From NCBI GenBank assembly GCA_029855935.1, contig JAGSHN010000022.1, forward strand, positions 1-64,000: DNA of 64,000 bases, read 5' to 3'. This document shows, piece after piece, positions 1-64,000 of this stretch. The DNA is from Candidatus Thorarchaeota archaeon. Lineage in GTDB: Archaea > Asgardarchaeota > Thorarchaeia > Thorarchaeales > Thorarchaeaceae. A model generated the notes under the pieces. That model made no database searches, had not been told where the DNA came from, and saw nothing but the letters and a program-made list of their open reading frames with translations. Both the position numbers and the translations under genes were made by a program. Numbering within the stretch: position 1 is the stretch's first letter; each line of letters starts with the position of its first letter.

Positions 1-183
1 GAGTGGCTGTACACACTTCTGAATTTCAGCGAGGCACTCGCGAACCGCGAGATTGACGAGGCGGGAGAGATTCTGAGGGCGTTCAGCGAGGAGCAGACGA
101 TTCAGGAAGTCATGAACGCGTGCCTGAGCATTGTGGAGGAACGCGAGAAGTCCAAGCGGCTTGCTCGCAAGAAGAAACAGTGA
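1..183 (+). CDS. C-terminal end of an unknown protein (left-truncated)
   Basis: An open frame runs in from the left edge and stops at TGA 181-183, giving the last 60 residues of a protein. The visible part is mostly helical and charged (starts EWLYTLLNFSEAL) and ends in a strongly basic tail, KSKRLARKKKQ. No domain can be named from this fragment. Codon use resembles the neighbouring genes, so I think it is a real gene end, not a chance frame. The basic tail could bind nucleic acid or acidic lipid, but that is only a guess. Confidence 0.6.
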   Translation, partial: EWLYTLLNFSEALANREIDEAGEILRAFSEEQTIQEVMNACLSIVEEREKSKRLARKKKQ

Positions 184-264
184 CCTCCTTCTGCTCGACC
201 GACGGTCTGTGATGGAGTACTTCAGTCCTGAGCCCCACCCACGCGAATCGTAGTCCGTCAGGTA

Positions 265-307
265 TGTGACCGTGGTAACAGTGCTCTCGGACGGGACGTG
301 TGACCGT
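265..307. repeat. Direct repeat TGTGACCGT (two copies)
   Basis: The 9-base word TGTGACCGT occurs at 265-273 and 299-307, 34 bases start to start, in the 184-base gap between the left partial gene and the end of the SNAP-like gene. The gap has no gene that I can see. Both flanking genes end here, so the repeat lies in a convergent 3' region. It may be chance. Confidence 0.3.
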
Positions 308-367
308 CAGAACGGCCTCTGTCTGTAGAGATGACTCGCACCGCAGTCAGATGAACGAGTAGCGCCT

Positions 368-1630
368 CTACTCTGCAGCACCGACACGAATCTCCGCGCT
401 CTCGACAATCTCAGGAAACGACTCGTCGGGGGAGGAGAGTCTCAGCGTGACAATTCCCGTGCCCAGAGCGACGCCTCGCAAGTAGATCTGGAAACGCATA
501 GTCTCGCCGGTCCCAATGAACTGTATCGTCTTCTCTCTCCCGCCCAGAGATATCTCCAATTCATCAGATGGTTCGATGCTCAGCACGAGGTTGTTTGCAG
601 GACCATCTCCTCTGTTCCTGATATCAACATCCAACACGACCTCGTCGCCAATCTCGCAGCTGATCCTCTTTGGTGAGATTGCCATCTGCACATCGGGCGG
701 GGCCGGTGATATCTCGAACCTGATGACGTTGCTCTGTTTGTGGACGAGTACACGGTCGCCCTCCAATGTCAGGCGGATTGGCCCTACGACGGCCTCGCCA
801 CTCAAGACGGGAGTTATCTCCATCAACCAAGACCCGGTCGTCGAGACCTCGCCGCCTATGTCAGGCTCACGAACGAAGGCGAGACTGTTGGAAAGCGGCA
901 AACGATAGTCCACCACCCTCACTGGGACAGGACACCTGTATCGAAGCTCGAACTCCAGAGGTGTCTTGACGGTGACGAGCTCCTGGGATGGGCCTGCCCA
1001 CTCTACTGCCACCTCGGTCTCCATCGCGTATCGGACTGAGGCCGTGACAAACTCGATGAGGTCCCTCACGCTGTCATCGGTCTTCACAGCAGCCACGGTC
1101 TTGTCCAGAACGTCGGTACGGATGTCGTGACCCTCGCAGAGCACTCCGACGCACATCTCGGCAAGCTTGAACAGACTTGTCTTGTGACCCGAGCGGCTGG
1201 CTCGGCGTTGTTCCATCTTCCGGGACAGATTGATGGCTGTGTCAAACATTCTCGCAGCGAGATAGCACAGCACGGCAGTGGCAAGGGCATCGAGTGACTC
1301 TCGCATCTTGCGCTCGCGCTTGAGATGATCCGAGGCCTCAGCAAATAGCGCGCCGCCATCCGAGAACAGCGCATCGTTGATCATCAATCTCGCAGCATGC
1401 ATCTTCATCTCGGCGGCACGGACGTGGTCATCATCCTCGAGTGCAGCATATGCTGCCTCGCGATAATACTTGACGGCAAACTGTACGTGACCTGCCTCCA
1501 AGAACTTCTCAGCGGCCTTCTCGTACTCGATGCTGGCGTAGTCGGGGTAGCCCTCCTCGAGCTCCTCAAGCGCCTTGTCAATGTGTTTCTTCGCCTTCTC
1601 AACCGGGTCCCGACGTAGGAACTTGAACAT
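368..1630 (-). CDS. SNAP/TPR-like helical protein with C-terminal Ig-like domains
   Basis: The product is 420 residues. Roughly the first 190 are a run of paired amphipathic helices of the TPR/alpha-SNAP kind, with the motifs EYEKAAEKFLEAG and AVKYYREAAYAAL. The rest looks like two beta-sandwich domains of the CARDB/Ig type, for example DIRNRGDGPANNLVLSI. There is no signal peptide or membrane segment, so it should be cytosolic or membrane-peripheral. SNAP-like TPR proteins act as adaptors in membrane traffic in eukaryotes; here that role is inferred only. I take ATG 1630, because GAGGT lies 7 bases upstream; a GTG at 1651 is also possible. It is divergent from the AlaX gene. Confidence 0.7.
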   Translation of the reverse strand: MFKFLRRDPVEKAKKHIDKALEELEEGYPDYASIEYEKAAEKFLEAGHVQFAVKYYREAAYAALEDDDHVRAAEMKMHAARLMINDALFSDGGALFAEASDHLKRERKMRESLDALATAVLCYLAARMFDTAINLSRKMEQRRASRSGHKTSLFKLAEMCVGVLCEGHDIRTDVLDKTVAAVKTDDSVRDLIEFVTASVRYAMETEVAVEWAGPSQELVTVKTPLEFELRYRCPVPVRVVDYRLPLSNSLAFVREPDIGGEVSTTGSWLMEITPVLSGEAVVGPIRLTLEGDRVLVHKQSNVIRFEISPAPPDVQMAISPKRISCEIGDEVVLDVDIRNRGDGPANNLVLSIEPSDELEISLGGREKTIQFIGTGETMRFQIYLRGVALGTGIVTLRLSSPDESFPEIVESAEIRVGAAE

Positions 1631-1700
1631 CAGAGCGACCTCGTCACGCACGTGTCACGCATCGCAGGTGTTTTATCGATTTCGGCACGTTGCAGGATGT

Positions 1701-2906
1701 ATGAGCCAGACCTATGTGTACTGGGAAGATCCCCTGAGAGACACCTTTGACATCAGAGTCATCAGCTGTACTCCGGAGGGCGAGAACTTTCACGTGGAGA
1801 TAGACTCGCCAGTCGCTAGGCCTGAGGGCGGCGGTCAGGCGGGAGATCGCGGGCTTCTCGTCCTGTCCGACGCCGAGGTACGAGTCGTCGACACAGTCGA
1901 GAGAGAAGGAAGAGTCATTCTCGTGACGAAGACCGAGGTCGCGCCGGGTGCATCAGCGAAGCTCCTCATCGATATGGAGTGGAGAAGGGGGATGATGCGA
2001 AACCACAGTGCCGAGCATCTCTTTGTCGCGTCGATGAAGAGGGTACGCGATGTCGAGCTTGGCTATATCTGGATCAGCGGGGAACGTGGGACGGTCGACC
2101 TCCACGGGAAGGACATTACCCTTGACGAGATTGCTCGGGGCGAGCGCGAGGTACAGAGGCTCATTCTTCAGGACCTACCGATGCACAGCAGGATGGTCCC
2201 CGTTGACCAGCTCAGCGAGGAGGTACGTGCGAGAGAGGGCGTGACGCGGCGGCACGGTGAGGTCAGAGTTGTTTCGTTTGGCGACTTCGACAGCTCGGCC
2301 TGCTCGGGGACCCACGTTCTGTCTACTGGTTACATAGGATGCTTCAAGGTCGTCGACTGCAAGCACTTCCCAGACAGGGTCAGGGTTGAGTTCCTCACGC
2401 ACGAGAGGGCGCTCGGCCTTCTCAGTGACGTGTTCAACGTGGTTCTCTCCAGAAAGGACTCCTACCCATTTGAGATTGAGCAGCTGGGGCCGGTACTCGA
2501 CCGGGCCAAGAGGCTCATCCAGCAGAGAGAAGAGCTCGTTCACGTACTGGAGGAGATCATCACCACACAGGCTCCGTCAGAGAGAGTGGGCGACGTCAGT
2601 CTCGTCGCACTCTACCTACCGGGGATGGAGCCCGGTGATCTGCGCAGGCTCGTCAAGCGCATGAGGTTCGATGGCAAGATGGCGGTGTTACTGTTTGCAC
2701 CAGGCAAGAAGTCAAATCTCATCTTTGCAATAAACGACCTTCCTGCCGAGGCGAGAGAGTACATCCAGCCACTGGTCGAACAGAATGGAGGACGCGGCGG
2801 CGGGAGCCGCGAGGTCTTCACTGGAGGGTTCGCGCGGCTTGAGGATCCAAGAGCCGTCTTCAACAGAATAGCAGATGGCCTCCGGGAACGTCTCCGTAGC
2901 GGTTGA
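1701..2906 (+). CDS. alaX: Alanyl-tRNA editing protein AlaX (long form)
   Basis: This is a freestanding trans-editing enzyme that hydrolyses mischarged Ser-tRNA(Ala) or Gly-tRNA(Ala). It has the AlaRS second additional domain fold: the GGGQ element (PEGGGQAGD, 41-49) and the zinc/catalytic motifs HSAEH (H102, H106) and CSGTH (C201, H205). About 190 further residues follow and resemble the DHHA1-like C-terminal domain of AlaX-L, including a run of glycines near residue 370. At 401 residues it fits AlaX-L. The frame is open upstream, but ATG 1701 begins the expected N-terminus. It is transcribed away from the SNAP-like gene. Confidence 0.92.
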   Translation: MSQTYVYWEDPLRDTFDIRVISCTPEGENFHVEIDSPVARPEGGGQAGDRGLLVLSDAEVRVVDTVEREGRVILVTKTEVAPGASAKLLIDMEWRRGMMRNHSAEHLFVASMKRVRDVELGYIWISGERGTVDLHGKDITLDEIARGEREVQRLILQDLPMHSRMVPVDQLSEEVRAREGVTRRHGEVRVVSFGDFDSSACSGTHVLSTGYIGCFKVVDCKHFPDRVRVEFLTHERALGLLSDVFNVVLSRKDSYPFEIEQLGPVLDRAKRLIQQREELVHVLEEIITTQAPSERVGDVSLVALYLPGMEPGDLRRLVKRMRFDGKMAVLLFAPGKKSNLIFAINDLPAEAREYIQPLVEQNGGRGGGSREVFTGGFARLEDPRAVFNRIADGLRERLRSG

Positions 2907-2947
2907 AAGTCCCTCAGCACGCTGGCCTAGAGCGGAGAGGGGCCCTC

Positions 2948-2979
2948 GTCACTGGCAACAAGTGACGTGAAGGTCACTC
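2948..2979. terminator. Hairpin between convergent genes
   Basis: GTCACT (2948-2953) pairs with AGTGAC (2961-2966), and a second GTCACT copy follows at about 2973, so two alternative 6-bp stems can form. It sits between the end of alaX (+) and the end of the 151-residue gene (-), where a two-way terminator would be expected. Confidence 0.4.
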
Positions 2980-3429
2980 AAGCCCGTGCTTCTTCGCAAC
3001 TTCGCTCCAGAACTTCTTGACAGCCCAGGGAATTGCGAAGAACTCCTCCCTGAATGCGTCGAAGTTGAGGCCCTGAACGAGCATCTCCTGAGACGTACCT
3101 ATGACGCCTCGTTCCTCATCAAGGTCAAAGCAGACCTCGGCGTATCGTCTGTTGCAACCCAACAGGTCCAGCAGAACGTCTACCTGTTTCTCATCGGGGA
3201 TCTTGTCCAGCGGGTAGACGTCACAATATACCTGCACCCATCTCTCACCGGGGCGGACGCTCACCACGTACTTGAAGTAGGGTCCCTCCTCGCTCGCCTC
3301 TGCCGACGCTGGCTTCTCGTCCTTTCTCTCAGTGAAGACGAGCTCGAAGGTGCCGGTCTTCTCATTCCACGTGTACTTCATCCTGAGAAGGTCAAGATAG
3401 TCCTGAATCTGTTCCTTAACGCTTGGCAA
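2974..3429 (-). CDS. Unknown 151-residue protein, possibly YbjN/chaperone-like fold
   Basis: This is a soluble alpha/beta protein with no signal peptide or membrane segment. The pattern of an N-terminal helix (VKEQIQDYLDLLRM), a strand block (WVQVYCDVYPLD) and later helices (DAFREEFFAIPWAVKKFW) resembles the YbjN/type III secretion chaperone-like fold, but I cannot confirm it. The start is TTG 3429 with GGAG six bases upstream and a TATA-like TCTTAAGA at about 3462-3469. It is divergent from the NreA paralogue. The function is unknown. Confidence 0.6.
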   Translation of the reverse strand: MPSVKEQIQDYLDLLRMKYTWNEKTGTFELVFTERKDEKPASAEASEEGPYFKYVVSVRPGERWVQVYCDVYPLDKIPDEKQVDVLLDLLGCNRRYAEVCFDLDEERGVIGTSQEMLVQGLNFDAFREEFFAIPWAVKKFWSEVAKKHGLE

Positions 3430-3663
3430 GGCTCTCTCCCAACCTGTCCGTCGTCCTCTCCCGTCTTAAGACTATTGGCGATATGCCGCCTCTGGGGCGA
3501 GACTCTCGCAAGGCCTCTGCGACCTCAGTTTCGAGGTGAATACTTTCGGCCACCTCTGAGCCTAGGACGTACGCGTCCGCTCGGTGGGAAGCAGGGGCAA
3601 GAGAATGTCCAAAGGATTCCACGCATAGAAAGAACACGGAGTGGCAACCGTATCACTGAGGTA

Positions 3664-4776
3664 ATGAAGTTGCTCGTAATGGACCAGCGACGCGCGCAGA
3701 CGCGACTCGTGGAGCCCACGGCAATGCGCTATCACACAGTGTTCACTCCGCCGGGTATCATTGTCGAGCAGATGAGGCACAACCTCGTCATCGCCAGCGT
3801 TCTTGCGACGCCGACCTTCTCCGATCACCTCGCAATATACGACCACCCTCGCGCCTGGAGAGGCCTGAGCCAAAGGGCCATCCTGACCATGCGTGAACAC
3901 CTCTACGCTTTCCAGTTTGTCGTTGACTCGAGGATGTCCGACTACATCGATACCATCCGTTCCCTGCAGACCCTTGCCCTATCGGTCACACCAGTGGCCA
4001 TCGGCGTGGAGGCCGGGCCCCTGCCTCCGCGCCACCTTGTACGCCGTCGTGGACTGCTGCCGACCGGCCCTGCGGTCTCTGCTGTCCAGCTTGAGATTCT
4101 CTCCGAGCCGGAGGCGAGCACTGTTGCCAAGAGAGTATGTGAGAGGGACATTCCTGCAGCCGAGGGCATATGGCGACTGCTCGACTACGACTACACCATA
4201 GATCAGGTCGCGAGGTTTCTGTCACTCGGCATGCTTGGCACTCACTCACGTAGAAGGCTTGTCCCGACACGCGTGGCATACAGAGTAGTCATCAATACGT
4301 TTGCACAGAGGGTGAGGGAGAGGCTGGAGGACCAACCGACGATTGAGAACGTGAGAATCCTGCGCCACACGAATGGCGTGGAGGACATAATCGTTGTGGC
4401 AATGCCCGGTCCAGCGGACGTGAGGTACGTCGAAGTGGACAAGAGAAACGCGAACGTCCCACTGACTGACCTCATCACAAAGACGGACTCTGGATCGGAT
4501 GGTCCGCAGGAAGTACCGACAGCCGAGCACGCGCGCTTCGCCGCGTTCACCCAGATGCTCCGTCTTGGTCTCCAGTGCGACATCGTCCTCCTACACAGGT
4601 TCGTCCGGGGAAGGAGTCAGCTTGGGCCATGGTCCGTGCGGGCTGCAGTGGACGACGCGGTGCGCGATTGTCTTGCAGGCGCGGAAATGCAGGACGTCGG
4701 TCGAGAAGCCGACACCATCACGGACGCACTTGCTCGTCCGGTTCAACACTACTTCTTCAGCCAGTCGGCTGTCTGA
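3664..4776 (+). CDS. Diverged NreA paralogue (NreB-like) without zinc finger or PIP box
   Basis: The product is 370 residues and aligns along its length with the NreA encoded at 37671. The best block is FLSLGMLGTHSRRRLVPT, against FSVGLLGMGKKRRLVPT in NreA, and helices before and after it also match. The N-terminal four-cysteine zinc finger and the C-terminal PCNA box of NreA are both absent. Nre proteins are archaeal DNA-repair factors needed after mitomycin damage; this copy may be a partner or a different branch (NreB is known in some archaea). The start is uncertain: the frame is open far upstream, ATG 3664 has GAGGT only one base away, and ATG 3679 is an alternative. Confidence 0.7.
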   Translation: MKLLVMDQRRAQTRLVEPTAMRYHTVFTPPGIIVEQMRHNLVIASVLATPTFSDHLAIYDHPRAWRGLSQRAILTMREHLYAFQFVVDSRMSDYIDTIRSLQTLALSVTPVAIGVEAGPLPPRHLVRRRGLLPTGPAVSAVQLEILSEPEASTVAKRVCERDIPAAEGIWRLLDYDYTIDQVARFLSLGMLGTHSRRRLVPTRVAYRVVINTFAQRVRERLEDQPTIENVRILRHTNGVEDIIVVAMPGPADVRYVEVDKRNANVPLTDLITKTDSGSDGPQEVPTAEHARFAAFTQMLRLGLQCDIVLLHRFVRGRSQLGPWSVRAAVDDAVRDCLAGAEMQDVGREADTITDALARPVQHYFFSQSAV

Positions 4777-4917
4777 GTGTCGCCAATACAGTCCGACAAG
4801 GCTTGAGGCCCGATGATACCGCCAACCCGAGCCACTTCATGGTAGTCCGCTCAGCTGGCAGTGACCTAGTTGGTACTGCCCGACATAGGTGATGAGAATC
4901 ACAGAGAGAGGAAGTCG

Positions 4918-4951
4918 GAATCAGTCCCCGCGTGAGGGCAGGGACCGATTC
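4918..4951. terminator. Strong hairpin between convergent genes
   Basis: GAATC-A-GTCCC (4918-4928) pairs with GGGAC-C-GATTC (4941-4951), giving ten base pairs around one A/C mismatch and a 12-base loop. It lies in the 225-base gap between the end of the NreA paralogue (+) and the end of the zinc-ribbon membrane gene (-). A bidirectional terminator is the simplest reading; a small structured RNA is possible. I see no gene in this gap. Confidence 0.45.
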
Positions 4952-5001
4952 TACCGATGCCACATTCTACGTCAGAGGTATGAGGGCCAGCACCCAGCGC
5001 C

Positions 5002-5961
5002 TCAGATCTCCTCCTTGGCCTCCTTCGTCGATGCTGCCTTGTACAGCATACCGAGGCCAACGGCCGCAAATATGGACCCTGACGTGAGTCCACCAGCATA
5101 CCAGAGGCCCTGCTTCAGTGCCAGATAGAACAGGCCAGCACCAATGAGCAGGAACACAAGTCCTCCGGCAAGGGCCGCTGCCCTGAAGGCGAGTGTGCGC
5201 GGGTACTTGCTCTCTATGACATAGCCAGTCGCCGCAGAGACCGAGGCCTTGTAGGTACTCCGACCGTAGCGGTACTTCAGCTCCCACACGGGAACGTGGA
5301 TCAGATAGGCCTCTCCGACCTTGATATTGTCGTCGCGGGACTCGATCTTGTCGACCTCCTCAAGGACAAGGGCCGTCTGCCGGTTGTAGGCCTCCTGCTT
5401 TGCCTGCTCGCGTGCCTGTTCCTCGCTCACCTTGCTGTGCAGGACAATCCCGTCATGTTCCTCAGCGTGTGCGTGACTGAAGTACTCACGCGACCGCGTC
5501 GGAATCGGGAAGCGTTTGATATCCTCGTCGATGTCCTCAATCCCGGGAATGGAGATCTCGTACCGACGCTGGAATCGTCCAGACTCGGGCTTGTAGTAGA
5601 ACTCGATTCTCTTGAAGGCCTCAGGTCGCTGGGGCCAGCGGTCGTAGAACCTGGCGTCCTTTCCAAGTCCCTGGTATCGTGTGTCGGCCTCTACATTGCA
5701 CACCCAAAACGGGTAAAAGACCAGCTTTGCCTCGACAAAGCGTGCTGCGACAGCAAGGTCATCGGGGGCTCCCAGCTGTTTGGAACACCAGTCGAGGAGG
5801 GTGCGCTCGGCGTCGCTCCTGTCAAAGTGGACACGAATCATGTAGTGTTTCTCGAACTTGGCACCCTCAGTGGTCTGTGCAGTGCCGCAGTACGGACAGA
5901 CAAGGAGTATGTCGCCAGGTCCGGTCTCAAACTCAGCTCCACAGAAAGCACATCTTGCCAT
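5002..5961 (-). CDS. Zinc-ribbon membrane protein (paralogue 1)
   Basis: The product is 319 residues. The N-terminal zinc ribbon has C4, C7, C22 and C25 (CAFC and CPYC). A soluble region of about 200 residues follows, including a YPFWVCNVEADTRYQG block and a charged helix near 190. Two membrane segments lie at about 258-300 and a lysine/glutamate-rich tail ends the protein. It shares architecture and motifs (VPVWELKYRY, ADTRYQG) with the next gene upstream, so the pair is a tandem duplication. ATG 5961 has GAGGTG six bases upstream. The stop of its partner is nine bases away, so they form an operon. The function is unknown; zinc-ribbon/membrane proteins often assist membrane-protein quality control. 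Confidence 0.75.
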   Translation of the reverse strand: MARCAFCGAEFETGPGDILLVCPYCGTAQTTEGAKFEKHYMIRVHFDRSDAERTLLDWCSKQLGAPDDLAVAARFVEAKLVFYPFWVCNVEADTRYQGLGKDARFYDRWPQRPEAFKRIEFYYKPESGRFQRRYEISIPGIEDIDEDIKRFPIPTRSREYFSHAHAEEHDGIVLHSKVSEEQAREQAKQEAYNRQTALVLEEVDKIESRDDNIKVGEAYLIHVPVWELKYRYGRSTYKASVSAATGYVIESKYPRTLAFRAAALAGGLVFLLIGAGLFYLALKQGLWYAGGLTSGSIFAAVGLGMLYKAASTKEAKEEI

Positions 5962-5970
5962 TGTATCACC

Positions 5971-6999
5971 TCACCCCCGCTTCTCCCGCTGTGTCATGAA
6001 CAGCACCCTGTAGCCAAAGACTGCAAGTACGATTCCGATGACTGCCAAGAGCCCACCGAGGGCCAACTCCCTGAACGTATCGGCAATCAATGCGAGATAC
6101 GCCATCTGGGCCCCGAAGCCAGCGAGGACCGTGCCAATGAGTCCGACAATCGTCCAGAGCGCCCTCTGGCCCCGAGTTATCGGAATCTCGCCAATCACCA
6201 CCTTGCCCTCGTGACCGTCCATCGCCACCTTGTAGAGGTCACCTTTGTACTTGTAGCGGATGAGGACGAATGGAACCTGAAGGTAGGTGCTGTCACGCAC
6301 CTCGGTCACCGTCCTGCAGTCGAACAGCTCTGTCAGGCGGGACTTTGCCTGTTCCCGGTGCCTGTCGGACACTCGACTGTGTATGGCCTTCTCGAACTCC
6401 TCCTGTCCGATCTCAGCATTAAGGATCGTTGGGTTCAGATCCTTGATCTTCGAGAAGTCGTACTTCTCTGCATCCTTGACATCTATCTGGTTCAGATACT
6501 CCTCCAGACCATAGAAGCGAGCGCCCCTACGAGCGAGGAGTGGCTCGTCGGTCACGGTGTGAATCTCGTCATCCACTGGGACATAGCCGGTCTCGTAGTC
6601 CGTGTATGTTTCCGTGTGTGTCCGTCCATCGCTGTCAGTGACCGTTCTCGTTCTCTGGACCGGTACCTGTACGGTCCTGTAGCCTCTGTATCGCGTGTCA
6701 GCCTTCACTTTCGCTGTCCAGACCGGGACGTAGATGAGCGTATGTTCGACCACCTCGGCCTTATCGGGAAGGTCCTTGTTGATTCCCTTGTTCTTCTCAA
6801 GGAACTTGCGAAATCCTCTGAGCCGGGCCTTCTCATCTTTGGCGGTCTCCATCAGATGGGCACCTATCTCCTTGCCCTCGATGGTCGTCGTGCTACCACA
6901 ATAGGGGCACGTGACAACAACGTCATCCGGGCCGGTCCGCACATTGCCGTTGCAGACGGGACACTTGAACATGTCCACCGACTGTGCTTCCGATCCCAT
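5971..6999 (-). CDS. Zinc-ribbon membrane protein (paralogue 2)
   Basis: The product is 342 residues: a zinc ribbon (CPVC ... CPYCG) in the first 35, a soluble domain with VPVWTAKVKADTRYRGY matching its paralogue, a Thr/Arg-rich insertion with QRTRTVTDSDG, and two membrane helices near the C-terminus. It is first in a two-gene operon with the 5002-5961 gene. ATG 6999 has GGTG nine bases upstream; GTG 7011 and a later ATG (MFKCPVC) are alternatives. A TATA-like AGTAATAATAG on the minus strand (about 7051-7061) fits as the promoter. I know no function for the family. Confidence 0.75.
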   Translation of the reverse strand: MGSEAQSVDMFKCPVCNGNVRTGPDDVVVTCPYCGSTTTIEGKEIGAHLMETAKDEKARLRGFRKFLEKNKGINKDLPDKAEVVEHTLIYVPVWTAKVKADTRYRGYRTVQVPVQRTRTVTDSDGRTHTETYTDYETGYVPVDDEIHTVTDEPLLARRGARFYGLEEYLNQIDVKDAEKYDFSKIKDLNPTILNAEIGQEEFEKAIHSRVSDRHREQAKSRLTELFDCRTVTEVRDSTYLQVPFVLIRYKYKGDLYKVAMDGHEGKVVIGEIPITRGQRALWTIVGLIGTVLAGFGAQMAYLALIADTFRELALGGLLAVIGIVLAVFGYRVLFMTQREKRG

Positions 7000-7135
7000 T
7001 TTGCAATACACCTATCCTTTTGGGGCAGACAAACGGCGATTCCCGACGTGGGCTATTATTACTTGTGGTGATAGTTCCAAGTCCCTCAGGCGTATGGGCC
7101 ATTCCTGCCGTGGACAATCGGGAGACCTTCGCCAC

Positions 7136-7143
7136 TTTTTTAT
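7136..7143 (+). promoter_or_regulatory. TATA box for the acidic 51-residue gene
   Basis: TTTTTTAT lies 40 bases before ATG 7183, in the 183-base gap between divergent genes. This predicts a transcript starting near 7165, with the ribosome site GAGAGG at 7168-7173. It supports the short gene downstream as real. Confidence 0.55.
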
Positions 7144-7182
7144 CGCTTCGTTGGAAGGGCTCTCATAGAGAGGCACAGAACG

Positions 7183-7338
7183 ATGTCCGGACCGCAGCCA
7201 GACGAGGAAATCGACGAAACAGAGCTGGATGAGATGGACTACGAGGACTGGGGTGAGGAGGAAGAGTGGGAAGAGGAGGACTGGGGCGACGACGAGTGGA
7301 CAGCCACGTATCGAGACGAGGATGACGATGACTGGTGA
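7183..7338 (+). CDS. Very acidic, tryptophan-rich 51-residue protein
   Basis: By my count the product has 28 Asp/Glu, one Arg, no Lys or His, and five Trp (23, 29, 34, 39, 51), several in repeats of the type EDWG/EEW/DDEW. It has its own TATA box, a ribosome site GAGAGG nine bases before the ATG, and a perfect hairpin overlapping its stop codon, so it is a complete small transcription unit. It should be disordered and soluble. Such peptides can mimic nucleic acid, bind basic proteins or bind metal, but nothing here shows which. I recognise no family. Confidence 0.7.
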   Translation: MSGPQPDEEIDETELDEMDYEDWGEEEEWEEEDWGDDEWTATYRDEDDDDW

Positions 7339-7359
7339 GGCCGCTGGCCATGCGGCCTC
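7337..7359. terminator. Perfect 8-bp hairpin terminator
   Basis: GAGGCCGC (7337-7344) and GCGGCCTC (7352-7359) form a perfect stem with a 7-base loop. The stem overlaps the TGA of the acidic gene and is followed by TTGCC. It lies between convergent genes (acidic protein + and MTA phosphorylase -). Confidence 0.55.
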
Positions 7360-7392
7360 TTGCCAGCCAGAGGACCCGCGTCCCCGGGGGAG

Positions 7393-8253
7393 CTAGAAGA
7401 GTCCGTCCTTCATTGCCGTCTGACAGTCACAGCTGGCCTTCTCTGGAATCTTGGGGATCATCTCGAAGGTCAGCTTACGCACGCGCTCAATGTTCGACGC
7501 CATTGTCTTGAGGACCATCTCGTGGGTGACCACCTCGTCACCGTGGACATCGTAGTCGGTCGGCATAGAGATATTGACGAAACAGATCCCGGCCTCACGT
7601 GCCAAGGCCGCCTCTGGGTACGCAGTCATCCCGATGACATCCCAGCCCATCTTGTGGTAAAACATCGACTCTGCACGGGTGGAGAATCTCGGTCCGTTGA
7701 TGCAGACGTATGTCCCCTTCTCGTGGGCCTTGTATCCCAGCTCCTTTGCCGTCTCGAAGGCTATTCTGCGGAGCTCAGGACAGAACGGTTCTGCAAAGGC
7801 AAGATGCGCAACGGGCCCGCCCTCAAAGAACGTGTCCTTTCTCCGGCCGAACGTCCGGTCAAAGAGCTGGTCCGCAATCACAAACTCGCCCAGCTTGATC
7901 CTGTCAGGCTGAAGGCTGCCGCAGGCCGCAGGGCTTATCAGTCTGCGCACGCCGAGGGCCTTCATCCCCCAGATGTTCGCACGATAGTTTATCATATGCG
8001 GGGGGATCCTGTGGCCTCTCGCGTGACGAGCGAGAAAGGCAAACGAGCGGCCCTTCACTGTGCCGACGATGAAGTTGTCTGACGGAGCGCCGTAGGGGGT
8101 GAAGACCTTCACCTCAATGGGATTGTCAATCACTGTCGGGTCGTAGTTGCCGCTGCCGCCGAACATCCCAATCTCGATGGGCAGCAGCGCCTCAAACTCT
8201 TCCTTCTGACTCCTGTCGATTGGTACACACTCGAGCTTCGCCTCAAAGGCCAT
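7393..8253 (-). CDS. mtnP: S-methyl-5'-thioadenosine phosphorylase
   Basis: This enzyme cleaves methylthioadenosine with phosphate to adenine and methylthioribose-1-phosphate, recycling the by-product of polyamine synthesis. Family motifs are clear: FGGSGNYD near the start (phosphate loop), HARGHRIPPHMINYRAN, the GPRFSTRAES segment, MTAYPEAALAREA and PTDYDVHGD. The 286-residue length is usual. A TATA-like CTATAAATGG lies on the minus strand at about 8301-8310, some 50 bases before ATG 8253. The purine phosphoribosyltransferase gene next door could salvage purine bases such as those released by this step. A CDC motif sits close to the C-terminus. Confidence 0.93.
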   Translation of the reverse strand: MAFEAKLECVPIDRSQKEEFEALLPIEIGMFGGSGNYDPTVIDNPIEVKVFTPYGAPSDNFIVGTVKGRSFAFLARHARGHRIPPHMINYRANIWGMKALGVRRLISPAACGSLQPDRIKLGEFVIADQLFDRTFGRRKDTFFEGGPVAHLAFAEPFCPELRRIAFETAKELGYKAHEKGTYVCINGPRFSTRAESMFYHKMGWDVIGMTAYPEAALAREAGICFVNISMPTDYDVHGDEVVTHEMVLKTMASNIERVRKLTFEMIPKIPEKASCDCQTAMKDGLF

Positions 8254-8392
8254 CTCCGGTCACATCTCCTCAGGCTCTGCCGATGGTCAACGCTCTCCTC
8301 CATTTATAGATACTGACCACTGGGGCAGGACCGTTTCGATGGGCTGGCCGCCCACAAGATGCCACCGGTCGACGGGACGCTACGAGGCGAAC

Positions 8393-9064
8393 CTAGTCCT
8401 TCTCCTTGAGACGCCAGAGCCCCTTAGGATCGTCCTCAAGATGGCCGAGGTAGACCATATGCTGGCGAACGGTCTCAAGCTCGTCATCCGGAAGAACCAC
8501 GTTATTGTATTCCCGGAGGTGCTTCTTGACGTCACGCAGTGTCATCTCGGTCAGTTTCTCGCCCTTGAAGATCTCAAGGACAAGATGGGTCAGGTCCTCC
8601 ATACGATTCCACGGGAAGATCTCCCATGCCCAGGTGACCTCGACACCGTAGTAGTCAGGAACGAACTTGGAGCCGACTATGTGCATCAGTGTGGCAGAAC
8701 GCACCTCGGCAGGGCCCTTCTCCTTGACGTGGTTCACAGCCATCGTCAGGCTCTCGCCCGTGTCTGTGATGTCGTCAACCACAAGGACGCGCTTTCCAGT
8801 CACATCAGCCGTAAGCGGGCTAGTCAGTCGCGCCTTACCATCCTTCGTCGCGGTGACGCCCCAGTGATCGACCTTCACGCTGTAGAGCTCCTTGACACCG
8901 AGGAGGTCACACTGGATTCGGGCATGTACCCATCCACCGCGCGCTATGCCGACAATCACATCCGGACGCCAGCCCGATGTCTTGATCTTGGCAGCGGTCT
9001 GCGTCGCGTACTTGTAGATGTCGTCAAAGTCTAGAACGTAACAGAGGGGACCTTTCAGCTCCAT
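8393..9064 (-). CDS. Purine (hypoxanthine/xanthine/guanine-type) phosphoribosyltransferase
   Basis: The product is 223 residues. It has the PRPP-binding motif VLVVDDITDTGESL and the upstream PPi-loop region IVGIARGGW, the hallmarks of type I phosphoribosyltransferases. It should transfer ribose-5-phosphate from PRPP to a purine base. The exact base cannot be read from sequence; archaeal relatives act on hypoxanthine, guanine or xanthine. ATG 9064 is chosen over an upstream frame start because a TATA box TTTATTATCT lies on the minus strand at 9101-9110 and GGTG sits seven bases before the ATG. It neighbours MTA phosphorylase, which fits purine salvage. Confidence 0.85.
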   Translation of the reverse strand: MELKGPLCYVLDFDDIYKYATQTAAKIKTSGWRPDVIVGIARGGWVHARIQCDLLGVKELYSVKVDHWGVTATKDGKARLTSPLTADVTGKRVLVVDDITDTGESLTMAVNHVKEKGPAEVRSATLMHIVGSKFVPDYYGVEVTWAWEIFPWNRMEDLTHLVLEIFKGEKLTEMTLRDVKKHLREYNNVVLPDDELETVRQHMVYLGHLEDDPKGLWRLKEKD

Positions 9065-9120
9065 CGTGCAGCACCATCTGATTCCGGGGCGCACGTAGAG
9101 AGATAATAAATCTGACGACA

Positions 9121-9960
9121 CTACACCAACGTCTCGATAATGAGCGAGTCGACGTGCCCGGGACGATATCTGATCCTGACAGCGATGTCATCGCCCGTCC
9201 GCACCTCCACAGGCTGTGCCAGGGGAAGCAACAGGTCGCGCCAACCGTCCTCTGGGAACAGGCGGATATCACGAGTGAGAGATGCCTCAAAGAAACCAAC
9301 AAAGCCGTGCACCGTTCCATTCTCTACGGCCTCGAACTCTATCTTCTTGTCAACACTGACCGGAGCGGGTGCCCCGAAGTCGAACGTCGCAAGTACGGCC
9401 GCGTCACTGAGGTCACGGGCGGCCCCCCGGTCCACCGTCTGTGGCACCAGAGGAAATCTGAGAGCGTGAACACCGAACCGGTCCAGCAGATGCGGACACT
9501 CCACAGGCACAAGATAGACCGTCGCATTGCGTGGGAGAATCGCTCCGTCATGCCTCAGCACCTTCTGAACGGCGTGTGCGCACGCCTCGACCTGCTGTTC
9601 CACCAACATCATCGAGGACAGCATCTCGCATATCACAACATCCGCTCGCTCTGACGGGACAAACTCAGCAAAGTGGGACTCCACAAACTCAGTACGGGAA
9701 GACAGGTCATTTATCTCCGCAGCGTGCCGCGCGTAGGATACGCAGAGTGGATTGATGTCAACGCCAATCACTCTCCGCGCTCCAGATCTCGCCGCAAATA
9801 GGGCCAGCACACCTGACCCCGTCCCCAGATCAACAACAATGGCATCGTTGTTCACGGTCTCCTCGATGGCTATGCGGAATTTTTCCAGCCGAGAGGAGTG
9901 TGAGAGCAGGCTGACAGCGTGGAGGAGGGAGAATGGTGTAGCCAGACCAGAGGACGTCAT
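9121..9960 (-). CDS. PRMT-like SAM-dependent methyltransferase
   Basis: The product is 279 residues. Motif I is VVDLGTGSG (42-50), followed by the acidic ribose-binding VIGVDIN. CEMLSSMMLVE puts E112 and E121 nine residues apart, the spacing of the double-E arginine clamp of protein arginine methyltransferases. The C-terminal half has a GFVGFFEASL strand and DGWRDLLLPLAQPVEV, resembling the PRMT beta-barrel and its THW-loop region, although Thr-His is not conserved. Eukaryotic PRMTs methylate arginines on RNA-binding proteins and histones; the substrate here is unknown. The start is ATG 9960, 21-30 bases from a TATA box at 9981-9990, so the mRNA is probably leaderless. Confidence 0.8.
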   Translation of the reverse strand: MTSSGLATPFSLLHAVSLLSHSSRLEKFRIAIEETVNNDAIVVDLGTGSGVLALFAARSGARRVIGVDINPLCVSYARHAAEINDLSSRTEFVESHFAEFVPSERADVVICEMLSSMMLVEQQVEACAHAVQKVLRHDGAILPRNATVYLVPVECPHLLDRFGVHALRFPLVPQTVDRGAARDLSDAAVLATFDFGAPAPVSVDKKIEFEAVENGTVHGFVGFFEASLTRDIRLFPEDGWRDLLLPLAQPVEVRTGDDIAVRIRYRPGHVDSLIIETLV

Positions 9961-9980
9961 CGTTTTGCCGTAAAGCCACG

Positions 9981-9990
9981 TTATTATAAC
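9981..9990. promoter_or_regulatory. TATA element GTTATAATAA (minus-strand reading)
   Basis: On the minus strand this box lies about 25 bases from ATG 9960, predicting a leaderless PRMT-like mRNA. Read on the plus strand (TTATTATAAC) it could also serve the TPR gene starting near 10043. Confidence 0.55.
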
Positions 9991-10042
9991 TGAGAGTATT
10001 GCACCCACGTCAGACCTCTGTCCTGCTCTGGTACCACATCCG

Positions 10043-11227
10043 GTGGTGCCCTGTGAGGTGACCAAGACGAGATCACCAGACCTTGAAGATGCCGTTGAGG
10101 CAATGCGACAGCAACAGTTCGAAGAGGCGGTCACCATTCTTGAGAGACTGGCCGAGACCCGAGGCAATGACCCGGAGGTCCTCGTCTATCTTGGCGTGGC
10201 CTATGTACAGGCGGAGCGCCCAAGAAAGGCGATAGATGTTCTTCGCAGGGCGGAGGAGATCGTAGAAGATCACCCGGTCATAGCGCAGTTCCTCGGCCGT
10301 TCCTATAAGGCAATCAAGGAGTACGCACTGGCTGAGAGATACCTTGAGATGGCAGTCTCGCTGGACCCTGAGGCCTACGACTCGTGGCTGGACCTCGGAG
10401 AGGTGCTGTATCTGAGTCAGCAGTACGGTCGTGCCGCGGACGTTCTATCAACCGCGTGTGAGCGATTTCCCGGGGATGCGGCCCTCCACTCAATCCTTGC
10501 AATGGCGTTCTATCGCCTAGGTGATTACACACAGGCAGCTGACGAGTGGTCCGTGGTCTATAGACAACGGCCTGACTCAATCGTTGCCCTCGCAAACTAT
10601 GCCTACACGCTGCTCTACTTGGGACGCATCGAAGACACTCTTCCTCTGATGGAGCGGGCGAAGGAGATTGCACCGACACACTACAGAACGCTGATGATCT
10701 GCGGCGAGGTGGAATTCCAGAGAGGCAACCTCGACGTCGCACAGGAGTACTTCGAGCGGGCACTCGACAAGTGCAGTGTGAGCGCCGAGGCCCTGGGACG
10801 CCTTGCACTGATAGAGGAGTTTCGCGGCAATATCAAGAGAGCCGAGTTCTATCTCACACTGGTCAGAGAGCTGATGGAGCGCGATCCGTCAGCGTGGCAG
10901 AGGACTTGTGATATCCACGTGCGGCGCGGCGACTACGACGGCCACCTCCAATGTCTCCACGGTGCGGTTGAGAGAGATCCGAACTCCCCAGCAGCGTGGG
11001 TGGGCCTTGCCTCCGAACTCCAGAGAAGAGGACTCAGAGAGGAGGCGAGTGAGGCGTGGATGAAGGCCATAGAACTGCGCGGCTACGTGAAGGTCTACTG
11101 TCCGCGCTGTCACATCTACCAGCGATACGACATCTCTGACACAACGGAGAAGGTGTTGTCGGTGGCGGTCACGTGCCCGGGCTGTAGTGAGGAGCTGCCG
11201 CTGCCAGAGAGTCTTGCAGTTGTGTGA
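10043..11227 (+). CDS. TPR-repeat protein with C-terminal zinc ribbon
   Basis: The product is 394 residues. About nine TPR units run from residue 15 to 350 (for example VLVYLGVAYVQAERPRKAIDVL and AAWVGLASELQRRGLREEA). A short zinc ribbon ends the protein, with CPRC and CPGC about 30 residues apart. It is soluble, with no signal peptide. TPR arrays bind partner proteins; the partner is unknown. The start is uncertain: GTG 10043, GTG near 10058 and ATG 10103 are all possible. Six bases after its stop comes the Nudix gene, so the two probably share a transcript. Confidence 0.8.
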   Translation: MVPCEVTKTRSPDLEDAVEAMRQQQFEEAVTILERLAETRGNDPEVLVYLGVAYVQAERPRKAIDVLRRAEEIVEDHPVIAQFLGRSYKAIKEYALAERYLEMAVSLDPEAYDSWLDLGEVLYLSQQYGRAADVLSTACERFPGDAALHSILAMAFYRLGDYTQAADEWSVVYRQRPDSIVALANYAYTLLYLGRIEDTLPLMERAKEIAPTHYRTLMICGEVEFQRGNLDVAQEYFERALDKCSVSAEALGRLALIEEFRGNIKRAEFYLTLVRELMERDPSAWQRTCDIHVRRGDYDGHLQCLHGAVERDPNSPAAWVGLASELQRRGLREEASEAWMKAIELRGYVKVYCPRCHIYQRYDISDTTEKVLSVAVTCPGCSEELPLPESLAVV

Positions 11228-11233
11228 GCACAG

Positions 11234-11734
11234 ATGACGCTCGGAACACGGAAGGAGCCGGAGATGAAGGCCACTAGTGAGATGAAGGAAAGGCTGTACC
11301 CCTCTCGGCCTATGGCAGCAGTTGGCGCCGTGGTAATCGGCCGCAGAGGAGTCCTGCTGGTCAGGAGGGACAAGGACCCGGGCCGGGGCAGGTGGAGTAT
11401 CCCTGGTGGTGTCGTTGAGATCGGAGAGACACAGGAACAGGCAGTCGTCCGCGAGGTACGCGAGGAGACCGGCATTGACGTGAGAGTCATACGGATCATA
11501 GACTCCTTCGACCTGATCACAAGGGACAACGAGGGCCGGATAAGATTTCACTACGTGATAAACCACTACCTTGCGAGAACAGACTCTGAAGACGCGGAAC
11601 CCGTCCCTGAGAGTGCGGAGGCAGTTGCTGCTTGGTTCGCCCCCGAGGAACTTGACAACGTCGACGCCCCTCGGGAGGTGATTGATCTCATTCGCAAAGC
11701 CCTCGCCCAGACTCGTGGCCCACGGGGGCCTTGA
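11234..11734 (+). CDS. Nudix hydrolase
   Basis: This pyrophosphohydrolase cleaves a nucleoside diphosphate linked to another group. The Nudix box reads GGVVEIGETQEQAVVREV then REETGI, matching GX5EX7REUXEEXGU, with the metal-binding glutamates in place. At 166 residues it fits ADP-ribose pyrophosphatase or MutT-like members, but the substrate cannot be assigned. ATG 11234 lies seven bases after the TPR stop; ATG 11264 is an alternative. It is probably cotranscribed with the TPR/zinc-ribbon gene. Confidence 0.88.
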   Translation: MTLGTRKEPEMKATSEMKERLYPSRPMAAVGAVVIGRRGVLLVRRDKDPGRGRWSIPGGVVEIGETQEQAVVREVREETGIDVRVIRIIDSFDLITRDNEGRIRFHYVINHYLARTDSEDAEPVPESAEAVAAWFAPEELDNVDAPREVIDLIRKALAQTRGPRGP

Positions 11735-11757
11735 GAGCACTGTCGGACGGCCGAAGA

Positions 11758-11765
11758 GATATAAG
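11758..11765 (+). promoter_or_regulatory. TATA box for the 152-residue membrane protein
   Basis: GATATAAG lies 52-59 bases before ATG 11817, in the 82-base gap after the Nudix gene. It predicts separate transcription of the membrane-protein gene with a leader of about 25-30 bases. Confidence 0.5.
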
Positions 11766-11816
11766 CGCTTCTCGTCCCCTGCATAAAGACAGACACAGCA
11801 AAGGAGCTGGGACAGA

Positions 11817-12275
11817 ATGTTTAGAACAATCATCGCACTCCTGATAGCCGTCATAGTAGCCGTCCTGATCGGGGCCTTCCAGATTCTTGGACTGACCCTT
11901 GAACAGATTCAGACAATCCTTCAGAGCAGCAATGTGACAAGCGCGCTGCAGTACCAAGGCAGCCTCCTATTTGCCTCCCTGATGACGCCATACTCGATGG
12001 CGATGAGCGGAGTCTACAGCCCCCTTGTGGCCCTCGGAGTCGCCGGCTTCGTGGCCGGTCTCGTTTCCAAGAGCCCGGTGAGGATGTTCTTTGTGTCCAT
12101 CATTGCCCTCGTCATCTTCTTCGTGGCATACGTGGCACTCTCCATCGGCGCTGCTCTCCAGATTGATGTGCTGATGACAGTGGCCAAGAACATAGCCATT
12201 GATCTCGGAGCGGCCTTCGGACTGCTCTTCATCCCTGGAATCATCGGTGCGCAGCTGACGGCTGAAGAGTACTGA
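11817..12275 (+). CDS. Small multi-pass membrane protein, unknown
   Basis: The product is 152 residues, mostly hydrophobic. Membrane segments lie at about 4-25, 62-84, 90-115 and 122-148; between the first two is a polar stretch with Asn/Gln/Ser. The first segment could be an uncleaved signal anchor. A TATA box at 11758-11765 gives it its own promoter. It ends in front of a hairpin shared with the convergent RecJ-like gene. No family recognised. Confidence 0.7.
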   Translation: MFRTIIALLIAVIVAVLIGAFQILGLTLEQIQTILQSSNVTSALQYQGSLLFASLMTPYSMAMSGVYSPLVALGVAGFVAGLVSKSPVRMFFVSIIALVIFFVAYVALSIGAALQIDVLMTVAKNIAIDLGAAFGLLFIPGIIGAQLTAEEY

Positions 12276-12279
12276 ACGG

Positions 12280-12308
12280 GGAAAGGGGTCGGCGCCCCCT
12301 TCCTCTTC
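12280..12308. terminator. Hairpin between convergent genes
   Basis: AAGGGG and CCCCTT flank a short TCGGCG-containing loop just after the TGA of the membrane-protein gene, and T-rich sequence follows. The stem could stop transcription from either side, since the DHH nuclease gene ends at 12320 on the other strand. Confidence 0.4.
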
Positions 12309-12319
12309 AGAACATGTGC

Positions 12320-13861
12320 CTATCTCTTGTTCTTTGGCTTGGCCAGGGTCTTCTCCAGCAGAGAGGACACCCTCTCCAAGAACTCATCTAGGTATTCGTC
12401 TCGGACAAATGCACCTGCCGCCATCGGATGGCCCCCCGCCTCGACCACGAGCTGTCCGTGGCGGTCATTCATTGCCCTCGCAACCGAGACGAACACCTCC
12501 TTCAGATTGACGCCTTTTCTGACGAGGTCCTTATGGGCACGACCAGAGATCTTCACGAAGGGACCCTCATCGGACGTGCGTGTCGCAATGCCTATCACTG
12601 GCCGGTCGGACGGCACAATCTTCGACCCCTGTGCCATTCCTATCACTATTCCCACTATGGTGTCGGGAGTCTCTGGGTCACGGACTATGTACATCCCGTC
12701 GGTCTCCTCGTATCCGTTCTCCTCCAGCCTTCTCAGAGCAGAGGAGAGGTTCTGACGGTGTACCTGCAATAGTGATCTGCCCGCGGAGTAGGCCTCCTCA
12801 TCACCCAGGCATATCCTCACGCCAATCTCGGGACGCGAGTTTCGCCCGCAGGCGTTGAGCAATGTGGCAAACTCTTTGGCAATTCTCATCTCGCTGCGCT
12901 GCGGCCGTCTCAGGAGCTCGACTACCTCGCCTATGATATTTTGTGCAACCGAGGGCGGATAGCCAGCCTCAAGGATGACTCCGACTAGACCCTGAACGGC
13001 CCTCTTCTTCTCGTCAGGACTGAGGTCAGTCCACATCCTCCACTTGTCCTCATCATCCTTGAGGGGGATGTCGCGTTCCTCGAAGAAGGACATGCACGCG
13101 TCCCTATTGCCAGTCAACCCTGGGAGGTAGGGCTCGGTACAATACTCAAGCAGGAAGGGCAGAGGGCGCGTGTTTATCCCGAAGAACGTCAGGTCCCGTT
13201 TCCTCAGCAGGACGCCAGCCCGTTCGCCAATCTCAGCAATGCGCTTGTTTGTGCCAACAAGGCCCCGACCGTAGTACCGTTGAAGGTCGCCAGTAGCGCC
13301 TACGACAGCGAGTTCGCTCAGGTCCACATTGCGCCGGTCCATCGTCAGAGCGAGCAGGAATGCCACACCGGCGGCTGAAACGTCAAAGGAGCCGTCCATG
13401 CCGTGAAGGTGGGGGTTGATCTCAACAATGTCTGACCGCCGCTCGGCCTCGCCACGCATGCGGTCGCCAGCATCCTCCTCTCCACTCTGACCGTTGCCGC
13501 CACTCTGCGGTAGGTGATGGTCAAGAATGATGATACCACGGACAGACTCGAACTGGCGTCTCATCTTCTCGATCAGGGCCCGTTGGCCTGTCCCAAGGTC
13601 GCTAAAGATGACCACATCAGAGTGGTTCTCGCGGAGCAGTTCAGCGACCTCTGTGATTGTCTCAGAATTGAGCTGGTGAATGTTGCGCCAGATGTGTGGT
13701 ATCTTCGAGCGCCTGAGAAGGGAGACCACTATTGCGAGAGACGTTATTCCGTCTGCGTCGATGTGGGATATAGCAAGAACGTGCCGGGCGTCGCACAGCA
13801 GGTCTGCAGCGCGGTTCAGTCCCCTCTGCAGGTCTTCGGGCAGCTCGCTGAGAATCTCCAT
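12320..13861 (-). CDS. RecJ/GAN-type DHH-DHHA1 nuclease
   Basis: The product is 513 residues. DHH-domain motifs are present: SHIDADG (near 32-38), FSDLGTGQ, LDHHLP (the DHH motif) and a later NPHLHGMDGS. The C-terminal DHHA1 domain has GGHPMAAGAFV. These metal-dependent enzymes are 5'-3' or 3'-5' exonucleases. In archaea, GAN associates with GINS in the replisome and is related to eukaryotic Cdc45. Length and motifs fit archaeal RecJ homologues; which paralogue it is I cannot say. A minus-strand TATA ACTTATTAC at 13886-13894 is about 29 bases from ATG 13861, so the message is probably leaderless. Confidence 0.87.
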   Translation of the reverse strand: MEILSELPEDLQRGLNRAADLLCDARHVLAISHIDADGITSLAIVVSLLRRSKIPHIWRNIHQLNSETITEVAELLRENHSDVVIFSDLGTGQRALIEKMRRQFESVRGIIILDHHLPQSGGNGQSGEEDAGDRMRGEAERRSDIVEINPHLHGMDGSFDVSAAGVAFLLALTMDRRNVDLSELAVVGATGDLQRYYGRGLVGTNKRIAEIGERAGVLLRKRDLTFFGINTRPLPFLLEYCTEPYLPGLTGNRDACMSFFEERDIPLKDDEDKWRMWTDLSPDEKKRAVQGLVGVILEAGYPPSVAQNIIGEVVELLRRPQRSEMRIAKEFATLLNACGRNSRPEIGVRICLGDEEAYSAGRSLLQVHRQNLSSALRRLEENGYEETDGMYIVRDPETPDTIVGIVIGMAQGSKIVPSDRPVIGIATRTSDEGPFVKISGRAHKDLVRKGVNLKEVFVSVARAMNDRHGQLVVEAGGHPMAAGAFVRDEYLDEFLERVSSLLEKTLAKPKNKR

Positions 13862-13928
13862 TGTAGATGGTGAGAGTCAAATCGAGTAATAAGTGGGCCG
13901 CTCTGTCAATGCGAGCTATTTGCCACCC

Positions 13929-14270
13929 TCACTCAGCACCTCGAGCCAGTCGCGAGAGAGCAAGAAAGACTATCAGGAAGAAGCTGGCCACCGCAGCGAG
14001 TGCCCTGGCTACCTTCTGCCACCTCGTTTTCGGGACCTCAAGATCACGGAGTTCATTTGTGACACGACGCAGATAGACGCGCCTCTCCGAGTACAGGACG
14101 TTGGGATCGTCAAGCTGAGATGCAAATTCCGACCATGCAACATGATAGGGCGGCTCCGCATCTGTCGTCATCGCCCACTCCGTCCATCTCTTGAGAATCT
14201 CGCTCCTGTGAGGTTCTGGGAAGGACGCAATGACACGGCGTATCTTCTCATCATAGTCCGGTGGTATCAT
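13929..14270 (-). CDS. Unknown tail-anchored small protein
   Basis: The product is 113 residues. A soluble helical part (KIRRVIASFPEPHR, LYSERRVYLRRVTNELRDL) is followed by one hydrophobic segment (VARALAAVASFFLIVFLAL, about 89-107) and a short basic tail, so it looks C-tail-anchored. ATG 14270 is chosen over an upstream frame start because AGGTG lies seven bases before it. A TATA-like ACTTAATAG lies about 50 bases upstream. No family recognised. Confidence 0.6.
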   Translation of the reverse strand: MIPPDYDEKIRRVIASFPEPHRSEILKRWTEWAMTTDAEPPYHVAWSEFASQLDDPNVLYSERRVYLRRVTNELRDLEVPKTRWQKVARALAAVASFFLIVFLALSRLARGAE

Positions 14271-14394
14271 GATGTGCACCTTGCCCCGGCATACCTCATC
14301 GCAATGTTCGGTGTGCAATCTATTAAGTCTATGCCATAGGTACCGTTCTTCCGAAAATTGGAGGGAATGCGCATCAATCGAGAGGCCGGCGCGT

Positions 14395-15000
14395 CTATCG
14401 CATCTTCGTCAGCTCTTTCTGCCAATCCCTGATGTCAGAACGCAGTTTGTTCAGGTCGGCCGGGTTGACGGGGTCCACACGGCCGTAGGTCTTCAGTATC
14501 CTGACCCACCGCTGCATCTTGACAACAAGGTTCGGGCTCCCTCCGCGCTGCTCGAACAGGTCGGCCGTTTCACGTATCTTGTCGGCAAGATCGCTAGCAA
14601 TGACGCCATCTCGTATCTGGGCCTCGAGCGTGTCAAGCAGCGAGCTGAGAGAAGACACTCTGGCCTTCTCCTCGACACTTGACGTGGGACGAGAGACTGC
14701 AACAGCAGCCGCCTGACTCGGCATGCTCCGAATCGCCTCGGCTAGGTCATCAAGTTTCTCGCTATTGGCAGCAACCGCAAGAGCAAGGTCGCCCAACTTG
14801 TCGTCCATCCCTGCAAGCCTGGTCATGACCTCGATCATCTTGTTCAGCATCTCGGTCATCCGGGTCAGGGCACTATTGATCTCGGTCAGCTTGGCGCGAA
14901 TGTAGGTGTCTTCCTCTGTCACGAGACTCAGCTCTCCTCGGGAAATGTGGATGCTTCCTTCACAATCCAGTCCTGTCTGCTCTCTGTCTGGCATTCTCAT
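14395..15000 (-). CDS. Coiled-coil protein, unknown
   Basis: The product is about 201 residues, predicted mostly helical. Heptad-like repeats span roughly residues 30-95 (INSALTRMTEMLNKMIEVM, LAVAANSEKLDDLAEAI), then a Pro/Ser linker and a second helical part (LLDTLEAQIRDGV, LRSDIRDWQKELTKM). There is no signal peptide or membrane segment. The promoter CCTAAATAAGG (about 15047-15057, minus reading) argues against the furthest start (15039); ATG 15000, ATG 14994 or a GTG further in with GAGGAG upstream remain possible. A structural or scaffold role is likely but unproven. Confidence 0.6.
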   Translation of the reverse strand: MRMPDREQTGLDCEGSIHISRGELSLVTEEDTYIRAKLTEINSALTRMTEMLNKMIEVMTRLAGMDDKLGDLALAVAANSEKLDDLAEAIRSMPSQAAAVAVSRPTSSVEEKARVSSLSSLLDTLEAQIRDGVIASDLADKIRETADLFEQRGGSPNLVVKMQRWVRILKTYGRVDPVNPADLNKLRSDIRDWQKELTKMR

Positions 15001-15046
15001 AAAGTTTCTGTGGCTTTCCTCAGGATGCCTCAGTGCCATAACTCAA

Positions 15047-15057
15047 CCTTATTTAGG
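15047..15057. promoter_or_regulatory. Two-way TATA element CCTTATTTAGG
   Basis: This nearly palindromic AT-rich element lies between the divergent coiled-coil gene (-) and cupin gene (+). It is about 47 bases from ATG 15000 on the minus strand and about 75 from the cupin start on the plus strand, so it may serve both. Confidence 0.4.
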
Positions 15058-15128
15058 AGCTAGATGATGACGCGACCCAGAGCCGTGGACCTAAGGCTGG
15101 ACCAAGGCCTGAAGAGGAGGTCTCAACG

Positions 15129-15479
15129 CTGTACGTAATAAACTACCGTGAGCGAGAAGAGGTGATAGTCGAACTTCCGGGGGCCGAGGGAGCAACAATG
15201 AGATGGCTCATTGGAAAGACGAATGGTGCCAAGACCTATGCTATGAGACTGTTCACGATTCAGCCCGGAGGCAAGATTCCGTTGCACAACCATCCGGAGG
15301 AGCACGAGATATTCGTTCTTCAGGGGCGCGCAAAGATGCTTGGCAGCCTCGAGGAGACCTACGCCAAGAAGGACGATGTCGTCTTTGTGCCCTCTAACGA
15401 GCCTCACGGGTATGACAACACGGAGGGCACAGAGCCTTTCAGATTCATCTGCGTGATTCCGCTCCTCGAGAAGGATTGA
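15129..15479 (+). CDS. Small cupin-fold protein, probable CTG start
   Basis: The product is a single-domain cupin of about 116 residues. Motif 1 is PLHNHPEEHEIFVLQG, with two His and a Glu as metal ligands; motif 2 is DDVVFVPSNEPHGYDN with the third His. Cupins of this size act as isomerases, dioxygenases or ligand sensors; the substrate is not clear. The only in-frame ATG/GTG candidates cut into the first strand, and GTG 15162 has no good ribosome site. CTG 15129 gives the typical opening (M/L)YVINYRE and has GAGGAGG (15114-15120) eight bases upstream. It is followed by a HAD phosphatase gene 24 bases downstream. Confidence 0.85.
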   Translation: MYVINYREREEVIVELPGAEGATMRWLIGKTNGAKTYAMRLFTIQPGGKIPLHNHPEEHEIFVLQGRAKMLGSLEETYAKKDDVVFVPSNEPHGYDNTEGTEPFRFICVIPLLEKD

Positions 15480-15503
15480 ACAAACTGTCGTGAGGGATCT
15501 CAC

Positions 15504-16313
15504 GTGACGGATATCGGCGATGCCCCACTATGGATCTTCGATGTGGACAACACGCTCGTCCGGGACATAGAACATCCAACAGCCTTCGAGGATGCCCTGG
15601 CACTCGTTGAGACGCTGCGAGTGAGAGGACGAAACGTTGCGGTATTGACGAACGTCGGAAGACTCTCGGCGCGTCAGGTCAGGAGGGTGCTCCACGATGC
15701 GGGGTTTGTATTTTATGAGAGCAGTATATTCACTGCCGGCGCTGCAGCAGCAGCCTACATCCACAACAGAATGCCTGGCGCCCGTTGTTTTCTCATCAGT
15801 GAGGGCGGTGCACGTGACGACTTCGTTGCACGAGGCCTTCAAGTGACGAACAACCCGCCCGTTGATTTTGTGGCGGTCGGTGCTGACAGAGGAATGACCT
15901 TTCAGGAGCTGAATTTTGCTGCCAAGATGGTCAGTCGGGGTGCGAAGTTGATCTGCATCAGTGGCAGCCGCGCCTATCCAGGGGTCTATCTCGGTCACGA
16001 GGACACCTATATCGGGGAGCTCTCCATTGTGCGGGCAATAGAGGATGCCACAGGTGCGACTGCGACAATCGTGGGAAAGCCTCTGCCAGGGATCTTCATA
16101 GAGACCGCACGTTCACTCGGTGTCGAGCCAGCGGAGGCCGTGATGGTCGGGGACAATCGAGACTCCGATATCGCCGGTGCCCGCGCCGCTGGCATGACCA
16201 CGGTACTGGTTCAGAGAGACCCTCACAACATTGTGGAGTTCGACTCTCGCGGGATGGACACAACGCCGGACATCGTCGTCAACGACCTCCGAGAGCTCAT
16301 CGACAGGCTATGA
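15504..16313 (+). CDS. HAD-superfamily phosphatase (NagD/class IIA-like)
   Basis: The product is 269 residues. HAD motif I is FDVDNTLV (12-19); the second Asp of the usual DxD is replaced only in its neighbour, and the catalytic DxDxT order is kept. Motif II is AVLTNVGR (T-N typical of NagD-like enzymes), the basic residue is in VGKPLPG, and the acidic motif is MVGDNRDSDIAGA. The class IIA cap explains the length. Likely substrates are sugar or nucleotide monophosphates. The start is GTG 15504 with GAGGG about eight bases upstream. It probably forms an operon with the cupin. Confidence 0.88.
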   Translation: MTDIGDAPLWIFDVDNTLVRDIEHPTAFEDALALVETLRVRGRNVAVLTNVGRLSARQVRRVLHDAGFVFYESSIFTAGAAAAAYIHNRMPGARCFLISEGGARDDFVARGLQVTNNPPVDFVAVGADRGMTFQELNFAAKMVSRGAKLICISGSRAYPGVYLGHEDTYIGELSIVRAIEDATGATATIVGKPLPGIFIETARSLGVEPAEAVMVGDNRDSDIAGARAAGMTTVLVQRDPHNIVEFDSRGMDTTPDIVVNDLRELIDRL

Positions 16314-16358
16314 CGGCAATGTCACTACCGTGCGGCAGTCCAAGACTATTTGTGCAAC

Positions 16359-17093
16359 ATGACTACTGATAATGATAGAGTGCGCATAGAGATGTCCGAT
16401 AGTCTCAGACCGCCTCCGGGACTCGTGAAGTTTGCTGTTGACAGACCGGGCCTGTCTGTCGCTGCGGCCAGACTGCACAATGTCAGGGTAGTGCCCAGCA
16501 CCGACGAGTTCGCTGCGTACGAGAGAGAGCTCTTTGCGGAGATTCGCAGAAAGCACACGCTTGAGGGACTCGCTGAGAACAGGATCATACGGTCGTTTCG
16601 TGACCTCTACTGGAGTTTTGGTATGGACCCCACAAAGCTGAGAGTGTCGAGCGAGGCTCTCGCAAGGCGTGTCCTGCGAGGAGAGAATCTCTGGAGGATA
16701 AACAACGTAGTCGATGTGATCAACCTGGCCTCCGCGTACCACCTGCTACCCATCAGTCTCGTCGATGAGCAGAGGATGCGAGGGGGTCTCGTCGTACGGA
16801 CTGCGAACAGGGGCGAAATCTTCACAAGGATTGGCGGCAAGACAATGACATGCCGCGGAAGGGAGATAGTGGTTGCGGATGACGAGAGGATTGTCTGTTT
16901 TGGCTATGCCACGCACGACTCCCATCACACTCGTGTCACAGAGGACTCTACCGATATCCTCGTGCTGGTCTACGGCACGCCCGAGGTCCGTGCTGGAGAG
17001 ATGAGCGATGCGGTGGGCATCACGCTGGATATGATACGCAGGTGGGTGGACTGCAAGACCAGCTCACCGAGAATCTACTCTATCCCCCAGTGA
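16359..17093 (+). CDS. B3/B4 tRNA-binding/editing domain protein
   Basis: The product is about 244 residues and matches freestanding B3/B4 domains, related to the editing module of phenylalanyl-tRNA synthetase beta subunit. Signature blocks are FRDLYWSFGMDPTK, SSEALARRVLRG, RINNVVDVINLASA and the late HDSHHTRVTEDST. In PheRS this domain removes tyrosine mischarged on tRNA(Phe); freestanding versions may edit in trans, but their substrate is unclear. ATG 16359 is chosen; ATG 16392 (MSDSLRPP) is possible. It lies 45 bases after the HAD gene. Confidence 0.87.
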   Translation: MTTDNDRVRIEMSDSLRPPPGLVKFAVDRPGLSVAAARLHNVRVVPSTDEFAAYERELFAEIRRKHTLEGLAENRIIRSFRDLYWSFGMDPTKLRVSSEALARRVLRGENLWRINNVVDVINLASAYHLLPISLVDEQRMRGGLVVRTANRGEIFTRIGGKTMTCRGREIVVADDERIVCFGYATHDSHHTRVTEDSTDILVLVYGTPEVRAGEMSDAVGITLDMIRRWVDCKTSSPRIYSIPQ

Positions 17094-17142
17094 GGCCCGT
17101 GTCCCGAAGACCCGGCGTCGTATTCTCCTCTCAGACTCTGGC

Positions 17143-19104
17143 TCAGAACTCGAGAAACGGCTCACCCAGTACGATACGCTCAAGAAGGCTGTTCTTGGAG
17201 GCACGCTTGATGATCTCTATGAACCGCTTCTTGAGCCGAGCGTCATCAACGTATTCTGGTTCTCTGATGCCCATCGATTTGATGACCTGATCCAAGACGT
17301 ACTTGAAGTCAAACACCAGGCACGGGATCTTCTTGCCACTCTTTGTTGGACACTTGTCCTTCTTGGCGAGCCCCAGCTTGATGGCCATCTTGGTCTCCTT
17401 CAGATAGAAGGTCATCGCCTTCTCGTAGTTGAGGGTCTCTCGTTTGACCAGCTCTCTTAGGAACGGCAGTCCGAAACGCGTACGGGCCAGCTTCTCTATC
17501 TTGGCCACGAAGGCGTTCACAATGTCGTCATAGGACACCTTCTCGGCCTTCCCACGAGTCTCGAAGACCTTCTCGTCATCCTTTGCGGACTTGAACTTCT
17601 GCTTCTTCAGGGCAAGCTCGCGTTCTCGTCTCTTGCGCTCCTCCTCCTCCTTGCGTCGGCGCTCTTCCTCCTTGCGGCGTCGCTCCTCCTCAAGCCTCTT
17701 CCGCTCAGCCTCCTTTCGACGCTGCTCCTCGAGCCTCTTGCGCTCAAGTTCCTTGCGGCGCTCCTCCTCCTTACGCCTTCTTTCCATCTCCTCCAGAATC
17801 TTCTGCTGGCGCTTCACGAGTGCCTCCATATGCTTCTTGACGTCACGCTCGGTGAGAGTCACGTGCTTCGTCAGGAGCCAACGCACGGAGATGTTGTTGA
17901 CGCGAGGCTTCAGGTCCGCTGAGGAGAATATGAAGCAGGCCGTCTGTTGACCGGGCAGGGCCGTGATGATCTTCTCGGCTGCAGCCTCACCAGCGATGGG
18001 TTCTAGAATCCGCTCAAGAACCTTGAGCGACTGCTCACTGCTGATGCGTCCTGCCGCGATTGTATTGAACTGTTCAAACGCCTTGTAGTCAATGTCCTTC
18101 GGACTCTGAGTGGCTACGAGGCACTCAATACCATACTTGCGTGCCTGTCGGAACAGCAACAGGAAGATCTCCTTCGGTCCCGGTGCTCTCATACCCGCGG
18201 GGATGAACGGCGCGGCCTCGTCCATGAACAGTATCATCCGTGGCTTCTCAGTGAAGCCCTGTCGCAGCATCCACGAATAGAGCTGGTTAAGCATAATTGC
18301 GATGAAGAAGTGCTTCTCCTCCTCGCTCCTCAACGTCTTGAGGAAGATCACGTTTATTGGGGTCTTACCATCCACCGAACGAGTCAGGTCATCAAAGTCA
18401 ATCTGACCCTCCTCCCTGAAGAGCAGCTGTGCCGAGCCGACCGTCAGACTTCTGATGGCCGCGGCCAATTTCTCACGCTCTGAGAACTTCATATACGGCT
18501 CAAGGTCGACACCCACCTCCTCCGCTGGCGCCACAAGCAGATTTGCCAGCTCCATCAGGTCCTTGATCTCGACACCGTTCTCCCAAGTGACCCTGAGAAG
18601 CTCGTACAGGGCCGCAAAGGACTTGCTCTCCCAAGATCGTGACAGACCAGCGACCTTGGCGAGGACCTTGACCAGAGTCCGCGCTGAGTTGTCGAGAAGA
18701 CGAATCATGTCATCGTGGTCAGCCTTCTTGTCAGGCAACTTGAGCGGGTTAATCGAGATGGCCAGACCCTTGGTACTCGCGGGCGTATAGACGCGGACAA
18801 TCACCTTTTCCATGAATTCCTTCAGACGCCTGGGATCGACGCCCTTCTTCTCAAGTTCCTTGGGATCACCCGGCAACATCAATGAGGCGATGTCTCCCTG
18901 AGGGTCAAAGGCTATGACCGGAATGCCCTGAAGTGCAGCCTCCTCCAGAATGACCTTGCTGAGCACCGTCTTGCCCGAGCCGGTGGAACCGAATACGCCA
19001 CCGTGTCTGCGTAACAGGTCCACGCTGATCTCGAACTTCTTGTTAGTGCGATTTCCCTTGTCGTCCAGATAATAGCCCAGCCAGAGCTTACCTTCCTCAG
19101 TCAT
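17143..19104 (-). CDS. HerA/VirB4-like ATPase with long charged helix
   Basis: The product is 653 residues. Walker A is GSTGSGKTV (near 39) and Walker B is MILFMDEAAPF, with an R-finger region in LLLFRQARKYG; SPKD after VATQ is the sensor segment. This is the FtsK/HerA ATPase core that pumps DNA or protein. After the core, roughly residues 430-510 are an almost uninterrupted run of RRKEEER/RKRLEE units, a likely single alpha-helix or coiled coil, then a globular C-terminal domain of about 130 residues. ATG 19104 has AGGTGG eight bases upstream; GTG 19131 is an alternative. No nurA neighbour is visible, so a role apart from end resection is possible. Confidence 0.85.
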   Translation of the reverse strand: MTEEGKLWLGYYLDDKGNRTNKKFEISVDLLRRHGGVFGSTGSGKTVLSKVILEEAALQGIPVIAFDPQGDIASLMLPGDPKELEKKGVDPRRLKEFMEKVIVRVYTPASTKGLAISINPLKLPDKKADHDDMIRLLDNSARTLVKVLAKVAGLSRSWESKSFAALYELLRVTWENGVEIKDLMELANLLVAPAEEVGVDLEPYMKFSEREKLAAAIRSLTVGSAQLLFREEGQIDFDDLTRSVDGKTPINVIFLKTLRSEEEKHFFIAIMLNQLYSWMLRQGFTEKPRMILFMDEAAPFIPAGMRAPGPKEIFLLLFRQARKYGIECLVATQSPKDIDYKAFEQFNTIAAGRISSEQSLKVLERILEPIAGEAAAEKIITALPGQQTACFIFSSADLKPRVNNISVRWLLTKHVTLTERDVKKHMEALVKRQQKILEEMERRRKEEERRKELERKRLEEQRRKEAERKRLEEERRRKEEERRRKEEEERKRRERELALKKQKFKSAKDDEKVFETRGKAEKVSYDDIVNAFVAKIEKLARTRFGLPFLRELVKRETLNYEKAMTFYLKETKMAIKLGLAKKDKCPTKSGKKIPCLVFDFKYVLDQVIKSMGIREPEYVDDARLKKRFIEIIKRASKNSLLERIVLGEPFLEF

Positions 19105-19287
19105 TTCAAATACCACCTTGGGCGGCGACACGTCAACTGTGGCCCCAATTCAGGAGTTAGTTGGGCAACCCGCTTATTTCGTTTACTGGGTCAGACCACC
19201 TAGCATAGGACCGAGAAACAGAGAAGAAAGATCGGCGGGAGGGACGGGAACCACTACAGGCGGACGCCCGTCCCCTCCAGGCAGGGT

Positions 19288-19917
19288 CTACTCGCCTACG
19301 GGCTCGTACTTCCGGCTCAGGAACAGCACAATGAGCACTGCAAGAACCACGGCCGAAAGTCCCAGTGTTGCGGCCGCGTGGACATACGAGTTGAAGAAGT
19401 CCCAGACGAAGCGGAATCCTATGAGCAGACCCGCCATTACGCCACCCAGCAGAAGAGACACTATCATAAAGCGGGCGGTCATCTCCTTCACTGCCCCGAT
19501 CTCGCTGCCCTCGGTGATAGTGCTGGAGAACACCACGAAGATGAACAAGAACACATACGCAATCACTATCATCGAGGCGACGTTGAACAGCAGTTCCTGA
19601 AGGTCGGGGTACTCGTTGATGTATCCGAGAATGAGAACTGCGCCGATGGCGAAGATGTAGACGAACATATTGCTGAGCAACTTGTCCTCGGGATGGACAA
19701 AGCCCGTGAGCTCGGTGAATGTGTTGATTATGCTCATCAGCAACACAAGGCCCAGAATCACAACGGATGCAAGCCACAGGTAGTACGGCAGCCTCCAGAG
19801 ACTGCTGGTGAACTCCACATCTGCAGTGAGAAGCAGAAGTTTCACACCTGCGGATACAGCGAGTATCGTGAGTCCGACACCGGAAAGAACGTTACTAATG
19901 GTCGTCAGCCTAACCAC
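19288..19917 (-). CDS. Six-helix membrane protein, unknown
   Basis: The product is 209 residues with about six membrane segments (near 7-29, 43-65, 83-102, 112-132, 148-168, 181-201). Charged loops include TELTGFVHPEDKLL and a GSEIGAVKEMTAR segment. The start is GTG 19917, with a minus-strand TATA TTAATATG about 50 bases upstream (19967-19974). It is separated by 183 bases from the HerA-like gene; that gap holds only what looks like the latter's promoter. No family recognised. Confidence 0.7.
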   Translation of the reverse strand: MVRLTTISNVLSGVGLTILAVSAGVKLLLLTADVEFTSSLWRLPYYLWLASVVILGLVLLMSIINTFTELTGFVHPEDKLLSNMFVYIFAIGAVLILGYINEYPDLQELLFNVASMIVIAYVFLFIFVVFSSTITEGSEIGAVKEMTARFMIVSLLLGGVMAGLLIGFRFVWDFFNSYVHAAATLGLSAVVLAVLIVLFLSRKYEPVGE

Positions 19918-20080
19918 TGTCTTCAGACTCCCACAATTGCTTTGGTACCCTTGAAGGGGATGGTCCCATATTAACTAATTGCATAGGTTCCCACCCGCAG
20001 CTGGCCTCCACAACCGTAGGCTCAGCCACAGTGTTCCCGTCAGACGGGGCACGGGTGAGATTTATGCGACCGGCTGAGAA

Positions 20081-21283
20081 CTACTCTTCCACCGGCAGGT
20101 GCGCCTCGGGCATAAAGTAGGTCCCTACAACTGCAACTAGGATCAGCAGCGCAACGGCAACGCCAAGCCCGGGCAGACCGTAGCCCGAGTACGCAAAGGC
20201 ACCGAGCGCCGGCCCAATGATCATGCCGGAGCCAAAGAAGATGCTGTAGACACCCATCGTACTGCCTCGAGACTCCGGATCCGACACGTCCGTGAGATAG
20301 GCCATGGCTGCTGGGGGGAAGGCACCCGCTACGAAACCGAGCAGGGGCAAGACTGGCCAGATGCTCCAGAGAGCGGCAAAGTCCCCCGCATAGGCCACAA
20401 GTAGGAACGCCAGAACCCCGAACCCTACCAGTCCGAGGACTATGAAGGGCCTCCGCTTCATCAGACGGTCAGAGAGATGGCCCATCGTGATTATCCCCGC
20501 GAACAGTGCTGCACCCAGCATTCCAAAGAGTACGAGCATATCAGTGGCTGTCAGTGCGAAATGCTCCTCGATGATTGTCTCGGCCTTGGTGATGACAAGT
20601 CCGTAGAGCGAGATTATCGGCACGTAGACCGGTATCATCAGCTGTATCCTGCGGTCGCTGGCCACCTTGCGCAGAAGCTCTGTGATGCGATAGTCGTGGC
20701 GTATTGTGACTGATGTCTCCTTGATGCCGATGACCGAGAGGCCAGCAGCAAAGAAGCATGTGAGAGAGGCAGCAAGTAGGATGCTGACAGGGAGGACTCC
20801 AAACTCAAGCAGGATCACACCAAGGCCGTAGCCACCGGCAAGGCCCATCAGCGTGGAGAGGTCATAGTATCCCATCAGTCGGGCACGGTTGAACTCAGAC
20901 GACGAGTCTGCAATGATGGAGAGGCTGGTAGTCACCTGGGCTGCGGCGCCCAACCCAAATATGACAGCGAAGACGTAGATTATGCTGGACGTCGGCGTCA
21001 GCGAGAAACACAGTGCAGCAGTGGCAGTCATCACAAGACTGGCGATGAATATTGGACGGCGGCCAATCTTGTCAGAATAGGAGCCAAAGAAGGAGACGGT
21101 TGCCAGTTCGGTCACCGGATAGACAATCATCACACCAGCGACCTCCCAGTCTGTCAGACCCCCAAGATATCCCGAGCTCTGAATGACCGCGATGGTCACG
21201 TAGAAGGATGCTCGCATCAGTATCGTCACAAAGTAGAGGGCTATCAGTGTCCACTTGTGCTCCGACTGTCGCAGACCCATCAT
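20081..21283 (-). CDS. Major facilitator superfamily transporter
   Basis: The product is 400 residues with about twelve membrane helices in two halves. Motif A copies are GSYSDKIGRRP after helix 2 and GHLSDRLMKRRP in the second half. It is a secondary transporter or drug exporter of the plasma membrane; the substrate cannot be inferred. ATG 21283 is chosen because AGGAG lies six bases upstream and because the open frame upstream runs into the divergent gene. A TATA box at 21324-21331 can serve both directions. Confidence 0.88.
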   Translation of the reverse strand: MMGLRQSEHKWTLIALYFVTILMRASFYVTIAVIQSSGYLGGLTDWEVAGVMIVYPVTELATVSFFGSYSDKIGRRPIFIASLVMTATAALCFSLTPTSSIIYVFAVIFGLGAAAQVTTSLSIIADSSSEFNRARLMGYYDLSTLMGLAGGYGLGVILLEFGVLPVSILLAASLTCFFAAGLSVIGIKETSVTIRHDYRITELLRKVASDRRIQLMIPVYVPIISLYGLVITKAETIIEEHFALTATDMLVLFGMLGAALFAGIITMGHLSDRLMKRRPFIVLGLVGFGVLAFLLVAYAGDFAALWSIWPVLPLLGFVAGAFPPAAMAYLTDVSDPESRGSTMGVYSIFFGSGMIIGPALGAFAYSGYGLPGLGVAVALLILVAVVGTYFMPEAHLPVEE

Positions 21284-21323
21284 TCCTGACTCCTGAAAGG
21301 TTGGCCCAATGCGATACGCCAGC

Positions 21324-21331
21324 GTTATAAG
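21324..21331. promoter_or_regulatory. Shared TATA box GTTATAAG
   Basis: Read on the plus strand, it is about 28 bases before ATG 21356, predicting a leaderless message. Read on the minus strand (CTTATAAC), it is about 44 bases before ATG 21283 of the MFS gene, which has a ribosome site. One box could thus start two divergent transcripts. Confidence 0.5.
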
Positions 21332-21355
21332 TCGTTCTGAGCCATATTGAGGGAC

Positions 21356-21718
21356 ATGCCAGGAGGCCGGATACCCGAGCACGTCGGAGACATAGATCTC
21401 GTCTACGTGGTGCTTTATAGACTGAGGGCACTCACGGACGAGGAGAAGCGTGACTGGGCCGCGCAGTGGAACGACATCAAGCTGCATCTGCCGAGCGGCC
21501 TGAAGATTGTCATAGAGGGGTTCGGTGCGTTCGGTACGGAGTACACCGGCTTCACAGTCTACGAGGGACCGATGGAGAAGTTCAGGGAGCTCGTCGAGTG
21601 TCTGGAGGAACGCGCGGCACCGTATGTCGAGAAGACACAGACGATTGTCGGGACGAAGGGCTTCAATCTCCCGCTGGCCGGAGTCTGGGAGATACTTGAC
21701 TCACGACCCATAGACTGA
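21356..21718 (+). CDS. Unknown 120-residue soluble protein
   Basis: This is a compact alpha/beta protein with no signal peptide. Visible blocks are DLVYVVLYRLRALTDEEKR, KIVIEGFGAFGTEYTGFTVYEG and EKFRELVECLEER. The pattern of strand, helix and strand resembles dimeric ferredoxin-like (EthD/DUF) proteins, but I cannot name one. ATG 21356 is about 28 bases from the TATA box, so it is likely leaderless. It is divergent from the MFS gene and 79 bases before the SLC13-type gene. Confidence 0.6.
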   Translation: MPGGRIPEHVGDIDLVYVVLYRLRALTDEEKRDWAAQWNDIKLHLPSGLKIVIEGFGAFGTEYTGFTVYEGPMEKFRELVECLEERAAPYVEKTQTIVGTKGFNLPLAGVWEILDSRPID

Positions 21719-21797
21719 TCACAACGCTTGCCGCTGCCGCCCACTTTTTAGCCTGCTCAATGACCGCTGTGAAACAACTGACTCTGGAGGCCGACGA

Positions 21798-23558
21798 ATG
21801 CCCAAGACCTGGACTCGCAGCGCAGTGGTGCTCTTTGTTGCCGTGGCCGTCGGGCTCTTCCTGTTCAACATCGCGCCCCCTGAGATTCAGCCAGGCACCT
21901 ACGCGGCCGACCTCGCAGTCGACGCGCCAACCGTCTCCACCTCACTGCAGCTGAATATCTCATTCGTCAGCGCAGGCGACACCACTGAGAAGACACTCTC
22001 CATTGTCGGGTCTGGCACCAATCTCACCATCACCTATACCGACATTGTTGTGATCGGGCCGCGAAACCGCCTCCTCATTGATGTCGCTGTCTCTGGTGAG
22101 CCCATCACAGCAGGCCAGGTCCATGCGGTGCTCCATCTCCCAGAGGACGTGGAGGTGAGTCTGAGACCTACCAGGCAGGTCGGGGACACGTTCAAGATTG
22201 AGTACCAGCCTCTCGTCCACTCCAAAGACGCAGCACTTCTTCTTGGCATTGTTGCCGTCCTGTGGTTCACAGAGGGGATAAGCCTCGTGGCCACGTCAGT
22301 ATTGATACCGATACTCATTGTAGTCCTGAACATCCAGGGCGCCCGGACCGTCCTTGCAGCCTTCTTCGACCCGGCTGTGGCGCTCATCCTCGGCGGTTTC
22401 CTCATCGGCCGAGCGCTCAGCAAGTACGAGCTTGACAAGAGGATAGCACTGCTGCTCCTCTCGAGGGGCGGCGGCTCGGGTGGCAGGCTCGTGCTCACCG
22501 TGATGGCAGCCTCCGCATTTCTCTCGATGTGGATCAGCAACACGGCATCAGCGGCGATAATGATACCGATCGCGCTGGCCGTCATATCACGAATCCGCAC
22601 AGAGGAGGTGAGGACAAGGTATGGAAAGGCCATTGTCCTAGGTGTGGCCTATTCGGCGACACTCGGTGGTGTGGCGACACTGGTCGGGTCGCCCCCAAAC
22701 CCGCTGGCGGCGTCGTACATCAGTTCGTTCATCGGGATCGAGTTCTCGTTCATGAGTTGGCTGCCGTTCGGCCTACCTGTGGTCCTCATTCTACTACCCG
22801 TCATGTGGCAATGGCTCCTCTTCAGGTTCAAGGTGCCAACGGACGTGGAGGAGGTCAGAGTCCTCCATGAGACGTCCCGCAAAGAGTACGAGCGGCTCGG
22901 CCCTGTGACTAGGGAACAGAAACTCGTCATCACAATCTTTGTCGCTGTTGTGGTGCTGTGGTTCACCGAGAAGGTGCCCGATGTGATCGCAGCCCCCACT
23001 GGATGGAGCGGTCACGGCATTCCAAGCTCCATAGTGGCACTACTCGGTGGTCTCGCCCTCCTCGTGACTGGACTACTCGATGAGAGCGACGTCTCGCACG
23101 AGATAGGATGGTCATCGCTGCTGATTCTCGGGAGCGGCATTGCCCTCGGCGGAGCGATGATTGATACGGGCCTGTCCACCTTCATAGCCCATCATCTGGC
23201 GGTCTTGGGCGCTCTGCCTCCACTGCTGATAGTCATAGTCGTCGGCGTTGTGGCCGTCCTCGTCACGATGGTGGCATCTAACACCGGTGCTGCAGTGATA
23301 CTCATCCCAATCGCAATTCCGTTGGCCATAGAACTGGGAATCGACCCAATACTGATCACGATGGTCATAGCAATCTCGGTCTCGATGGACTATGCCTTAC
23401 CGACAGGAACTCCGCCGTCGACGATAGCATACAGTACAGGGAAGGTAGGGCTGAGAGAGATGGTGACCACTGGTCTTGTTGTCGACCTGATCGCCGTCCT
23501 AGTCGTCACCATCGTGGTGGTCTATCTGTGGGTGCTTCTTGGTCTCGTCATCCTCTGA
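21798..23558 (+). CDS. SLC13/DASS-type anion transporter with N-terminal extracellular domain
   Basis: The product is 586 residues. The DASS hallmark SNT motif occurs twice, in WISNTASAAIMIPIA and in VASNTGAAVILIPIA, one per half. These bind sodium and the carboxylate substrate. VGSPPNPLA and YALPTGTPPSTIA are further family signatures. DASS carriers take up di/tricarboxylates or sulfate. Ahead of the transport core sits one membrane helix (7-25) and then about 105 residues of beta-rich, Thr/Ser-rich sequence (TVSTSLQLNISF) that should face outside. That extra domain is unusual. The start is ATG 21798. Confidence 0.88.
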   Translation: MPKTWTRSAVVLFVAVAVGLFLFNIAPPEIQPGTYAADLAVDAPTVSTSLQLNISFVSAGDTTEKTLSIVGSGTNLTITYTDIVVIGPRNRLLIDVAVSGEPITAGQVHAVLHLPEDVEVSLRPTRQVGDTFKIEYQPLVHSKDAALLLGIVAVLWFTEGISLVATSVLIPILIVVLNIQGARTVLAAFFDPAVALILGGFLIGRALSKYELDKRIALLLLSRGGGSGGRLVLTVMAASAFLSMWISNTASAAIMIPIALAVISRIRTEEVRTRYGKAIVLGVAYSATLGGVATLVGSPPNPLAASYISSFIGIEFSFMSWLPFGLPVVLILLPVMWQWLLFRFKVPTDVEEVRVLHETSRKEYERLGPVTREQKLVITIFVAVVVLWFTEKVPDVIAAPTGWSGHGIPSSIVALLGGLALLVTGLLDESDVSHEIGWSSLLILGSGIALGGAMIDTGLSTFIAHHLAVLGALPPLLIVIVVGVVAVLVTMVASNTGAAVILIPIAIPLAIELGIDPILITMVIAISVSMDYALPTGTPPSTIAYSTGKVGLREMVTTGLVVDLIAVLVVTIVVVYLWVLLGLVIL

Positions 23559-23626
23559 ACCCAGGGCAAGGCTCACGAAGGGCTTAAATCCCAGAGGCAA
23601 CGCCCTCTGCGGAGAGGCGACAAGCA

Positions 23627-24394
23627 GTGGACTGGATAGCAAAGATCATCAATGGCACCCCCGACGAGTTCGTCCACGCCAAGGTGCTGAAGTACGGGGT
23701 GGGCGAGCATCCCGGACCACGGGCATACCTCACACTATCTTCCAAGAAGGTCGGATTCAAGGCCGACCTTGATCTTGAGAAGGTCTTTGTCAGGGCGTAC
23801 GCCCACGCTGCGCCGGACGGCGAGCATAGGGTCTCGGGAGTCATCACGACGTACACGGACCGGCAAGACGCCTTCAGCAGTGTCCCCGTGCCGCTCGACT
23901 GGCGCAAGGCAAAGGGAAAGGGAGCCACCACGTACAAGGCCAAGCTGAAGGCGGTACTCAGCAGAGGCGATCTTGAGGCCCTGCTCTCGGTTGATGATCC
24001 CACGACATTCTATCTACTCACGCTCGTTCCTGCAGATGGGGCGAAGCCTTGGAAGGTCGCAACAAAGACCAAGTTCCCGAAGACACCCGCGGCTGTTGAG
24101 GATGAGTCCGCCGAGAAGGACCCTGTGTTCTGCAAGGGTGCTCTTGGTCGGACCGAGGAGGTGATGAAGTTCCTGTATCGGGAGGTACTGCCTGATGTTG
24201 CTGATATCATCTCTGACAAGACGAAGAGGGTCAAGGTCAGACACAAGATTGTCATCGAGGACATCGAGATACCTGATGATGCGGGACTCTCCTTTGCAGA
24301 GAAGCGACGTCTGGCCAAGAAGACAGGACGACTCGTGCGCGTCGTCGACGTCGATGGCGAGGTGCACACTGGAGAGTACCCGTTCCGCGCATAG
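23627..24394 (+). CDS. Unknown 255-residue protein
   Basis: This is a soluble protein without a signal peptide. The first 120 residues are beta-rich (HAKVLKYGVGEHPGPRAYLTL, VSGVITTYTDRQD); the last 100 are basic and helical with a KTKRVKVRHKIVI block and FAEKRRLAKKTGRL. The start is GTG 23627 (the upstream gap carries GAGGCGACAAGCA). No family recognised. Between this gene and the next is a palindromic TATA element. Confidence 0.6.
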   Translation: MDWIAKIINGTPDEFVHAKVLKYGVGEHPGPRAYLTLSSKKVGFKADLDLEKVFVRAYAHAAPDGEHRVSGVITTYTDRQDAFSSVPVPLDWRKAKGKGATTYKAKLKAVLSRGDLEALLSVDDPTTFYLLTLVPADGAKPWKVATKTKFPKTPAAVEDESAEKDPVFCKGALGRTEEVMKFLYREVLPDVADIISDKTKRVKVRHKIVIEDIEIPDDAGLSFAEKRRLAKKTGRLVRVVDVDGEVHTGEYPFRA

Positions 24395-24413
24395 CGCCGC
24401 CATTTGACCGCAA

Positions 24414-24423
24414 GGTTTAAACC
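24414..24423 (+). promoter_or_regulatory. Palindromic TATA element GGTTTAAACC
   Basis: This ten-base perfect palindrome lies 44-53 bases upstream of ATG 24467 and works as a TATA box at the expected distance, with GAGGTG at 24455-24460 as ribosome site. Confidence 0.5.
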
Positions 24424-24466
24424 TATGCCCCAACGGCTGAGTCCCTGACTCGAAGAGGTGGCACAG

Positions 24467-24670
24467 ATGCTCCAGATCCACTTTGCTACGTTGTTCTTCC
24501 CGCTTGCGATTGTGTTTATCGCATTGGGCCTGATAGCCTTTGGTTGGCTCGTAGTCCACGTGGAGCACAGCCGCCACTTCTCCACGGCGAAGGTCGTCAT
24601 TGCTGGCATCATAGGCGCATTCTTCGTCGGTCTCGGCCTCCAGTTTCTCCTGCTGTGGATGGGCGCGTGA
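24467..24670 (+). CDS. Small two-helix membrane protein
   Basis: The product is 67 residues with two membrane helices (about 9-31 and 43-64) and a short polar His-containing loop (HVEHSRHFSTAK). ATG 24467 has GAGGTG six bases upstream and is preferred over GTG 24458. It has its own TATA element. I know no function. The following 177 bases to the next gene hold a TATA-like region but no gene that I can support. Confidence 0.65.
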   Translation: MLQIHFATLFFPLAIVFIALGLIAFGWLVVHVEHSRHFSTAKVVIAGIIGAFFVGLGLQFLLLWMGA

Positions 24671-24847
24671 TAGCACCGTTCCACGATAGACTGTGCATTG
24701 CATCAACAGACCACTCCTTGAGTGATGAGTACTTTCCGATGGCGGCCTGTTTCTGGTAGGGGATACGTGCAAGCATAATTCATATCTAAAGCAGTGAGCT
24801 CTCCTTATAGCTGGAGTTCTTGGACTTGCTAGTGAGGAGAGCAGAGC

Positions 24848-26023
24848 TTGCTTAGCGAAACGGACATCAGCAAGATGGCAGGTGACATCCGCCGAAGGAT
24901 GATTGAGGAGTTCAAAGAGAAGCATGCCTCTCTCCGAACGAGGGCCTTCAGGGTGCCCGTCGACGAGGCCCGCAGGATTGCAGAGCTCCTGCACTGTCCA
25001 CTGCAGATTGCCACGTGCGCCTACATTGTGGAGATGGACGGCATCCTGTCGGCCAAGAGTGCCGCCGACTTGATGATGCTTGAGTTTCGCAGGAGGGCCT
25101 CTGTTGGAGAGGAGGTGCCGAATCTTCCTGGCAGTTTGCTTGACTTTGCCATTGAGGAGAGCAAGTGGATTGAGTACATCTATGGCGGGTTCGCGAGAGC
25201 CATAGAACGTCACACCCGCAGCCTGAGCAACCTTGAGGGCGCGCTCAACACTGAGGAGGCAACGGTGGAGCAGGCTCTGGCCGTCATTCGTGAGAGGAGG
25301 CGCATCGCCGAGGGCGCCATTGCACCAATAGTTGAAGAGTGGCAGAAGGATCACATTCGCTCTCACGGGCTCGACGCGCTCACAGCCTTTGGGCCTGTAT
25401 TGACGAAGTGGCCTAGGATGACATTCCTCGGCAAACTCAACATCATAAGGAGGCGTACGCAGGCCCTGTTCAGACTACTTGCCAAGATACTGGCACAGGC
25501 CTCCGATTCTGCGACTGTGGACGCGAGCATTCTACGTCTGAACCGACTACTGGACATTCTGGCCCTCGACTACAAGAAGATGGACTCCACCGCAATAGCG
25601 CATCTGCTTCTTCAGATGGCTCCACGGGCCAGCGGTCGTGGCGACAAGGTGGCGTACGTCATCGTCGGGTCGCCCTCGACAAGAGGCAACAAGGCCGAAC
25701 CGGATATGACGTCGCCCTTGGACTTCCTTGAGAGGGACATCCACCTTGCCAGGCGCAGAGGGGATGAGGAACGGGAGAGATACCTAAGCGAGCGCATCGC
25801 TCGCGTCATCAGAGTCCTCGAGTACAAGGGGATGGACGTGAAGCAGAGCACCGAGGAGATACTGAGGGAGATCGCCCAGCGCTTTGGCCTCAATGTCGAG
25901 GTTGCGACACGATACGGAGAGGACCTCATGGATCAGCTCGAAATAGTACCACCGGATGAGAGAGAGAACAAGGCAGCCCATCTGATATTCGACTTCATAG
26001 TGGACCGGATCTATGGCAGGTGA
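24848..26023 (+). CDS. Unknown helical protein, first of a coupled pair upstream of a Ski2-like helicase
   Basis: The product is 391 residues, strongly helical and charged, soluble. Recognisable stretches are ADLMMLEFRRRASVG, ERRRIAEGAIAPI and DFLERDIHLARRRGDEERERYL; no catalytic motif stands out. The start is TTG 24848, supported by GAGGAG eight bases upstream. Its stop overlaps the GTG of the next gene by four bases (GTGA), so the two are translated together. The Ski2-like helicase gene follows on the same strand. An RNA-processing partner role is an inference from position only. Confidence 0.65.
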   Translation: MLSETDISKMAGDIRRRMIEEFKEKHASLRTRAFRVPVDEARRIAELLHCPLQIATCAYIVEMDGILSAKSAADLMMLEFRRRASVGEEVPNLPGSLLDFAIEESKWIEYIYGGFARAIERHTRSLSNLEGALNTEEATVEQALAVIRERRRIAEGAIAPIVEEWQKDHIRSHGLDALTAFGPVLTKWPRMTFLGKLNIIRRRTQALFRLLAKILAQASDSATVDASILRLNRLLDILALDYKKMDSTAIAHLLLQMAPRASGRGDKVAYVIVGSPSTRGNKAEPDMTSPLDFLERDIHLARRRGDEERERYLSERIARVIRVLEYKGMDVKQSTEEILREIAQRFGLNVEVATRYGEDLMDQLEIVPPDERENKAAHLIFDFIVDRIYGR

Positions 26024-26802
26024 AGACACACTTGATACGAGCCAATCCGATGTACTGGCTTCTCGACCTTGAGACATACGATTTTGATGTGGGCATATTG
26101 CGGGGGGCCGACCTGACAGGCAAGATGATTGTGGTGTCGAGCCAGATATGGTCGCTCATCAGAGGGGACACGGTCCTCTCGATGCTGATTGGTCCAGGCG
26201 TATTCAAGGGTGTAGCAGAACTCGGAAACAGGCGTATCGATCTGCTCGAATACATCGCCGGGGTGCTCTTTGACCCCAGCGCCCTTCGCGTGAGCGAACC
26301 TCTACCACAACTCGACATCGTCAATCCCGAGGTGATAGACCCCCTTGAAACACGGAAGGTCGAGGAGATTGTCACCATCATCAGGAAGGTCATTGTAGAG
26401 AGAGGCAACGTCCTGCCCGGGAATGTCATACTCCATCACGAGCCGAAGGCCTCAGTACCATTGACTATGCACGCCCTCGACCTGACCAAGAAGATCAACG
26501 TCTCTCATATCACTGGCGTCCAGAGAGCAAGATTCATCCTCGCTGGCACCAACGGCCCGCTGTACAGGCCTTTCGTCGAGCACTATCGCAACAGGGGCTT
26601 CATCAATCCCGAGAGATTGAAGATCCTCGCCGTGGCATTCCGGAAGATGACCGGTTTCCACGACGCCGACATCATGTCCGACTGGATGATAGTGGAGAAG
26701 GCAGGCACGGAGACCAACACGGGCGCCAAGGCCATTGCCGCCGAGTATCACGATGTGATGGAACAAATGAAGCGGAACGAAGACAGGTACCTCTATGAAT
26801 GA
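26020..26802 (+). CDS. Unknown protein translationally coupled to the previous gene
   Basis: The product is 260 residues, soluble, mixed alpha/beta. Segments include MYWLLDLETYDFDVGIL, DLLEYIAGVLFDP, a helix KVEEIVTIIRKVIVERG and the C-terminal FHDADIMSDWMIVEKAG. The start is GTG 26020, inside the stop of the upstream gene, so production of both is linked and they may form a complex. I recognise no family; DLETYDFD looks superficially like an exonuclease DxE motif but no other nuclease motif follows. Confidence 0.65.
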   Translation: MKTHLIRANPMYWLLDLETYDFDVGILRGADLTGKMIVVSSQIWSLIRGDTVLSMLIGPGVFKGVAELGNRRIDLLEYIAGVLFDPSALRVSEPLPQLDIVNPEVIDPLETRKVEEIVTIIRKVIVERGNVLPGNVILHHEPKASVPLTMHALDLTKKINVSHITGVQRARFILAGTNGPLYRPFVEHYRNRGFINPERLKILAVAFRKMTGFHDADIMSDWMIVEKAGTETNTGAKAIAAEYHDVMEQMKRNEDRYLYE

Positions 26803-26876
26803 GGAGAGTATGTATCTCCTCCAGCCAGCGGGGGTCTCCTCCTTCGTCTCTCTCCTAGTCCCTCAGCGGGCCCGAC

Positions 26877-26891
26877 CGCAAAGGTCTTTGC
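26877..26891. promoter_or_regulatory. Inverted repeat GCAAAG-N2-CTTTGC before the helicase
   Basis: A short two-fold symmetric site sits 35-50 bases upstream of the helicase start, where a regulator or the basal factors would bind. No clear TATA box is visible nearby, so the repeat may be part of the promoter. Confidence 0.3.
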
Positions 26892-26925
26892 CACCGACTG
26901 AACGACGCGGGGCGAGGACAGGAAC

Positions 26926-29592
26926 TTGGAAGTCGCGGATGCGCAGGTCAAGAGGGTGCTCTCAAGACCGTACGTGATGGTCTTCAGGAAGACGAGACAG
27001 GAACTCGCCTGCAGGGTAGAGGTCTATGGTACCGTCCTCAAGAACAGGCAGCGGAGCCTCCTTGCTGGGATTGTAGAGTTCGGGCGCAGGCAGAACGGTC
27101 TCCTTGAGATAAGACGCGCGTGGTTCTTGAAGTTCAACAAGCCAATCTACTACCAGCCCAAGGAGTTTCACCAGATCATCAGAGGGGCGCAGAGCGTCAT
27201 CATCCCGCGAGATGCAGCACCCGAGTTCATGGACGATTTGCTACAGTTCCTGTCACGAATCCAGTCCCCCGAGCCGCGGCTCGTTCCAGTCTGCATGCAC
27301 TGCCTGCGAGAGGACCGCCTGACCGTACTCACGCGGCGCAACGCCGTGCGCTTCTCGGCAACAGATGTCGGCTGCACGACTTGTGCGAAGAACGAGCTGA
27401 GGATGGAGCTGAGGAGCCTCGGCGTCAATCTCTCCAAGGGAATGATACGGCAGCTCGAGTATCAGGTGACACGGCTGCGATCAGTCCCAAGGGTGTTGGA
27501 GGTCCTGCTCCCCGGGTTTGACCCCACGAAGGAACCGGAGCTGACGCTGTTCGACACGATTGAGGCACGCGGTGTCGAGAGACCCCACGCGGTGAATGAC
27601 CTTCCCCTGCCACAAGAGTTCAGGGACCTGCTCAGTCATGAGGGCTATGAGTCCCTTCTCCCGGTGCAGGAACTGGCCGTCAGGGCCGGGCTGCTCGATG
27701 GCAAAGACCTGCTGATAGTGTCGGCAACGTCCTCGGGAAAGACGCTGATTGGGGAGCTCGCAGGGATACCGCGCGCAATGCAGGGACGAAAGATGATCTA
27801 TCTGTCGCCTCTCGTTGCCCTGACGAACGAGAAGTACGAGCTCTTCAAGCGGAGGTACAGAAGACTCGGCCTGCGGGCAGGCATCAGGGTGGGAATGTCG
27901 CGTCTTGATGTTGGTGACGAGGGTCGTCCCATAGTGGACACCGACATCACAAAGGCGGACATCATCTGCGCAACCTACGAGGCGCTCGACTATATGCTCA
28001 GGGCACGGGAGACCGACCCTCTCGGAGAGATAGGGACGATCATCATCGACGAGATACAGAATCTGGGCGACCCGGAGAGGGGCCCAGAACTGGACGGGCT
28101 CCTCGTGAGGCTGAGGCACTACGCGCCCAGAGCCCAGGTTCTCGCCCTCTCTGCGACAGTGGGCACTCCGAAGCAGCTGGCAGAGGAGCTCGGCCTCACA
28201 CTGGTCAACTATGATGGCCGACCCGTGCCTCTCGAGCGCCATCTGGTGTTTGCGCGCAGTGAGGACAAGAAACGCGAGATGATTCGTCGGCTCGTCCTCA
28301 AGGAGTACAGGACCATAAGCAGTCACGGCAACAGAGGTCAGAGCATCGTCTTCACCTATTCCCGTCGTCGTGCCCATGCGCTGAGCGACTGGCTCCGGGA
28401 CAACGGAGTGTCTGCAACCGTCTATCATGGAGGGCTGTCATATCTGCGTAGACGGCGAGTGGAACGAGCATATGCGAGACAGAAGTACGCCTGCGTGGTC
28501 ACGACTGCAGCACTGGGCGCCGGCGTGGACCTCCCCGCATCGCAGGTCATCTTCGAGTCACTGGCTATGGGTGCTGACTGGCTGAGTATCGCGGAGTTTG
28601 AACAGATGCTGGGCAGAGCGGGACGGCTCGGCAAGCACGACCGTGGGAAGGTGTACATCCTTGTGGAGCCTGACAGGAAGTATCATAGCGGTCAGGAGAA
28701 GACCGAGGACGAGGTGGCGATTGAACTCCTCAATGGCGTTGTCGAGGATGTCGAGCCGTTCGCTGATCTCGAGACCTCAGCTGAACAGGCCCTTGCCTCC
28801 ATATCTGCCACTGGCATCACGCGGCTGGAGGATGTGGCACGACTCTATCGTGAACATCTCTCCTTCTCAGTGCCGCCCTCAGAGGCGATGAAGCACCTCG
28901 TCAGGACCCGAATGGTCAGGGTGCGGAAGGGCGGTATCCAGATCACTCCGCTAGGACGGGCCACGACCCTCTCCTTCCTCAAGCCGTCACAAGGGCTAGA
29001 GGTTCTAAAGCGCACGGAGACAATGGATGTCCTTGATATAGCAATCAGCCTGAACCCGTTTGAGAACGTCTATCTCAGTAGCAAGCTGCAGGCTGAGATC
29101 AACAAGGCATTCCGCACGTATATGCCCACCAGGCTCTTCGCTGGTGTCTTCTCGGATGTGGCCGAGCTCTCCTCCCAGAGGGGCGCCGCCCAGAGGTTGC
29201 CGGGATGGGTCTTTGAGGTCTTCTCCCGATGGATGCGCGAGTTCTTCAACTGTGGTTGTCCGCTCTATCCGGAGTGTGACCACGGGAAGATACGTCTCGG
29301 TCGCTGGCTCGTTGAGAGGAGAAAGGAGGGCCTCAATCCAACAGGGCTGGCGAAACGCCTCCACGACGAGTTCCACCTTTGGGCCTACCCTGGTGACATC
29401 TTCTCTTGGCTCGACACTCTTGTCCACAGTCTCAAGGCTGTTCAGCGAGTGGCGGCCGTCGCAGGTAAGATGGACCTTGAGGAGGAGATTGAGAGTCAGA
29501 TAGCCAAGATTGAGCAGCCACTCAAGAGAGCGGAGACAGAGCAGGCCCGACAGAAGCAGCACTCGAAGAAGCAGGACACGCGAAAGGCATAG
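26926..29592 (+). CDS. ASH-Ski2-like superfamily 2 helicase
   Basis: The product is 888 residues. Helicase motifs: ATSSGKT (I), IIIDEIQNL (II, DEIQ), ALSATVG (III), GAGVDLPA and MLGRAGRLG (V-VI). An N-terminal region of about 230 residues contains paired cysteines CMHC and CTTC, a zinc finger, and the C-terminal part has another Cys cluster (CGCPLYPEC). This matches the archaeal ASH-Ski2 group, which in Thermococcales works with the exonuclease aRNase J in 5'-3' RNA decay. The start is TTG 26926 with GAGG eight bases upstream. The 123-base gap before it contains the inverted repeat GCAAAG/CTTTGC. Confidence 0.85.
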   Translation: MEVADAQVKRVLSRPYVMVFRKTRQELACRVEVYGTVLKNRQRSLLAGIVEFGRRQNGLLEIRRAWFLKFNKPIYYQPKEFHQIIRGAQSVIIPRDAAPEFMDDLLQFLSRIQSPEPRLVPVCMHCLREDRLTVLTRRNAVRFSATDVGCTTCAKNELRMELRSLGVNLSKGMIRQLEYQVTRLRSVPRVLEVLLPGFDPTKEPELTLFDTIEARGVERPHAVNDLPLPQEFRDLLSHEGYESLLPVQELAVRAGLLDGKDLLIVSATSSGKTLIGELAGIPRAMQGRKMIYLSPLVALTNEKYELFKRRYRRLGLRAGIRVGMSRLDVGDEGRPIVDTDITKADIICATYEALDYMLRARETDPLGEIGTIIIDEIQNLGDPERGPELDGLLVRLRHYAPRAQVLALSATVGTPKQLAEELGLTLVNYDGRPVPLERHLVFARSEDKKREMIRRLVLKEYRTISSHGNRGQSIVFTYSRRRAHALSDWLRDNGVSATVYHGGLSYLRRRRVERAYARQKYACVVTTAALGAGVDLPASQVIFESLAMGADWLSIAEFEQMLGRAGRLGKHDRGKVYILVEPDRKYHSGQEKTEDEVAIELLNGVVEDVEPFADLETSAEQALASISATGITRLEDVARLYREHLSFSVPPSEAMKHLVRTRMVRVRKGGIQITPLGRATTLSFLKPSQGLEVLKRTETMDVLDIAISLNPFENVYLSSKLQAEINKAFRTYMPTRLFAGVFSDVAELSSQRGAAQRLPGWVFEVFSRWMREFFNCGCPLYPECDHGKIRLGRWLVERRKEGLNPTGLAKRLHDEFHLWAYPGDIFSWLDTLVHSLKAVQRVAAVAGKMDLEEEIESQIAKIEQPLKRAETEQARQKQHSKKQDTRKA

Positions 29593-29679
29593 GACTCACA
29601 TTGAGAGACGGCGGAGTGAGCTACCACGGTGACGCCTCTCGCGGACCCGCCACGGAGTGTTGCAGACCGTCTGCACAGC

Positions 29680-29946
29680 TCAGGACTGCAACGAGGTTGG
29701 TGAGTCGTCGAACTCAAACCTCACCCTGAGATTGTTGATGCGATCGACATCAAGGGAGTCTATGTTGAGGTCGACCCAGAGATGCAGGTCGTGGCGAAGC
29801 CGCTCCTTCGGGGAGAGTCCCGCCACTTGCCCGACGAGGTCCTCTGTGACCAGCTCGAACCTAGTTCCGCCGCACTTACACGTGCCCTCCAAGACCATAT
29901 CGATGTCACTTGATGTGGCACCGCAGTTCCGACACCTGAAGATCAT
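29680..29946 (-). CDS. Zinc-ribbon protein of the COG3364 (OapC/ArvC) type
   Basis: The product is 88 residues. Four cysteines, CRNC and CKC (near 5-8 and 23-25), form a zinc ribbon; FELVTEDL and a C-terminal IDSLDVDRINNLRVRF complete the archaeal family pattern. These proteins are widespread in archaea; their function is not known to me. ATG 29946 is chosen over TTG 29952. The 183-base gap before the next plus-strand gene holds no gene I can see. Confidence 0.75.
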   Translation of the reverse strand: MIFRCRNCGATSSDIDMVLEGTCKCGGTRFELVTEDLVGQVAGLSPKERLRHDLHLWVDLNIDSLDVDRINNLRVRFEFDDSPTSLQS

Positions 29947-30135
29947 TGCCAATCATCGTGTGGTACCATGCGCCGGACTATAGGGATTGGTACTCTTGAG
30001 GTAATACTCACACGGAAAGAGGAGGGATGATACTGGGTCCTTCGGAACACATGCTGCTCGTCCCATTGATATGAGATAGAGTCATAAAGGGCATCGGCGC
30101 AGCAGAGTCACTAGCTTAGCTGGGGCTGTTGTCAC

Positions 30136-30405
30136 ATGGCAAGGTCTTGCGCAATATGCCACGGTAGACCTAAACTGAAGTGCGACCGCTGCAGGAATGA
30201 GTTCTGTCACCAACACGCCATCAGATGCCCCTCTTGCGGCACCATAACGTGCATACGGGACCTGGGAAGGAGGACCACCTGTCCTGTCTGCAAGAAGCCC
30301 CTCAACATCTGTCCTGAATGCCTGCTCAACGGTGAGATAGTGAGAACGTTGACCAATCCTGTCACCTGTCCGGTGTGTGGCTGGACGGAGGACTCTGCCG
30401 TCTAG
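30136..30405 (+). CDS. Small cysteine-rich zinc protein
   Basis: The product is 89 residues with about 15 cysteines in CxxC pairs: CAIC, CDRC, CPSC, CPVC, CPEC and CPVC, with His (CHQH) near 25. It should fold as several zinc knuckles or a treble-clef array. The basic N-terminal part suggests nucleic-acid or protein binding, but nothing proves it. It converges with the DUF131 gene ten bases away. Confidence 0.7.
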   Translation: MARSCAICHGRPKLKCDRCRNEFCHQHAIRCPSCGTITCIRDLGRRTTCPVCKKPLNICPECLLNGEIVRTLTNPVTCPVCGWTEDSAV

Positions 30406-30415
30406 GCCGCTCAGG

Positions 30416-30733
30416 TCAGGCAAACAGAAAGAGCAGCGTCAGAACAATCCCGACCAGCAGTGCGACCAGCCAACCTCGCCAGCCCATACCCCATACGATG
30501 GGGATGGGACCGATGAGGATCACACCCTTGCTCTCGTGCCTGACCTCTACGGGCTCCGGTCCCTCGCGCATCCGCAGGATCAGACCAGCCGCAACAAGCA
30601 ATAGTCCCAACATCAGGAGGATCACTCCGAGAACAGCCATTGTGTCAGGTGTCTGCATCAACATCATCGAAGTCACCACCACGGTCGCTCTGAGTGCTTG
30701 GAGCACTGGCGTGGCTATAGCATGAACCAACAT
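30416..30733 (-). CDS. DUF131/TIGR00304-type membrane protein
   Basis: The product is 105 residues with two membrane helices (about 33-53 and 87-104) around a loop carrying the family signature GVILIGPIPIVWG. The family is archaeal and of unknown function. ATG 30733 shares a base with the TGA of the upstream gene (TGATG), so the two are translationally coupled. Confidence 0.82.
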   Translation of the reverse strand: MLVHAIATPVLQALRATVVVTSMMLMQTPDTMAVLGVILLMLGLLLVAAGLILRMREGPEPVEVRHESKGVILIGPIPIVWGMGWRGWLVALLVGIVLTLLFLFA

Positions 30734-31293
30734 CACTGACCGTGCCTCTCCTCTGTCTCCGGCAGCCTAAAGACCATCCGTTCGTAGCCGCCCACGTGCT
30801 GACCCTCTTCGGCCCAGAGTACTATGATGTCATCACGAATCTCGTATTCAAGCAGGGAGTCTATCTCCATCACCTGAGTGCCTCGGGGGAACCTCCATAT
30901 GATCTCAAAGTCGTACGGAGCGTCCTCCTCCTCGAGCCAAGTCTCAATTCTGTTCTCCGTCCCCGGGCGAAATGGCCCGCGGAAGTCGATGACGAAGACA
31001 ACACCGACGACGCTCGTCGGGCCCTTTGGCAATATCTCCACGTGAGAGACCTTTGAATAGACACGCTCCCCGTTTATCTCCACACGCTCTTGATCGAGAA
31101 AGTACTGCATGTTGTCCCAGAGTCTCGTGACCTCCTGCTCAAAGAGCTCGTTGTCCGAGAGGACGCGAGAATAGTATCCCTCGTGATCCCAGTACTCGTA
31201 GATCAGCTGCTCGTGTATCTCACCTGTCATCGACACGGAGAAGAAGGAGTACGCGTGGACAGGTTCGACAAACCCTTCGTCGAGGTCATTCAT
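30733..31293 (-). CDS. Unknown protein coupled to the DUF131 gene
   Basis: The product is 186 residues, soluble, mostly beta with aromatic-rich stretches (EPVHAYSFFSVSMTGEIHEQ, VVFVIDFRGPF, EIIWRFPRGTQVMEIDS). There is no signal peptide or membrane segment. The start is ATG 31293, with GGTGAT six bases upstream; a GTG further up is possible. The stop overlaps the DUF131 start, and the MBL-fold gene lies just upstream (stop at 31312, 18 bases away), so all three may be one operon. Confidence 0.65.
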   Translation of the reverse strand: MNDLDEGFVEPVHAYSFFSVSMTGEIHEQLIYEYWDHEGYYSRVLSDNELFEQEVTRLWDNMQYFLDQERVEINGERVYSKVSHVEILPKGPTSVVGVVFVIDFRGPFRPGTENRIETWLEEEDAPYDFEIIWRFPRGTQVMEIDSLLEYEIRDDIIVLWAEEGQHVGGYERMVFRLPETEERHGQ

Positions 31294-31311
31294 CGGCATC
31301 ACCACCATCCT

Positions 31312-32319
31312 TCATTCGAGGGGCACTGCAGGAATGCCCGTATCGGATAGGCTCGCGGCGAGAGTTCGTCCGTTCTCTGTGAAGCAGTACGCAATGACCG
31401 GGTCGACGCTCTTGGCGAAGTCCAGTAGTCCAGGGAAGTCCGTGTGAGCCGAGAGGGGAAATCCACCGTGGCCATAGTGCGGCAACGACCAACCCGAGAG
31501 GTCGAACCTTCGTGACCGTCTCTCCAGCCTCCGGGCCAGGTCCGGTCCGTGCAACCTCCGCACGTTGTACAGCATATGCCGAAATGATGACACCACCATC
31601 GCTCCACCATTCCGAAGGATCTCAGCAGCAGCGTCCGTATTGATTGACACGTATTCCAAGTCTGAGCCGTGATGGGCGTAGACCTGTGACACAGCATCAA
31701 TTGCGAAGTTCCCCACGACCACATCAATACCACTGCGAGCAAGGAGAGCTATCGCCTCCTGAGCCTTGCCCAGTGAATAGGCGCTGAAACACGGCACCTC
31801 TCCCCCGTTGACGACCTCTCTCGCAGTCCTCACGATGTCAGAGTGAATGTCTTCCCGCGGTGGGAAGACCCAGTGAGGCGTGCCATAGGTCGCCTCCGTG
31901 ACAAGAACGTCGGCCTCCACAGGGACTGCCGCGGTATGCACAAGACTGTCAACATTGTTGAAGTCGCCAGTGTAGAGGACGGTCGTGTCCCCCAGCTCTA
32001 TGAGAAACATTGACGACCCCAGCACGTGACCTGCGTTGAGAGCAGTCACGGAGACGGTGCCCAGCGAGACTGGTTCGCCGTACTCGACAGTCATCACGCG
32101 GGCGCGCCCCACACGACCGTTTCTCGCAATCAAGGTCTCGAGTGTCGCCTGTGTCGTCACGAGCGTCTTTGCGAGATCCACAGAGACAACGTGGTCAGCG
32201 TGTGAATGCGAGAGGAGTGTGGGACCGTGACCGACCGCGGCATCGAGACCTATTGTCACATCACCGTAGATGAGAATCAGCCCGCTAGAAGCGGCCCGAA
32301 GGATCTTTATCTCTGACAT
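31312..32319 (-). CDS. MBL-fold metallo-hydrolase, YSH1/exonuclease-like
   Basis: The product is 335 residues. Metal-binding motif SHSHADH (37-43) is the HxHxDH signature; GHVLGSSMFLIEL and VLYTGDFN match the beta-CASP/COG1236 branch, which includes mRNA 3'-end endonucleases and DNA-ligase-associated exonucleases. A late GHGGFPLSAHTDFP gives the final His. The protein is shorter than CPSF-type enzymes, so an exonuclease-like member is more likely. The substrate, RNA or DNA, is undecided. Confidence 0.85.
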   Translation of the reverse strand: MSEIKILRAASSGLILIYGDVTIGLDAAVGHGPTLLSHSHADHVVSVDLAKTLVTTQATLETLIARNGRVGRARVMTVEYGEPVSLGTVSVTALNAGHVLGSSMFLIELGDTTVLYTGDFNNVDSLVHTAAVPVEADVLVTEATYGTPHWVFPPREDIHSDIVRTAREVVNGGEVPCFSAYSLGKAQEAIALLARSGIDVVVGNFAIDAVSQVYAHHGSDLEYVSINTDAAAEILRNGGAMVVSSFRHMLYNVRRLHGPDLARRLERRSRRFDLSGWSLPHYGHGGFPLSAHTDFPGLLDFAKSVDPVIAYCFTENGRTLAASLSDTGIPAVPLE

Positions 32320-32398
32320 CAGTCAGCCCCCTCTCGCTCCACTCATCTCAAAAGGCTTTCCTCCGACAACTCGGTCAGAGACAATTGCGTCAATGTGA

Positions 32399-33289
32399 TC
32401 ACAACAGGCGCCGATACAGCGCCAGTCGTAGTAGATTTGTGCGTTTCCCGTCGTGACTCACAATGTCAATCACACCGCGCTCGTATGGGCTGAGCAGGTC
32501 AATGCTGAGTGTCTCCACACGGGCTTGACGTACAACGCCGAGCACCGCGTCTGCTGCCAACTGTTCGTCCACCCGACTAGGATCTCGCACAAGCAGGCGC
32601 AGTACGAGATGGCTCCCGATCGTGTCGGACACCAAGACGAGTGCAAGATCGCCATCAATCGACAGAGTGTGGAGTCGGCCCCTGGCAGCACCTAGGTCTG
32701 CCGATAGCCACGTGTGCGAACAGTTCACGCTTGAGTCCCTGCGACGCCTCCAGAGGAACTTTCTCACCGCATTTATATCGTGAGACTCGTCCCAGTCCAC
32801 ATTGCTCTTGGGCCTCGGAAACGGCCCAGTCAGGTCACCGTAGAGGATGTCTTCATCGACCTGCGAGAAGCGGAGATCCGCTAGAGCTGGTGCAGTCCAT
32901 TCCGGTAGCAGAAAGGAGAATGGGAAGGGGGGCGCACTTGTCGTCTCCTCGGGGACAAGCGCATCGACCTGACGGATGGCGGCTGTTCTGAAGAAAGGCA
33001 GAGACGACCTGATGATGCTCCTCAGAACATCGCCCCTCCGACTCTCCTCGACAAACACAGCTGCGAGAGCCAATCCCAGCAGGGTTCGATCTCTGTACAA
33101 TGCGGTACCGCCAATCGGTACACCTCCTAGGGTCGCAACATACAAGAACACGTCGTCCATTGTGCCGAATGACTCGGTGCATCTTCTGATGTCATCTGAC
33201 TTCTCGACTCCAAGCGTGTCGCACATCTCGTGCCACAGACCGAACTCGGGCGGGAATAGCCTGCTGTTGAACATCATACCATCCTTCAC
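32399..33289 (-). CDS. GNAT-like protein, coupled to the Mer-like reductase
   Basis: The product is 296 residues. GVPIGGTALYRDRTLLGLALAAVF followed by EESRRGDVLRSIIR resembles the beta4-beta5 and acetyl-CoA pyrophosphate loop of GNAT acetyltransferases, and the C-terminal half may hold a second, degenerate GNAT-like domain. I see no certain catalytic residue. The start is GTG 33289, overlapping the upstream stop by four bases (GTGA), so it is made together with the reductase. Confidence 0.55.
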   Translation of the reverse strand: MKDGMMFNSRLFPPEFGLWHEMCDTLGVEKSDDIRRCTESFGTMDDVFLYVATLGGVPIGGTALYRDRTLLGLALAAVFVEESRRGDVLRSIIRSSLPFFRTAAIRQVDALVPEETTSAPPFPFSFLLPEWTAPALADLRFSQVDEDILYGDLTGPFPRPKSNVDWDESHDINAVRKFLWRRRRDSSVNCSHTWLSADLGAARGRLHTLSIDGDLALVLVSDTIGSHLVLRLLVRDPSRVDEQLAADAVLGVVRQARVETLSIDLLSPYERGVIDIVSHDGKRTNLLRLALYRRLL

Positions 33290-34359
33290 GAGGATGCCTC
33301 CTTCAGACGCGGGACTATCTCACTCCCAATCCTTCTGATTGCAGATACCCTCTCAGGGCCCAGCGGGGAACCGGCCACAAAGTGCGTCACTCCGACACGG
33401 AGCAGCTCCTCTATCCGGTCAAGACAGTAGTCACGGTCGCCAACTATCGCAAATATATCAATCATATCCTCTGTGACAAGCGAGGCAGCCTCTGCAAAGC
33501 GTCCGCGTTCGAGCTCGCGAGCGATGACCTCTCGCGACTCCACGGCCAGTCCGTGTCGCTCCAGAACTGTGTTGGGAGAACCGGCGACCACGTAGGCGAC
33601 AATCAGACGTGTCATACCGGAGAGGGCATCCTCGCGATCCTTGCCGATGCTAAAGGCTGTGTAGGCCCCGATGTCAAGGGAGTCAACCTGCCGCCGACGT
33701 GCCCTCTTCAGTCCTCGCCTTATGGCACCAATCGATACCTCGAAGTCTCTTGGATGACTTGCATTGATCAGGATGCCATCAACCAGAGGGGCAACGCGTT
33801 CGAGCATCATCGGACCCTGTGCGCCAGCATAGATGGGAATGTATGGTGCTTTCTTGACCACCTTGCCATCACGGGTGACAGGCTCGCCCCTCTCGTCGAG
33901 CTGTATCGTCCTCGGGACCATAGATAGCTTGGCGCCGCGAAAGTGAAAGACCCGACCTTCAAAGTTGAGTCTCCGTCCAGCAAGGAGCTCCCTCATACAC
34001 TGAACGCTCTCCACGACGGTTGTGACAGGGAGATGCCATCTGAGCCCCAGCGTCTCAAGCGTGACCCTGTCACCGGCACCCACTCCGACAACAGCACGAC
34101 CATTCGAGATCTCGTTGAGGGTAACAGCCGCAGCGGCCGAGAGCGCAGGACTGGTGTGGTACGGGTTCGTCACGCCAGGTCCAATCATAACACGGCTGGT
34201 CGACATTGCTATGGCCGTCAGGGTGCACCACAGGTTCCTGTTGTTGTAATGGTCAGTGATCCAGACGTGGTCGAACCCCACCTCCTCGGCGAGCTGCGAC
34301 CACTTCACTATCTGAGCAACAGGATGATCGGGGACGAACTCGATTCCGACAAGCGTCAT
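33286..34359 (-). CDS. F420-dependent methylene-tetrahydromethanopterin reductase (Mer)-like
   Basis: The product is 357 residues of the luciferase-like monooxygenase/F420 family. Mer-type signatures: GPGVTNPYHTSPALSAAAAV, LNEISNGRAVVGVGAGD, and IPIYAGAQGPMMLERV with ILINASHPRDF. Mer reduces methylene-H4MPT with reduced F420, a step of the methyl branch of the Wood-Ljungdahl pathway; other F420 oxidoreductases share the fold, so the substrate is probable, not proven. ATG 34359 is chosen. The GNAT-like gene is translationally coupled downstream. Confidence 0.75.
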   Translation of the reverse strand: MTLVGIEFVPDHPVAQIVKWSQLAEEVGFDHVWITDHYNNRNLWCTLTAIAMSTSRVMIGPGVTNPYHTSPALSAAAAVTLNEISNGRAVVGVGAGDRVTLETLGLRWHLPVTTVVESVQCMRELLAGRRLNFEGRVFHFRGAKLSMVPRTIQLDERGEPVTRDGKVVKKAPYIPIYAGAQGPMMLERVAPLVDGILINASHPRDFEVSIGAIRRGLKRARRRQVDSLDIGAYTAFSIGKDREDALSGMTRLIVAYVVAGSPNTVLERHGLAVESREVIARELERGRFAEAASLVTEDMIDIFAIVGDRDYCLDRIEELLRVGVTHFVAGSPLGPERVSAIRRIGSEIVPRLKEASS

Positions 34360-34457
34360 CAGGAACACACCGTCATTCGGACAACGCCTACTGGGACGAA
34401 TAAATCATGTCCGGTGATGCAGCCAGGGACCAGCGCGCTCACTGCGACCGAGCGAAG

Positions 34458-34466
34458 GCTTTAAGG
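34458..34466 (+). promoter_or_regulatory. TATA-like GCTTTAAGG for the dehydrogenase gene
   Basis: It lies 37-45 bases before CTG 34503, with the ribosome-site-like AAGGGGGT at 34487-34494, eight bases before that CTG. The arrangement supports initiation at 34503. Confidence 0.45.
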
Positions 34467-34502
34467 CCCGTGCGAACCGTTGGCTCAAGGGGGTCCTGAA
34501 AG

Positions 34503-35492
34503 CTGAAGTCGCTGGTACTGACGGACAATGGTCTTCAACTGGCAGACACGCCAATGCCATCGATTCTTCCAGGCGAGGTAAGAATCGAGGTCAGGTCAGT
34601 GGGTCTGAGTGCGATTGACATCTCCATATGGAGAGGCGAGTACGACGTACAGCTCCCCCTGATTCTCGGTCATGAGATCAGTGGGTTCATCCACGAGAGC
34701 TCGGTTCCTGGTATCGAGCCGGGCACGTACGTGACCACCGAGGTCGATACATTCTGCGGCACGTGCTGGTACTGCCGTCACAATCTCCGGCATCATTGTA
34801 AGTCAAGGACGACTCTGGGAGTCACACGTGACGGGGGCCTTGCAGAGTACCTCACCGTACTTGCGGATATGGTGCATATCCTGCCCGATCAGGTCGACTC
34901 CGTGACAGGTGTGTTCGTCCACCCCGTTGCAACCGCTCTGGAGACCGTCAACAGGGTCCCGCCCGAGCACGACGAGCCAGTGGCCGTCATTGGCACTGGG
35001 AAGATTGGGCTCATCATCTCACAGGTCTATGAGGCGTTCGGTGCCGAGCCGTTCGTGGTGGGTCGCAATCAATGGAAGCTCGGACTGGCAAGGCAGATTG
35101 GAATTCGACATGTCATCAACAACAGGGACTCCGGGTGGAAAAACGCCATCCTCGACGCCACGGAGGGTGTCGGTGCGAGAGTGGTGGTGGAGGCCACAGG
35201 GACGGTGGAGGGCCTGAGGGACGCGCTGGAGGTCGTACGAAACGGTGGGACTGTCGTCCTGAAGAGCATCCACTCGCAGGCCATTCCTGTGCAGGCACAG
35301 GAGCTGGTAAGTAGGGAGATCACTCTCATCGGGACAAGGGCTGGTCCCTTTGACGAGGCGATTGATCTTCTGGCCAAGGGGAGGGTGGAGGTGAAGCGGC
35401 TCGTCAGTGCCCAGTTCCCACTGGATGAGGGAGAGCGTGCCTTTGAGTATGCGACAAAGCCGGATGTGACAAAGGTCATAATCAACGTCTGA
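34503..35492 (+). CDS. Zinc-dependent MDR alcohol/polyol dehydrogenase, probable CTG start
   Basis: The product is 329 residues. The GroES-like zinc domain includes GHEISGF and the structural zinc loop CGTCWYCRHNLRHHC; the Rossmann part has VAVIGTGKIGL. It oxidises an alcohol or sugar with NAD(P). The first ATG (34554) would delete the N-terminal strand of the fold. Starting at CTG 34503 gives the typical opening (M/L)KSLVLTDNGLQLAD, and an in-frame TGA at 34497 leaves no other start. A TATA element lies 40 bases upstream. It is followed ten bases later by the EndoQ gene. Confidence 0.88.
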   Translation: MKSLVLTDNGLQLADTPMPSILPGEVRIEVRSVGLSAIDISIWRGEYDVQLPLILGHEISGFIHESSVPGIEPGTYVTTEVDTFCGTCWYCRHNLRHHCKSRTTLGVTRDGGLAEYLTVLADMVHILPDQVDSVTGVFVHPVATALETVNRVPPEHDEPVAVIGTGKIGLIISQVYEAFGAEPFVVGRNQWKLGLARQIGIRHVINNRDSGWKNAILDATEGVGARVVVEATGTVEGLRDALEVVRNGGTVVLKSIHSQAIPVQAQELVSREITLIGTRAGPFDEAIDLLAKGRVEVKRLVSAQFPLDEGERAFEYATKPDVTKVIINV

Positions 35493-35502
35493 GGACCGCC
35501 CG

Positions 35503-36780
35503 ATGCCGGAGTTCGATGCCGACCTGCATATTCACTCGCCACACTCAATCGGTGTGAGCCCTCAGATGACCATCCCAAACATCACGGCATCCGCTCGGAG
35601 AAAGGGACTCAGCGTGATAGGCACGGGTGATGCCACTCAACCGGACTGGCTCAATCACTTGAGGTCACACCTGAGATCTGAGGGCGAGATCCTGCGCAAC
35701 GACAGGATATGCTTCATTCTGACTGCGGAGGTCGAAGATGCTGACTCTGTGCATCACCTGATCATCTTTCCAGACTTCGACTCTGTGGTCAGGTTTCGAA
35801 CTGCTATCAAGAGTGACTCGCCAAACATAGACCATAAGTGGGGTGGTCGCCCGAGAGTGAACCTGAAGGGAGAGGAGATTGCAGGAGTCGCCCGTGACGT
35901 GGGTGCCCTCGTCGGACCAGCCCACGCATTCACGCCCTTCAGGTCAATATTCCGGGAGGGCAAGTATGACTCGCTGAGCGCGTGCTACAAGGGTGAAACG
36001 GACTATGTCGCATTTGTCGAGCTTGGCCTCTCTGCTGACACAACGATTGCAGACTTCATCCCCGAGCTGAGGGAACGAACCTTCATCACCGCCAGCGATG
36101 CGCACTCACCGGCGCCCGACAAGCTGGGACGAGAGTTCGTCAGATTGGAGCTTGAGGAGCCGAGCTTCGAGGAGCTCAAGATGGCTATAATGAGGCGGGC
36201 TGGCCGTCGACCAGTCCTCAATGTCGGCCTGGATCCACGACTGGGAAAATACTACCTCTCGTTCTGTGGGAGCTGCAGGCGCACGCTCGTGCTCAGGCGT
36301 GGCAACGAGCCGCCGCACTACGACAGACTGAACGTGTTCTTCTACACAGACTCCCCCAAGGGGACTAGGCAGCTGCTGAGCGACGTCCACAGGAGGCATG
36401 TCGTCTGTCCTGCCTGTGGCGGCCGCCTGCGCCTGGGCGTGAGGGACAGAGCTGCAATGATAGGTGAGGGTGAGAGCCGCTCTCCACATCATCGGCCTCC
36501 GTATCTTCATATGCCTCCGCTTACAGAGCTCATTCGCTCGGCTCTGGGTGTCAGGTCGACCAAGTCGAAGAGCGTGATCAGGCTCTACGACACAATGGTC
36601 GGTGGGCTCGGACCTGAGACTGCCATTCTGACCAAGACAGCAATAGAGGACATCTGCAGTATCGATGCCAGAGTTGCAGAGATGATTGGTGCCTACAGGT
36701 CGAGACGCGTCAAGATAGTCCCCGGTGGGGGCGGCAGATACGGAAGGATTGAGGGGATAGTGGAGGACAACGAGCAATGA
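35503..36780 (+). CDS. Endonuclease Q (PHP-family DNA repair nuclease)
   Basis: The product is 425 residues of the TIGR00375/COG1379 type, which includes EndoQ. This enzyme cuts DNA 5' of uracil, hypoxanthine and abasic sites. The PHP domain starts with DADLHIHSPHS (metal ligands H9, H11), then GTGDATQPDW, the EVEDADSVHHL block, and the TASDAHSP metal motif. A C-terminal zinc finger has CGSC and CPACGG. Thermococcal EndoQ binds PCNA; no PCNA box is evident here. The stop overlaps the next gene (ATGA), so the two are coupled. Confidence 0.88.
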   Translation: MPEFDADLHIHSPHSIGVSPQMTIPNITASARRKGLSVIGTGDATQPDWLNHLRSHLRSEGEILRNDRICFILTAEVEDADSVHHLIIFPDFDSVVRFRTAIKSDSPNIDHKWGGRPRVNLKGEEIAGVARDVGALVGPAHAFTPFRSIFREGKYDSLSACYKGETDYVAFVELGLSADTTIADFIPELRERTFITASDAHSPAPDKLGREFVRLELEEPSFEELKMAIMRRAGRRPVLNVGLDPRLGKYYLSFCGSCRRTLVLRRGNEPPHYDRLNVFFYTDSPKGTRQLLSDVHRRHVVCPACGGRLRLGVRDRAAMIGEGESRSPHHRPPYLHMPPLTELIRSALGVRSTKSKSVIRLYDTMVGGLGPETAILTKTAIEDICSIDARVAEMIGAYRSRRVKIVPGGGGRYGRIEGIVEDNEQ

Positions 36781-37094
36781 CTGTGGTTCGTGGTATCATC
36801 AGAGAGGTAGGGAGAAGTACCACCACAAGAATCAGCGCCAGACGCTGGTACGGCGTGACCAAGATTGTTGTCCAAGACCCCAAGACAGGACAGACCTATG
36901 ATGTGCGGCTGTCGGCAGATGTGATGCGACGCTGCAACTTTCTCCCGCGGGTCGGAATGCCAGTCATCATTCACGGCTTTGTGGAGGAGGCAGAGTACGG
37001 ACTGTCTGACTTCGTTGTGACACGGGTCACCGACGTCAAGCATGAGGGAGCTGGCATCAGAAGGGTGGTACGCCTAGACGAAGAGGATGGATGA
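36777..37094 (+). CDS. Small OB-fold-like protein coupled to EndoQ
   Basis: The product is 105 residues, beta-rich with basic residues (GIIREVGRSTTTRISARRW, KIVVQDPKTGQTYDVRL, VVTRVTDVKHEG). The strand pattern resembles an OB fold, which would fit nucleic-acid binding, but I cannot confirm it. Its ATG overlaps the EndoQ stop (ATGA), making it a candidate partner of EndoQ. It converges with the HTH/zinc-ribbon gene. Confidence 0.6.
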   Translation: MTVVRGIIREVGRSTTTRISARRWYGVTKIVVQDPKTGQTYDVRLSADVMRRCNFLPRVGMPVIIHGFVEEAEYGLSDFVVTRVTDVKHEGAGIRRVVRLDEEDG

Positions 37095-37122
37095 CGCCTC
37101 ACCCAGCAGCAGCGCAACACAC

Positions 37123-37422
37123 TCACTTGCGACGAGAGCGTATCAGAAATGCGGGCGGAAGAATCCACGTGGACTTACATTTGGGGCACCTCGACGGCGC
37201 CTTGGTCGATGTCCGGCCTGTGAACACGTGACCACACTTGCCGCACGATGCGGGACGGACCAGAAGCTCTCGCCCCTGAGGTCTCAATGACCGTGCTATG
37301 TGCTGCAGGTCCTCGTAGACCTGCGAACTGCGCGCGTCGAGCTCCTCGCAGATCTCCTGAACAGTGAGCGGTTCCTCACTCGACTCCAGCAGTTCTACTA
37401 TTCGTTCACGTCGTGTCGTCAC
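37123..37422 (-). CDS. HTH/zinc-ribbon transcriptional regulator (COG3357 type)
   Basis: The product is 99 residues. A winged-helix part (TRRERIVELLESSEEPLTVQE, ELDARSSQVYEDLQHI) is fused to a zinc ribbon (CGKC ... CPKCK). This matches COG3357, an archaeal predicted regulator. The start is GTG 37422, with a TATA-like AAATCTATTT about 25-30 bases upstream, so probably leaderless; an earlier TTG at 37461 lies in the promoter. Targets are unknown, but it sits between the EndoQ and NreA genes. Confidence 0.8.
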   Translation of the reverse strand: MTTRRERIVELLESSEEPLTVQEICEELDARSSQVYEDLQHIARSLRPQGRELLVRPASCGKCGHVFTGRTSTKAPSRCPKCKSTWILPPAFLIRSRRK

Positions 37423-37625
37423 GGCGACACTGGCGCAACGCTCCCAGAAATAGATTTGCAATCTTGCCTCGTGGTAGGCAGTCGAGAGTGCTGACGTACA
37501 GACAGACTAAATACGGAGACTGACAATACTACCTATGGCCAGCCAGTCAGGGGGTCAGACAGACAGGCATAAGACCGGCAGGCTGGTGAGTCTAGCATCC
37601 ACCTTGTCGGTCAGAGAGAGAACTT

Positions 37626-37636
37626 AGGATAATAGG
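37626..37636 (+). promoter_or_regulatory. TATA element AGGATAATAGG for nreA
   Basis: It lies 35-45 bases before the nreA ATG at 37671. The 248-base gap upstream also contains an ACTAAATACG TATA-like site (37506-37515) and several CAGACAGAC repeats, but no gene I can support. Confidence 0.5.
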
Positions 37637-37670
37637 TGGACTCGGCCCCATTGGTGCTGGGAGTGAAGAG

Positions 37671-38924
37671 ATGAGCCAGACGAGCCTCGTGAACTATGGC
37701 AGGCGGCCCACATTCGACGAGCTACTGTGCAGCAGATGTATGGGCCATAGAGCGCTCTGCGGGGTGAGACCGTGTCCGCTCGTCCTACGTGCTATGACCA
37801 AGGCGAGGATTGAGGATGTCCTCCGAGATCTTGAGCTGGAGGGCTCATCACCACCTGCCGTATTCGTCGGGAGCTACGGCTATCCCAAGGTGCTTGCGGG
37901 ACCACTCGTCCCACCCTTCAGGGGAGAGGCCACGGCGGTCATGGAGCGGCCAGACCTCTGGCTGAACAAGAGCATAGACGAGATCATGGCCCTCAGGTTC
38001 AGTCTTGTCAGAACGAAGCAGCTCATCCCAGTCAGTGCGGCTGCCGACCCGCCCCGTACTCTTGCCGAGACCCAGACGATGGTACTCTCGGACTCACCAA
38101 TTGATGCCGAGGCGGCCTTGCTGAAGCGCCCCGAGTTCACCACTATCATCTCTCGGAGTACACTCCCGGTTGGCCCATCAGCCCCGTTGAAGTCCTTCTC
38201 CCTTGAGGACAATCCAAAGGTCCCCCGGCCAGTGGAGCGTGTCACCTCGGACACGGACCTACCCGCCAATCAGGCTGTTGTCACTCTCTTCAAGGAGGGC
38301 GTCTCCGAACAGCACCTGACAAGACTCTTCTCAGTGGGTCTCCTTGGAATGGGTAAGAAGAGAAGACTTGTCCCCACAGAGTGGAGTATCACTGCCGTTG
38401 ACGACATAGTCTCAAAGCGACTACATCGAGAGGTGCTGGACTACCCTGAGATCACGACTCATCTTGTCTTCTCTGATCATGCTCTGGGGAACACAGTGAC
38501 AGTCCTGATGATGCCAGTGCCCTGGCAGTTCGAGGTCCTTGAGTGCTGGCTCAGCGGCCCTAACCCACGAGTGATCTCAGACCACGAGTATGCGCAAGGA
38601 CGCAAGACCTACGCCAGCCACGTAGTGGGCGCCTACTACGCCGTCAGACTCCCCGTCCTAGAGTATCTGAGCCAGACGAGGAGGCAAGCTGGTGCTCTCG
38701 TCTTCCTTGAGATCGACCCGAAGAGATGGGTCCCTCTCGGGGTCTGGAGGTTCAGGGAGATTGCGAGAAGGGCATTGAGACGGCGACCTGCACGGGCATC
38801 CAATCTTGACGAGGCACTTGAGATAGTGCAGTCAACGTTGGCAAACTCTCTCGACAGATACCTACAGGCCTCGGCAACAATAGAGCATACCCGGACTCAG
38901 ACCAGACTGACCGAGTTCCTCTAG
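37671..38924 (+). CDS. nreA: DNA repair protein NreA with PCNA-binding motif
   Basis: The product is 417 residues. A four-cysteine zinc finger (C20, C23, C30, C35, in CSRCMGHRALCGVRPCP) and the core block FSVGLLGMGKKRRLVPT are family hallmarks. The last eight residues, QTRLTEFL, are a canonical PIP box (Q, L, F, L at the right spacing) for binding PCNA. NreA is required for resistance to mitomycin C in haloarchaea. The diverged paralogue at 3664 lacks both end motifs. TATA box at 37626. Confidence 0.93.
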   Translation: MSQTSLVNYGRRPTFDELLCSRCMGHRALCGVRPCPLVLRAMTKARIEDVLRDLELEGSSPPAVFVGSYGYPKVLAGPLVPPFRGEATAVMERPDLWLNKSIDEIMALRFSLVRTKQLIPVSAAADPPRTLAETQTMVLSDSPIDAEAALLKRPEFTTIISRSTLPVGPSAPLKSFSLEDNPKVPRPVERVTSDTDLPANQAVVTLFKEGVSEQHLTRLFSVGLLGMGKKRRLVPTEWSITAVDDIVSKRLHREVLDYPEITTHLVFSDHALGNTVTVLMMPVPWQFEVLECWLSGPNPRVISDHEYAQGRKTYASHVVGAYYAVRLPVLEYLSQTRRQAGALVFLEIDPKRWVPLGVWRFREIARRALRRRPARASNLDEALEIVQSTLANSLDRYLQASATIEHTRTQTRLTEFL

Positions 38925-38991
38925 GGTGCTGCGTGGGAGCATATATATCTCGGCCCAGACTCTCCCCCAGTGGTCACGCAAGGACACCCTG

Positions 38992-39078
38992 ATGGCCGAG
39001 CCTGAGCCGTTTTGGTCCATAGCTATGGACAAAGTACGACGTCAGATGAAGGTCACTGCTGGCCTGAGGGGAGGATGA
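38992..39078 (+). CDS. Possible 28-codon leader ORF before the TadC-like gene
   Basis: ATG 38992 to TGA 39078 would make MAEPEPFWSIAMDKVRRQMK... (28 residues), ending 18 bases before the TTG of the TadC-like gene. A TATA box CATATATATC (38940-38949) upstream would start a transcript near 38970 that includes it. No ribosome site precedes it, so it may be a leader, or not translated at all. Confidence 0.3.
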   Translation: MAEPEPFWSIAMDKVRRQMKVTAGLRGG

Positions 39079-39096
39079 GGATGCAGGAGGATAGCG

Positions 39097-40617
39097 TTGT
39101 CGGCGTACGAGGCGCTGTGTCGCGTCGGAGAGAGAGTCCCACTCGCAGGACGACTGGCCCGCCGTGAGGACAAGGCCGAACTTGTGCGTGCAACTGAGTT
39201 CCTGCGGCCCGAGATGAGCGTCACTCCCGAGGGCGTGATAGGGGCCGCCTATCTGTCTGCGACGCTCGTCGCTGTCGCGATTGTTGCACTAGGCTTCCTA
39301 GCAAGACTAAACCTCCTGTCCGTCGTGCCCCTATCCCTCATCAATGGTATCTTCGTCTATTTCGCGCTCTCCACGTATCCGGTCTCCAAGATGAACAGCT
39401 ACCGCTTGGCCCTATCAGAGGAGGCGGACATGATCTTCGAACAGTTTGTGCTCGTCTTTCAGGCGAGGGGCACAATCTTTGACGCGATGTGGATGGTCGC
39501 TGAGTCCGACCATCCCTTTCTCTCTCAGGCCTTCCGCCAGATGCTCGGAGATGTTGAGCGTGGAACACCACCTGAGCAGTGCCTCCGGGAGTTCGCGATG
39601 AGCCAGCCCTCTGACGATCTGAGAAGATATCTTGTCGCGATACTCTCGGCACACGAACGTGGAGATGACCTTCTTGAGGCGCTCTCCGGGCAGTCTTTTG
39701 AGGCCGATGCTGCGCTGCGGGCAAAGAACCTTGAGCTCGAGAGCAGGTTGTTGATCACGGCCGCGGTCACTACATACCTCCCCATCATCGTGACCCTCGG
39801 ACTTGCACTTCAGGGTCTGACCAATGACATCTCCATACTGTTGCTGATACCCCTGTTCGGGGGACTCAGCGTCGTCCTTCGAACAAGGTTCACCCGAGGC
39901 TTCTCTGCGTACTTTGACAGACCACAACACAAAGGTCTGGCAACGCCCTCGCAGGCCGCCATAATGGCCGAGTACAACTCGTTCCTGAACCTTCTGCTGC
40001 TCCTCAGCGAGAGACTACGGGCCGGCGACACCCTCGAGGTCGCCCTCACAGAGGTTCGCGACTCGGCCGAGCCCGCTGTCAAGCCAATCATCGACACGGC
40101 AGTGGAGCGCCTGTATGCCGACCGCCCAATCAAGGAGGCAATGGAGGCCGCAGCAGACGTGGCGAGAGGACAACGTGTTGCATCTCTGGTCAGGCTGACA
40201 CAGAGGATGTGTGAGGTGTCCACACTTGAGGCAGGGCACCGTCTTGGTCGAATTGTTGCGAGGCTCATCAAGCGATACGAGGTGGCAAAAGAGCGAGAGT
40301 CAATCATTGCCGCTCAGAGGCTCAAGGTGTATCTGCTCACTCTAACCAGTGCGGTCGTGCTGGGACTACTGTCGGCCCTCGCGCCGTTTATGGCTGTGGC
40401 CTCTATGTTTCGCGGTGGCGGGCCAATTCAGTTCCCAGCCCTCTCGATCTCAGACATTGTACCGCTTGCCATAACTCTGGGCGTGACCTCTTTGATCACA
40501 GGTCATCAGAACAGTGTGATGGTCAATGGCGCACATCCGAGGATGATGGGAATGGTCGCAGGCCTCGCATACTGGCTCTCCTTAGTGGTCGGGCTGTCAC
40601 TTGTCCACATAGTATGA
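39097..40617 (+). CDS. TadC/GspF-like pilus or secretion platform protein (orphan)
   Basis: The product is 506 residues with two T2SSF-type domains. Each has a soluble helical part (RLALSEEADMIFEQFVLVF, and AEYNSFLNLLLLLSERLRAG) and membrane helices; total membrane segments about eight. Such proteins are the inner-membrane platform of type IV pili, archaella and Tad systems, working with a GspE-like ATPase. No ATPase or pilin gene lies in this window. The start is TTG 39097 with AGGAGG six bases upstream. Its leader may include a 28-codon ORF. Confidence 0.8.
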   Translation: MSAYEALCRVGERVPLAGRLARREDKAELVRATEFLRPEMSVTPEGVIGAAYLSATLVAVAIVALGFLARLNLLSVVPLSLINGIFVYFALSTYPVSKMNSYRLALSEEADMIFEQFVLVFQARGTIFDAMWMVAESDHPFLSQAFRQMLGDVERGTPPEQCLREFAMSQPSDDLRRYLVAILSAHERGDDLLEALSGQSFEADAALRAKNLELESRLLITAAVTTYLPIIVTLGLALQGLTNDISILLLIPLFGGLSVVLRTRFTRGFSAYFDRPQHKGLATPSQAAIMAEYNSFLNLLLLLSERLRAGDTLEVALTEVRDSAEPAVKPIIDTAVERLYADRPIKEAMEAAADVARGQRVASLVRLTQRMCEVSTLEAGHRLGRIVARLIKRYEVAKERESIIAAQRLKVYLLTLTSAVVLGLLSALAPFMAVASMFRGGGPIQFPALSISDIVPLAITLGVTSLITGHQNSVMVNGAHPRMMGMVAGLAYWLSLVVGLSLVHIV

Positions 40618-40746
40618 CCTAGGCCGCCTCACGGCACCGGCACGGCAGAGCATGGGATTCCGTCAATGGCCGCGGCGACTCCCACCACGTAGCTTTTTTA
40701 GGAACTGGTTGCACTGTCCAGTCTTGCTACTCGCGAGGTGGTAACT

Positions 40747-41382
40747 GTGCAACTGATAATAGACTACTCGCTCGGAGAGATAATGGCCTATTTCAGGGAC
40801 CCTACGGTCATAGGCTGGGTTCTGGTGGGTTCAGGCATTCTTGCGGCGATATGGTTGTTCGAGAATCTCACGGACCCGATCCCAGTACTTGGTTGGCTCT
40901 TTGATGGCTTGAATGCTGTGGCAGCCTACCTTGGATTCATCGTTGGCGCGCTGGACATCCTTGTGGGCTATGTGGTGTATGAGTACTATCCAGCGGCCAC
41001 ATTGGTGGCAGCGGTGCTTGTCGTGGCGGGATTCTGTCTCGTGATGCGCCTGCTAAAGAAGATCCCGCTGGCGCTGGTCTTCGCACTGGCGGTGGCCATC
41101 TTCGGGACCTTTACGGTCTACGGCATACTCGCGCCATACAAGGATGCCATGTTTATTGGCGACATAGTGACGCAGATCATCTCTCTCAAGGGGATGATCA
41201 TAATTGGCCTCATCATATTCACCGTGGCCTACGTTGTCGGAGGTCTCGTGATCAAGCTGATCCAGCTCATCGGCGCGGTCTTCTCCTCAGCCCCAGTGAG
41301 CGTCTTGGTTGGCCTCGGTGCTATCGCCGTGGGAATAATTGTCCTCGTGAACCCGGTCATGGTAAGCCTCATCGTCACGTGA
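40747..41382 (+). CDS. Multi-pass membrane protein, unknown
   Basis: The product is 211 residues with about six membrane segments and few charged loops (FENLTDPIPVLGW, LAPYKDAMFIGD). The start is GTG 40747 with GAGGTG six bases upstream; a TATA-like CTTTTTTAGG lies about 50 bases before. It follows the TadC-like gene but has its own promoter, so co-function is uncertain. No family recognised. Confidence 0.65.
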   Translation: MQLIIDYSLGEIMAYFRDPTVIGWVLVGSGILAAIWLFENLTDPIPVLGWLFDGLNAVAAYLGFIVGALDILVGYVVYEYYPAATLVAAVLVVAGFCLVMRLLKKIPLALVFALAVAIFGTFTVYGILAPYKDAMFIGDIVTQIISLKGMIIIGLIIFTVAYVVGGLVIKLIQLIGAVFSSAPVSVLVGLGAIAVGIIVLVNPVMVSLIVT

Positions 41383-41554
41383 CCCCAACAGGAGATACGA
41401 CGAAATCGGGAGGAGAGCCGTCAAGAAGTCCTCCTCCCCTTCACACTTTTGCGGATCACGCATTGCCTGCACCAGCGGCGCTAGGTCGCGATAGGATGAT
41501 GTTCCATCGAGGCCCCAGGTCCGGTTGTTTCGGGTGACAGGCTGGTGGGGATAA

Positions 41555-41562
41555 GTTATAAT
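41555..41562 (+). promoter_or_regulatory. TATA box GTTATAAT
   Basis: It lies 44-51 bases before GTG 41606. It overlaps the ATG at 41561, which therefore cannot be the start of the gene downstream. Confidence 0.5.
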
Positions 41563-41605
41563 GGAACCGGGAGAAGATGTATCTACACGCTCCCGAGGGA
41601 ATGCC

Positions 41606-41881
41606 GTGCCATATTGTGAACTCTGGATGGAGATGCGGTCAGGAAATGTCGCCTTCAGGGTGGCCCTCCTCGTACCCGTCGGATTCGACGTGCCCATCGA
41701 CCTGAAAAAGCTGAAGATGCGTGATGCCATCGCCGACAGGGAGTTCTACGTCTCCCGGTGGTTCCCGGAGGTGCTGGCGGCAAAACACGCAATGGATGAT
41801 GTCGCAAGATACTATGCCGAACGAAGGGTGAAGTTCCTCTTCTTCAGAGAGATCCGACCCATCACAGCAACACTTGCCTGA
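41606..41881 (+). CDS. Unknown 91-residue protein
   Basis: This is a soluble alpha/beta protein with no signal peptide. Stretches: NVAFRVALLVPVGFDVPID, EVLAAKHAMDDVARYYAERR, KFLFFREIRPITATLA. The start is GTG 41606, five bases after GAGGGA and about 50 bases after a TATA box; ATG 41627 is an alternative. No family recognised. Confidence 0.5.
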   Translation: MPYCELWMEMRSGNVAFRVALLVPVGFDVPIDLKKLKMRDAIADREFYVSRWFPEVLAAKHAMDDVARYYAERRVKFLFFREIRPITATLA

Positions 41882-41904
41882 ACACAGTGTGACAGAGACT
41901 ACCT

Positions 41905-41925
41905 GATGGCCTCAGATGCGCCATC
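41905..41925. terminator. Inverted repeat GATGGC-N9-GCCATC
   Basis: This six-base perfect inverted repeat starts 24 bases after the TGA of the 91-residue gene and precedes the regulator gene's promoter. It may be a terminator hairpin, or an operator for the RHH regulator downstream. Confidence 0.35.
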
Positions 41926-42075
41926 GGAGGGACATCTGCACAGGACGACGACCGTTCATAAATCGCAAGCCAAACTTAAAATACGACCATTGACCCAAGT
42001 GATTACTCAGACTACCGGAGCCCACCTACGCGAGCCGTGGGAGGACTGCTCCCTGACGCAGGAGGAGAATGTCGG

Positions 42076-42639
42076 ATGGCCTCACCTCAGGTGACGGACG
42101 AGAAACACGATGACCGCAAGAGAATCATCAGCGTCACGATGAGCCAAGCCCTAGTCGCGAGGATTGATGAACTCGTTCAGCAGCGGATTGGCAGGTCAAG
42201 GGCGCAGTTGATTGAGGACGCAGTGAGATGGTTCATCGACCTGACCGTATACAAGTGGAGCGAGAGGGGGATATACATCGACTCCAGCCGGGTCATATTA
42301 GAGAGCGAGACTCTCTCCTCTCTGTACTTCTCCAGGCTGACACCGGCTGACCAGTACGAACTGGGCGTCACTGCGGGGAAACAGGCACCCGTGGCAGATG
42401 TGGTACGCTTGTTCCATAGCAAGGACCCGAGGGACCCCGAGAACTTCCCTCTGGTGTTGCGTCTGCTCCAGGACCAAGGGTGGGGAGCAATCACTCTACG
42501 GGATGACCTCATTGTGATCAGCAGCCCGTTCTATCCGCCTAGCTTCGTGAGGGGATTCCTAGAATCACTCCTCGGTATCCGCCTCCGCAGTGTCGAGACA
42601 TCGACCAAGGACACTGTTGCACTGAGAATCGTAAAGTAG
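42076..42639 (+). CDS. Ribbon-helix-helix transcriptional regulator
   Basis: The product is 187 residues. The N-terminal region has an RHH pattern: strand RIISVTMS, then ALVARIDELVQQ and RSRAQLIEDAVRWFID, the CopG/NikR-type helices. The C-terminal 110 residues are an unnamed regulatory or oligomerisation domain. ATG 42076 has GGAGGAG eight bases upstream. The 194-base gap before it contains TATA-like ACTTAAAATA (41974-41983) and inverted repeats that could be its own operator. Confidence 0.8.
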   Translation: MASPQVTDEKHDDRKRIISVTMSQALVARIDELVQQRIGRSRAQLIEDAVRWFIDLTVYKWSERGIYIDSSRVILESETLSSLYFSRLTPADQYELGVTAGKQAPVADVVRLFHSKDPRDPENFPLVLRLLQDQGWGAITLRDDLIVISSPFYPPSFVRGFLESLLGIRLRSVETSTKDTVALRIVK

Positions 42640-42803
42640 GTCACCAGTGGGGGATCTTCGCCCCGGTTGGGGATAGGTGGCGAGGGGCTGGACTGGACTT
42701 TCGGCCCACAGTCTAGGTGTGAAGACCTGCTGCAGACCTCCTAGGACATGGGTCAGACTGTCAGCCAAGCGAAGGGGAATCACGTCTTCGAGGCGGGTCT
42801 CTC

Positions 42804-43229
42804 CTACCCGCTGCTATCGAGCTCGAGGATCTCGAACTCGCTCTCATACAGACCGGGAATACTCTCGATGATCTCACGAATCCTCTGGGCCTTCTCCCGA
42901 ATGCCATCGGTGGCAAAGTAGACCTCGTAGATACAGCGGTTCTGTTCAAAGCAGAAACCAGTGGTATACAGCACCTTCAGGTCCTGTTCCTTGAACAGAT
43001 GTGTCATGGTCTGCATAAGCGCTGGATTGACCTTCTCGACCTCAAGCCGAACTCGTGCTCCGCTGTCCTTCGTCATAGGAATCAGGCGGAGCTCGCCCGT
43101 GCGCTCAAAGTAGATGCAGATTGCGGCCTTGACATCCTTATAGATCGGGCTGTTGTAGAACTCGTCGGGAATGCGCACCTCGCGGCTCTTCCGAACATCA
43201 ACAATGGTACCCTTTGTGAGCCCGGCCAC
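42804..43229 (-). CDS. Unknown protein with AbrB-like start
   Basis: The product is 141 residues, soluble. The N-terminus VDVRKSREVRIPDEFY looks like the swapped-hairpin AbrB pattern, followed by RTGELRLIPMTKD. The C-terminal half (ALMQTMTHLFKEQDLKVLYTTG) resembles an ACT-like ligand-binding domain. A DNA-binding regulator that senses a ligand is possible but not shown. It converges with the RHH gene across a 164-base gap that holds G-rich hairpin-forming sequence but no gene. Confidence 0.55.
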   Translation of the reverse strand: MAGLTKGTIVDVRKSREVRIPDEFYNSPIYKDVKAAICIYFERTGELRLIPMTKDSGARVRLEVEKVNPALMQTMTHLFKEQDLKVLYTTGFCFEQNRCIYEVYFATDGIREKAQRIREIIESIPGLYESEFEILELDSSG

Positions 43230-43361
43230 CCTAATCGCCTCAGCACAAACTATGCGCTATCGTTGTATTCCTCTTATTTGTACTTTCGTACGGCCATAAC
43301 AGCCGACATACCTCCAAATCCTTATCAGTCTATGGTCCCTTCCACTGTCGAGGTCTCGAAG

Positions 43362-43481
43362 ATGGCAAAGGAAGGAGAGACATACATCTGTGATGTATGC
43401 GGCCAGATCGTTGTAGTGAAGAAGGGTGGTGCCGGCACGCTGGTCTGCTGCAACCAGCCGATGCGACTGCTTGAGGAATGA
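43362..43481 (+). CDS. Stand-alone desulforedoxin-type domain
   Basis: The product is 39 residues. Cysteines C10, C13, C29 and C30 (CDVC and CC) match the FeS4 site of desulforedoxin and the N-terminal domain of desulfoferrodoxin. The catalytic superoxide-reductase domain is absent, so this is an electron carrier or small metal protein, likely a homodimer. ATG 43362 has GAGGT seven bases upstream. Confidence 0.8.
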   Translation: MAKEGETYICDVCGQIVVVKKGGAGTLVCCNQPMRLLEE

Positions 43482-43611
43482 GCGACCCCCGGAACTGGGT
43501 AGGCTATCTGTTCCAGCAATCCAGGTCCCGTCGTCAAGACGGGTGGCTGCACCAGCGTGGAACTCGCTCAGAGTATAGACCGCCTCACAACGTGGGGCCG
43601 CGTTGACAACG

Positions 43612-43619
43612 TTTATATT
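43612..43619 (+). promoter_or_regulatory. TATA box TTTATATT for rpb5
   Basis: It lies 45-52 bases before ATG 43664; it predicts a leader of about 20 bases and excludes the earlier in-frame start at 43619. Confidence 0.6.
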
Positions 43620-43663
43620 TGCACTACGAGGCGAATCTATCACTCTTTGTTGGGTGCTGCGAG

Positions 43664-44248
43664 ATGGCCGAGATGATAGATGGGGCTGAGCGTGGGATTC
43701 CGACCATTGTGAAGAAGACACGCCAATTACTGACCCTCCGCGGCTATACAGTCAACGAGCTGTACGAGTACGACACCCGATACGTGATGATCCCCGAGAA
43801 GCGAACCGACGATCACGTGACTAGGTCAGTCGTGTGGGTGCTCAAGGAACCAAGGGTCGTTGGTGTCGCAATCATCAAGGACCTGATTCGCAGCATGGAG
43901 GAGAACGAGGCTGAGGAGGGCATCCTCGTCGGCGGCGCGCGCTTCACGCCAGCTGCAAAGAAGCAGGCACGCGAGAGCAATGTGGAACTTGTTGAGGGCA
44001 CCTATTCCTCCTTCGATCTCTTCAAGCACGAACTGGTGCCCAAGCACTACATAGCCTCCGAGGAGGAGGTCCGCAGAGTTCTTGAGTACTATGGCATATC
44101 AAAGACCGACCTGCCACGCATCTACCGCGACGACCCTGCGGTGCGTGTCCTTGGCGCCAAGGCAGGACAGGTCATCAGAGTGGAGAGATTCAGTCCGACT
44201 GCCGGAAAGACTCACTACTGGCGCCTCGTCGTTGAGGGCGCATCGTGA
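43664..44248 (+). CDS. RNA polymerase subunit Rpb5/RpoH, full-length eukaryote-like form
   Basis: The product is 194 residues. The C-terminal part (118-190) is the conserved assembly domain: HELVPKHYI, LPRIYRDDPAVR, GAKAGQV, TAGKTHYWRLV. The first 115 residues correspond to the eukaryotic Rpb5 jaw domain: VKKTRQLLTLRGYTV, the EPRVVGVAIIK block and ILVGGARFTPAAKKQA line up with human POLR2E. Most archaeal RpoH proteins, about 80 residues long, lack this half. It binds the polymerase near downstream DNA. ATG 43664 has GGTG eight bases upstream; TATA at 43612. Confidence 0.88.
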   Translation: MAEMIDGAERGIPTIVKKTRQLLTLRGYTVNELYEYDTRYVMIPEKRTDDHVTRSVVWVLKEPRVVGVAIIKDLIRSMEENEAEEGILVGGARFTPAAKKQARESNVELVEGTYSSFDLFKHELVPKHYIASEEEVRRVLEYYGISKTDLPRIYRDDPAVRVLGAKAGQVIRVERFSPTAGKTHYWRLVVEGAS

Positions 44249-44324
44249 GACAACGTGGTTGAGAGCAGGCCCAGTGGTCACTCATTCATCCCCCTACGCC
44301 TTTCACCGGGAGAGAGGGTCCCAC

Positions 44325-44349
44325 CCGACAGATCAATTGCGGGTGTCGG
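44325..44349. terminator. Hairpin after rpb5
   Basis: CCGACA (44325-44330) pairs with TGTCGG (44344-44349) across a 13-base loop, in the gap between rpb5 (+) and the dolichol-kinase-like gene (-). Confidence 0.35.
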
Positions 44350-44358
44350 CCATGCAGC

Positions 44359-45162
44359 CTACAACACGACGAGACCAAGCCACGCACCTACAATGAGCAT
44401 GACGACTGTTGTGAGAAACGGCACGGTCACATTGTCAGACCCCTTCGGACTGACGAGTTCTATCAGAGTCGCCGAGGCTGCACCAGTCAGTGCGAGCGTG
44501 ATCATCTGGGACCAGAGTATGCCCGACGAACCGACCAGCGTCCCGTAGTTGAATATGCCAAAGAACCAGAATGCGATGAGAGTGCCAAGAAGACCGAACA
44601 CAAAGAGCGCAAGAGAACCGTGCAGACTGCGTTCCGAGCCGAATATGACTCTCCTGTATCGTTGCCCGTACTTCATTCCGATTGGCGCCGAGAGACCGTC
44701 ACCGAACATCATTATGTGAATTGCAGCAGCAGGGACAAAGTAGATCTGCTCTAGGCCTGTGAAGGTGAAGAGCCCAGTGAGCACAGTGATGGACACAGCG
44801 TACCAGAGTGGACCACGTATGCTGCCGTGTTCAAGATCCTCCGGACGCGCCATCGCCTCGAAGTACCGGCTGAACCGTTCCGCACCCGCAATGACGAGAA
44901 AGACCACGAACGTGAATGCCACCAGCGTCGCCATCCACGGATGCGGATAGTATGGTACCGTCCATATTGCAGCGCCTGCGAACAGGTGAATCACCTTGCG
45001 CGTGAAGTCTGGCTTGAGATTGAGTCTGCGACGGAGCAGATCGCCCGCAGTCAGAACAATCAGCACATAGAACAGGGCAATGAAGTAGACGACGATGTCA
45101 CCGGTCTGGATGACGAGTTCCACCTGCTGCACGGCTCGCACACTCGCAGGCGTCGATGACAT
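44359..45162 (-). CDS. Dolichol/phytol kinase-like membrane enzyme
   Basis: The product is 267 residues with about seven membrane segments. Family (COG0170; SEC59/VTE5) motifs: RKVIHLFAGA, GDGLSAPIGMKYGQ, GSERSLHGSLALF and a late ATLIELVSPKGSDNVTVP. These CTP-using kinases phosphorylate polyprenols or phytol. In archaea a product could be dolichol phosphate for N-glycosylation, or a lipid precursor; the exact substrate is open. The CinA-like gene lies 27 bases upstream on the same strand, followed by the HD gene, forming a probable operon. Confidence 0.85.
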   Translation of the reverse strand: MSSTPASVRAVQQVELVIQTGDIVVYFIALFYVLIVLTAGDLLRRRLNLKPDFTRKVIHLFAGAAIWTVPYYPHPWMATLVAFTFVVFLVIAGAERFSRYFEAMARPEDLEHGSIRGPLWYAVSITVLTGLFTFTGLEQIYFVPAAAIHIMMFGDGLSAPIGMKYGQRYRRVIFGSERSLHGSLALFVFGLLGTLIAFWFFGIFNYGTLVGSSGILWSQMITLALTGAASATLIELVSPKGSDNVTVPFLTTVVMLIVGAWLGLVVL

Positions 45163-45189
45163 TCCTGACCTTATATCTGTCGCCCGAAG

Positions 45190-46029
45190 TCACTCGATCT
45201 CCCGTGTGTCAGCAACAGGCCGTGGCTCTACTCCTGAGAGCTCAGCCAGTGTGCTGATCGCCGAACGTACTCTGTCCCTGATCTCGTCCAGCGACTCTCC
45301 GCGGGCCGACACCCACACTCTGAGCACATCGCTGGTGCCGTATCTTCTCGGCATCGACTTGATGTACACACCGGGGTTCTTTCGCATCGCCTTCGTGATG
45401 AACGGAGCGAAGACGGTCTCATCGCGGACGGGAAACTCCACTACCTCCTCGTAGTATCGTCCCGTGACACGTTCCTCAAGCCACGGGACTACCGAGTCCT
45501 CAAAGATGAACTTGAGCTCGCTCGGAACACCGGGCAGACAGAATATCACCGCTGCGTCGGTCTCGAGGCGGATACCCGGCGCGCCACCGACCCTGTTGTC
45601 GAGAGGGACCGCACCCTCGGGTATCATCGCCATCTTTCGTCTGCTATCAATGTAGTCGGGTGTGTCGACGATACCCCTCTTGTAGAGCTCCTGGTACTGC
45701 CTCTTGACAATCGCGGCCGCGTGGGGGTCCTCCACCAGAGGGAGACCAAACGTTCTCGCCACAGCCTCAAGTGTCATATCATCGTGGGTGGGTCCCAGAC
45801 CCCCTGAGGTGAAGATGACATCACTCGTCTCTGCCAGAAAATGTATTCCTGCGGCAATCTCATCCAGATTGTCGCGGACTGCGGCAAGACGCGAGACCCT
45901 CAGCCCGATTGAGGCGAGCCTCAGCTCCAACCAGTTAGAGTTAGTGTCTAGGATCATCCCGTCGAGAATCTCGTTTCCTATGATCAAGATGCCTGCTGAC
46001 CCGACAACACTGTCACCGCGATTCATCAT
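45190..46029 (-). CDS. CinA/MoaB-type molybdopterin-binding-like protein
   Basis: The product is 279 residues. The N-terminal MoaB/MogA-like fold shows GILIIGNEILDG, TSGGLGPTHDDMT and PEGAVPLDN, then a GAPGIRLE segment and VIFCLPGVPSELK. The C-terminal extension is archaeal. Related CinA-N proteins act on ADP-ribose or nicotinamide nucleotides; its role here is unknown. It lies three bases downstream of the HD gene. Confidence 0.82.
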   Translation of the reverse strand: MMNRGDSVVGSAGILIIGNEILDGMILDTNSNWLELRLASIGLRVSRLAAVRDNLDEIAAGIHFLAETSDVIFTSGGLGPTHDDMTLEAVARTFGLPLVEDPHAAAIVKRQYQELYKRGIVDTPDYIDSRRKMAMIPEGAVPLDNRVGGAPGIRLETDAAVIFCLPGVPSELKFIFEDSVVPWLEERVTGRYYEEVVEFPVRDETVFAPFITKAMRKNPGVYIKSMPRRYGTSDVLRVWVSARGESLDEIRDRVRSAISTLAELSGVEPRPVADTREIE

Positions 46030-46032
46030 AGT

Positions 46033-46686
46033 CTACTCCCCGCATTCCAATTCAAGCTCCCTGTCCAGGGCCCTGCTTATTGCGTGCAGAGTGTCCAGTC
46101 TCTCTCGTGCAAGGCGCTTGGCCGTATCGGTGACCATGGTCTCCGAGATCTGCTGAGCCAGCGGAAGAAACTTGCGCAGACGTTCGGCCATGTCGCTGAG
46201 GCGCAGCCCGGGCCGGAGGATGACACCATTGAGGACATAGTGAAGTAGTCCGACGACTCCAAGCTTCACAAGTTTGTCTGCCTCCCAGAGGACCTGTGAC
46301 TCCAGTGAAGGTAGGGGCGCTCTGAGAGTCAGACCCACGTGGTCACGGATGGCCTGCGCCACCCGCTCAATCGTCTCCTCATCAATGCCAGCCTCGCGAA
46401 GAGTCCTCGCTGCTCGGCGAGCGCCCTCCTCTCCGTGGTCGTCAGCCCCACCGAGACCGGGCTTCGCACAATCGTGTAACCAGGCCGCCAGCTTCACAAT
46501 GCGCTCGTCTGCACCCTCAGCCCTCGCGAGATGAAGTGCGGTCTCCACCACCAGCTCGACGTGGTCGCCACGGTAGTTGTAAGGTGGCACTTCAGAGGTA
46601 TCAAGCGCGTTCCTCCACTCTTTGCGGGCTGCGCGCTGCGACTCGCACATGACCATCTCTCTGAGCCGCCGCTCAATGTCATTCAT
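46033..46686 (-). CDS. HD-domain phosphohydrolase
   Basis: The product is 217 residues. HD-type metal motif: H at RGDHVELVVETALHLA, LAAWLHDCAKPG (HD) and DHGEEGA, then IRDHVGLT. Such enzymes hydrolyse nucleotides or RNA ends; the substrate is not clear. ATG 46686 has GGTGG upstream; an earlier frame start at 46725 is less likely. It is first in the operon with the CinA-like and dolichol-kinase-like genes. Confidence 0.82.
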   Translation of the reverse strand: MNDIERRLREMVMCESQRAARKEWRNALDTSEVPPYNYRGDHVELVVETALHLARAEGADERIVKLAAWLHDCAKPGLGGADDHGEEGARRAARTLREAGIDEETIERVAQAIRDHVGLTLRAPLPSLESQVLWEADKLVKLGVVGLLHYVLNGVILRPGLRLSDMAERLRKFLPLAQQISETMVTDTAKRLARERLDTLHAISRALDRELELECGE

Positions 46687-46795
46687 CACGGCCACCGTCG
46701 GCGAATGGGGCCACATCCCTTTCAAGCCTTGTCATTAGGACCAATTGGGAATCAGGGCCAAGGCTTAAGAGGAACTGGCCAAGAGCTCCCAAACT

Positions 46796-48127
46796 ATGCC
46801 ATCCGCGTCGACTTACGATGAGCTGGCGGACAGACTGGAAACCAGAAGCGCGACCGTCGGAGTGATCGGCGTCGGCTACATTGGTCTTCCGACAGCTGCG
46901 ATACTTGCCAGTGAGGGATACAGGGTCATCGGATTCGACATCGATGAGAAGAAGGTGCGAGTACTGAACTCGGGTGGTTGCTACATTGATGAGCCCGATC
47001 TGCCTTGGATTGTCTCCGGAGTGGTCGACGCCGGTCGACTCGTCGGCACAACCGATTTTCGTAAGATGGCAGAGTGCGATGTGCTTATGTTCTGCACCCA
47101 GACGCCGCTCAAGAGTGATGGTACCCCGAATCTGGACATCTTGTTCTCGGCCGTTGACTGCGCGCTGGAACACGCTAGACCCGGTATACTGATCATATGC
47201 GAGAGCACTGTCCCCCCGGGGACGACGCAGCGCATCGTAGAGAGATTCGTCTCCACCGGCTCGTTCCAACTCGACAAGAGTCTCTGGGCCGCCCACTGTC
47301 CCGAGAGAGTCCTTCCGGGGAAGGTCGTGCAGGAGCTCAGGACCAATGACAGGGTGATAGGCGGCATCACTCCAGCATCGGCAACTCTTGCCCGGAAGCT
47401 GTACGAGTCGTTTCTAGACCCAGACAGAATAATGGAGACCCGCGCCACGGTTTCCGAGTTTGCAAAGCTGGCGGAGAACACCTATCGTGATGTCAACATA
47501 GCACTGGCCAATGAGATGGCGATCGCCGCGGACCTCCTCGGGATTGACATCACCGAGGTGATAGCTCTGGCCAACCGCCACCCAAGAGTCAACATCCACA
47601 GACCTGGAGTGGGCGTTGGCGGCCACTGTCTGCCAAAGGACCCGATTCTACTCTCCACAGCGGTCACGGAGAGAGGAGGCAGGCTGGATCTGACCCTGAA
47701 GGCCCGCGAGATCAACTCCGCGATGCCAAGGTTTGCCGTGTCTCTCCTCGAGCGTGTCGTTGGCAGTGACGGGTTAAAGGACAGGAGAGTCTTGGTGCTG
47801 GGAATCACATTCAAGGAGGATGTCGACGACACGAGAAACTCTCCTTCCAAGGTGCTCATCGAGGAGCTGAGAAAGAGAGGAGCCTTCGTCCGCGCTCACG
47901 ACCCGAAGACAGATGAACGGTTCGGAGCCGACAATGTGACGGACCTGAAGAGCGGCATTGATTGGGCCGAGGCCATTGTTCTTGCTGTAGCTCATAGTGA
48001 GTATCGTATTGCTCTGCCACGGATGGACCTCCAGGGCAAGGTCTTTCTAGATGGTCGCAATATCTTCTCACCCAGTGAGATTAGTGCTGGTGTGTACCTA
48101 GGAATTGGCCGTCCGGTGAGGCAGTAG
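46796..48127 (+). CDS. wecC: UDP-N-acetyl-D-mannosamine/GlcNAc-type sugar dehydrogenase (WecC-like), copy 1
   Basis: The product is 443 residues of the UDP-glucose/UDP-ManNAc dehydrogenase family. The Rossmann motif is VIGVGYIGLPTA, the catalytic cysteine is in GVGVGGHCLPKDP, and the C-terminal domain is LGITFKEDVDDTRNSP. It oxidises a nucleotide sugar twice to its uronic acid. The WecC form would pair with the UDP-GlcNAc 2-epimerase at 50438 to make UDP-ManNAcA. The TATA-like GGCTTAAGAGG lies at about 46763. Confidence 0.9.
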   Translation: MPSASTYDELADRLETRSATVGVIGVGYIGLPTAAILASEGYRVIGFDIDEKKVRVLNSGGCYIDEPDLPWIVSGVVDAGRLVGTTDFRKMAECDVLMFCTQTPLKSDGTPNLDILFSAVDCALEHARPGILIICESTVPPGTTQRIVERFVSTGSFQLDKSLWAAHCPERVLPGKVVQELRTNDRVIGGITPASATLARKLYESFLDPDRIMETRATVSEFAKLAENTYRDVNIALANEMAIAADLLGIDITEVIALANRHPRVNIHRPGVGVGGHCLPKDPILLSTAVTERGGRLDLTLKAREINSAMPRFAVSLLERVVGSDGLKDRRVLVLGITFKEDVDDTRNSPSKVLIEELRKRGAFVRAHDPKTDERFGADNVTDLKSGIDWAEAIVLAVAHSEYRIALPRMDLQGKVFLDGRNIFSPSEISAGVYLGIGRPVRQ

Positions 48128-48402
48128 CCAGCCAATTGCCACATGGTTTCCATAGGATCGTTCCCCAAGTATCAGACAGACCATCTCGTAGCCCGAAGAC
48201 AGATTGGTGAGACGGCCGCTGAGGCCCAGCGGTTGGCCCGAGATTGCTCAGTCTCAGGCAAGTATCGCAGAGGGGAGGGCACGGTTCAGCTGCTACTCCC
48301 AGCGCAGCTCCTCTCAGCAATGATTCTGCCCGCGCAGTGGTTCCTTTGGGTTTCCAGTTTCCCAATAATCATAAAAGACCAACAGCCAGTTCAACTGGGC
48401 GT

Positions 48403-49572
48403 ATGTCAAGACGTGCAGAGCGCCTCATAATTCGACTTTTTCAGTTCATCATTCTCTGCGCCGACTGGCTATTCCCGAAGGACAGGCGCATCCTGATCTT
48501 TGGATCGCACGCGGGAAAATACGTTGGAGGAAACTCAAGGGTTCTCTTCGACTTCATAAGGTCTCGACGTGACTCGCCTTTCATTTGCTACTTCTTCACA
48601 CGCACTCGTTCCGTTGACCCACACGTTCTCACCCTTCAACCTCCAAGGCTCAAGACAATTATCCTATTCCTTATGGCAAAGACAATACTGGTGACGCACG
48701 GCCTATCCGATATGCATTGGCTACGTTTCTCTCGCCGCAAGTACTACATCAAGCTGTGGCACGGTCGCCCGGGGCTAAAGGGCGATGGCTATTCCATCAG
48801 GCGTGTGTCCCCACAAGTTCTTCGTCGTGTTGAGAGAGAGGCGCGCCAGACGACGGCATTCCTGGTGTGCTCGAGAATCGAGGCATATATGAGAGCGTTT
48901 TCGAATGCCCTGCGCCCACATCAGATACTCCCTCTTGGCTATCCCCGCAATGACATACTACTGAGGGGGAAAAGAACTGGACCAAGTAGGCTAAGAAAAA
49001 TCTTCAGTGGAGTTGATTTTTCCCGCGTGATACTATACGCCCCCACGTGGAGAACATACGCCTCAACAAGATTCTTTCCGTGGGATGACTTTGAGAAGGC
49101 GAAGCTTCTAGAATGGCTCGCTCAACACAATGCCATCCTGCTCCTACGAGCACACAGGAATGACCAGATTCCTGTTGTCGAATCGGAGAGAATAAGAAAT
49201 CTAAGTTTCGACAGATGCGCGGAGGTCACGGAGATACTGCCAGAGGTAGACGTGTTGGTCACCGACTACTCTTCAATTGCCGCTGACTTCTTGCTTCTAG
49301 ATCGTCCTATCATATACGTGCCATACGATATGGAGGAATTCGAAGAGAATGTCGGTGTTTGTTACGACGACGCCTATTCTTGGATGCCGGGTCAGGTGGC
49401 TAGGACGTTCAATGAGTTCCTACTGGCCCTAGAAAAGGCTCTCTCGGATGATGACGGATTCGCAGGCGAGCGTCGAAGAGTCAACCGAATTATCAATAGC
49501 TACCAATCGCGGAACTCCTCGTACAGAATCTTTCTCTACCTCAAGAAACTGCTGGGACTGAGTACACAATGA
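48403..49572 (+). CDS. TagF/TagB-like CDP-polyol glycerophosphotransferase
   Basis: The product is 389 residues. Motifs: KLWHGRPGLKG (the KxWHGxP start of the family), YAPTWRTYASTRF, LRAHRNDQ and VDVLVTDYSSIAADFLLLDRP with YDMEEFEE. In Gram-positive bacteria TagF joins glycerol-phosphate units from CDP-glycerol into teichoic acid. The start is ATG 48403, with TATA AATCATAAAAG about 30 bases upstream, so nearly leaderless. Its stop overlaps the nucleotidyltransferase ATG. In the 275 bases before it I see no gene. Confidence 0.88.
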   Translation: MSRRAERLIIRLFQFIILCADWLFPKDRRILIFGSHAGKYVGGNSRVLFDFIRSRRDSPFICYFFTRTRSVDPHVLTLQPPRLKTIILFLMAKTILVTHGLSDMHWLRFSRRKYYIKLWHGRPGLKGDGYSIRRVSPQVLRRVEREARQTTAFLVCSRIEAYMRAFSNALRPHQILPLGYPRNDILLRGKRTGPSRLRKIFSGVDFSRVILYAPTWRTYASTRFFPWDDFEKAKLLEWLAQHNAILLLRAHRNDQIPVVESERIRNLSFDRCAEVTEILPEVDVLVTDYSSIAADFLLLDRPIIYVPYDMEEFEENVGVCYDDAYSWMPGQVARTFNEFLLALEKALSDDDGFAGERRRVNRIINSYQSRNSSYRIFLYLKKLLGLSTQ

Positions 49573-50315
49573 TGGACATTGTTATTGTAGCAGGTGGACT
49601 GGGAACGAGACTTGCCGGGAAAGAAGGCCGCATCCCTAAGACCCTCCTGCCAGTTGGAGACCGTACGATTCTCGACATCATCATAGGCACAATGAATGAG
49701 GTATTCGACGGAGGTTTTCATCTGATCATAGCTGCAGGTGTCTTCTTCGAAGACCTGAGGAGTTACATTCAATCAAGGTGGAAGGATAGGAATGTCGAGG
49801 TCGTGAGAGCAAGCAAATGGAAGGAGGGCAACGCCGCCACCGTCTTGGCTGCAGAAGAGTTGATAGGTGGACCCCAGTTCATAGTGCAGATGTCCGATCA
49901 CCTATTCGCTCCTGAGACCTACCAGCGCTGTACCGGCAAGATCAACGTGGATATTCCGGCAGTCTGTGCGCAGCCTGCATCTGATGGTATACCGGCCTAT
50001 CTTGATTTGGACGATGCTACGAAGATACTTGCTGACAAGGACAACAGGATACGAGCAATTGGGAAGGATTTGACAGACTGGAATGCCATTGACATGGGAA
50101 TCTTTCGTTTCCCGACTGACATCTTCGAAACAATCCGGTCCCTTCCCTACGGTAAGAAGAGTCTCAGCGAGTGTGTCAGAGCAAGGATTGCGTCTACTGG
50201 CTTCTTCGTTAGCCTACAGCCGGGTGCAATTTGGAAAGACATCGACTCGGAGGCCGACCTACAGTGGGCTACTAGAATGGCAGAAGACGGGCTGTGGGGC
50301 ACCGAGAACAGCTAG
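49569..50315 (+). CDS. Sugar/polyol-phosphate nucleotidyltransferase
   Basis: The product is 248 residues. Nucleotide-binding motif VAGGLGTRLAG with K-T-L (PKTLLPVGD), metal-binding MSDHLF, and WNAIDMGIFRF resemble inositol-phosphate cytidylyltransferase and related NTP transferases. Being coupled to the TagF-like gene (ATGATGA-type overlap), it may make the CDP-activated polyol that TagF uses. The actual nucleotide and substrate are not fixed by sequence. Confidence 0.82.
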   Translation: MMDIVIVAGGLGTRLAGKEGRIPKTLLPVGDRTILDIIIGTMNEVFDGGFHLIIAAGVFFEDLRSYIQSRWKDRNVEVVRASKWKEGNAATVLAAEELIGGPQFIVQMSDHLFAPETYQRCTGKINVDIPAVCAQPASDGIPAYLDLDDATKILADKDNRIRAIGKDLTDWNAIDMGIFRFPTDIFETIRSLPYGKKSLSECVRARIASTGFFVSLQPGAIWKDIDSEADLQWATRMAEDGLWGTENS

Positions 50316-50437
50316 GGAATACATCATATCTCCGAGATTTTCCGAGACACAAGGGAGGTTCTTGGTCTAGACAGACAGAGCCGCGAGGGGCCTAGTTTGA
50401 TGTTCGCGTTCCAGAGCACTTTGATTCGACTTTCGGT

Positions 50438-51541
50438 TCAAACCATAGAGAAACGCGGGATTGAAATATCGTCACTGGCCAAGATCTTGGCGATACGTCT
50501 TGAGGCCTGCCCATCACCATAGACCGAAGGGTCATTTGACAACTCCTTTCCCCACATCATACTACACTTTGCAACAATATCTGAGGCATCAGCTCGGGAA
50601 AGAACGTTCGCACCGGCTCGGAGGGTCTCCACCCACTCCGTGTTGTCGCGAACAGTAACGCACGGCGTATTCAGTAGGTAGGCTTCTTTCTGAAGGCCCC
50701 CTGAATCAGTCACCAGCAACTGCGCACGGCTCACGAGAGCCATCATATGGGTATACGGAAAGGGTCGTACTACCAGCACATTATCGCCTAGCCGGAGACC
50801 CGTTTCGGTTAGCTTCTTTCTCGTTCTGGGATGCACAGGAAACACGATCTTGAACTCCAGCCTACTGAGTCCGGAGAGAATCGAGCGAAATCGCCAAGGA
50901 TCATCCACATTCTCGCGTCTATGAAGGGTGAGGACCGCAAACTCATCCACATCTAGCCTCGCAGCCCGCCGCATCGACTCGTAGAACTCGTCACTCGAAA
51001 AAACTTCTAGTTTGTCTTTCAAGACGTCGTACATAGTGTCACCCACGTGGTAGACATCGCCCCTAACATTTTCACGCCGGAGATTGTTGACAGCAGTAGT
51101 TGTCGGTGCAAACAATGCACTAGAGCCGTGGTCTATCAGTCGCCTATTGATTTCTTCTTGCATATACATGTCATAGCTTCGTAGTCCTGACTCGAGATGA
51201 GCAGTCGGAATGTCCATCTTGAAACCAGTCAGTGCCGCCGCCAGTGCCGAGTTAGTGTCCCCGGGCACCAACATACAGTCGGGACGGGTCTCTTCGAGCA
51301 CCGGCACCAGCCGTTCAATAATTCTCGATGTTTGAACAGGGCTACTGAAGCTCCCCACGCCAAGATTGAAGTCCGGAGAGGGAATACTCAACTCTTCTAT
51401 GAACTGGGTGGCCATCTCATAGTCGTAGTGCTGCCCAGTATGAATGAAAACAACATCGATGTCATTCTCAGTGGTCGCTTGGAGGACTGGTGCGGTCTTG
51501 ACTATCTGGGGACGGGTACCGGTGACAACAGCTACTCTCAT
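50438..51541 (-). CDS. wecB: UDP-N-acetylglucosamine 2-epimerase, non-hydrolysing
   Basis: The product is 367 residues. Motifs VTGTRPQIVKTAPV, HTGQHYDYEM, VPGDTNSALAAAL, HLESGLRSYD and TDSGGLQKEA are those of WecB/MnaA. It interconverts UDP-GlcNAc and UDP-ManNAc. Next step: WecC-like dehydrogenases in this locus. ATG 51541 gives the typical N-terminus; ATG 51574 is possible. It is on the minus strand, with TATA-like CTATAATCG (about 51634-51642) shared in part with the divergent membrane gene. Confidence 0.92.
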   Translation of the reverse strand: MRVAVVTGTRPQIVKTAPVLQATTENDIDVVFIHTGQHYDYEMATQFIEELSIPSPDFNLGVGSFSSPVQTSRIIERLVPVLEETRPDCMLVPGDTNSALAAALTGFKMDIPTAHLESGLRSYDMYMQEEINRRLIDHGSSALFAPTTTAVNNLRRENVRGDVYHVGDTMYDVLKDKLEVFSSDEFYESMRRAARLDVDEFAVLTLHRRENVDDPWRFRSILSGLSRLEFKIVFPVHPRTRKKLTETGLRLGDNVLVVRPFPYTHMMALVSRAQLLVTDSGGLQKEAYLLNTPCVTVRDNTEWVETLRAGANVLSRADASDIVAKCSMMWGKELSNDPSVYGDGQASRRIAKILASDDISIPRFSMV

Positions 51542-51665
51542 TTCTTGGTCGGCCCCACACGTAGGCTCAGCCATAAGTAAGTGTCGCTACACTTGAAACC
51601 AGAAAGCGGCGTGGTGCCCAGCGACAACAACGATTATAGGGTCACACCCTACTGGGTCGAATGCG

Positions 51666-52739
51666 ATGCCTCCGCTCTCCAAATGGTTCATGAAGCAGTA
51701 TTGGCGGCTCACCACAATACGAGCATTGTTTGGCGTATTATTGGGAATGCTAGTCTTGGGGCGATACTACTATGGTTTCGTTCCCTTCCTGAGAGACCTC
51801 GATCCGTCCATTGCGGGGGCGGTCATTCTCGCGGGGATTCTCCTTGTTGGCTTTCTCTTCTTTGGGTGGCTCTACGACGATGTGCTCCGGCTCTGGAACG
51901 AAAAGTCGCAAGTGGCAATAGAGAAGGATCCCTACTCATATGTTCCCCTTCTACGAGTAAAGATGCTGGACTACCCCTACTTCTATTCTTGGCTGTACCT
52001 GCTAAAGAATCTGGCAGAGGAGGTTGAGGTCTCTACGCAATGGCTCTCAGACCTAGCCGCATACCTACACGAATACTACAGCCGAAGGCCCGACAAAAGA
52101 ACGGACCTGTTTGGTTCGCTGCCAAAGGGTGAGGCATTCCTATTGCGACACCCTTTTGCCGGAGAAGGGTCTGACAAGTCACCACGGCGGAATCTCGCCT
52201 CACGCGCAAAGAAAATGTTTATGCTACAAGTGTGGCGACTCAGTTGGGTTCAGAACTTTACGGGCGTGGTTCAAGATAGCCTAGTGTTTGCTGCTCTCTA
52301 CGTAGGAATCCTATTTGGATTGAACACTGGAGAGGGTACAGTTCCTGTAGGCTTGATGCTAGTAGGTATCATTCTCATCGCGGTTCCCTTCGTGGCGATA
52401 CAAATCGCCGCAGGATGGTACTATGACAAGAAGCTGCAGCTATGGAGCCCCGACCAAGTCGTGAAGGTCGAACGGAATCCGTTCACATACATTCCAGAGC
52501 CGAGGCTCGTAGGCTTCGCAGCACCGTTTCTGTTTGTAACGCTGTCGACGCTTCGCGAGCTGTGTGTTGCGTACGGGATTCCCGAGAGCGATATCGAGAG
52601 GCTTGCAAACCACATTGATGCCTTCTTTGGACTAGCCGCTGGAGGCGAAAGAGGGATTGAGAGGGCGTTGCAGCTGCAGAGGGAGTTCGGAGAGGTCTTC
52701 ACGATTCCCACTACGGTCGATCCCTCAGAGGAGGAATAG
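51666..52739 (+). CDS. Unknown membrane protein with two copies of a W-QYW-R module
   Basis: The product is 357 residues. Module 1 (about 6-110) and module 2 (about 183-285) each have: an amphipathic start with K/L-Q-Y/V-W-R-L, two membrane helices, then a W-L/Y-YD motif and LW, and an ERNPF/EKDPY-type ending (VAIEKDPYSYVP, VKVERNPFTYIP). The next gene carries a third copy. No catalytic residues. The setting in a glycan locus suggests a membrane partner of glycan synthesis or export; unproven. The gene is divergent from wecB. Confidence 0.65.
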   Translation: MPPLSKWFMKQYWRLTTIRALFGVLLGMLVLGRYYYGFVPFLRDLDPSIAGAVILAGILLVGFLFFGWLYDDVLRLWNEKSQVAIEKDPYSYVPLLRVKMLDYPYFYSWLYLLKNLAEEVEVSTQWLSDLAAYLHEYYSRRPDKRTDLFGSLPKGEAFLLRHPFAGEGSDKSPRRNLASRAKKMFMLQVWRLSWVQNFTGVVQDSLVFAALYVGILFGLNTGEGTVPVGLMLVGIILIAVPFVAIQIAAGWYYDKKLQLWSPDQVVKVERNPFTYIPEPRLVGFAAPFLFVTLSTLRELCVAYGIPESDIERLANHIDAFFGLAAGGERGIERALQLQREFGEVFTIPTTVDPSEEE

Positions 52740-52741
52740 AA

Positions 52742-53293
52742 ATGGCAATCAGGAAATGGATAATGAAACAATACTGGAGGCTTGTTCAGGTCAGAGGAAT
52801 TTGGAACCTGTTCTATGGAGTGCTATTGCTGGCCGTCGCCTACTACGCATACGTTCCCGTGTTCCTGCAGATGGGCGCAGCAGGGCCACTGGTTTTTGCT
52901 GCCCTATTGTTGGGAACTTTCCTATTCTTGGGATACCTGTACGACCGCGTCTTCGTGTTATGGGGTCCCCAACAAGAGGTAGTCATAGAACGCAATCCCT
53001 ACCAGTACGTGCCTCATCCCCGGGACAAGATTCTTTGGTTCCCAGTGTACACAGTGTTTCTCAACACAGCCGAGCTCGTACTCAGCAGATTGGGGAGAGA
53101 TGCCACACCGATTCGCGAAACACGCGAGTATTTTGCAATTCTACAGACTCTCACCCCGTACCGAAAAGAAGACCTTCAAGCAGCGCTCAAGCTCAGAAAC
53201 GAGTTCATCGCTCGTCATCCCTTCAGTCAGTTAGTTGACGAGGAAGACGTCGACACGGTGGCCACCGCGGACGGGGAAACTACACATGAATGA
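52742..53293 (+). CDS. Unknown membrane protein with one W-QYW-R module
   Basis: The product is 183 residues. Its first 110 residues match the module of the gene before: KWIMKQYWRL, two membrane helices, LYDRVFVLWG and VVIERNPYQYVP. The C-terminal third is soluble (EDVDTVATADGE at the end). It starts two bases after the previous stop, with GAGGAGG inside the end of that gene as ribosome site. The two genes form an operon. Confidence 0.65.
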   Translation: MAIRKWIMKQYWRLVQVRGIWNLFYGVLLLAVAYYAYVPVFLQMGAAGPLVFAALLLGTFLFLGYLYDRVFVLWGPQQEVVIERNPYQYVPHPRDKILWFPVYTVFLNTAELVLSRLGRDATPIRETREYFAILQTLTPYRKEDLQAALKLRNEFIARHPFSQLVDEEDVDTVATADGETTHE

Positions 53294-53687
53294 ACCTCTG
53301 TGTTCCGCAGCGCGGCCCGAGGCAAAGAACAGGACGGACTCTCATCATATCATATCATCATGCTTCTTGGCCTCACTCCTTTGATCCGACATCCTGGAGA
53401 AGTGCTGATCAGTCTCCCGAATCTATAGTGTCATCATTCCAATACACTCGCACATCTCTTCGTCTTCGGAATCCTGATCGCGGCACTGGGTGGGCGTGAT
53501 GATGGCAGGGTGAGTGTTCTGTGGAGATCGATATCATTCGTCCCTGAGGCGACATGTTGGAGAGATGTCACTCACGATGATGCCACACAGTCGAGATGCG
53601 CACCGAGGAGGAGTGAAAGGACCCGGCCGAGAGTCGAAACTTTGAAATACAAACCGGGCCGGCAGCTCGGGTAAGCGTGAATAGATA
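53294..53687. other. 394-base gap without a gene
   Basis: I see no credible open frame, tRNA or repeat family here. It includes an ATC-rich stretch (near 53341-53356) and two GATGATG words (near 53500 and 53575) that could be C boxes of C/D RNAs, but no matching D boxes and stems. It ends in the start region of the glycosyltransferase gene. Confidence 0.5.
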
Positions 53688-54722
53688 ATGAGGGTATTGC
53701 ACCTCGTACCAACCAGTGTAGTCGATTTCGTGAGGCAAGACATTGAGCACCTGAATAAGGTAGCAGGCATCAAGGCCACACCTATGCGAATTGGTTGGTC
53801 TGGTAGAAGAACAATATTCAACACTCTTCTCTCGCTTGTGAGACTCCTTGTGACTGGAATCATCGTACGATTGAAACGGCCAGATGTGGTGCATGCGCAC
53901 TTTCTCCAATCCACCATTCCCGCACTTGTCTCTGGAGTTCCTACAGTGGTAACAGTCCACGAGTCACGTGATATCCCGGCCCTCTTTTGGCGAAGTCTCT
54001 TTGTTGCAACTGCGCGTCGCTGCAAGCGTATCTATATCTCCCACCACAACAAGGAGTACTGGGAGGGGATATTGGGAGATGGCGAGGTGATCTATCACGC
54101 GGTCGACACAGAGATGTACAGTCCTTCCAAACGCAATGATGAACTCAAGAACTCTCTGAAGATTGAACTGAACTGCAAGTACGTTGCCCTTGCAATGGGT
54201 GGTTTTGTTCCCGATAGAGGATTTCACATCATTGTGAAGGGAATCGCCCATCTCAGACGAACAGGCGTTGATGTGGGCCTTGTCATCAAGGGCTATGGTG
54301 CAAACCAAGAATATGCGGCGCATATCAGAGAACTGGCGAGTAGGCTCGACCTGCCTCTGAAGATAATCGAGAGACATCTCACAGATGAGGAGATAGCAGA
54401 ACTGTTCGCATCGGTTGATGTGTATGTGCGTGCAACATTCAGCGATGGCTTTGGTATTGCACCATTGGAGGCCCAATCGTGTGGGACACCTGTTGTAGTC
54501 ACTGATTGCTGCAGTCTGAAGGAGATATTCGCAGACTCATCATTGCGATTCAAGAAAGGTGACTATGTGGGTCTTGCCGAACAGGTCAGCAAGATCTTGA
54601 CAGACACATCAGTTCGCGACGAGCTAGTCAAAGCAGGAATGAAGAATGCACATAGATTCCTATGGTCTGTGAAGATGAGACGATATGTTGCATACTACAA
54701 CAGTGTCCTACGCCGCCGATGA
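53688..54722 (+). CDS. Family 4 glycosyltransferase
   Basis: The product is 344 residues, GT-B fold. N-terminal LHLVPTSVVDF, HAHFLQSTIP and TVHESRD; C-terminal ALAMGGFVPDRGFHIIVKGI, LVIKGYG and the EX7E-type DGFGIAPLEAQSCGTPVV. It transfers a sugar from a nucleotide sugar, retaining the anomeric form. The start is ATG 53688 with TATA-like sequence near it. Base composition of this and the next genes is lower in G+C than the left part of the window. Confidence 0.9.
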   Translation: MRVLHLVPTSVVDFVRQDIEHLNKVAGIKATPMRIGWSGRRTIFNTLLSLVRLLVTGIIVRLKRPDVVHAHFLQSTIPALVSGVPTVVTVHESRDIPALFWRSLFVATARRCKRIYISHHNKEYWEGILGDGEVIYHAVDTEMYSPSKRNDELKNSLKIELNCKYVALAMGGFVPDRGFHIIVKGIAHLRRTGVDVGLVIKGYGANQEYAAHIRELASRLDLPLKIIERHLTDEEIAELFASVDVYVRATFSDGFGIAPLEAQSCGTPVVVTDCCSLKEIFADSSLRFKKGDYVGLAEQVSKILTDTSVRDELVKAGMKNAHRFLWSVKMRRYVAYYNSVLRRR

Positions 54723-54750
54723 TGAAGAGGCAGGAAATCTCATCATCTAC

Positions 54751-54768
54751 CAATTGTCACAATTGTCA
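54751..54768. repeat. Tandem repeat CAATTGTCA x 2
   Basis: Two adjacent copies of CAATTGTCA (54751-54759, 54760-54768) lie 30 bases after the glycosyltransferase stop, in the 273-base gap before the amidotransferase gene. Each holds the palindrome CAATTG. This may be a regulator site. Confidence 0.35.
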
Positions 54769-54995
54769 GTAGGCCAAAGAGGACTCTGGTATCCTCAAGC
54801 CCGCTCATATATGACTTGGGATGACACCAAAAGCGTGATTCATTTGAAGTACAGGTCCTATTGTGGGGAGAAGATATGCTATCACGGGCTGTTCGACGCC
54901 GGATAGTCATATGGTTCTGCCGCCATCAGATACGTGTACGAGAGTCTGGACCAAATTGATAAGGGCTAGCCATTCCGCAAGTAGATGAGCCTACT

Positions 54996-56888
54996 ATGTG
55001 TGGCATCATTGCGATACTCTTCAAGAACGGGACGCCACCTCAACGATTTGTGGAGAGACGGGAGCATATTGTCGATGTGATGTCTCACAGGGGGCCTGAT
55101 GGACGAGGAGTCTACGAGGCACCAGTGGTGTTTCTTGGCCACAGACGGCTCGCCATAATTGATCTGTCCGAACGTGCGAATCAGCCTATGAAGAGCTCCG
55201 ATGGACAACACCATATTGTCTTCAACGGCGAGATATACAATCATAGAGAGCTTCGTGAAGAGCTAGAACAGAGAGGTGTCAGATTCAAGACAACATCGGA
55301 CACCGAAGTCCTGCTGGAGGCACTTGTTTTAGATGGAGAGAGGATTCTTCCCCAACTCAACGGGATGTTCGCCTTTGTCATGTGGGATGAGAGTACTGGC
55401 AGAATGCTCATTGCTCGCGACAGGTTCGGCATAAAGCCACTGTACTACTATGAAGACGAGGAGCTGTTGGTCTTTGCATCTGAGATGAAGGCGATATTTC
55501 CGCTAGTGAAGGAGTTGCGGCCCAATGATGGCATACTCTATGACTTTCTTCACTACGGCCGTGTTGACCACGTGGACGAGACTTTCTTCCACTCCATACG
55601 CAGATTTCCAGCAGGGTACTATGCGATTGCGTCCGTCTCGGGAATACGCTTTGAGAGATGGTATGATCTCCGCGCACAGGTGAGAAGTCTTCGAGGTTCG
55701 CCAGAATTTCGCGAGAGAGGAGAGGCGGAGCACGTGGAAGAGGTTCGGAGACGCGTGCTGAGGGCCATAAGGCTACGCCTCCGTAGCGATGTGCCAGTTG
55801 GTTCCTGCCTCAGTGGAGGAATCGACTCCTCGACAATAGTGACGGCCTGCAGTACTCTCCTTGAAGACGAGAAGTCCGTGTTTCAGACGTACTCGGCCGT
55901 ATATGGTGATTGGTTTAGACTAGATGAGACAAGGTACATCAAGGCAGTGCTCGGCAAGACAGGATTTCACGGAAACTACGTAAGACCCACAGTCGCAGAC
56001 CTTGAACAGAGGTTCTCTGACTTTATGTATCATCAGGAGGAACCTGTGAGCTCTACGACCCCTTTTGCACAGTATATGGTGATGTATCTTGCGCACTCGC
56101 ATGGTGCAAAGGTCCTGCTAGATGGTCAGGGCGCAGATGAGATTCTTGCGGGATATGACTATATGGTGGGATTCTATCTCGCTGAGCTATTGCGTAGGGG
56201 CCGCATCCTGAGGTTCATACAAGAAGCCTATGTGCAGTACAGACGAAAGAATCGCGTGGGCCTTAAGGCTGCTCTCGCATCTTTTCTCCCACGGCGCTTT
56301 CGAAAGAGGGCGATGGGGCGTAGACAGCCTCACGTGAGCAGGCAGTTCGCCACAAGATTCCGCAGCCGGAGAATTGTAGAGCATCTTCTGATGGATCCGC
56401 CCGACCTGAATACAGGCCTCCTGAATCACGTATTGTGGAAGCTGCAGCATCTCCTGAGGTTCGAAGATAGAAATGCCATGGCATTCTCTATCGAGACGAG
56501 AGTGCCGTTTCTCGATCACAACGTCGTAGAGTACGTTCTCGCGCTCCCGCCAGAGTACAAGATAAGGAGAGGCGTCACCAAGTGGGTCTTGCGAGAGGCG
56601 TTTGGAGACCTTCTCCCGAGTGCTGTGCTGCAGCGTACAGACAAGATTGGTTTTGCGACGCCGGAGGAGCTATGGATGCGCAATTCCGAGGCGAGCGCTC
56701 TAAGAGAGCTGAAAGTTGCCCCGCATCCGATGCTGGCAGACTATGTGGATATGAAGTGGGTCCATCGCATCCTGAATACGGATCTTCGACAGATACCCTC
56801 GAAGGCCCTCCAGATGCTGTTTCGTGTGGTGTGTCTGCAATTGTGGCTCGACCTGTTCTTTCCCGTGGAGAGTGACAGGCCGGAATAG
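54996..56888 (+). CDS. Asparagine synthase-type glutamine amidotransferase
   Basis: The product is 630 residues. The N-terminal glutaminase has the catalytic Cys2 (MCGIIAIL), HRGPDGRG and FNGEIYNH. The synthetase domain has the PP-loop LSGGIDSSTIV and DGQGADEILAGYDYM. AsnB makes asparagine from aspartate and glutamine, but relatives in surface-glycan loci amidate sugar uronic acids. Here the uronic-acid genes around make the second role more likely. The TATA-like TTGATAAG lies about 40 bases upstream. Confidence 0.88.
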   Translation: MCGIIAILFKNGTPPQRFVERREHIVDVMSHRGPDGRGVYEAPVVFLGHRRLAIIDLSERANQPMKSSDGQHHIVFNGEIYNHRELREELEQRGVRFKTTSDTEVLLEALVLDGERILPQLNGMFAFVMWDESTGRMLIARDRFGIKPLYYYEDEELLVFASEMKAIFPLVKELRPNDGILYDFLHYGRVDHVDETFFHSIRRFPAGYYAIASVSGIRFERWYDLRAQVRSLRGSPEFRERGEAEHVEEVRRRVLRAIRLRLRSDVPVGSCLSGGIDSSTIVTACSTLLEDEKSVFQTYSAVYGDWFRLDETRYIKAVLGKTGFHGNYVRPTVADLEQRFSDFMYHQEEPVSSTTPFAQYMVMYLAHSHGAKVLLDGQGADEILAGYDYMVGFYLAELLRRGRILRFIQEAYVQYRRKNRVGLKAALASFLPRRFRKRAMGRRQPHVSRQFATRFRSRRIVEHLLMDPPDLNTGLLNHVLWKLQHLLRFEDRNAMAFSIETRVPFLDHNVVEYVLALPPEYKIRRGVTKWVLREAFGDLLPSAVLQRTDKIGFATPEELWMRNSEASALRELKVAPHPMLADYVDMKWVHRILNTDLRQIPSKALQMLFRVVCLQLWLDLFFPVESDRPE

Positions 56889-57140
56889 AATGACTCAGAG
56901 ACCAGTACCGGGCATATGATAGGCCAGGCCTGACTGAGAATCCGCTTTCGAAATGTCGAACCAGCAATAGCCAAGATGAGAGGCCTATGCAGTCATCATC
57001 TCACCGATTCCGAACAGAGTATTGCGTCGTGCCCCTCTCATTCTCAGGGGATTGTTCCACGGCCTTGCGCCATGGTCCCTCAGTAAAGCCATTTGGACAT
57101 ATTATGGCAAAGAGAACGACCAGCCCAGTGAGACGAGATC

Positions 57141-58145
57141 TCATCCTTCAAAGAGCCGCAGGGCAAGGCCGTACGCCTCAAGAAGCTTGTCCTGCTGTCG
57201 CTCCCATACCAGATTCTTGTGAGCGAACTCCATGATCTTGCTGGGGTCGGCAGGTTCATGTTCCGATAGAATCACAGGAATGTCCCGATATTCTCTGAAG
57301 GGAATCGTATAGGGCAGCCTACCGTGGGCCTCATAGAGGGCCTCTGTCATCAGGACTTCCAATCCGCAATTCAGATAGTCGAAGGTCTTTGCGGAATTGG
57401 AGTACTTGGTATACGGGGTTGTCTTGAATGGCAACAGCCCGTAGCGATACTCTGTGAGTCTCAGATACAGCTCCCGTCTGTCCAGCCCGTGTAGGACATG
57501 AAACTTGACGAAGTCTGTCAGCCCGGTCATGTCCCGGTGAGCTGCGAAACGTCTTCTGATGAAATCGGAACCGATGTACGCGATTCCGTGCCGATTTCTA
57601 TTGACAGGTAGTTCGCGGACCTCACGTAGGAGAGGGTAGTTGTGTAGTACGTAGACGTGACGACAATAGCGCCGGTGCTCCTGGGCAATTCTCTCACTCA
57701 CAGTGACTGTGACATGCTTAGAGAGAATGTCCCGCTCCCAGAAGGGAATCAAATGAACAAAGGGTCTGACTGTGATTGACTGTCGACCAGCTAGAGCGAG
57801 TAGGGAGTACCTCTGCTTGCTCCAATACTCGTGATCGTCGTAGACCATAGGAACAGACAGACCAGACGTGAAATGACCCGCTATGATGTCGTTGGCGTGT
57901 ACAAGGTCAGGATCGATTCGCGAGATTGCCTTGCGCCAGGCTCTTCTGAAGGGCCAGTCGAAGACGACCTGCAGGTAGTTTATGCGAGGCAGCATAATCA
58001 CGCCACGGAAGACATCTAGGGACGGCCTGCCAGTTCGGCCAATACCGAGAAAGTACACATCGTGACCGTTCTGGCGTGCAACAAAGGCAGCGCGCTCAAT
58101 CCTCTGGTCGGGCAGACCGCTGTGGCTTGCATACAGAACTCTCAT
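57141..58145 (-). CDS. Glycosyltransferase (GT-B), paralogue A
   Basis: The product is 334 residues. N-terminus RVLYASHSGLPDQRIERAAF, then VYDDHEYWSKQR, VSERIAQEHRRY, and YLRLTEYRYGLLPF, TPYTKYSNSAKTFDYLNCGL. It is close to the protein encoded at 62211 (same motifs, shared LPDQRIERAA opening). Both are likely inverting or retaining GT4-like enzymes; the sugar is not known. The start is ATG 58145. Transcribed against most of the locus. Confidence 0.88.
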   Translation of the reverse strand: MRVLYASHSGLPDQRIERAAFVARQNGHDVYFLGIGRTGRPSLDVFRGVIMLPRINYLQVVFDWPFRRAWRKAISRIDPDLVHANDIIAGHFTSGLSVPMVYDDHEYWSKQRYSLLALAGRQSITVRPFVHLIPFWERDILSKHVTVTVSERIAQEHRRYCRHVYVLHNYPLLREVRELPVNRNRHGIAYIGSDFIRRRFAAHRDMTGLTDFVKFHVLHGLDRRELYLRLTEYRYGLLPFKTTPYTKYSNSAKTFDYLNCGLEVLMTEALYEAHGRLPYTIPFREYRDIPVILSEHEPADPSKIMEFAHKNLVWERQQDKLLEAYGLALRLFEG

Positions 58146-58413
58146 CAATCAATCCCACTTGGCAGACATTTCTCGCCAATCAGGTGCGAGCCTGAACCAA
58201 TTTGCCAGACATATAGTAGTTGCGGTCCCAAACTCGCCTGCGAAGCACCAGTAGCGCCGACGAGAGAAATGCGCTATTTGGCCGAGGAAGATGGTGTGTC
58301 CCCAATCGCCCGCCCATTCTCCGAGGTAGCATCTCAGATGTCATAAGGGACACCACTCGGATAGAGAGGACGGCACGACCATTTTCTCGCCGGACAAGTT
58401 GTGACGCTTGGTA

Positions 58414-58425
58414 ACAGTTATAACC
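58414..58425 (+). promoter_or_regulatory. TATA element ACAGTTATAACC for wecC copy 2
   Basis: It lies about 40 bases before the preferred TTG 58461. It sits inside the frame that begins at GTG 58401, so that start is unlikely. The 315-base gap from 58146 also holds a two-way TATA-like CATATAGTAG near 58210 and no gene I can support. Confidence 0.5.
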
Positions 58426-58460
58426 TTCGAGAGGTCCACCGCGGGACTTGGTGCCTAGGG

Positions 58461-59768
58461 TTGGACACATCAGGAAAGCGACTTGTTGTTGTCGGGCTTG
58501 GATACGTCGGGGTTCCTGTTGCAGCCAAGTTTGCTGAGGCAGGGCTTCAGGTGACAGGAATTGATATTGTCGAGAGAAAGGTTGAGCTGATCAACAAGGG
58601 GACTTGCCCATTCACTGGGGATGAACCGGGACTGGCAGACCTTCTGGAAAAGATGGTCAGGAATGGCAGGCTGAATGCCACGACAGACTACTCGGTCATA
58701 CAACACGCGGACTACGTCCTGATTGTTGTGGAAACACCCTTTGACCTCAGAAGCCGTGAACCATACTACAAGGCGCTACGGTCGGCCTGCAAGAGCATTG
58801 GGAAGAATCTAAGATCAGGGACCCTTGTGGTCGTGGAGTCGACAGTCGCACCCGGCACCACCAACAACATCGTCCGACCAATCTTGGAGGCGGAGTCAGG
58901 TCTGAAGGCGGGCGAAGACTTCTTTCTGGCGACCGCGCCTGAGCGCGTGATGCCAGGCAAGCTTCTTCACAACATCACGTATCTCGACAGAAACATTGGG
59001 GGAATCAACCCGGAGAGTACGGGGAGAGCTCTGGAACTCTATTCTCTGATAGCCAAGGGGAACTTGCACCCTACAGACGCCATCACTGCGGAGGTTGTGA
59101 AGACCACTGAGAACGCATATCGAGATGTCCAGATAGCATTCGCAAACGAGATTGCACTGCTGTGTGAGAACATAGGCGTGGACGTATACGAGGTTCGCGA
59201 ACTGGTCAACAAGCTTGAGGACAGACATATGCTGATGCCTGGAGCGGGTGTAGGGGGCCATTGTCTCCCAAAGGACTCGTGGCTTCTGGCCTTTGGAACA
59301 AGAGGAAAGCACGAGCCGAAACTGATTGCCGTCGCCAGGGAGATAAATGACGGAATGCCCCGTCATATGTCCGAGCTCTGCGAATCGGCCCTGAGAGAGG
59401 CTGGCAGGGGGGTCTACGGCTCAAGGATAACAATTCTCGGACTCGCATATCTGAGGAACACAGATGACACGCGAAACTCGCCAGCATTCCCGTTGATCAA
59501 GGCACTAGAGGTACTCGGTGCCATCCCGACCGTACACGACCCATACGTGAGAGAGGCAAACGGCATCAAGCCGCTGGCTGACCTTGATGAGGCAATAGAG
59601 GGCTCGGACTGCATTGCCATCGTCACCGAGCACAGCCAGTACTACGACCTAGACCTCGACCACGTGAAATCGCTGATGCGAACGCCCATCATAGTCGACG
59701 GTCGAAAGGTGGTTGACAAGGAGGAATGCATCAAGAAGGGGTTCATATTCAGAGGGATTGGGCGGTAG
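58461..59768 (+). CDS. Nucleotide-sugar dehydrogenase (WecC/UGD-like), copy 2
   Basis: The product is about 435 residues. Rossmann VVVGLGYVGVPVA, catalytic cysteine in GAGVGGHCLPKDS, and LGLAYLRNTDDTRNSP in the C-terminal domain. It is a diverged relative of the copy at 46796. It also makes a UDP-hexuronic acid, perhaps from a different sugar. TTG 58461 is chosen because GGTG lies seven bases before it and a TATA element lies about 40 bases upstream; GTG 58401 is less likely. Confidence 0.9.
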   Translation: MDTSGKRLVVVGLGYVGVPVAAKFAEAGLQVTGIDIVERKVELINKGTCPFTGDEPGLADLLEKMVRNGRLNATTDYSVIQHADYVLIVVETPFDLRSREPYYKALRSACKSIGKNLRSGTLVVVESTVAPGTTNNIVRPILEAESGLKAGEDFFLATAPERVMPGKLLHNITYLDRNIGGINPESTGRALELYSLIAKGNLHPTDAITAEVVKTTENAYRDVQIAFANEIALLCENIGVDVYEVRELVNKLEDRHMLMPGAGVGGHCLPKDSWLLAFGTRGKHEPKLIAVAREINDGMPRHMSELCESALREAGRGVYGSRITILGLAYLRNTDDTRNSPAFPLIKALEVLGAIPTVHDPYVREANGIKPLADLDEAIEGSDCIAIVTEHSQYYDLDLDHVKSLMRTPIIVDGRKVVDKEECIKKGFIFRGIGR

Positions 59769-59804
59769 ATGCCCACCGCTGGTGCCTGAGAAAAAGACCA
59801 CCGA

Positions 59805-60470
59805 CTACTGTGGAGGCCTCTGGAACCTAATGATTGTCTTTTCCTGCACAAATGCCTCTGCATACGGCACCCCTATCTGCGCTCCATAGTAGCCCATATG
59901 GGAACGAATTGCGTTGATCTCAAAGTAGCCCCTCTTCTCCACTTGGGACCTGTATGAGTGGAGCATTTCCACTTTTTCCCGCACCTCATCCTCGCTCAAC
60001 GGAACATAGACGTGAGGAACGAAACCGGGACAGTTGCCCGGAATCTCATAGGCCAATATGGTTGCATCACGCTTCAGAAAGGCTCGGAGGGTCTCCTCGG
60101 CAACGGTTCTATGATCTTGGTGAAGATCGCCCTTCCAGGTGGCCAGTATCAGGTCATAGGGCGTCTCGCGCCCAAGCCGGTATATCGTGTCCAGAATGGC
60201 CTGTCTATGCTCCGGAAATTCCCGCACCGGAAAGTCAAGAATCGTCAGGTCGTCAATTCCGAGATGCCTTGCTGCAGCCTGACATTCTTTGCGCAGGACA
60301 TCAGGGGGATACTTGGATGTATCAACACTCTTCTTGCAGTCGCTGAAGACTACAGACTTTACGTGTGCTCCGGCTCGGACCAGCATCCTGACAGCCCCCC
60401 CAGCGCCGAGCTCCATGTCATCGGTGTGCGGCGACAGGACCAGTACTTCATTCACATTCCAGAACATCAT
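59805..60470 (-). CDS. PIG-L/LmbE-type deacetylase
   Basis: The product is 221 residues. Zinc motif SPHTDDMELGAGG (P-H-x-D-D), and WKGDLHQDHRTVAEE supply the other ligands. The family removes acetyl groups from N-acetyl sugars (for example GlcNAc-PI). In this locus it would create free amino groups on GlcNAc or ManNAc residues, sites for later charge or acylation. ATG 60470 is chosen; the frame is open upstream. Confidence 0.88.
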   Translation of the reverse strand: MMFWNVNEVLVLSPHTDDMELGAGGAVRMLVRAGAHVKSVVFSDCKKSVDTSKYPPDVLRKECQAAARHLGIDDLTILDFPVREFPEHRQAILDTIYRLGRETPYDLILATWKGDLHQDHRTVAEETLRAFLKRDATILAYEIPGNCPGFVPHVYVPLSEDEVREKVEMLHSYRSQVEKRGYFEINAIRSHMGYYGAQIGVPYAEAFVQEKTIIRFQRPPQ

Positions 60471-60667
60471 CTGTATCCAGATGCGCGGCCTTGAAGAACC
60501 AGATATCTGTTTTGCTGAGTCTCGCGTTTCGCAGTCCCAGGGCCTCACACCTCTCGAACAAGCACTCGTGCGCCACACTGAACGCTCACGTCGGGTGGTT
60601 CTCACAAAAGGTTCATCAGAGGCTTGCTCGCCCGATAGAGCCTGTCCACGCATCGGAGACCTATGGC

Positions 60668-61756
60668 ATGAGAGACCTGACCGTTCTTGTCACGGGAGCG
60701 ACAGCGCCCGGTTTCGTGAGTATCGTGAAGGCTCTGAGGAAGAGCCGCAAGTACAGAATGAGAATCATAGGGACAGATTTTCGCCTTCGGCCCAGTTCCT
60801 TTCACTTTGCGGACGAGGCCATCCTCTTGCCCGACAACAGGTCATCTGAGTTTGCGAACGCACTCATAGAGGTGTGCGAGAAGAAGCACGTCGATGTTAT
60901 ACTGCCCATTCGGACTGACGATCAGCTTCCAATCTGCGAGAATCTGAGACAGTTCAGAGAGGTTGATACGGAACCAGCAATCGTGGTCACGAATCCCAGG
61001 CTGATGCGAACGCTACTTGACAAGAAGAAGTTGTTGGAGTACAGTTCACGTGTACTGGACTTGGAGATCCCGCGGTTCGCGTCAGCGAGCACCCGGACAG
61101 ACCTTGAGAAGGCAGTTGAGAGGTTGGGATATCCTGACAGACCAGTCGTCGTAAAACCCTCCCTGTCACAAGGAAGCCGCGGGTTCAGGATCCTCGACGC
61201 CACAAAGGACCGTCGAACACTGTTCTTTGAGGAGAAGCCAACGGGCATCTACACAACGCTGGATGACTTGGTGAGCATTGTCGGCGAGAGGTTCCCAGAG
61301 CTCCTTGTGATGGAATACCTCCCGGGAAAGGAATACACATTGGATGTCCTGTGCAGAAAGGGACGCACCTTTGCAGTAGTTCCACGTCTGAGAGTAAGAA
61401 TGACGGGCGGAATAACAACTGGCGGCATAGTGGCAAAGGACGAGAACTATGAGACTCTCCACTCCACTGCCTCCGCGCTAGTCGAGGGCTTTGGAGCCTC
61501 ATACAATCTTGGCATGCAGCTGAGGGAGTCCGACTCGGGGACACCGCTCTTGCTTGAGATAAATCCTCGGCTGCAGGGCACAACAATCATCAGTGTAGCC
61601 GCGGGGGTCAACATCCCGGAACTGATGGTACAGATGGCCCTCCGCGAATACGACTACGACACCCGCTTTGATGTGCGCTGGGGACTTGAGATGGATCGCG
61701 TCTGGTTTGAAGTCTTCCAGTTTGAGGAAAGGACGTGGGCGACTGATGACCTCTGA
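60668..61756 (+). CDS. ATP-grasp ligase (carbamoyl-phosphate-synthase-like)
   Basis: The product is 362 residues. N-terminal Rossmann-like VLVTGATAPGFVSIVKAL, then the ATP-grasp core: VVVKPSLSQGSRGFRI, MEYLPGKEYTLDVLC and LLEINPRLQGTT. It ligates a carboxylate to an amine or thiol with ATP; in polysaccharide loci such enzymes add amino acids to sugars. ATG 60668 has GGAG nine bases upstream. The last 11 bases overlap the HAD gene. Confidence 0.88.
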   Translation: MRDLTVLVTGATAPGFVSIVKALRKSRKYRMRIIGTDFRLRPSSFHFADEAILLPDNRSSEFANALIEVCEKKHVDVILPIRTDDQLPICENLRQFREVDTEPAIVVTNPRLMRTLLDKKKLLEYSSRVLDLEIPRFASASTRTDLEKAVERLGYPDRPVVVKPSLSQGSRGFRILDATKDRRTLFFEEKPTGIYTTLDDLVSIVGERFPELLVMEYLPGKEYTLDVLCRKGRTFAVVPRLRVRMTGGITTGGIVAKDENYETLHSTASALVEGFGASYNLGMQLRESDSGTPLLLEINPRLQGTTIISVAAGVNIPELMVQMALREYDYDTRFDVRWGLEMDRVWFEVFQFEERTWATDDL

Positions 61757-62150
61757 TATTGTCATACTTGATCTGGACGAGACTCTTGTCCGCAGAGATG
61801 GCTCACACGATGATCTGGCGGCCCTGCGAACTCTCAGGGAGATGGGGGTGGAGCTCTGTCTCGCGTCACGCAATGATCTGTACCACGCGGAGGACGTTCT
61901 CCAATCGTTGCAAGTCAGAGAACTCTTCAGCCTTGTGATGGCGGATTTCCGTCCCAAGTGGATTCAGGTGCGCCACATTCTCACACACTACGAAACGCGG
62001 GGACTGAGCATTGGTCGCGTGGTCTTTGTTGATGACTACGGCCCCAACGTGATGGAGGTTCGTAGGCATCTGCCAGACGTGATAGCACTGCAGTACGGAG
62101 TGGACATCAGAGAGCTGTCAGAGATTCTGGAGCAGATACGGAGTGATTGA
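61746..62150 (+). CDS. Small HAD-family phosphatase overlapping the ATP-grasp gene
   Basis: The product is 134 residues. HAD motif I is LDLDETLVRR, motif II CLASRND, and DDYGPNVMEVR the acidic motif; there is little room for a cap, as in the magnesium-dependent phosphatase-1 group. Its overlap with the ATP-grasp gene suggests the two enzymes act on one pathway. The substrate is unknown. Confidence 0.85.
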   Translation: MTSDIVILDLDETLVRRDGSHDDLAALRTLREMGVELCLASRNDLYHAEDVLQSLQVRELFSLVMADFRPKWIQVRHILTHYETRGLSIGRVVFVDDYGPNVMEVRRHLPDVIALQYGVDIRELSEILEQIRSD

Positions 62151-62210
62151 AGACAACGCTCATAGGAGTACTTGACGGATGAGGTACTTTGAAGGACGGT
62201 GGGCAACATC

Positions 62211-63221
62211 TTGAAGATTCTTCACGCAAGTCACAAGGGCCTCCCTGATCAGCGCATAGAACGCGCAGCCTACGTGGCTCGAAAACACGGACACCAGATC
62301 ATCTTTCTTGGCATGGGCAACAAGGACCAGCCCGATCTCGATGTCTTTGATCGGATAGTGATGCTGCCCAGTATCAACAACCGTCAGGCCGTCACTGACA
62401 AGGGTGCTCGGCGGCGATGGGCTCGGGCTGTGGAGGAGATATCCCCTGACATTGTACACGCCAATGACATCATAGCTGCAGAGTTCACACGTGCCCTAGA
62501 TGTGACGATGGTCTATGACGATCACGAGTATTGGAGCGCTCAGCGCATTGTATACCAGAACTGGCCGGCATGGAAGAGACTGGCAATTCGACCATTTCTC
62601 AAGGCAATTCCCCGCTGGGAACGGGAGATCGTCTCGCACCACGTCACCATCACAGTGAGCCAGGCAATTGCACAGGAACACAGGCGCTACGGAAAGTATG
62701 TCTTTGTACTGCAGAACTTCTGCCTCTTGGATGAGGTCAAGGACCTTCCCGTGAATCCGCAGAGGAGCGGTATCGCCTATGTCGGTGATGATTTCAGGAG
62801 AAAGAAGTTCAGCCCTCACCGGGATATGACCGGCCTGCGTGAACACGTAGAGTTCGATGATTTCTCGGGCCTTCCACGGCGAGAACTGTACTTGAGGCTC
62901 ACGGAGTACAAATACGGCCTACTACCATTCAGGACCAATCCCTACACCAGGTACTCCAACTCGGCAAAGACGTTCGACTATCTGAACTGCGGGCTTGTTG
63001 TCTTGATGAGCCGCGGCCTCTATGACGCACACGGTGGGCTACCGTATACGGTTCCCTTCGACTCGTATGATCAAATAGGTGAGATTGTTGAGGGGTACGA
63101 CGCGCCCCCGCCCGAGGAGATAATGCGCTACGCCCACGAAAACTTCGTCTGGGAGGCACAGGAGAGGACCCTCTTTGAGGCGTACAGCACGGCTCTAGAG
63201 CTAGACGCACACCACTCTTAA
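62211..63221 (+). CDS. Glycosyltransferase (GT-B), paralogue B
   Basis: The product is 336 residues, closely related to the protein at 57141: KILHASHKGLPDQRIERAAY, VYDDHEYWSAQR, ITVSQAIAQEHRRY, YLRLTEYKYGLLPF, TRYSNSAKTFDYLNCGL. TTG 62211 matches the paralogue's N-terminus and has GGTGGG about seven bases upstream; GTG 62199 would add four residues. The two copies are on opposite strands about 4 kb apart. Confidence 0.88.
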   Translation: MKILHASHKGLPDQRIERAAYVARKHGHQIIFLGMGNKDQPDLDVFDRIVMLPSINNRQAVTDKGARRRWARAVEEISPDIVHANDIIAAEFTRALDVTMVYDDHEYWSAQRIVYQNWPAWKRLAIRPFLKAIPRWEREIVSHHVTITVSQAIAQEHRRYGKYVFVLQNFCLLDEVKDLPVNPQRSGIAYVGDDFRRKKFSPHRDMTGLREHVEFDDFSGLPRRELYLRLTEYKYGLLPFRTNPYTRYSNSAKTFDYLNCGLVVLMSRGLYDAHGGLPYTVPFDSYDQIGEIVEGYDAPPPEEIMRYAHENFVWEAQERTLFEAYSTALELDAHHS

Positions 63222-63305
63222 AGACGGGCGTCGATGAACAACGGAACCGCATCCACAGTCAGTGCAGTGCCATCCTGCAGACCCAGACTATTGATGAGGC
63301 GATAT

Positions 63306-64000
63306 CTAGCTGCTCGTGGAGGAACGGTGCGAGGCAAACAGTCTTGCCATACACCACCGCACAATATCAAGAAGGACTAGAATGCCGAGTACAATGCTCG
63401 CGACTACTATACCATAGTAGGCGACCTCCCAGTTCAGAAGCTCGTCCAGAACGAAGAGGGGACGCGTCTTGTACCCGCTCCACTTGTTGTGGTAGTACTG
63501 GAATATTGTGACACCCGTGTACTCGTACAGCTTGCCCGTCAGGTCAACATGGATCTTCTGATAGTTTAGTGGGGCCAGCTTCACTGGATAGGCGAGATGA
63601 TAACGCGTCCAGTTGTAGGGCAGGTCATACTTGTATAGATTCGAGGCCGCTGCAACGACACCAAGATTGAACACCTTTGTCAATCGCGACATATTCAACA
63701 CGAGGTTCGCCTGATAGAGATGGTGAAGTGCAAATAAGAACCCATTCAGGACAAGAGGGCTACTGTAGGAGGGGTCAATGCTGGGAGGGACAATGTACTC
63801 CGGATACCAGGAGGTTCCATCGTCGAGAACCAGCAAGTCACCGCCCTGCTCAACTGGAACCTCAAAGGAGGTCACAATCCTCTCACAGACCTCAAGCACA
63901 GACTCATCGTGGTAGATTCCGTAGTATAGGGCCAGAGCGTTGATTGCCTTTGCATCGACCATCGAGGAGTACCATCCAACCGGCAAGTCCCAGATGGCAA
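63306..64000 (-). CDS. D-glucuronyl C5-epimerase C-terminal-like membrane protein (cut by the right edge)
   Basis: The frame continues past the window end, so only the C-terminal ~231 residues are seen. WYSSMVDAKAINALAL and the late VKLAPLNYQKIHVDL with LYEYTGVTIFQYYHNKWSGY resemble the C-terminal domain of glucuronyl C5-epimerases (GLCE/heparosan-alginate types), which flip uronic acids in a polymer. A C-terminal membrane helix (about the last 40 residues) anchors it, with the catalytic part likely outside. It fits the uronic-acid genes of this locus. Confidence 0.75.
   Translation of the reverse strand, partial: AIWDLPVGWYSSMVDAKAINALALYYGIYHDESVLEVCERIVTSFEVPVEQGGDLLVLDDGTSWYPEYIVPPSIDPSYSSPLVLNGFLFALHHLYQANLVLNMSRLTKVFNLGVVAAASNLYKYDLPYNWTRYHLAYPVKLAPLNYQKIHVDLTGKLYEYTGVTIFQYYHNKWSGYKTRPLFVLDELLNWEVAYYGIVVASIVLGILVLLDIVRWCMARLFASHRSSTSS

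Follow-up and report, generated by a model that had tools for sequence, protein, structure and literature searches.

A jaw-bearing, two-domain RpoH in Thorarchaeota and other archaea and its likely relationship to the eukaryotic polymerase subunit Rpb5

Introduction

In archaea, the gene for the RNA polymerase subunit RpoH (Rpo5) is usually located directly upstream of rpoB, and this position is not a defining property of the protein family. The homologous eukaryotic subunit is Rpb5. Structural and review papers published in 2009, 2014 and 2018 regard the N-terminal domain of Rpb5 as restricted to eukarya (PMC2675907, PMC3906176, PMC6690254), and this domain has been described as a nuclease fold in which the catalytic residues are missing (PMC551604). 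In human Pol II, the TPSA loop of Rpb5 touches the downstream DNA (PMC6690254). A survey of archaeal polymerase subunits from 2026 includes an Rpo5 from Thorarchaeota in its models, and the N domain is not mentioned in the accessible portion of that survey. No prior report of an Rpb5-type jaw in archaea was found in the open literature, to which our search was largely confined. Here we describe an rpoH gene in a stretch of 64,000 nucleotides from a Candidatus Thorarchaeota archaeon (contig JAGSHN010000022.1 of assembly GCA_029855935.1, positions 1 to 64,000), hereafter referred to as the window.

Results

The rpoH gene and its assembly domain

The rpoH (rpo5) gene extends over positions 43664..44248 of the + strand and encodes 194 amino acids plus a stop codon, and the translation of this open reading frame agreed with the original prediction in frame, coordinates and length. 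An in-frame TTG at 43619 would give an alternative product of 209 amino acids; judged by the starts of related proteins, the ATG at 43664 fits better. About 45 bases upstream of this ATG, a TATA-like sequence, TTTATATT, was read by eye (43612..43619, + strand), which suggests that rpoH may have its own promoter. The closest named relatives of the protein are those of Thorarchaeota (58-75% identity), and a single RpoH match was found in the 97%-complete, 2.97-Mb genome to which the window belongs (G000). Elsewhere in the window, at 45193-46725 on the - strand, HD-domain and MoCF/CinA-like genes form two adjacent open reading frames, which in a related thorarchaeon are one frame of 510 amino acids (L035:5376-6905, - strand).

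The presence of a C-terminal RpoH assembly domain, which had been predicted from the sequence, was borne out by Pfam and PDB matches. Residues 117-189 (44012..44230, + strand) match RNA_pol_Rpb5_C (PF01191) with an E-value of 1.1e-25 and cover the whole profile. When the full protein was compared with the PDB, its C-terminal half matched archaeal Rpo5 structures with an E-value of 5e-20; the matches to eukaryotic Rpb5 began at residue 47 or 57 (E ~1e-17). With respect to the RpoH family, the protein thus has the Rpb5_C domain and occurs once in this genome, as befits a core subunit, and its gene does not have the position upstream of rpoB. An assembly role for the C domain has a firm basis; given its homology, it would dock on the largest polymerase subunit, as its counterparts do in archaea and eukaryotes alike.

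The N-terminal half is a nuclease fold that lacks the catalytic motif

The N-terminal jaw-like domain comprises residues ~13-112 (43700..43999, + strand) and has a PD-(D/E)XK/Mrr_cat fold without catalytic residues. Pfam assigned residues 21-112 to Mrr_cat (PF04471, E 4e-8), and also matched this half to NA-iREase1, an inactive restriction-endonuclease family. Mrr_cat was matched by the N halves of all 12 archaeal RpoH proteins submitted to Pfam, while Rpb5_N (PF03871) gave no significant match among 12 archaeal N halves, with a hit to one of the 12 at an E-value of 0.17. By this test the archaeal N half is not a member of Rpb5_N, and the Pfam model may be too narrow for it. The AlphaFold2 (AF2) model of the N half alone was confident (pLDDT 91.2, pTM 0.85). 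In the model of the full protein (pLDDT 86.5), two confident domains are joined by a flexible linker with pLDDT values below 50 (residues 115-121; 44006..44026, + strand).

In the alignment, the catalytic [E/Q]xK was absent from every RpoH and Rpb5 jaw examined, and the first acidic catalytic residue was retained in some RpoH jaws only. QxK or ExK was present in some stand-alone Mrr relatives encoded by the same genomes (L156, L157, L158 and L161). Accordingly, the fold and profile of the Mrr_cat PD-(D/E)XK group are found in the N domain, and the catalytic D ... [E/Q]xK is not. The N domain is derived from an Mrr-type nuclease fold of which the catalytic residues have been lost, and the absence of [E/Q]xK from the RpoH jaws agrees with the published view of the Rpb5 N domain as an inactive nuclease (PMC551604). 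That the domain might still be an active nuclease tethered to the polymerase could be argued from the Mrr_cat match and from the first acidic residue kept in some relatives. We rejected this idea on the catalytic residues and consider it hardly credible, as the RpoH jaws examined do not have the [E/Q]xK motif that some of their stand-alone Mrr relatives keep. As a separate observation, family f20 encodes a conserved stand-alone Mrr-like protein of 134-143 amino acids with the motif IKDWKRAVGVDI (L162, L164, L165, L167, L168 and L171); this family belongs to the class of genome G062, which is considered below.

The N-terminal half matches the jaw of eukaryotic Rpb5

The N half had been predicted to line up with the eukaryotic Rpb5 jaw, and this was upheld by profile searches. 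Eukaryotic Rpb5 chains were the sole significant matches (E 2e-4) when a profile built from 12 archaeal N halves alone was searched against 177,635 PDB sequences. The resulting alignment coincides at the VG(V/I)K strand and the TPxA loop, and all three motifs named in the prediction, i.e. the RGY helix, the end of the VG(V/I)K strand and the TPxA loop, occupy equivalent positions in the archaeal N half and Rpb5. In the window protein, the TPAA loop (residues 95-98; 43946..43957, + strand) is aligned with the TPSA loop of Rpb5.

With the single-chain AF2 model of the full protein as query, the first 33 Foldseek ranks were all taken by Rpb5-type subunits of eukaryotes or viruses (best E 8.7e-14). 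The domain arrangement of this model differs from that of Rpb5 (TM ~0.4, rmsd ~13 A). The N half alone matched the Rpb5 jaw with TM values up to 0.62 (7vba_E; 22% identity, rmsd 3.1 A, 118 columns); for the restriction enzyme MspJI, the TM was 0.57 and the identity 12%. The fold is common to the Rpb5 jaw and Mrr-like enzymes, which match it about equally well, and in sequence the N half is nearer to Rpb5. The architecture of the eukaryotic two-domain Rpb5, with a jaw fold in front of the assembly domain, is therefore present in the archaeal protein.

For profile-profile comparisons, a eukaryotic jaw profile was made from Saccharomyces cerevisiae, K. phaffii, S. pombe, human and partial A. thaliana sequences; the yeast Rpb5 query is identical to PDB 1dzf and the other eukaryotic sequences were taken from PDB alignments. 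This profile matched that of all archaeal RpoH N halves with 97% probability and a score of 62-70. The match to RpoH of the Heimdall class had a probability of 96.7% and a score of 60 over 87 columns, which came mostly from family f18 (59.5 for f18 alone, 44 without f18). Scores for other groups were 46 (other Asgard archaea), 39 (Bathyarchaeia), 34 (Thorarchaeota) and 40-43 (stand-alone Mrr relatives). Column-permuted controls had maxima of 15-19 and never exceeded 20, as compared to 34-62 for the real profiles, and the match between the RpoH N half and the eukaryotic jaw is, at the level of sequence profiles, beyond chance. The clearest archaeal/human jaw pair is formed by FPRKASIGVKTIRELDQYRKDEDIQDAIIIAEGALTHYAKR (f18, L113) and human Rpb5.

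Descent of the eukaryotic jaw

In a tree of N halves (109 columns), the RpoH and eukaryotic jaws were split from Mrr with a support of 95/95, and the eukaryotic sequences were located near those of the Heimdall class without support. Constraining the eukaryotic jaws with Mrr gave a slightly higher likelihood and was not rejected by the AU test (p-AU 0.749); neither was their placement with Bathyarchaeia (0.242) or Thorarchaeota (0.138). In the tree of C domains (75 columns), the eukaryotic Rpb5 clade was joined by the long-branched L017 (98/86), a grouping that possibly represents long-branch attraction and that we do not trust. Since the tree gives no resolved placement, common descent rests on architecture, catalytic loss and profile similarity.

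These data have to be weighed against the view that a dead Mrr-like domain was fused independently to RpoH in archaea and to Rpb5 in eukaryotes, in which case the archaeal half would be jaw-like in function but not an ancestor. In Pfam, Mrr_cat indeed gives the domain a better score than Rpb5_N does, Foldseek puts the Rpb5 jaw and MspJI at about the same level, and the AU test did not reject a grouping of eukaryotic jaws with Mrr. However, a rare fusion would then be needed twice, at the same end of the same subunit and with the same catalytic loss, the eukaryotic profile is nearer to Heimdall-class N halves (60) than to Mrr (~40), and the free tree groups the jaws with the RpoH N halves at 95/95. 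We consider independent fusions unlikely, albeit worth keeping in mind. Most likely, eukaryotes inherited Rpb5 from an archaeal jaw-bearing RpoH. The Rpb5 jaw is likely to predate eukaryotes, because the archaeal and eukaryotic domains share fold, domain order and catalytic loss and because their profiles match significantly, most strongly for f18 of the putative Heimdallarchaeia; to this extent the original prediction holds, while the tree does not reject an independent Mrr-like fusion.

Distribution of the two-domain RpoH

Two-domain RpoH proteins were found in named relatives belonging to Thorarchaeota, Jordarchaeia, Borrarchaeum, Sifarchaeum, Hermodarchaeota and many Bathyarchaeota. Our sample consisted of 214 Asgard and 299 Thermoproteota genomes. 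Among the 214 Asgard genomes, which the original prediction had proposed to search, the long form was present in most family codes (f1, f4, f7, f9-f11 and f13-f25), family f8 had a long RpoH with a divergent N half, and the short form was found in f2, f3, f5, f6, f12, f26 and f27. The two conflicting genomes, G196 and G201, have 9% and 12% contamination. The class that includes G062 (families f15 and f17-f22) is probably Heimdallarchaeia, and every family in it with a detected RpoH had the jaw. Rpb8 and L22e, tried as markers for the identity of this class, gave no hits, and neither did their controls.

Full-length matches were also obtained in 51 of the 299 Thermoproteota genomes, every one of them from the class that contains the Bathyarchaeota genome G217. 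Among the 119 genomes of this class (Bathyarchaeia) with a match, ~97 had the long form and ~22 the short form; in the other Thermoproteota of the 299 sampled, the jaw-bearing RpoH was absent. An Asgard-only trait is ruled out, as most Bathyarchaeia, which are TACK archaea, carry the two-domain RpoH, and for the same reason the jaw form is not diagnostic of Asgard. The genome is an Asgard genome, as the 58-75% identity to thorarchaeal proteins indicates, but the suggestion that the jaw itself supports this origin does not stand. Likewise, the statement that most archaeal RpoH proteins lack the N half holds for solved archaeal RpoH structures and for the majority of the Thermoproteota sampled; it does not hold for Asgard archaea and Bathyarchaeia. 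The same fusion at well over 100 homologous loci in two archaeal groups rules out an assembly or frame artefact that would have joined two genes on one contig; the probability of such an artefact is negligible.

Gene linkage and probable gene replacement

The long and short rpoH types are rarely if ever found together in one genome, and they differ in genomic position. Downstream of the jaw-bearing genes with enough flanking DNA, rpoB was found in 0 of 122 distinct cases, as opposed to directly downstream of 35 of 36 short rpoH genes (confirmed with Pfam for five), although the loci are related to one another and the counts do not represent independent events. The neighbours of long rpoH vary by lineage and include CofD, HAD hydrolase, CTP synthase, FttA and gamma-glutamyltranspeptidase genes. 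No N-half match was detected in the fetched neighbourhoods of short rpoH genes, which rules out a split jaw gene there. The linkage pattern suggests that the jaw form is a relocated gene lineage, which would have taken the place of the operonic short form in the majority of Asgard archaea and Bathyarchaeia. The simplest reading would be a single relocation and domain capture, after which the operonic gene was replaced via differential loss or transfer.

The position of long rpoH away from rpoB, and the presence of two full-length copies in tandem in several Thorarchaeota, could also be taken to mean that the long protein is a specialised alternative subunit of an accessory or stress polymerase rather than a core subunit. 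This is very improbable, since the window gene encodes the sole RpoH found in a 97%-complete genome and most lineages with the long form have no accompanying short RpoH.

Unusual RpoH variants

Several variants were encountered. RpoH proteins of 439-500 amino acids with three tandem jaw-like domains before Rpb5_C occur in families f15 (L124:1447-2871, L126, L129, L131 and L134) and f19 (L119:1474-2790 and L121), both of the probably heimdallarchaeial class of G062; repeats 2 and 3 are clear by HMM, and repeat 1 is weaker (91.9% by profile comparison). The tandem pairs of Thorarchaeota, seen in several genera, are ~640 bases apart (including L018, L020, L024 and L027), and the window genome has one copy. 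In G126, two unlinked jaw-bearing copies, L145 and L146, are separated by ~104 kb. RpoH of family f18 (L115, L116, L118 and L123) has a repetitive C-terminal tail of ~80-110 residues rich in lysine, proline and alanine, e.g. KKAKATPDKKAKATPDKK, which is reminiscent of histone H1 tails. In families f14 and f16 (L128, L130, L132 and L133), the jaw is accompanied by an insertion of ~20 residues in the assembly domain, before the final strand. Lastly, L017 (G043, f8) encodes an RpoH of 246 amino acids with a very divergent N half.

Discussion

Altogether, the window gene is probably the ordinary and only Rpo5/RpoH of the thorarchaeal RNA polymerase, in a two-domain form of which the N domain acts as a DNA-gripping lower jaw, and it represents a relocated lineage that was ancestral to Rpb5. 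By analogy with Pol II, the N domain would most likely extend the lower jaw of the polymerase, with the TPAA loop most likely gripping the downstream DNA duplex as the Rpb5 jaw does. This grip would, most likely, steady open and elongating complexes.

We can also envisage a broader history, for which the chances seem about even. There would have been two ancient archaeal rpoH lineages, a short operonic one and an unlinked one with a captured dead Mrr-type nuclease domain, and the latter would have displaced the short one in most Asgard archaea and Bathyarchaeia, tripled its jaw in some probably heimdallarchaeial families and become eukaryotic Rpb5. If so, the 'eukaryote-specific' Rpb5 jaw would have been invented in archaea, from a restriction enzyme. 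Should the archaeal jaw prove ancestral, Pol II and the archaeal polymerase would no longer differ in one of the few respects in which their sizes do, the Mrr-type nuclease fold would become the concrete source of the Rpb5 jaw, and the part that this jaw first played at downstream DNA could be tested in a simpler enzyme that works without Pol II factors. The division of rpoH genes into short ones in the operon and long ones outside it would be a record of gene replacement in a core transcription machine.

Comparison with known systems

The canonical RpoH/Rpo5 proteins of Pyrococcus, Thermococcus and Sulfolobus have 77-84 amino acids, and their assembly domain is clearly homologous to that of the window protein (E 5e-20). 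Unlike the long form, canonical RpoH is without an N domain, and 35 of the 36 short genes examined are located upstream of rpoB, whereas the long form is encoded elsewhere. Type IV restriction endonucleases and other Mrr_cat proteins (Mrr, MspJI, AF1548) have the fold of the RpoH N domain and give a significant profile match, but the RpoH domain has no [E/Q]xK and is joined to a polymerase subunit. Eukaryotic Rpb5 (ABC27/RPABC1), a subunit of Pol I, II and III, has the same two-domain order, a homologous C domain and an N domain with an inactive PD-(D/E)XK fold, as in archaeal RpoH. Compared to Rpb5, the archaeal N domain is shorter, does not have the insertion of ~15-25 residues after the first helix, is only ~12-22% identical and is not recognised by Pfam Rpb5_N.
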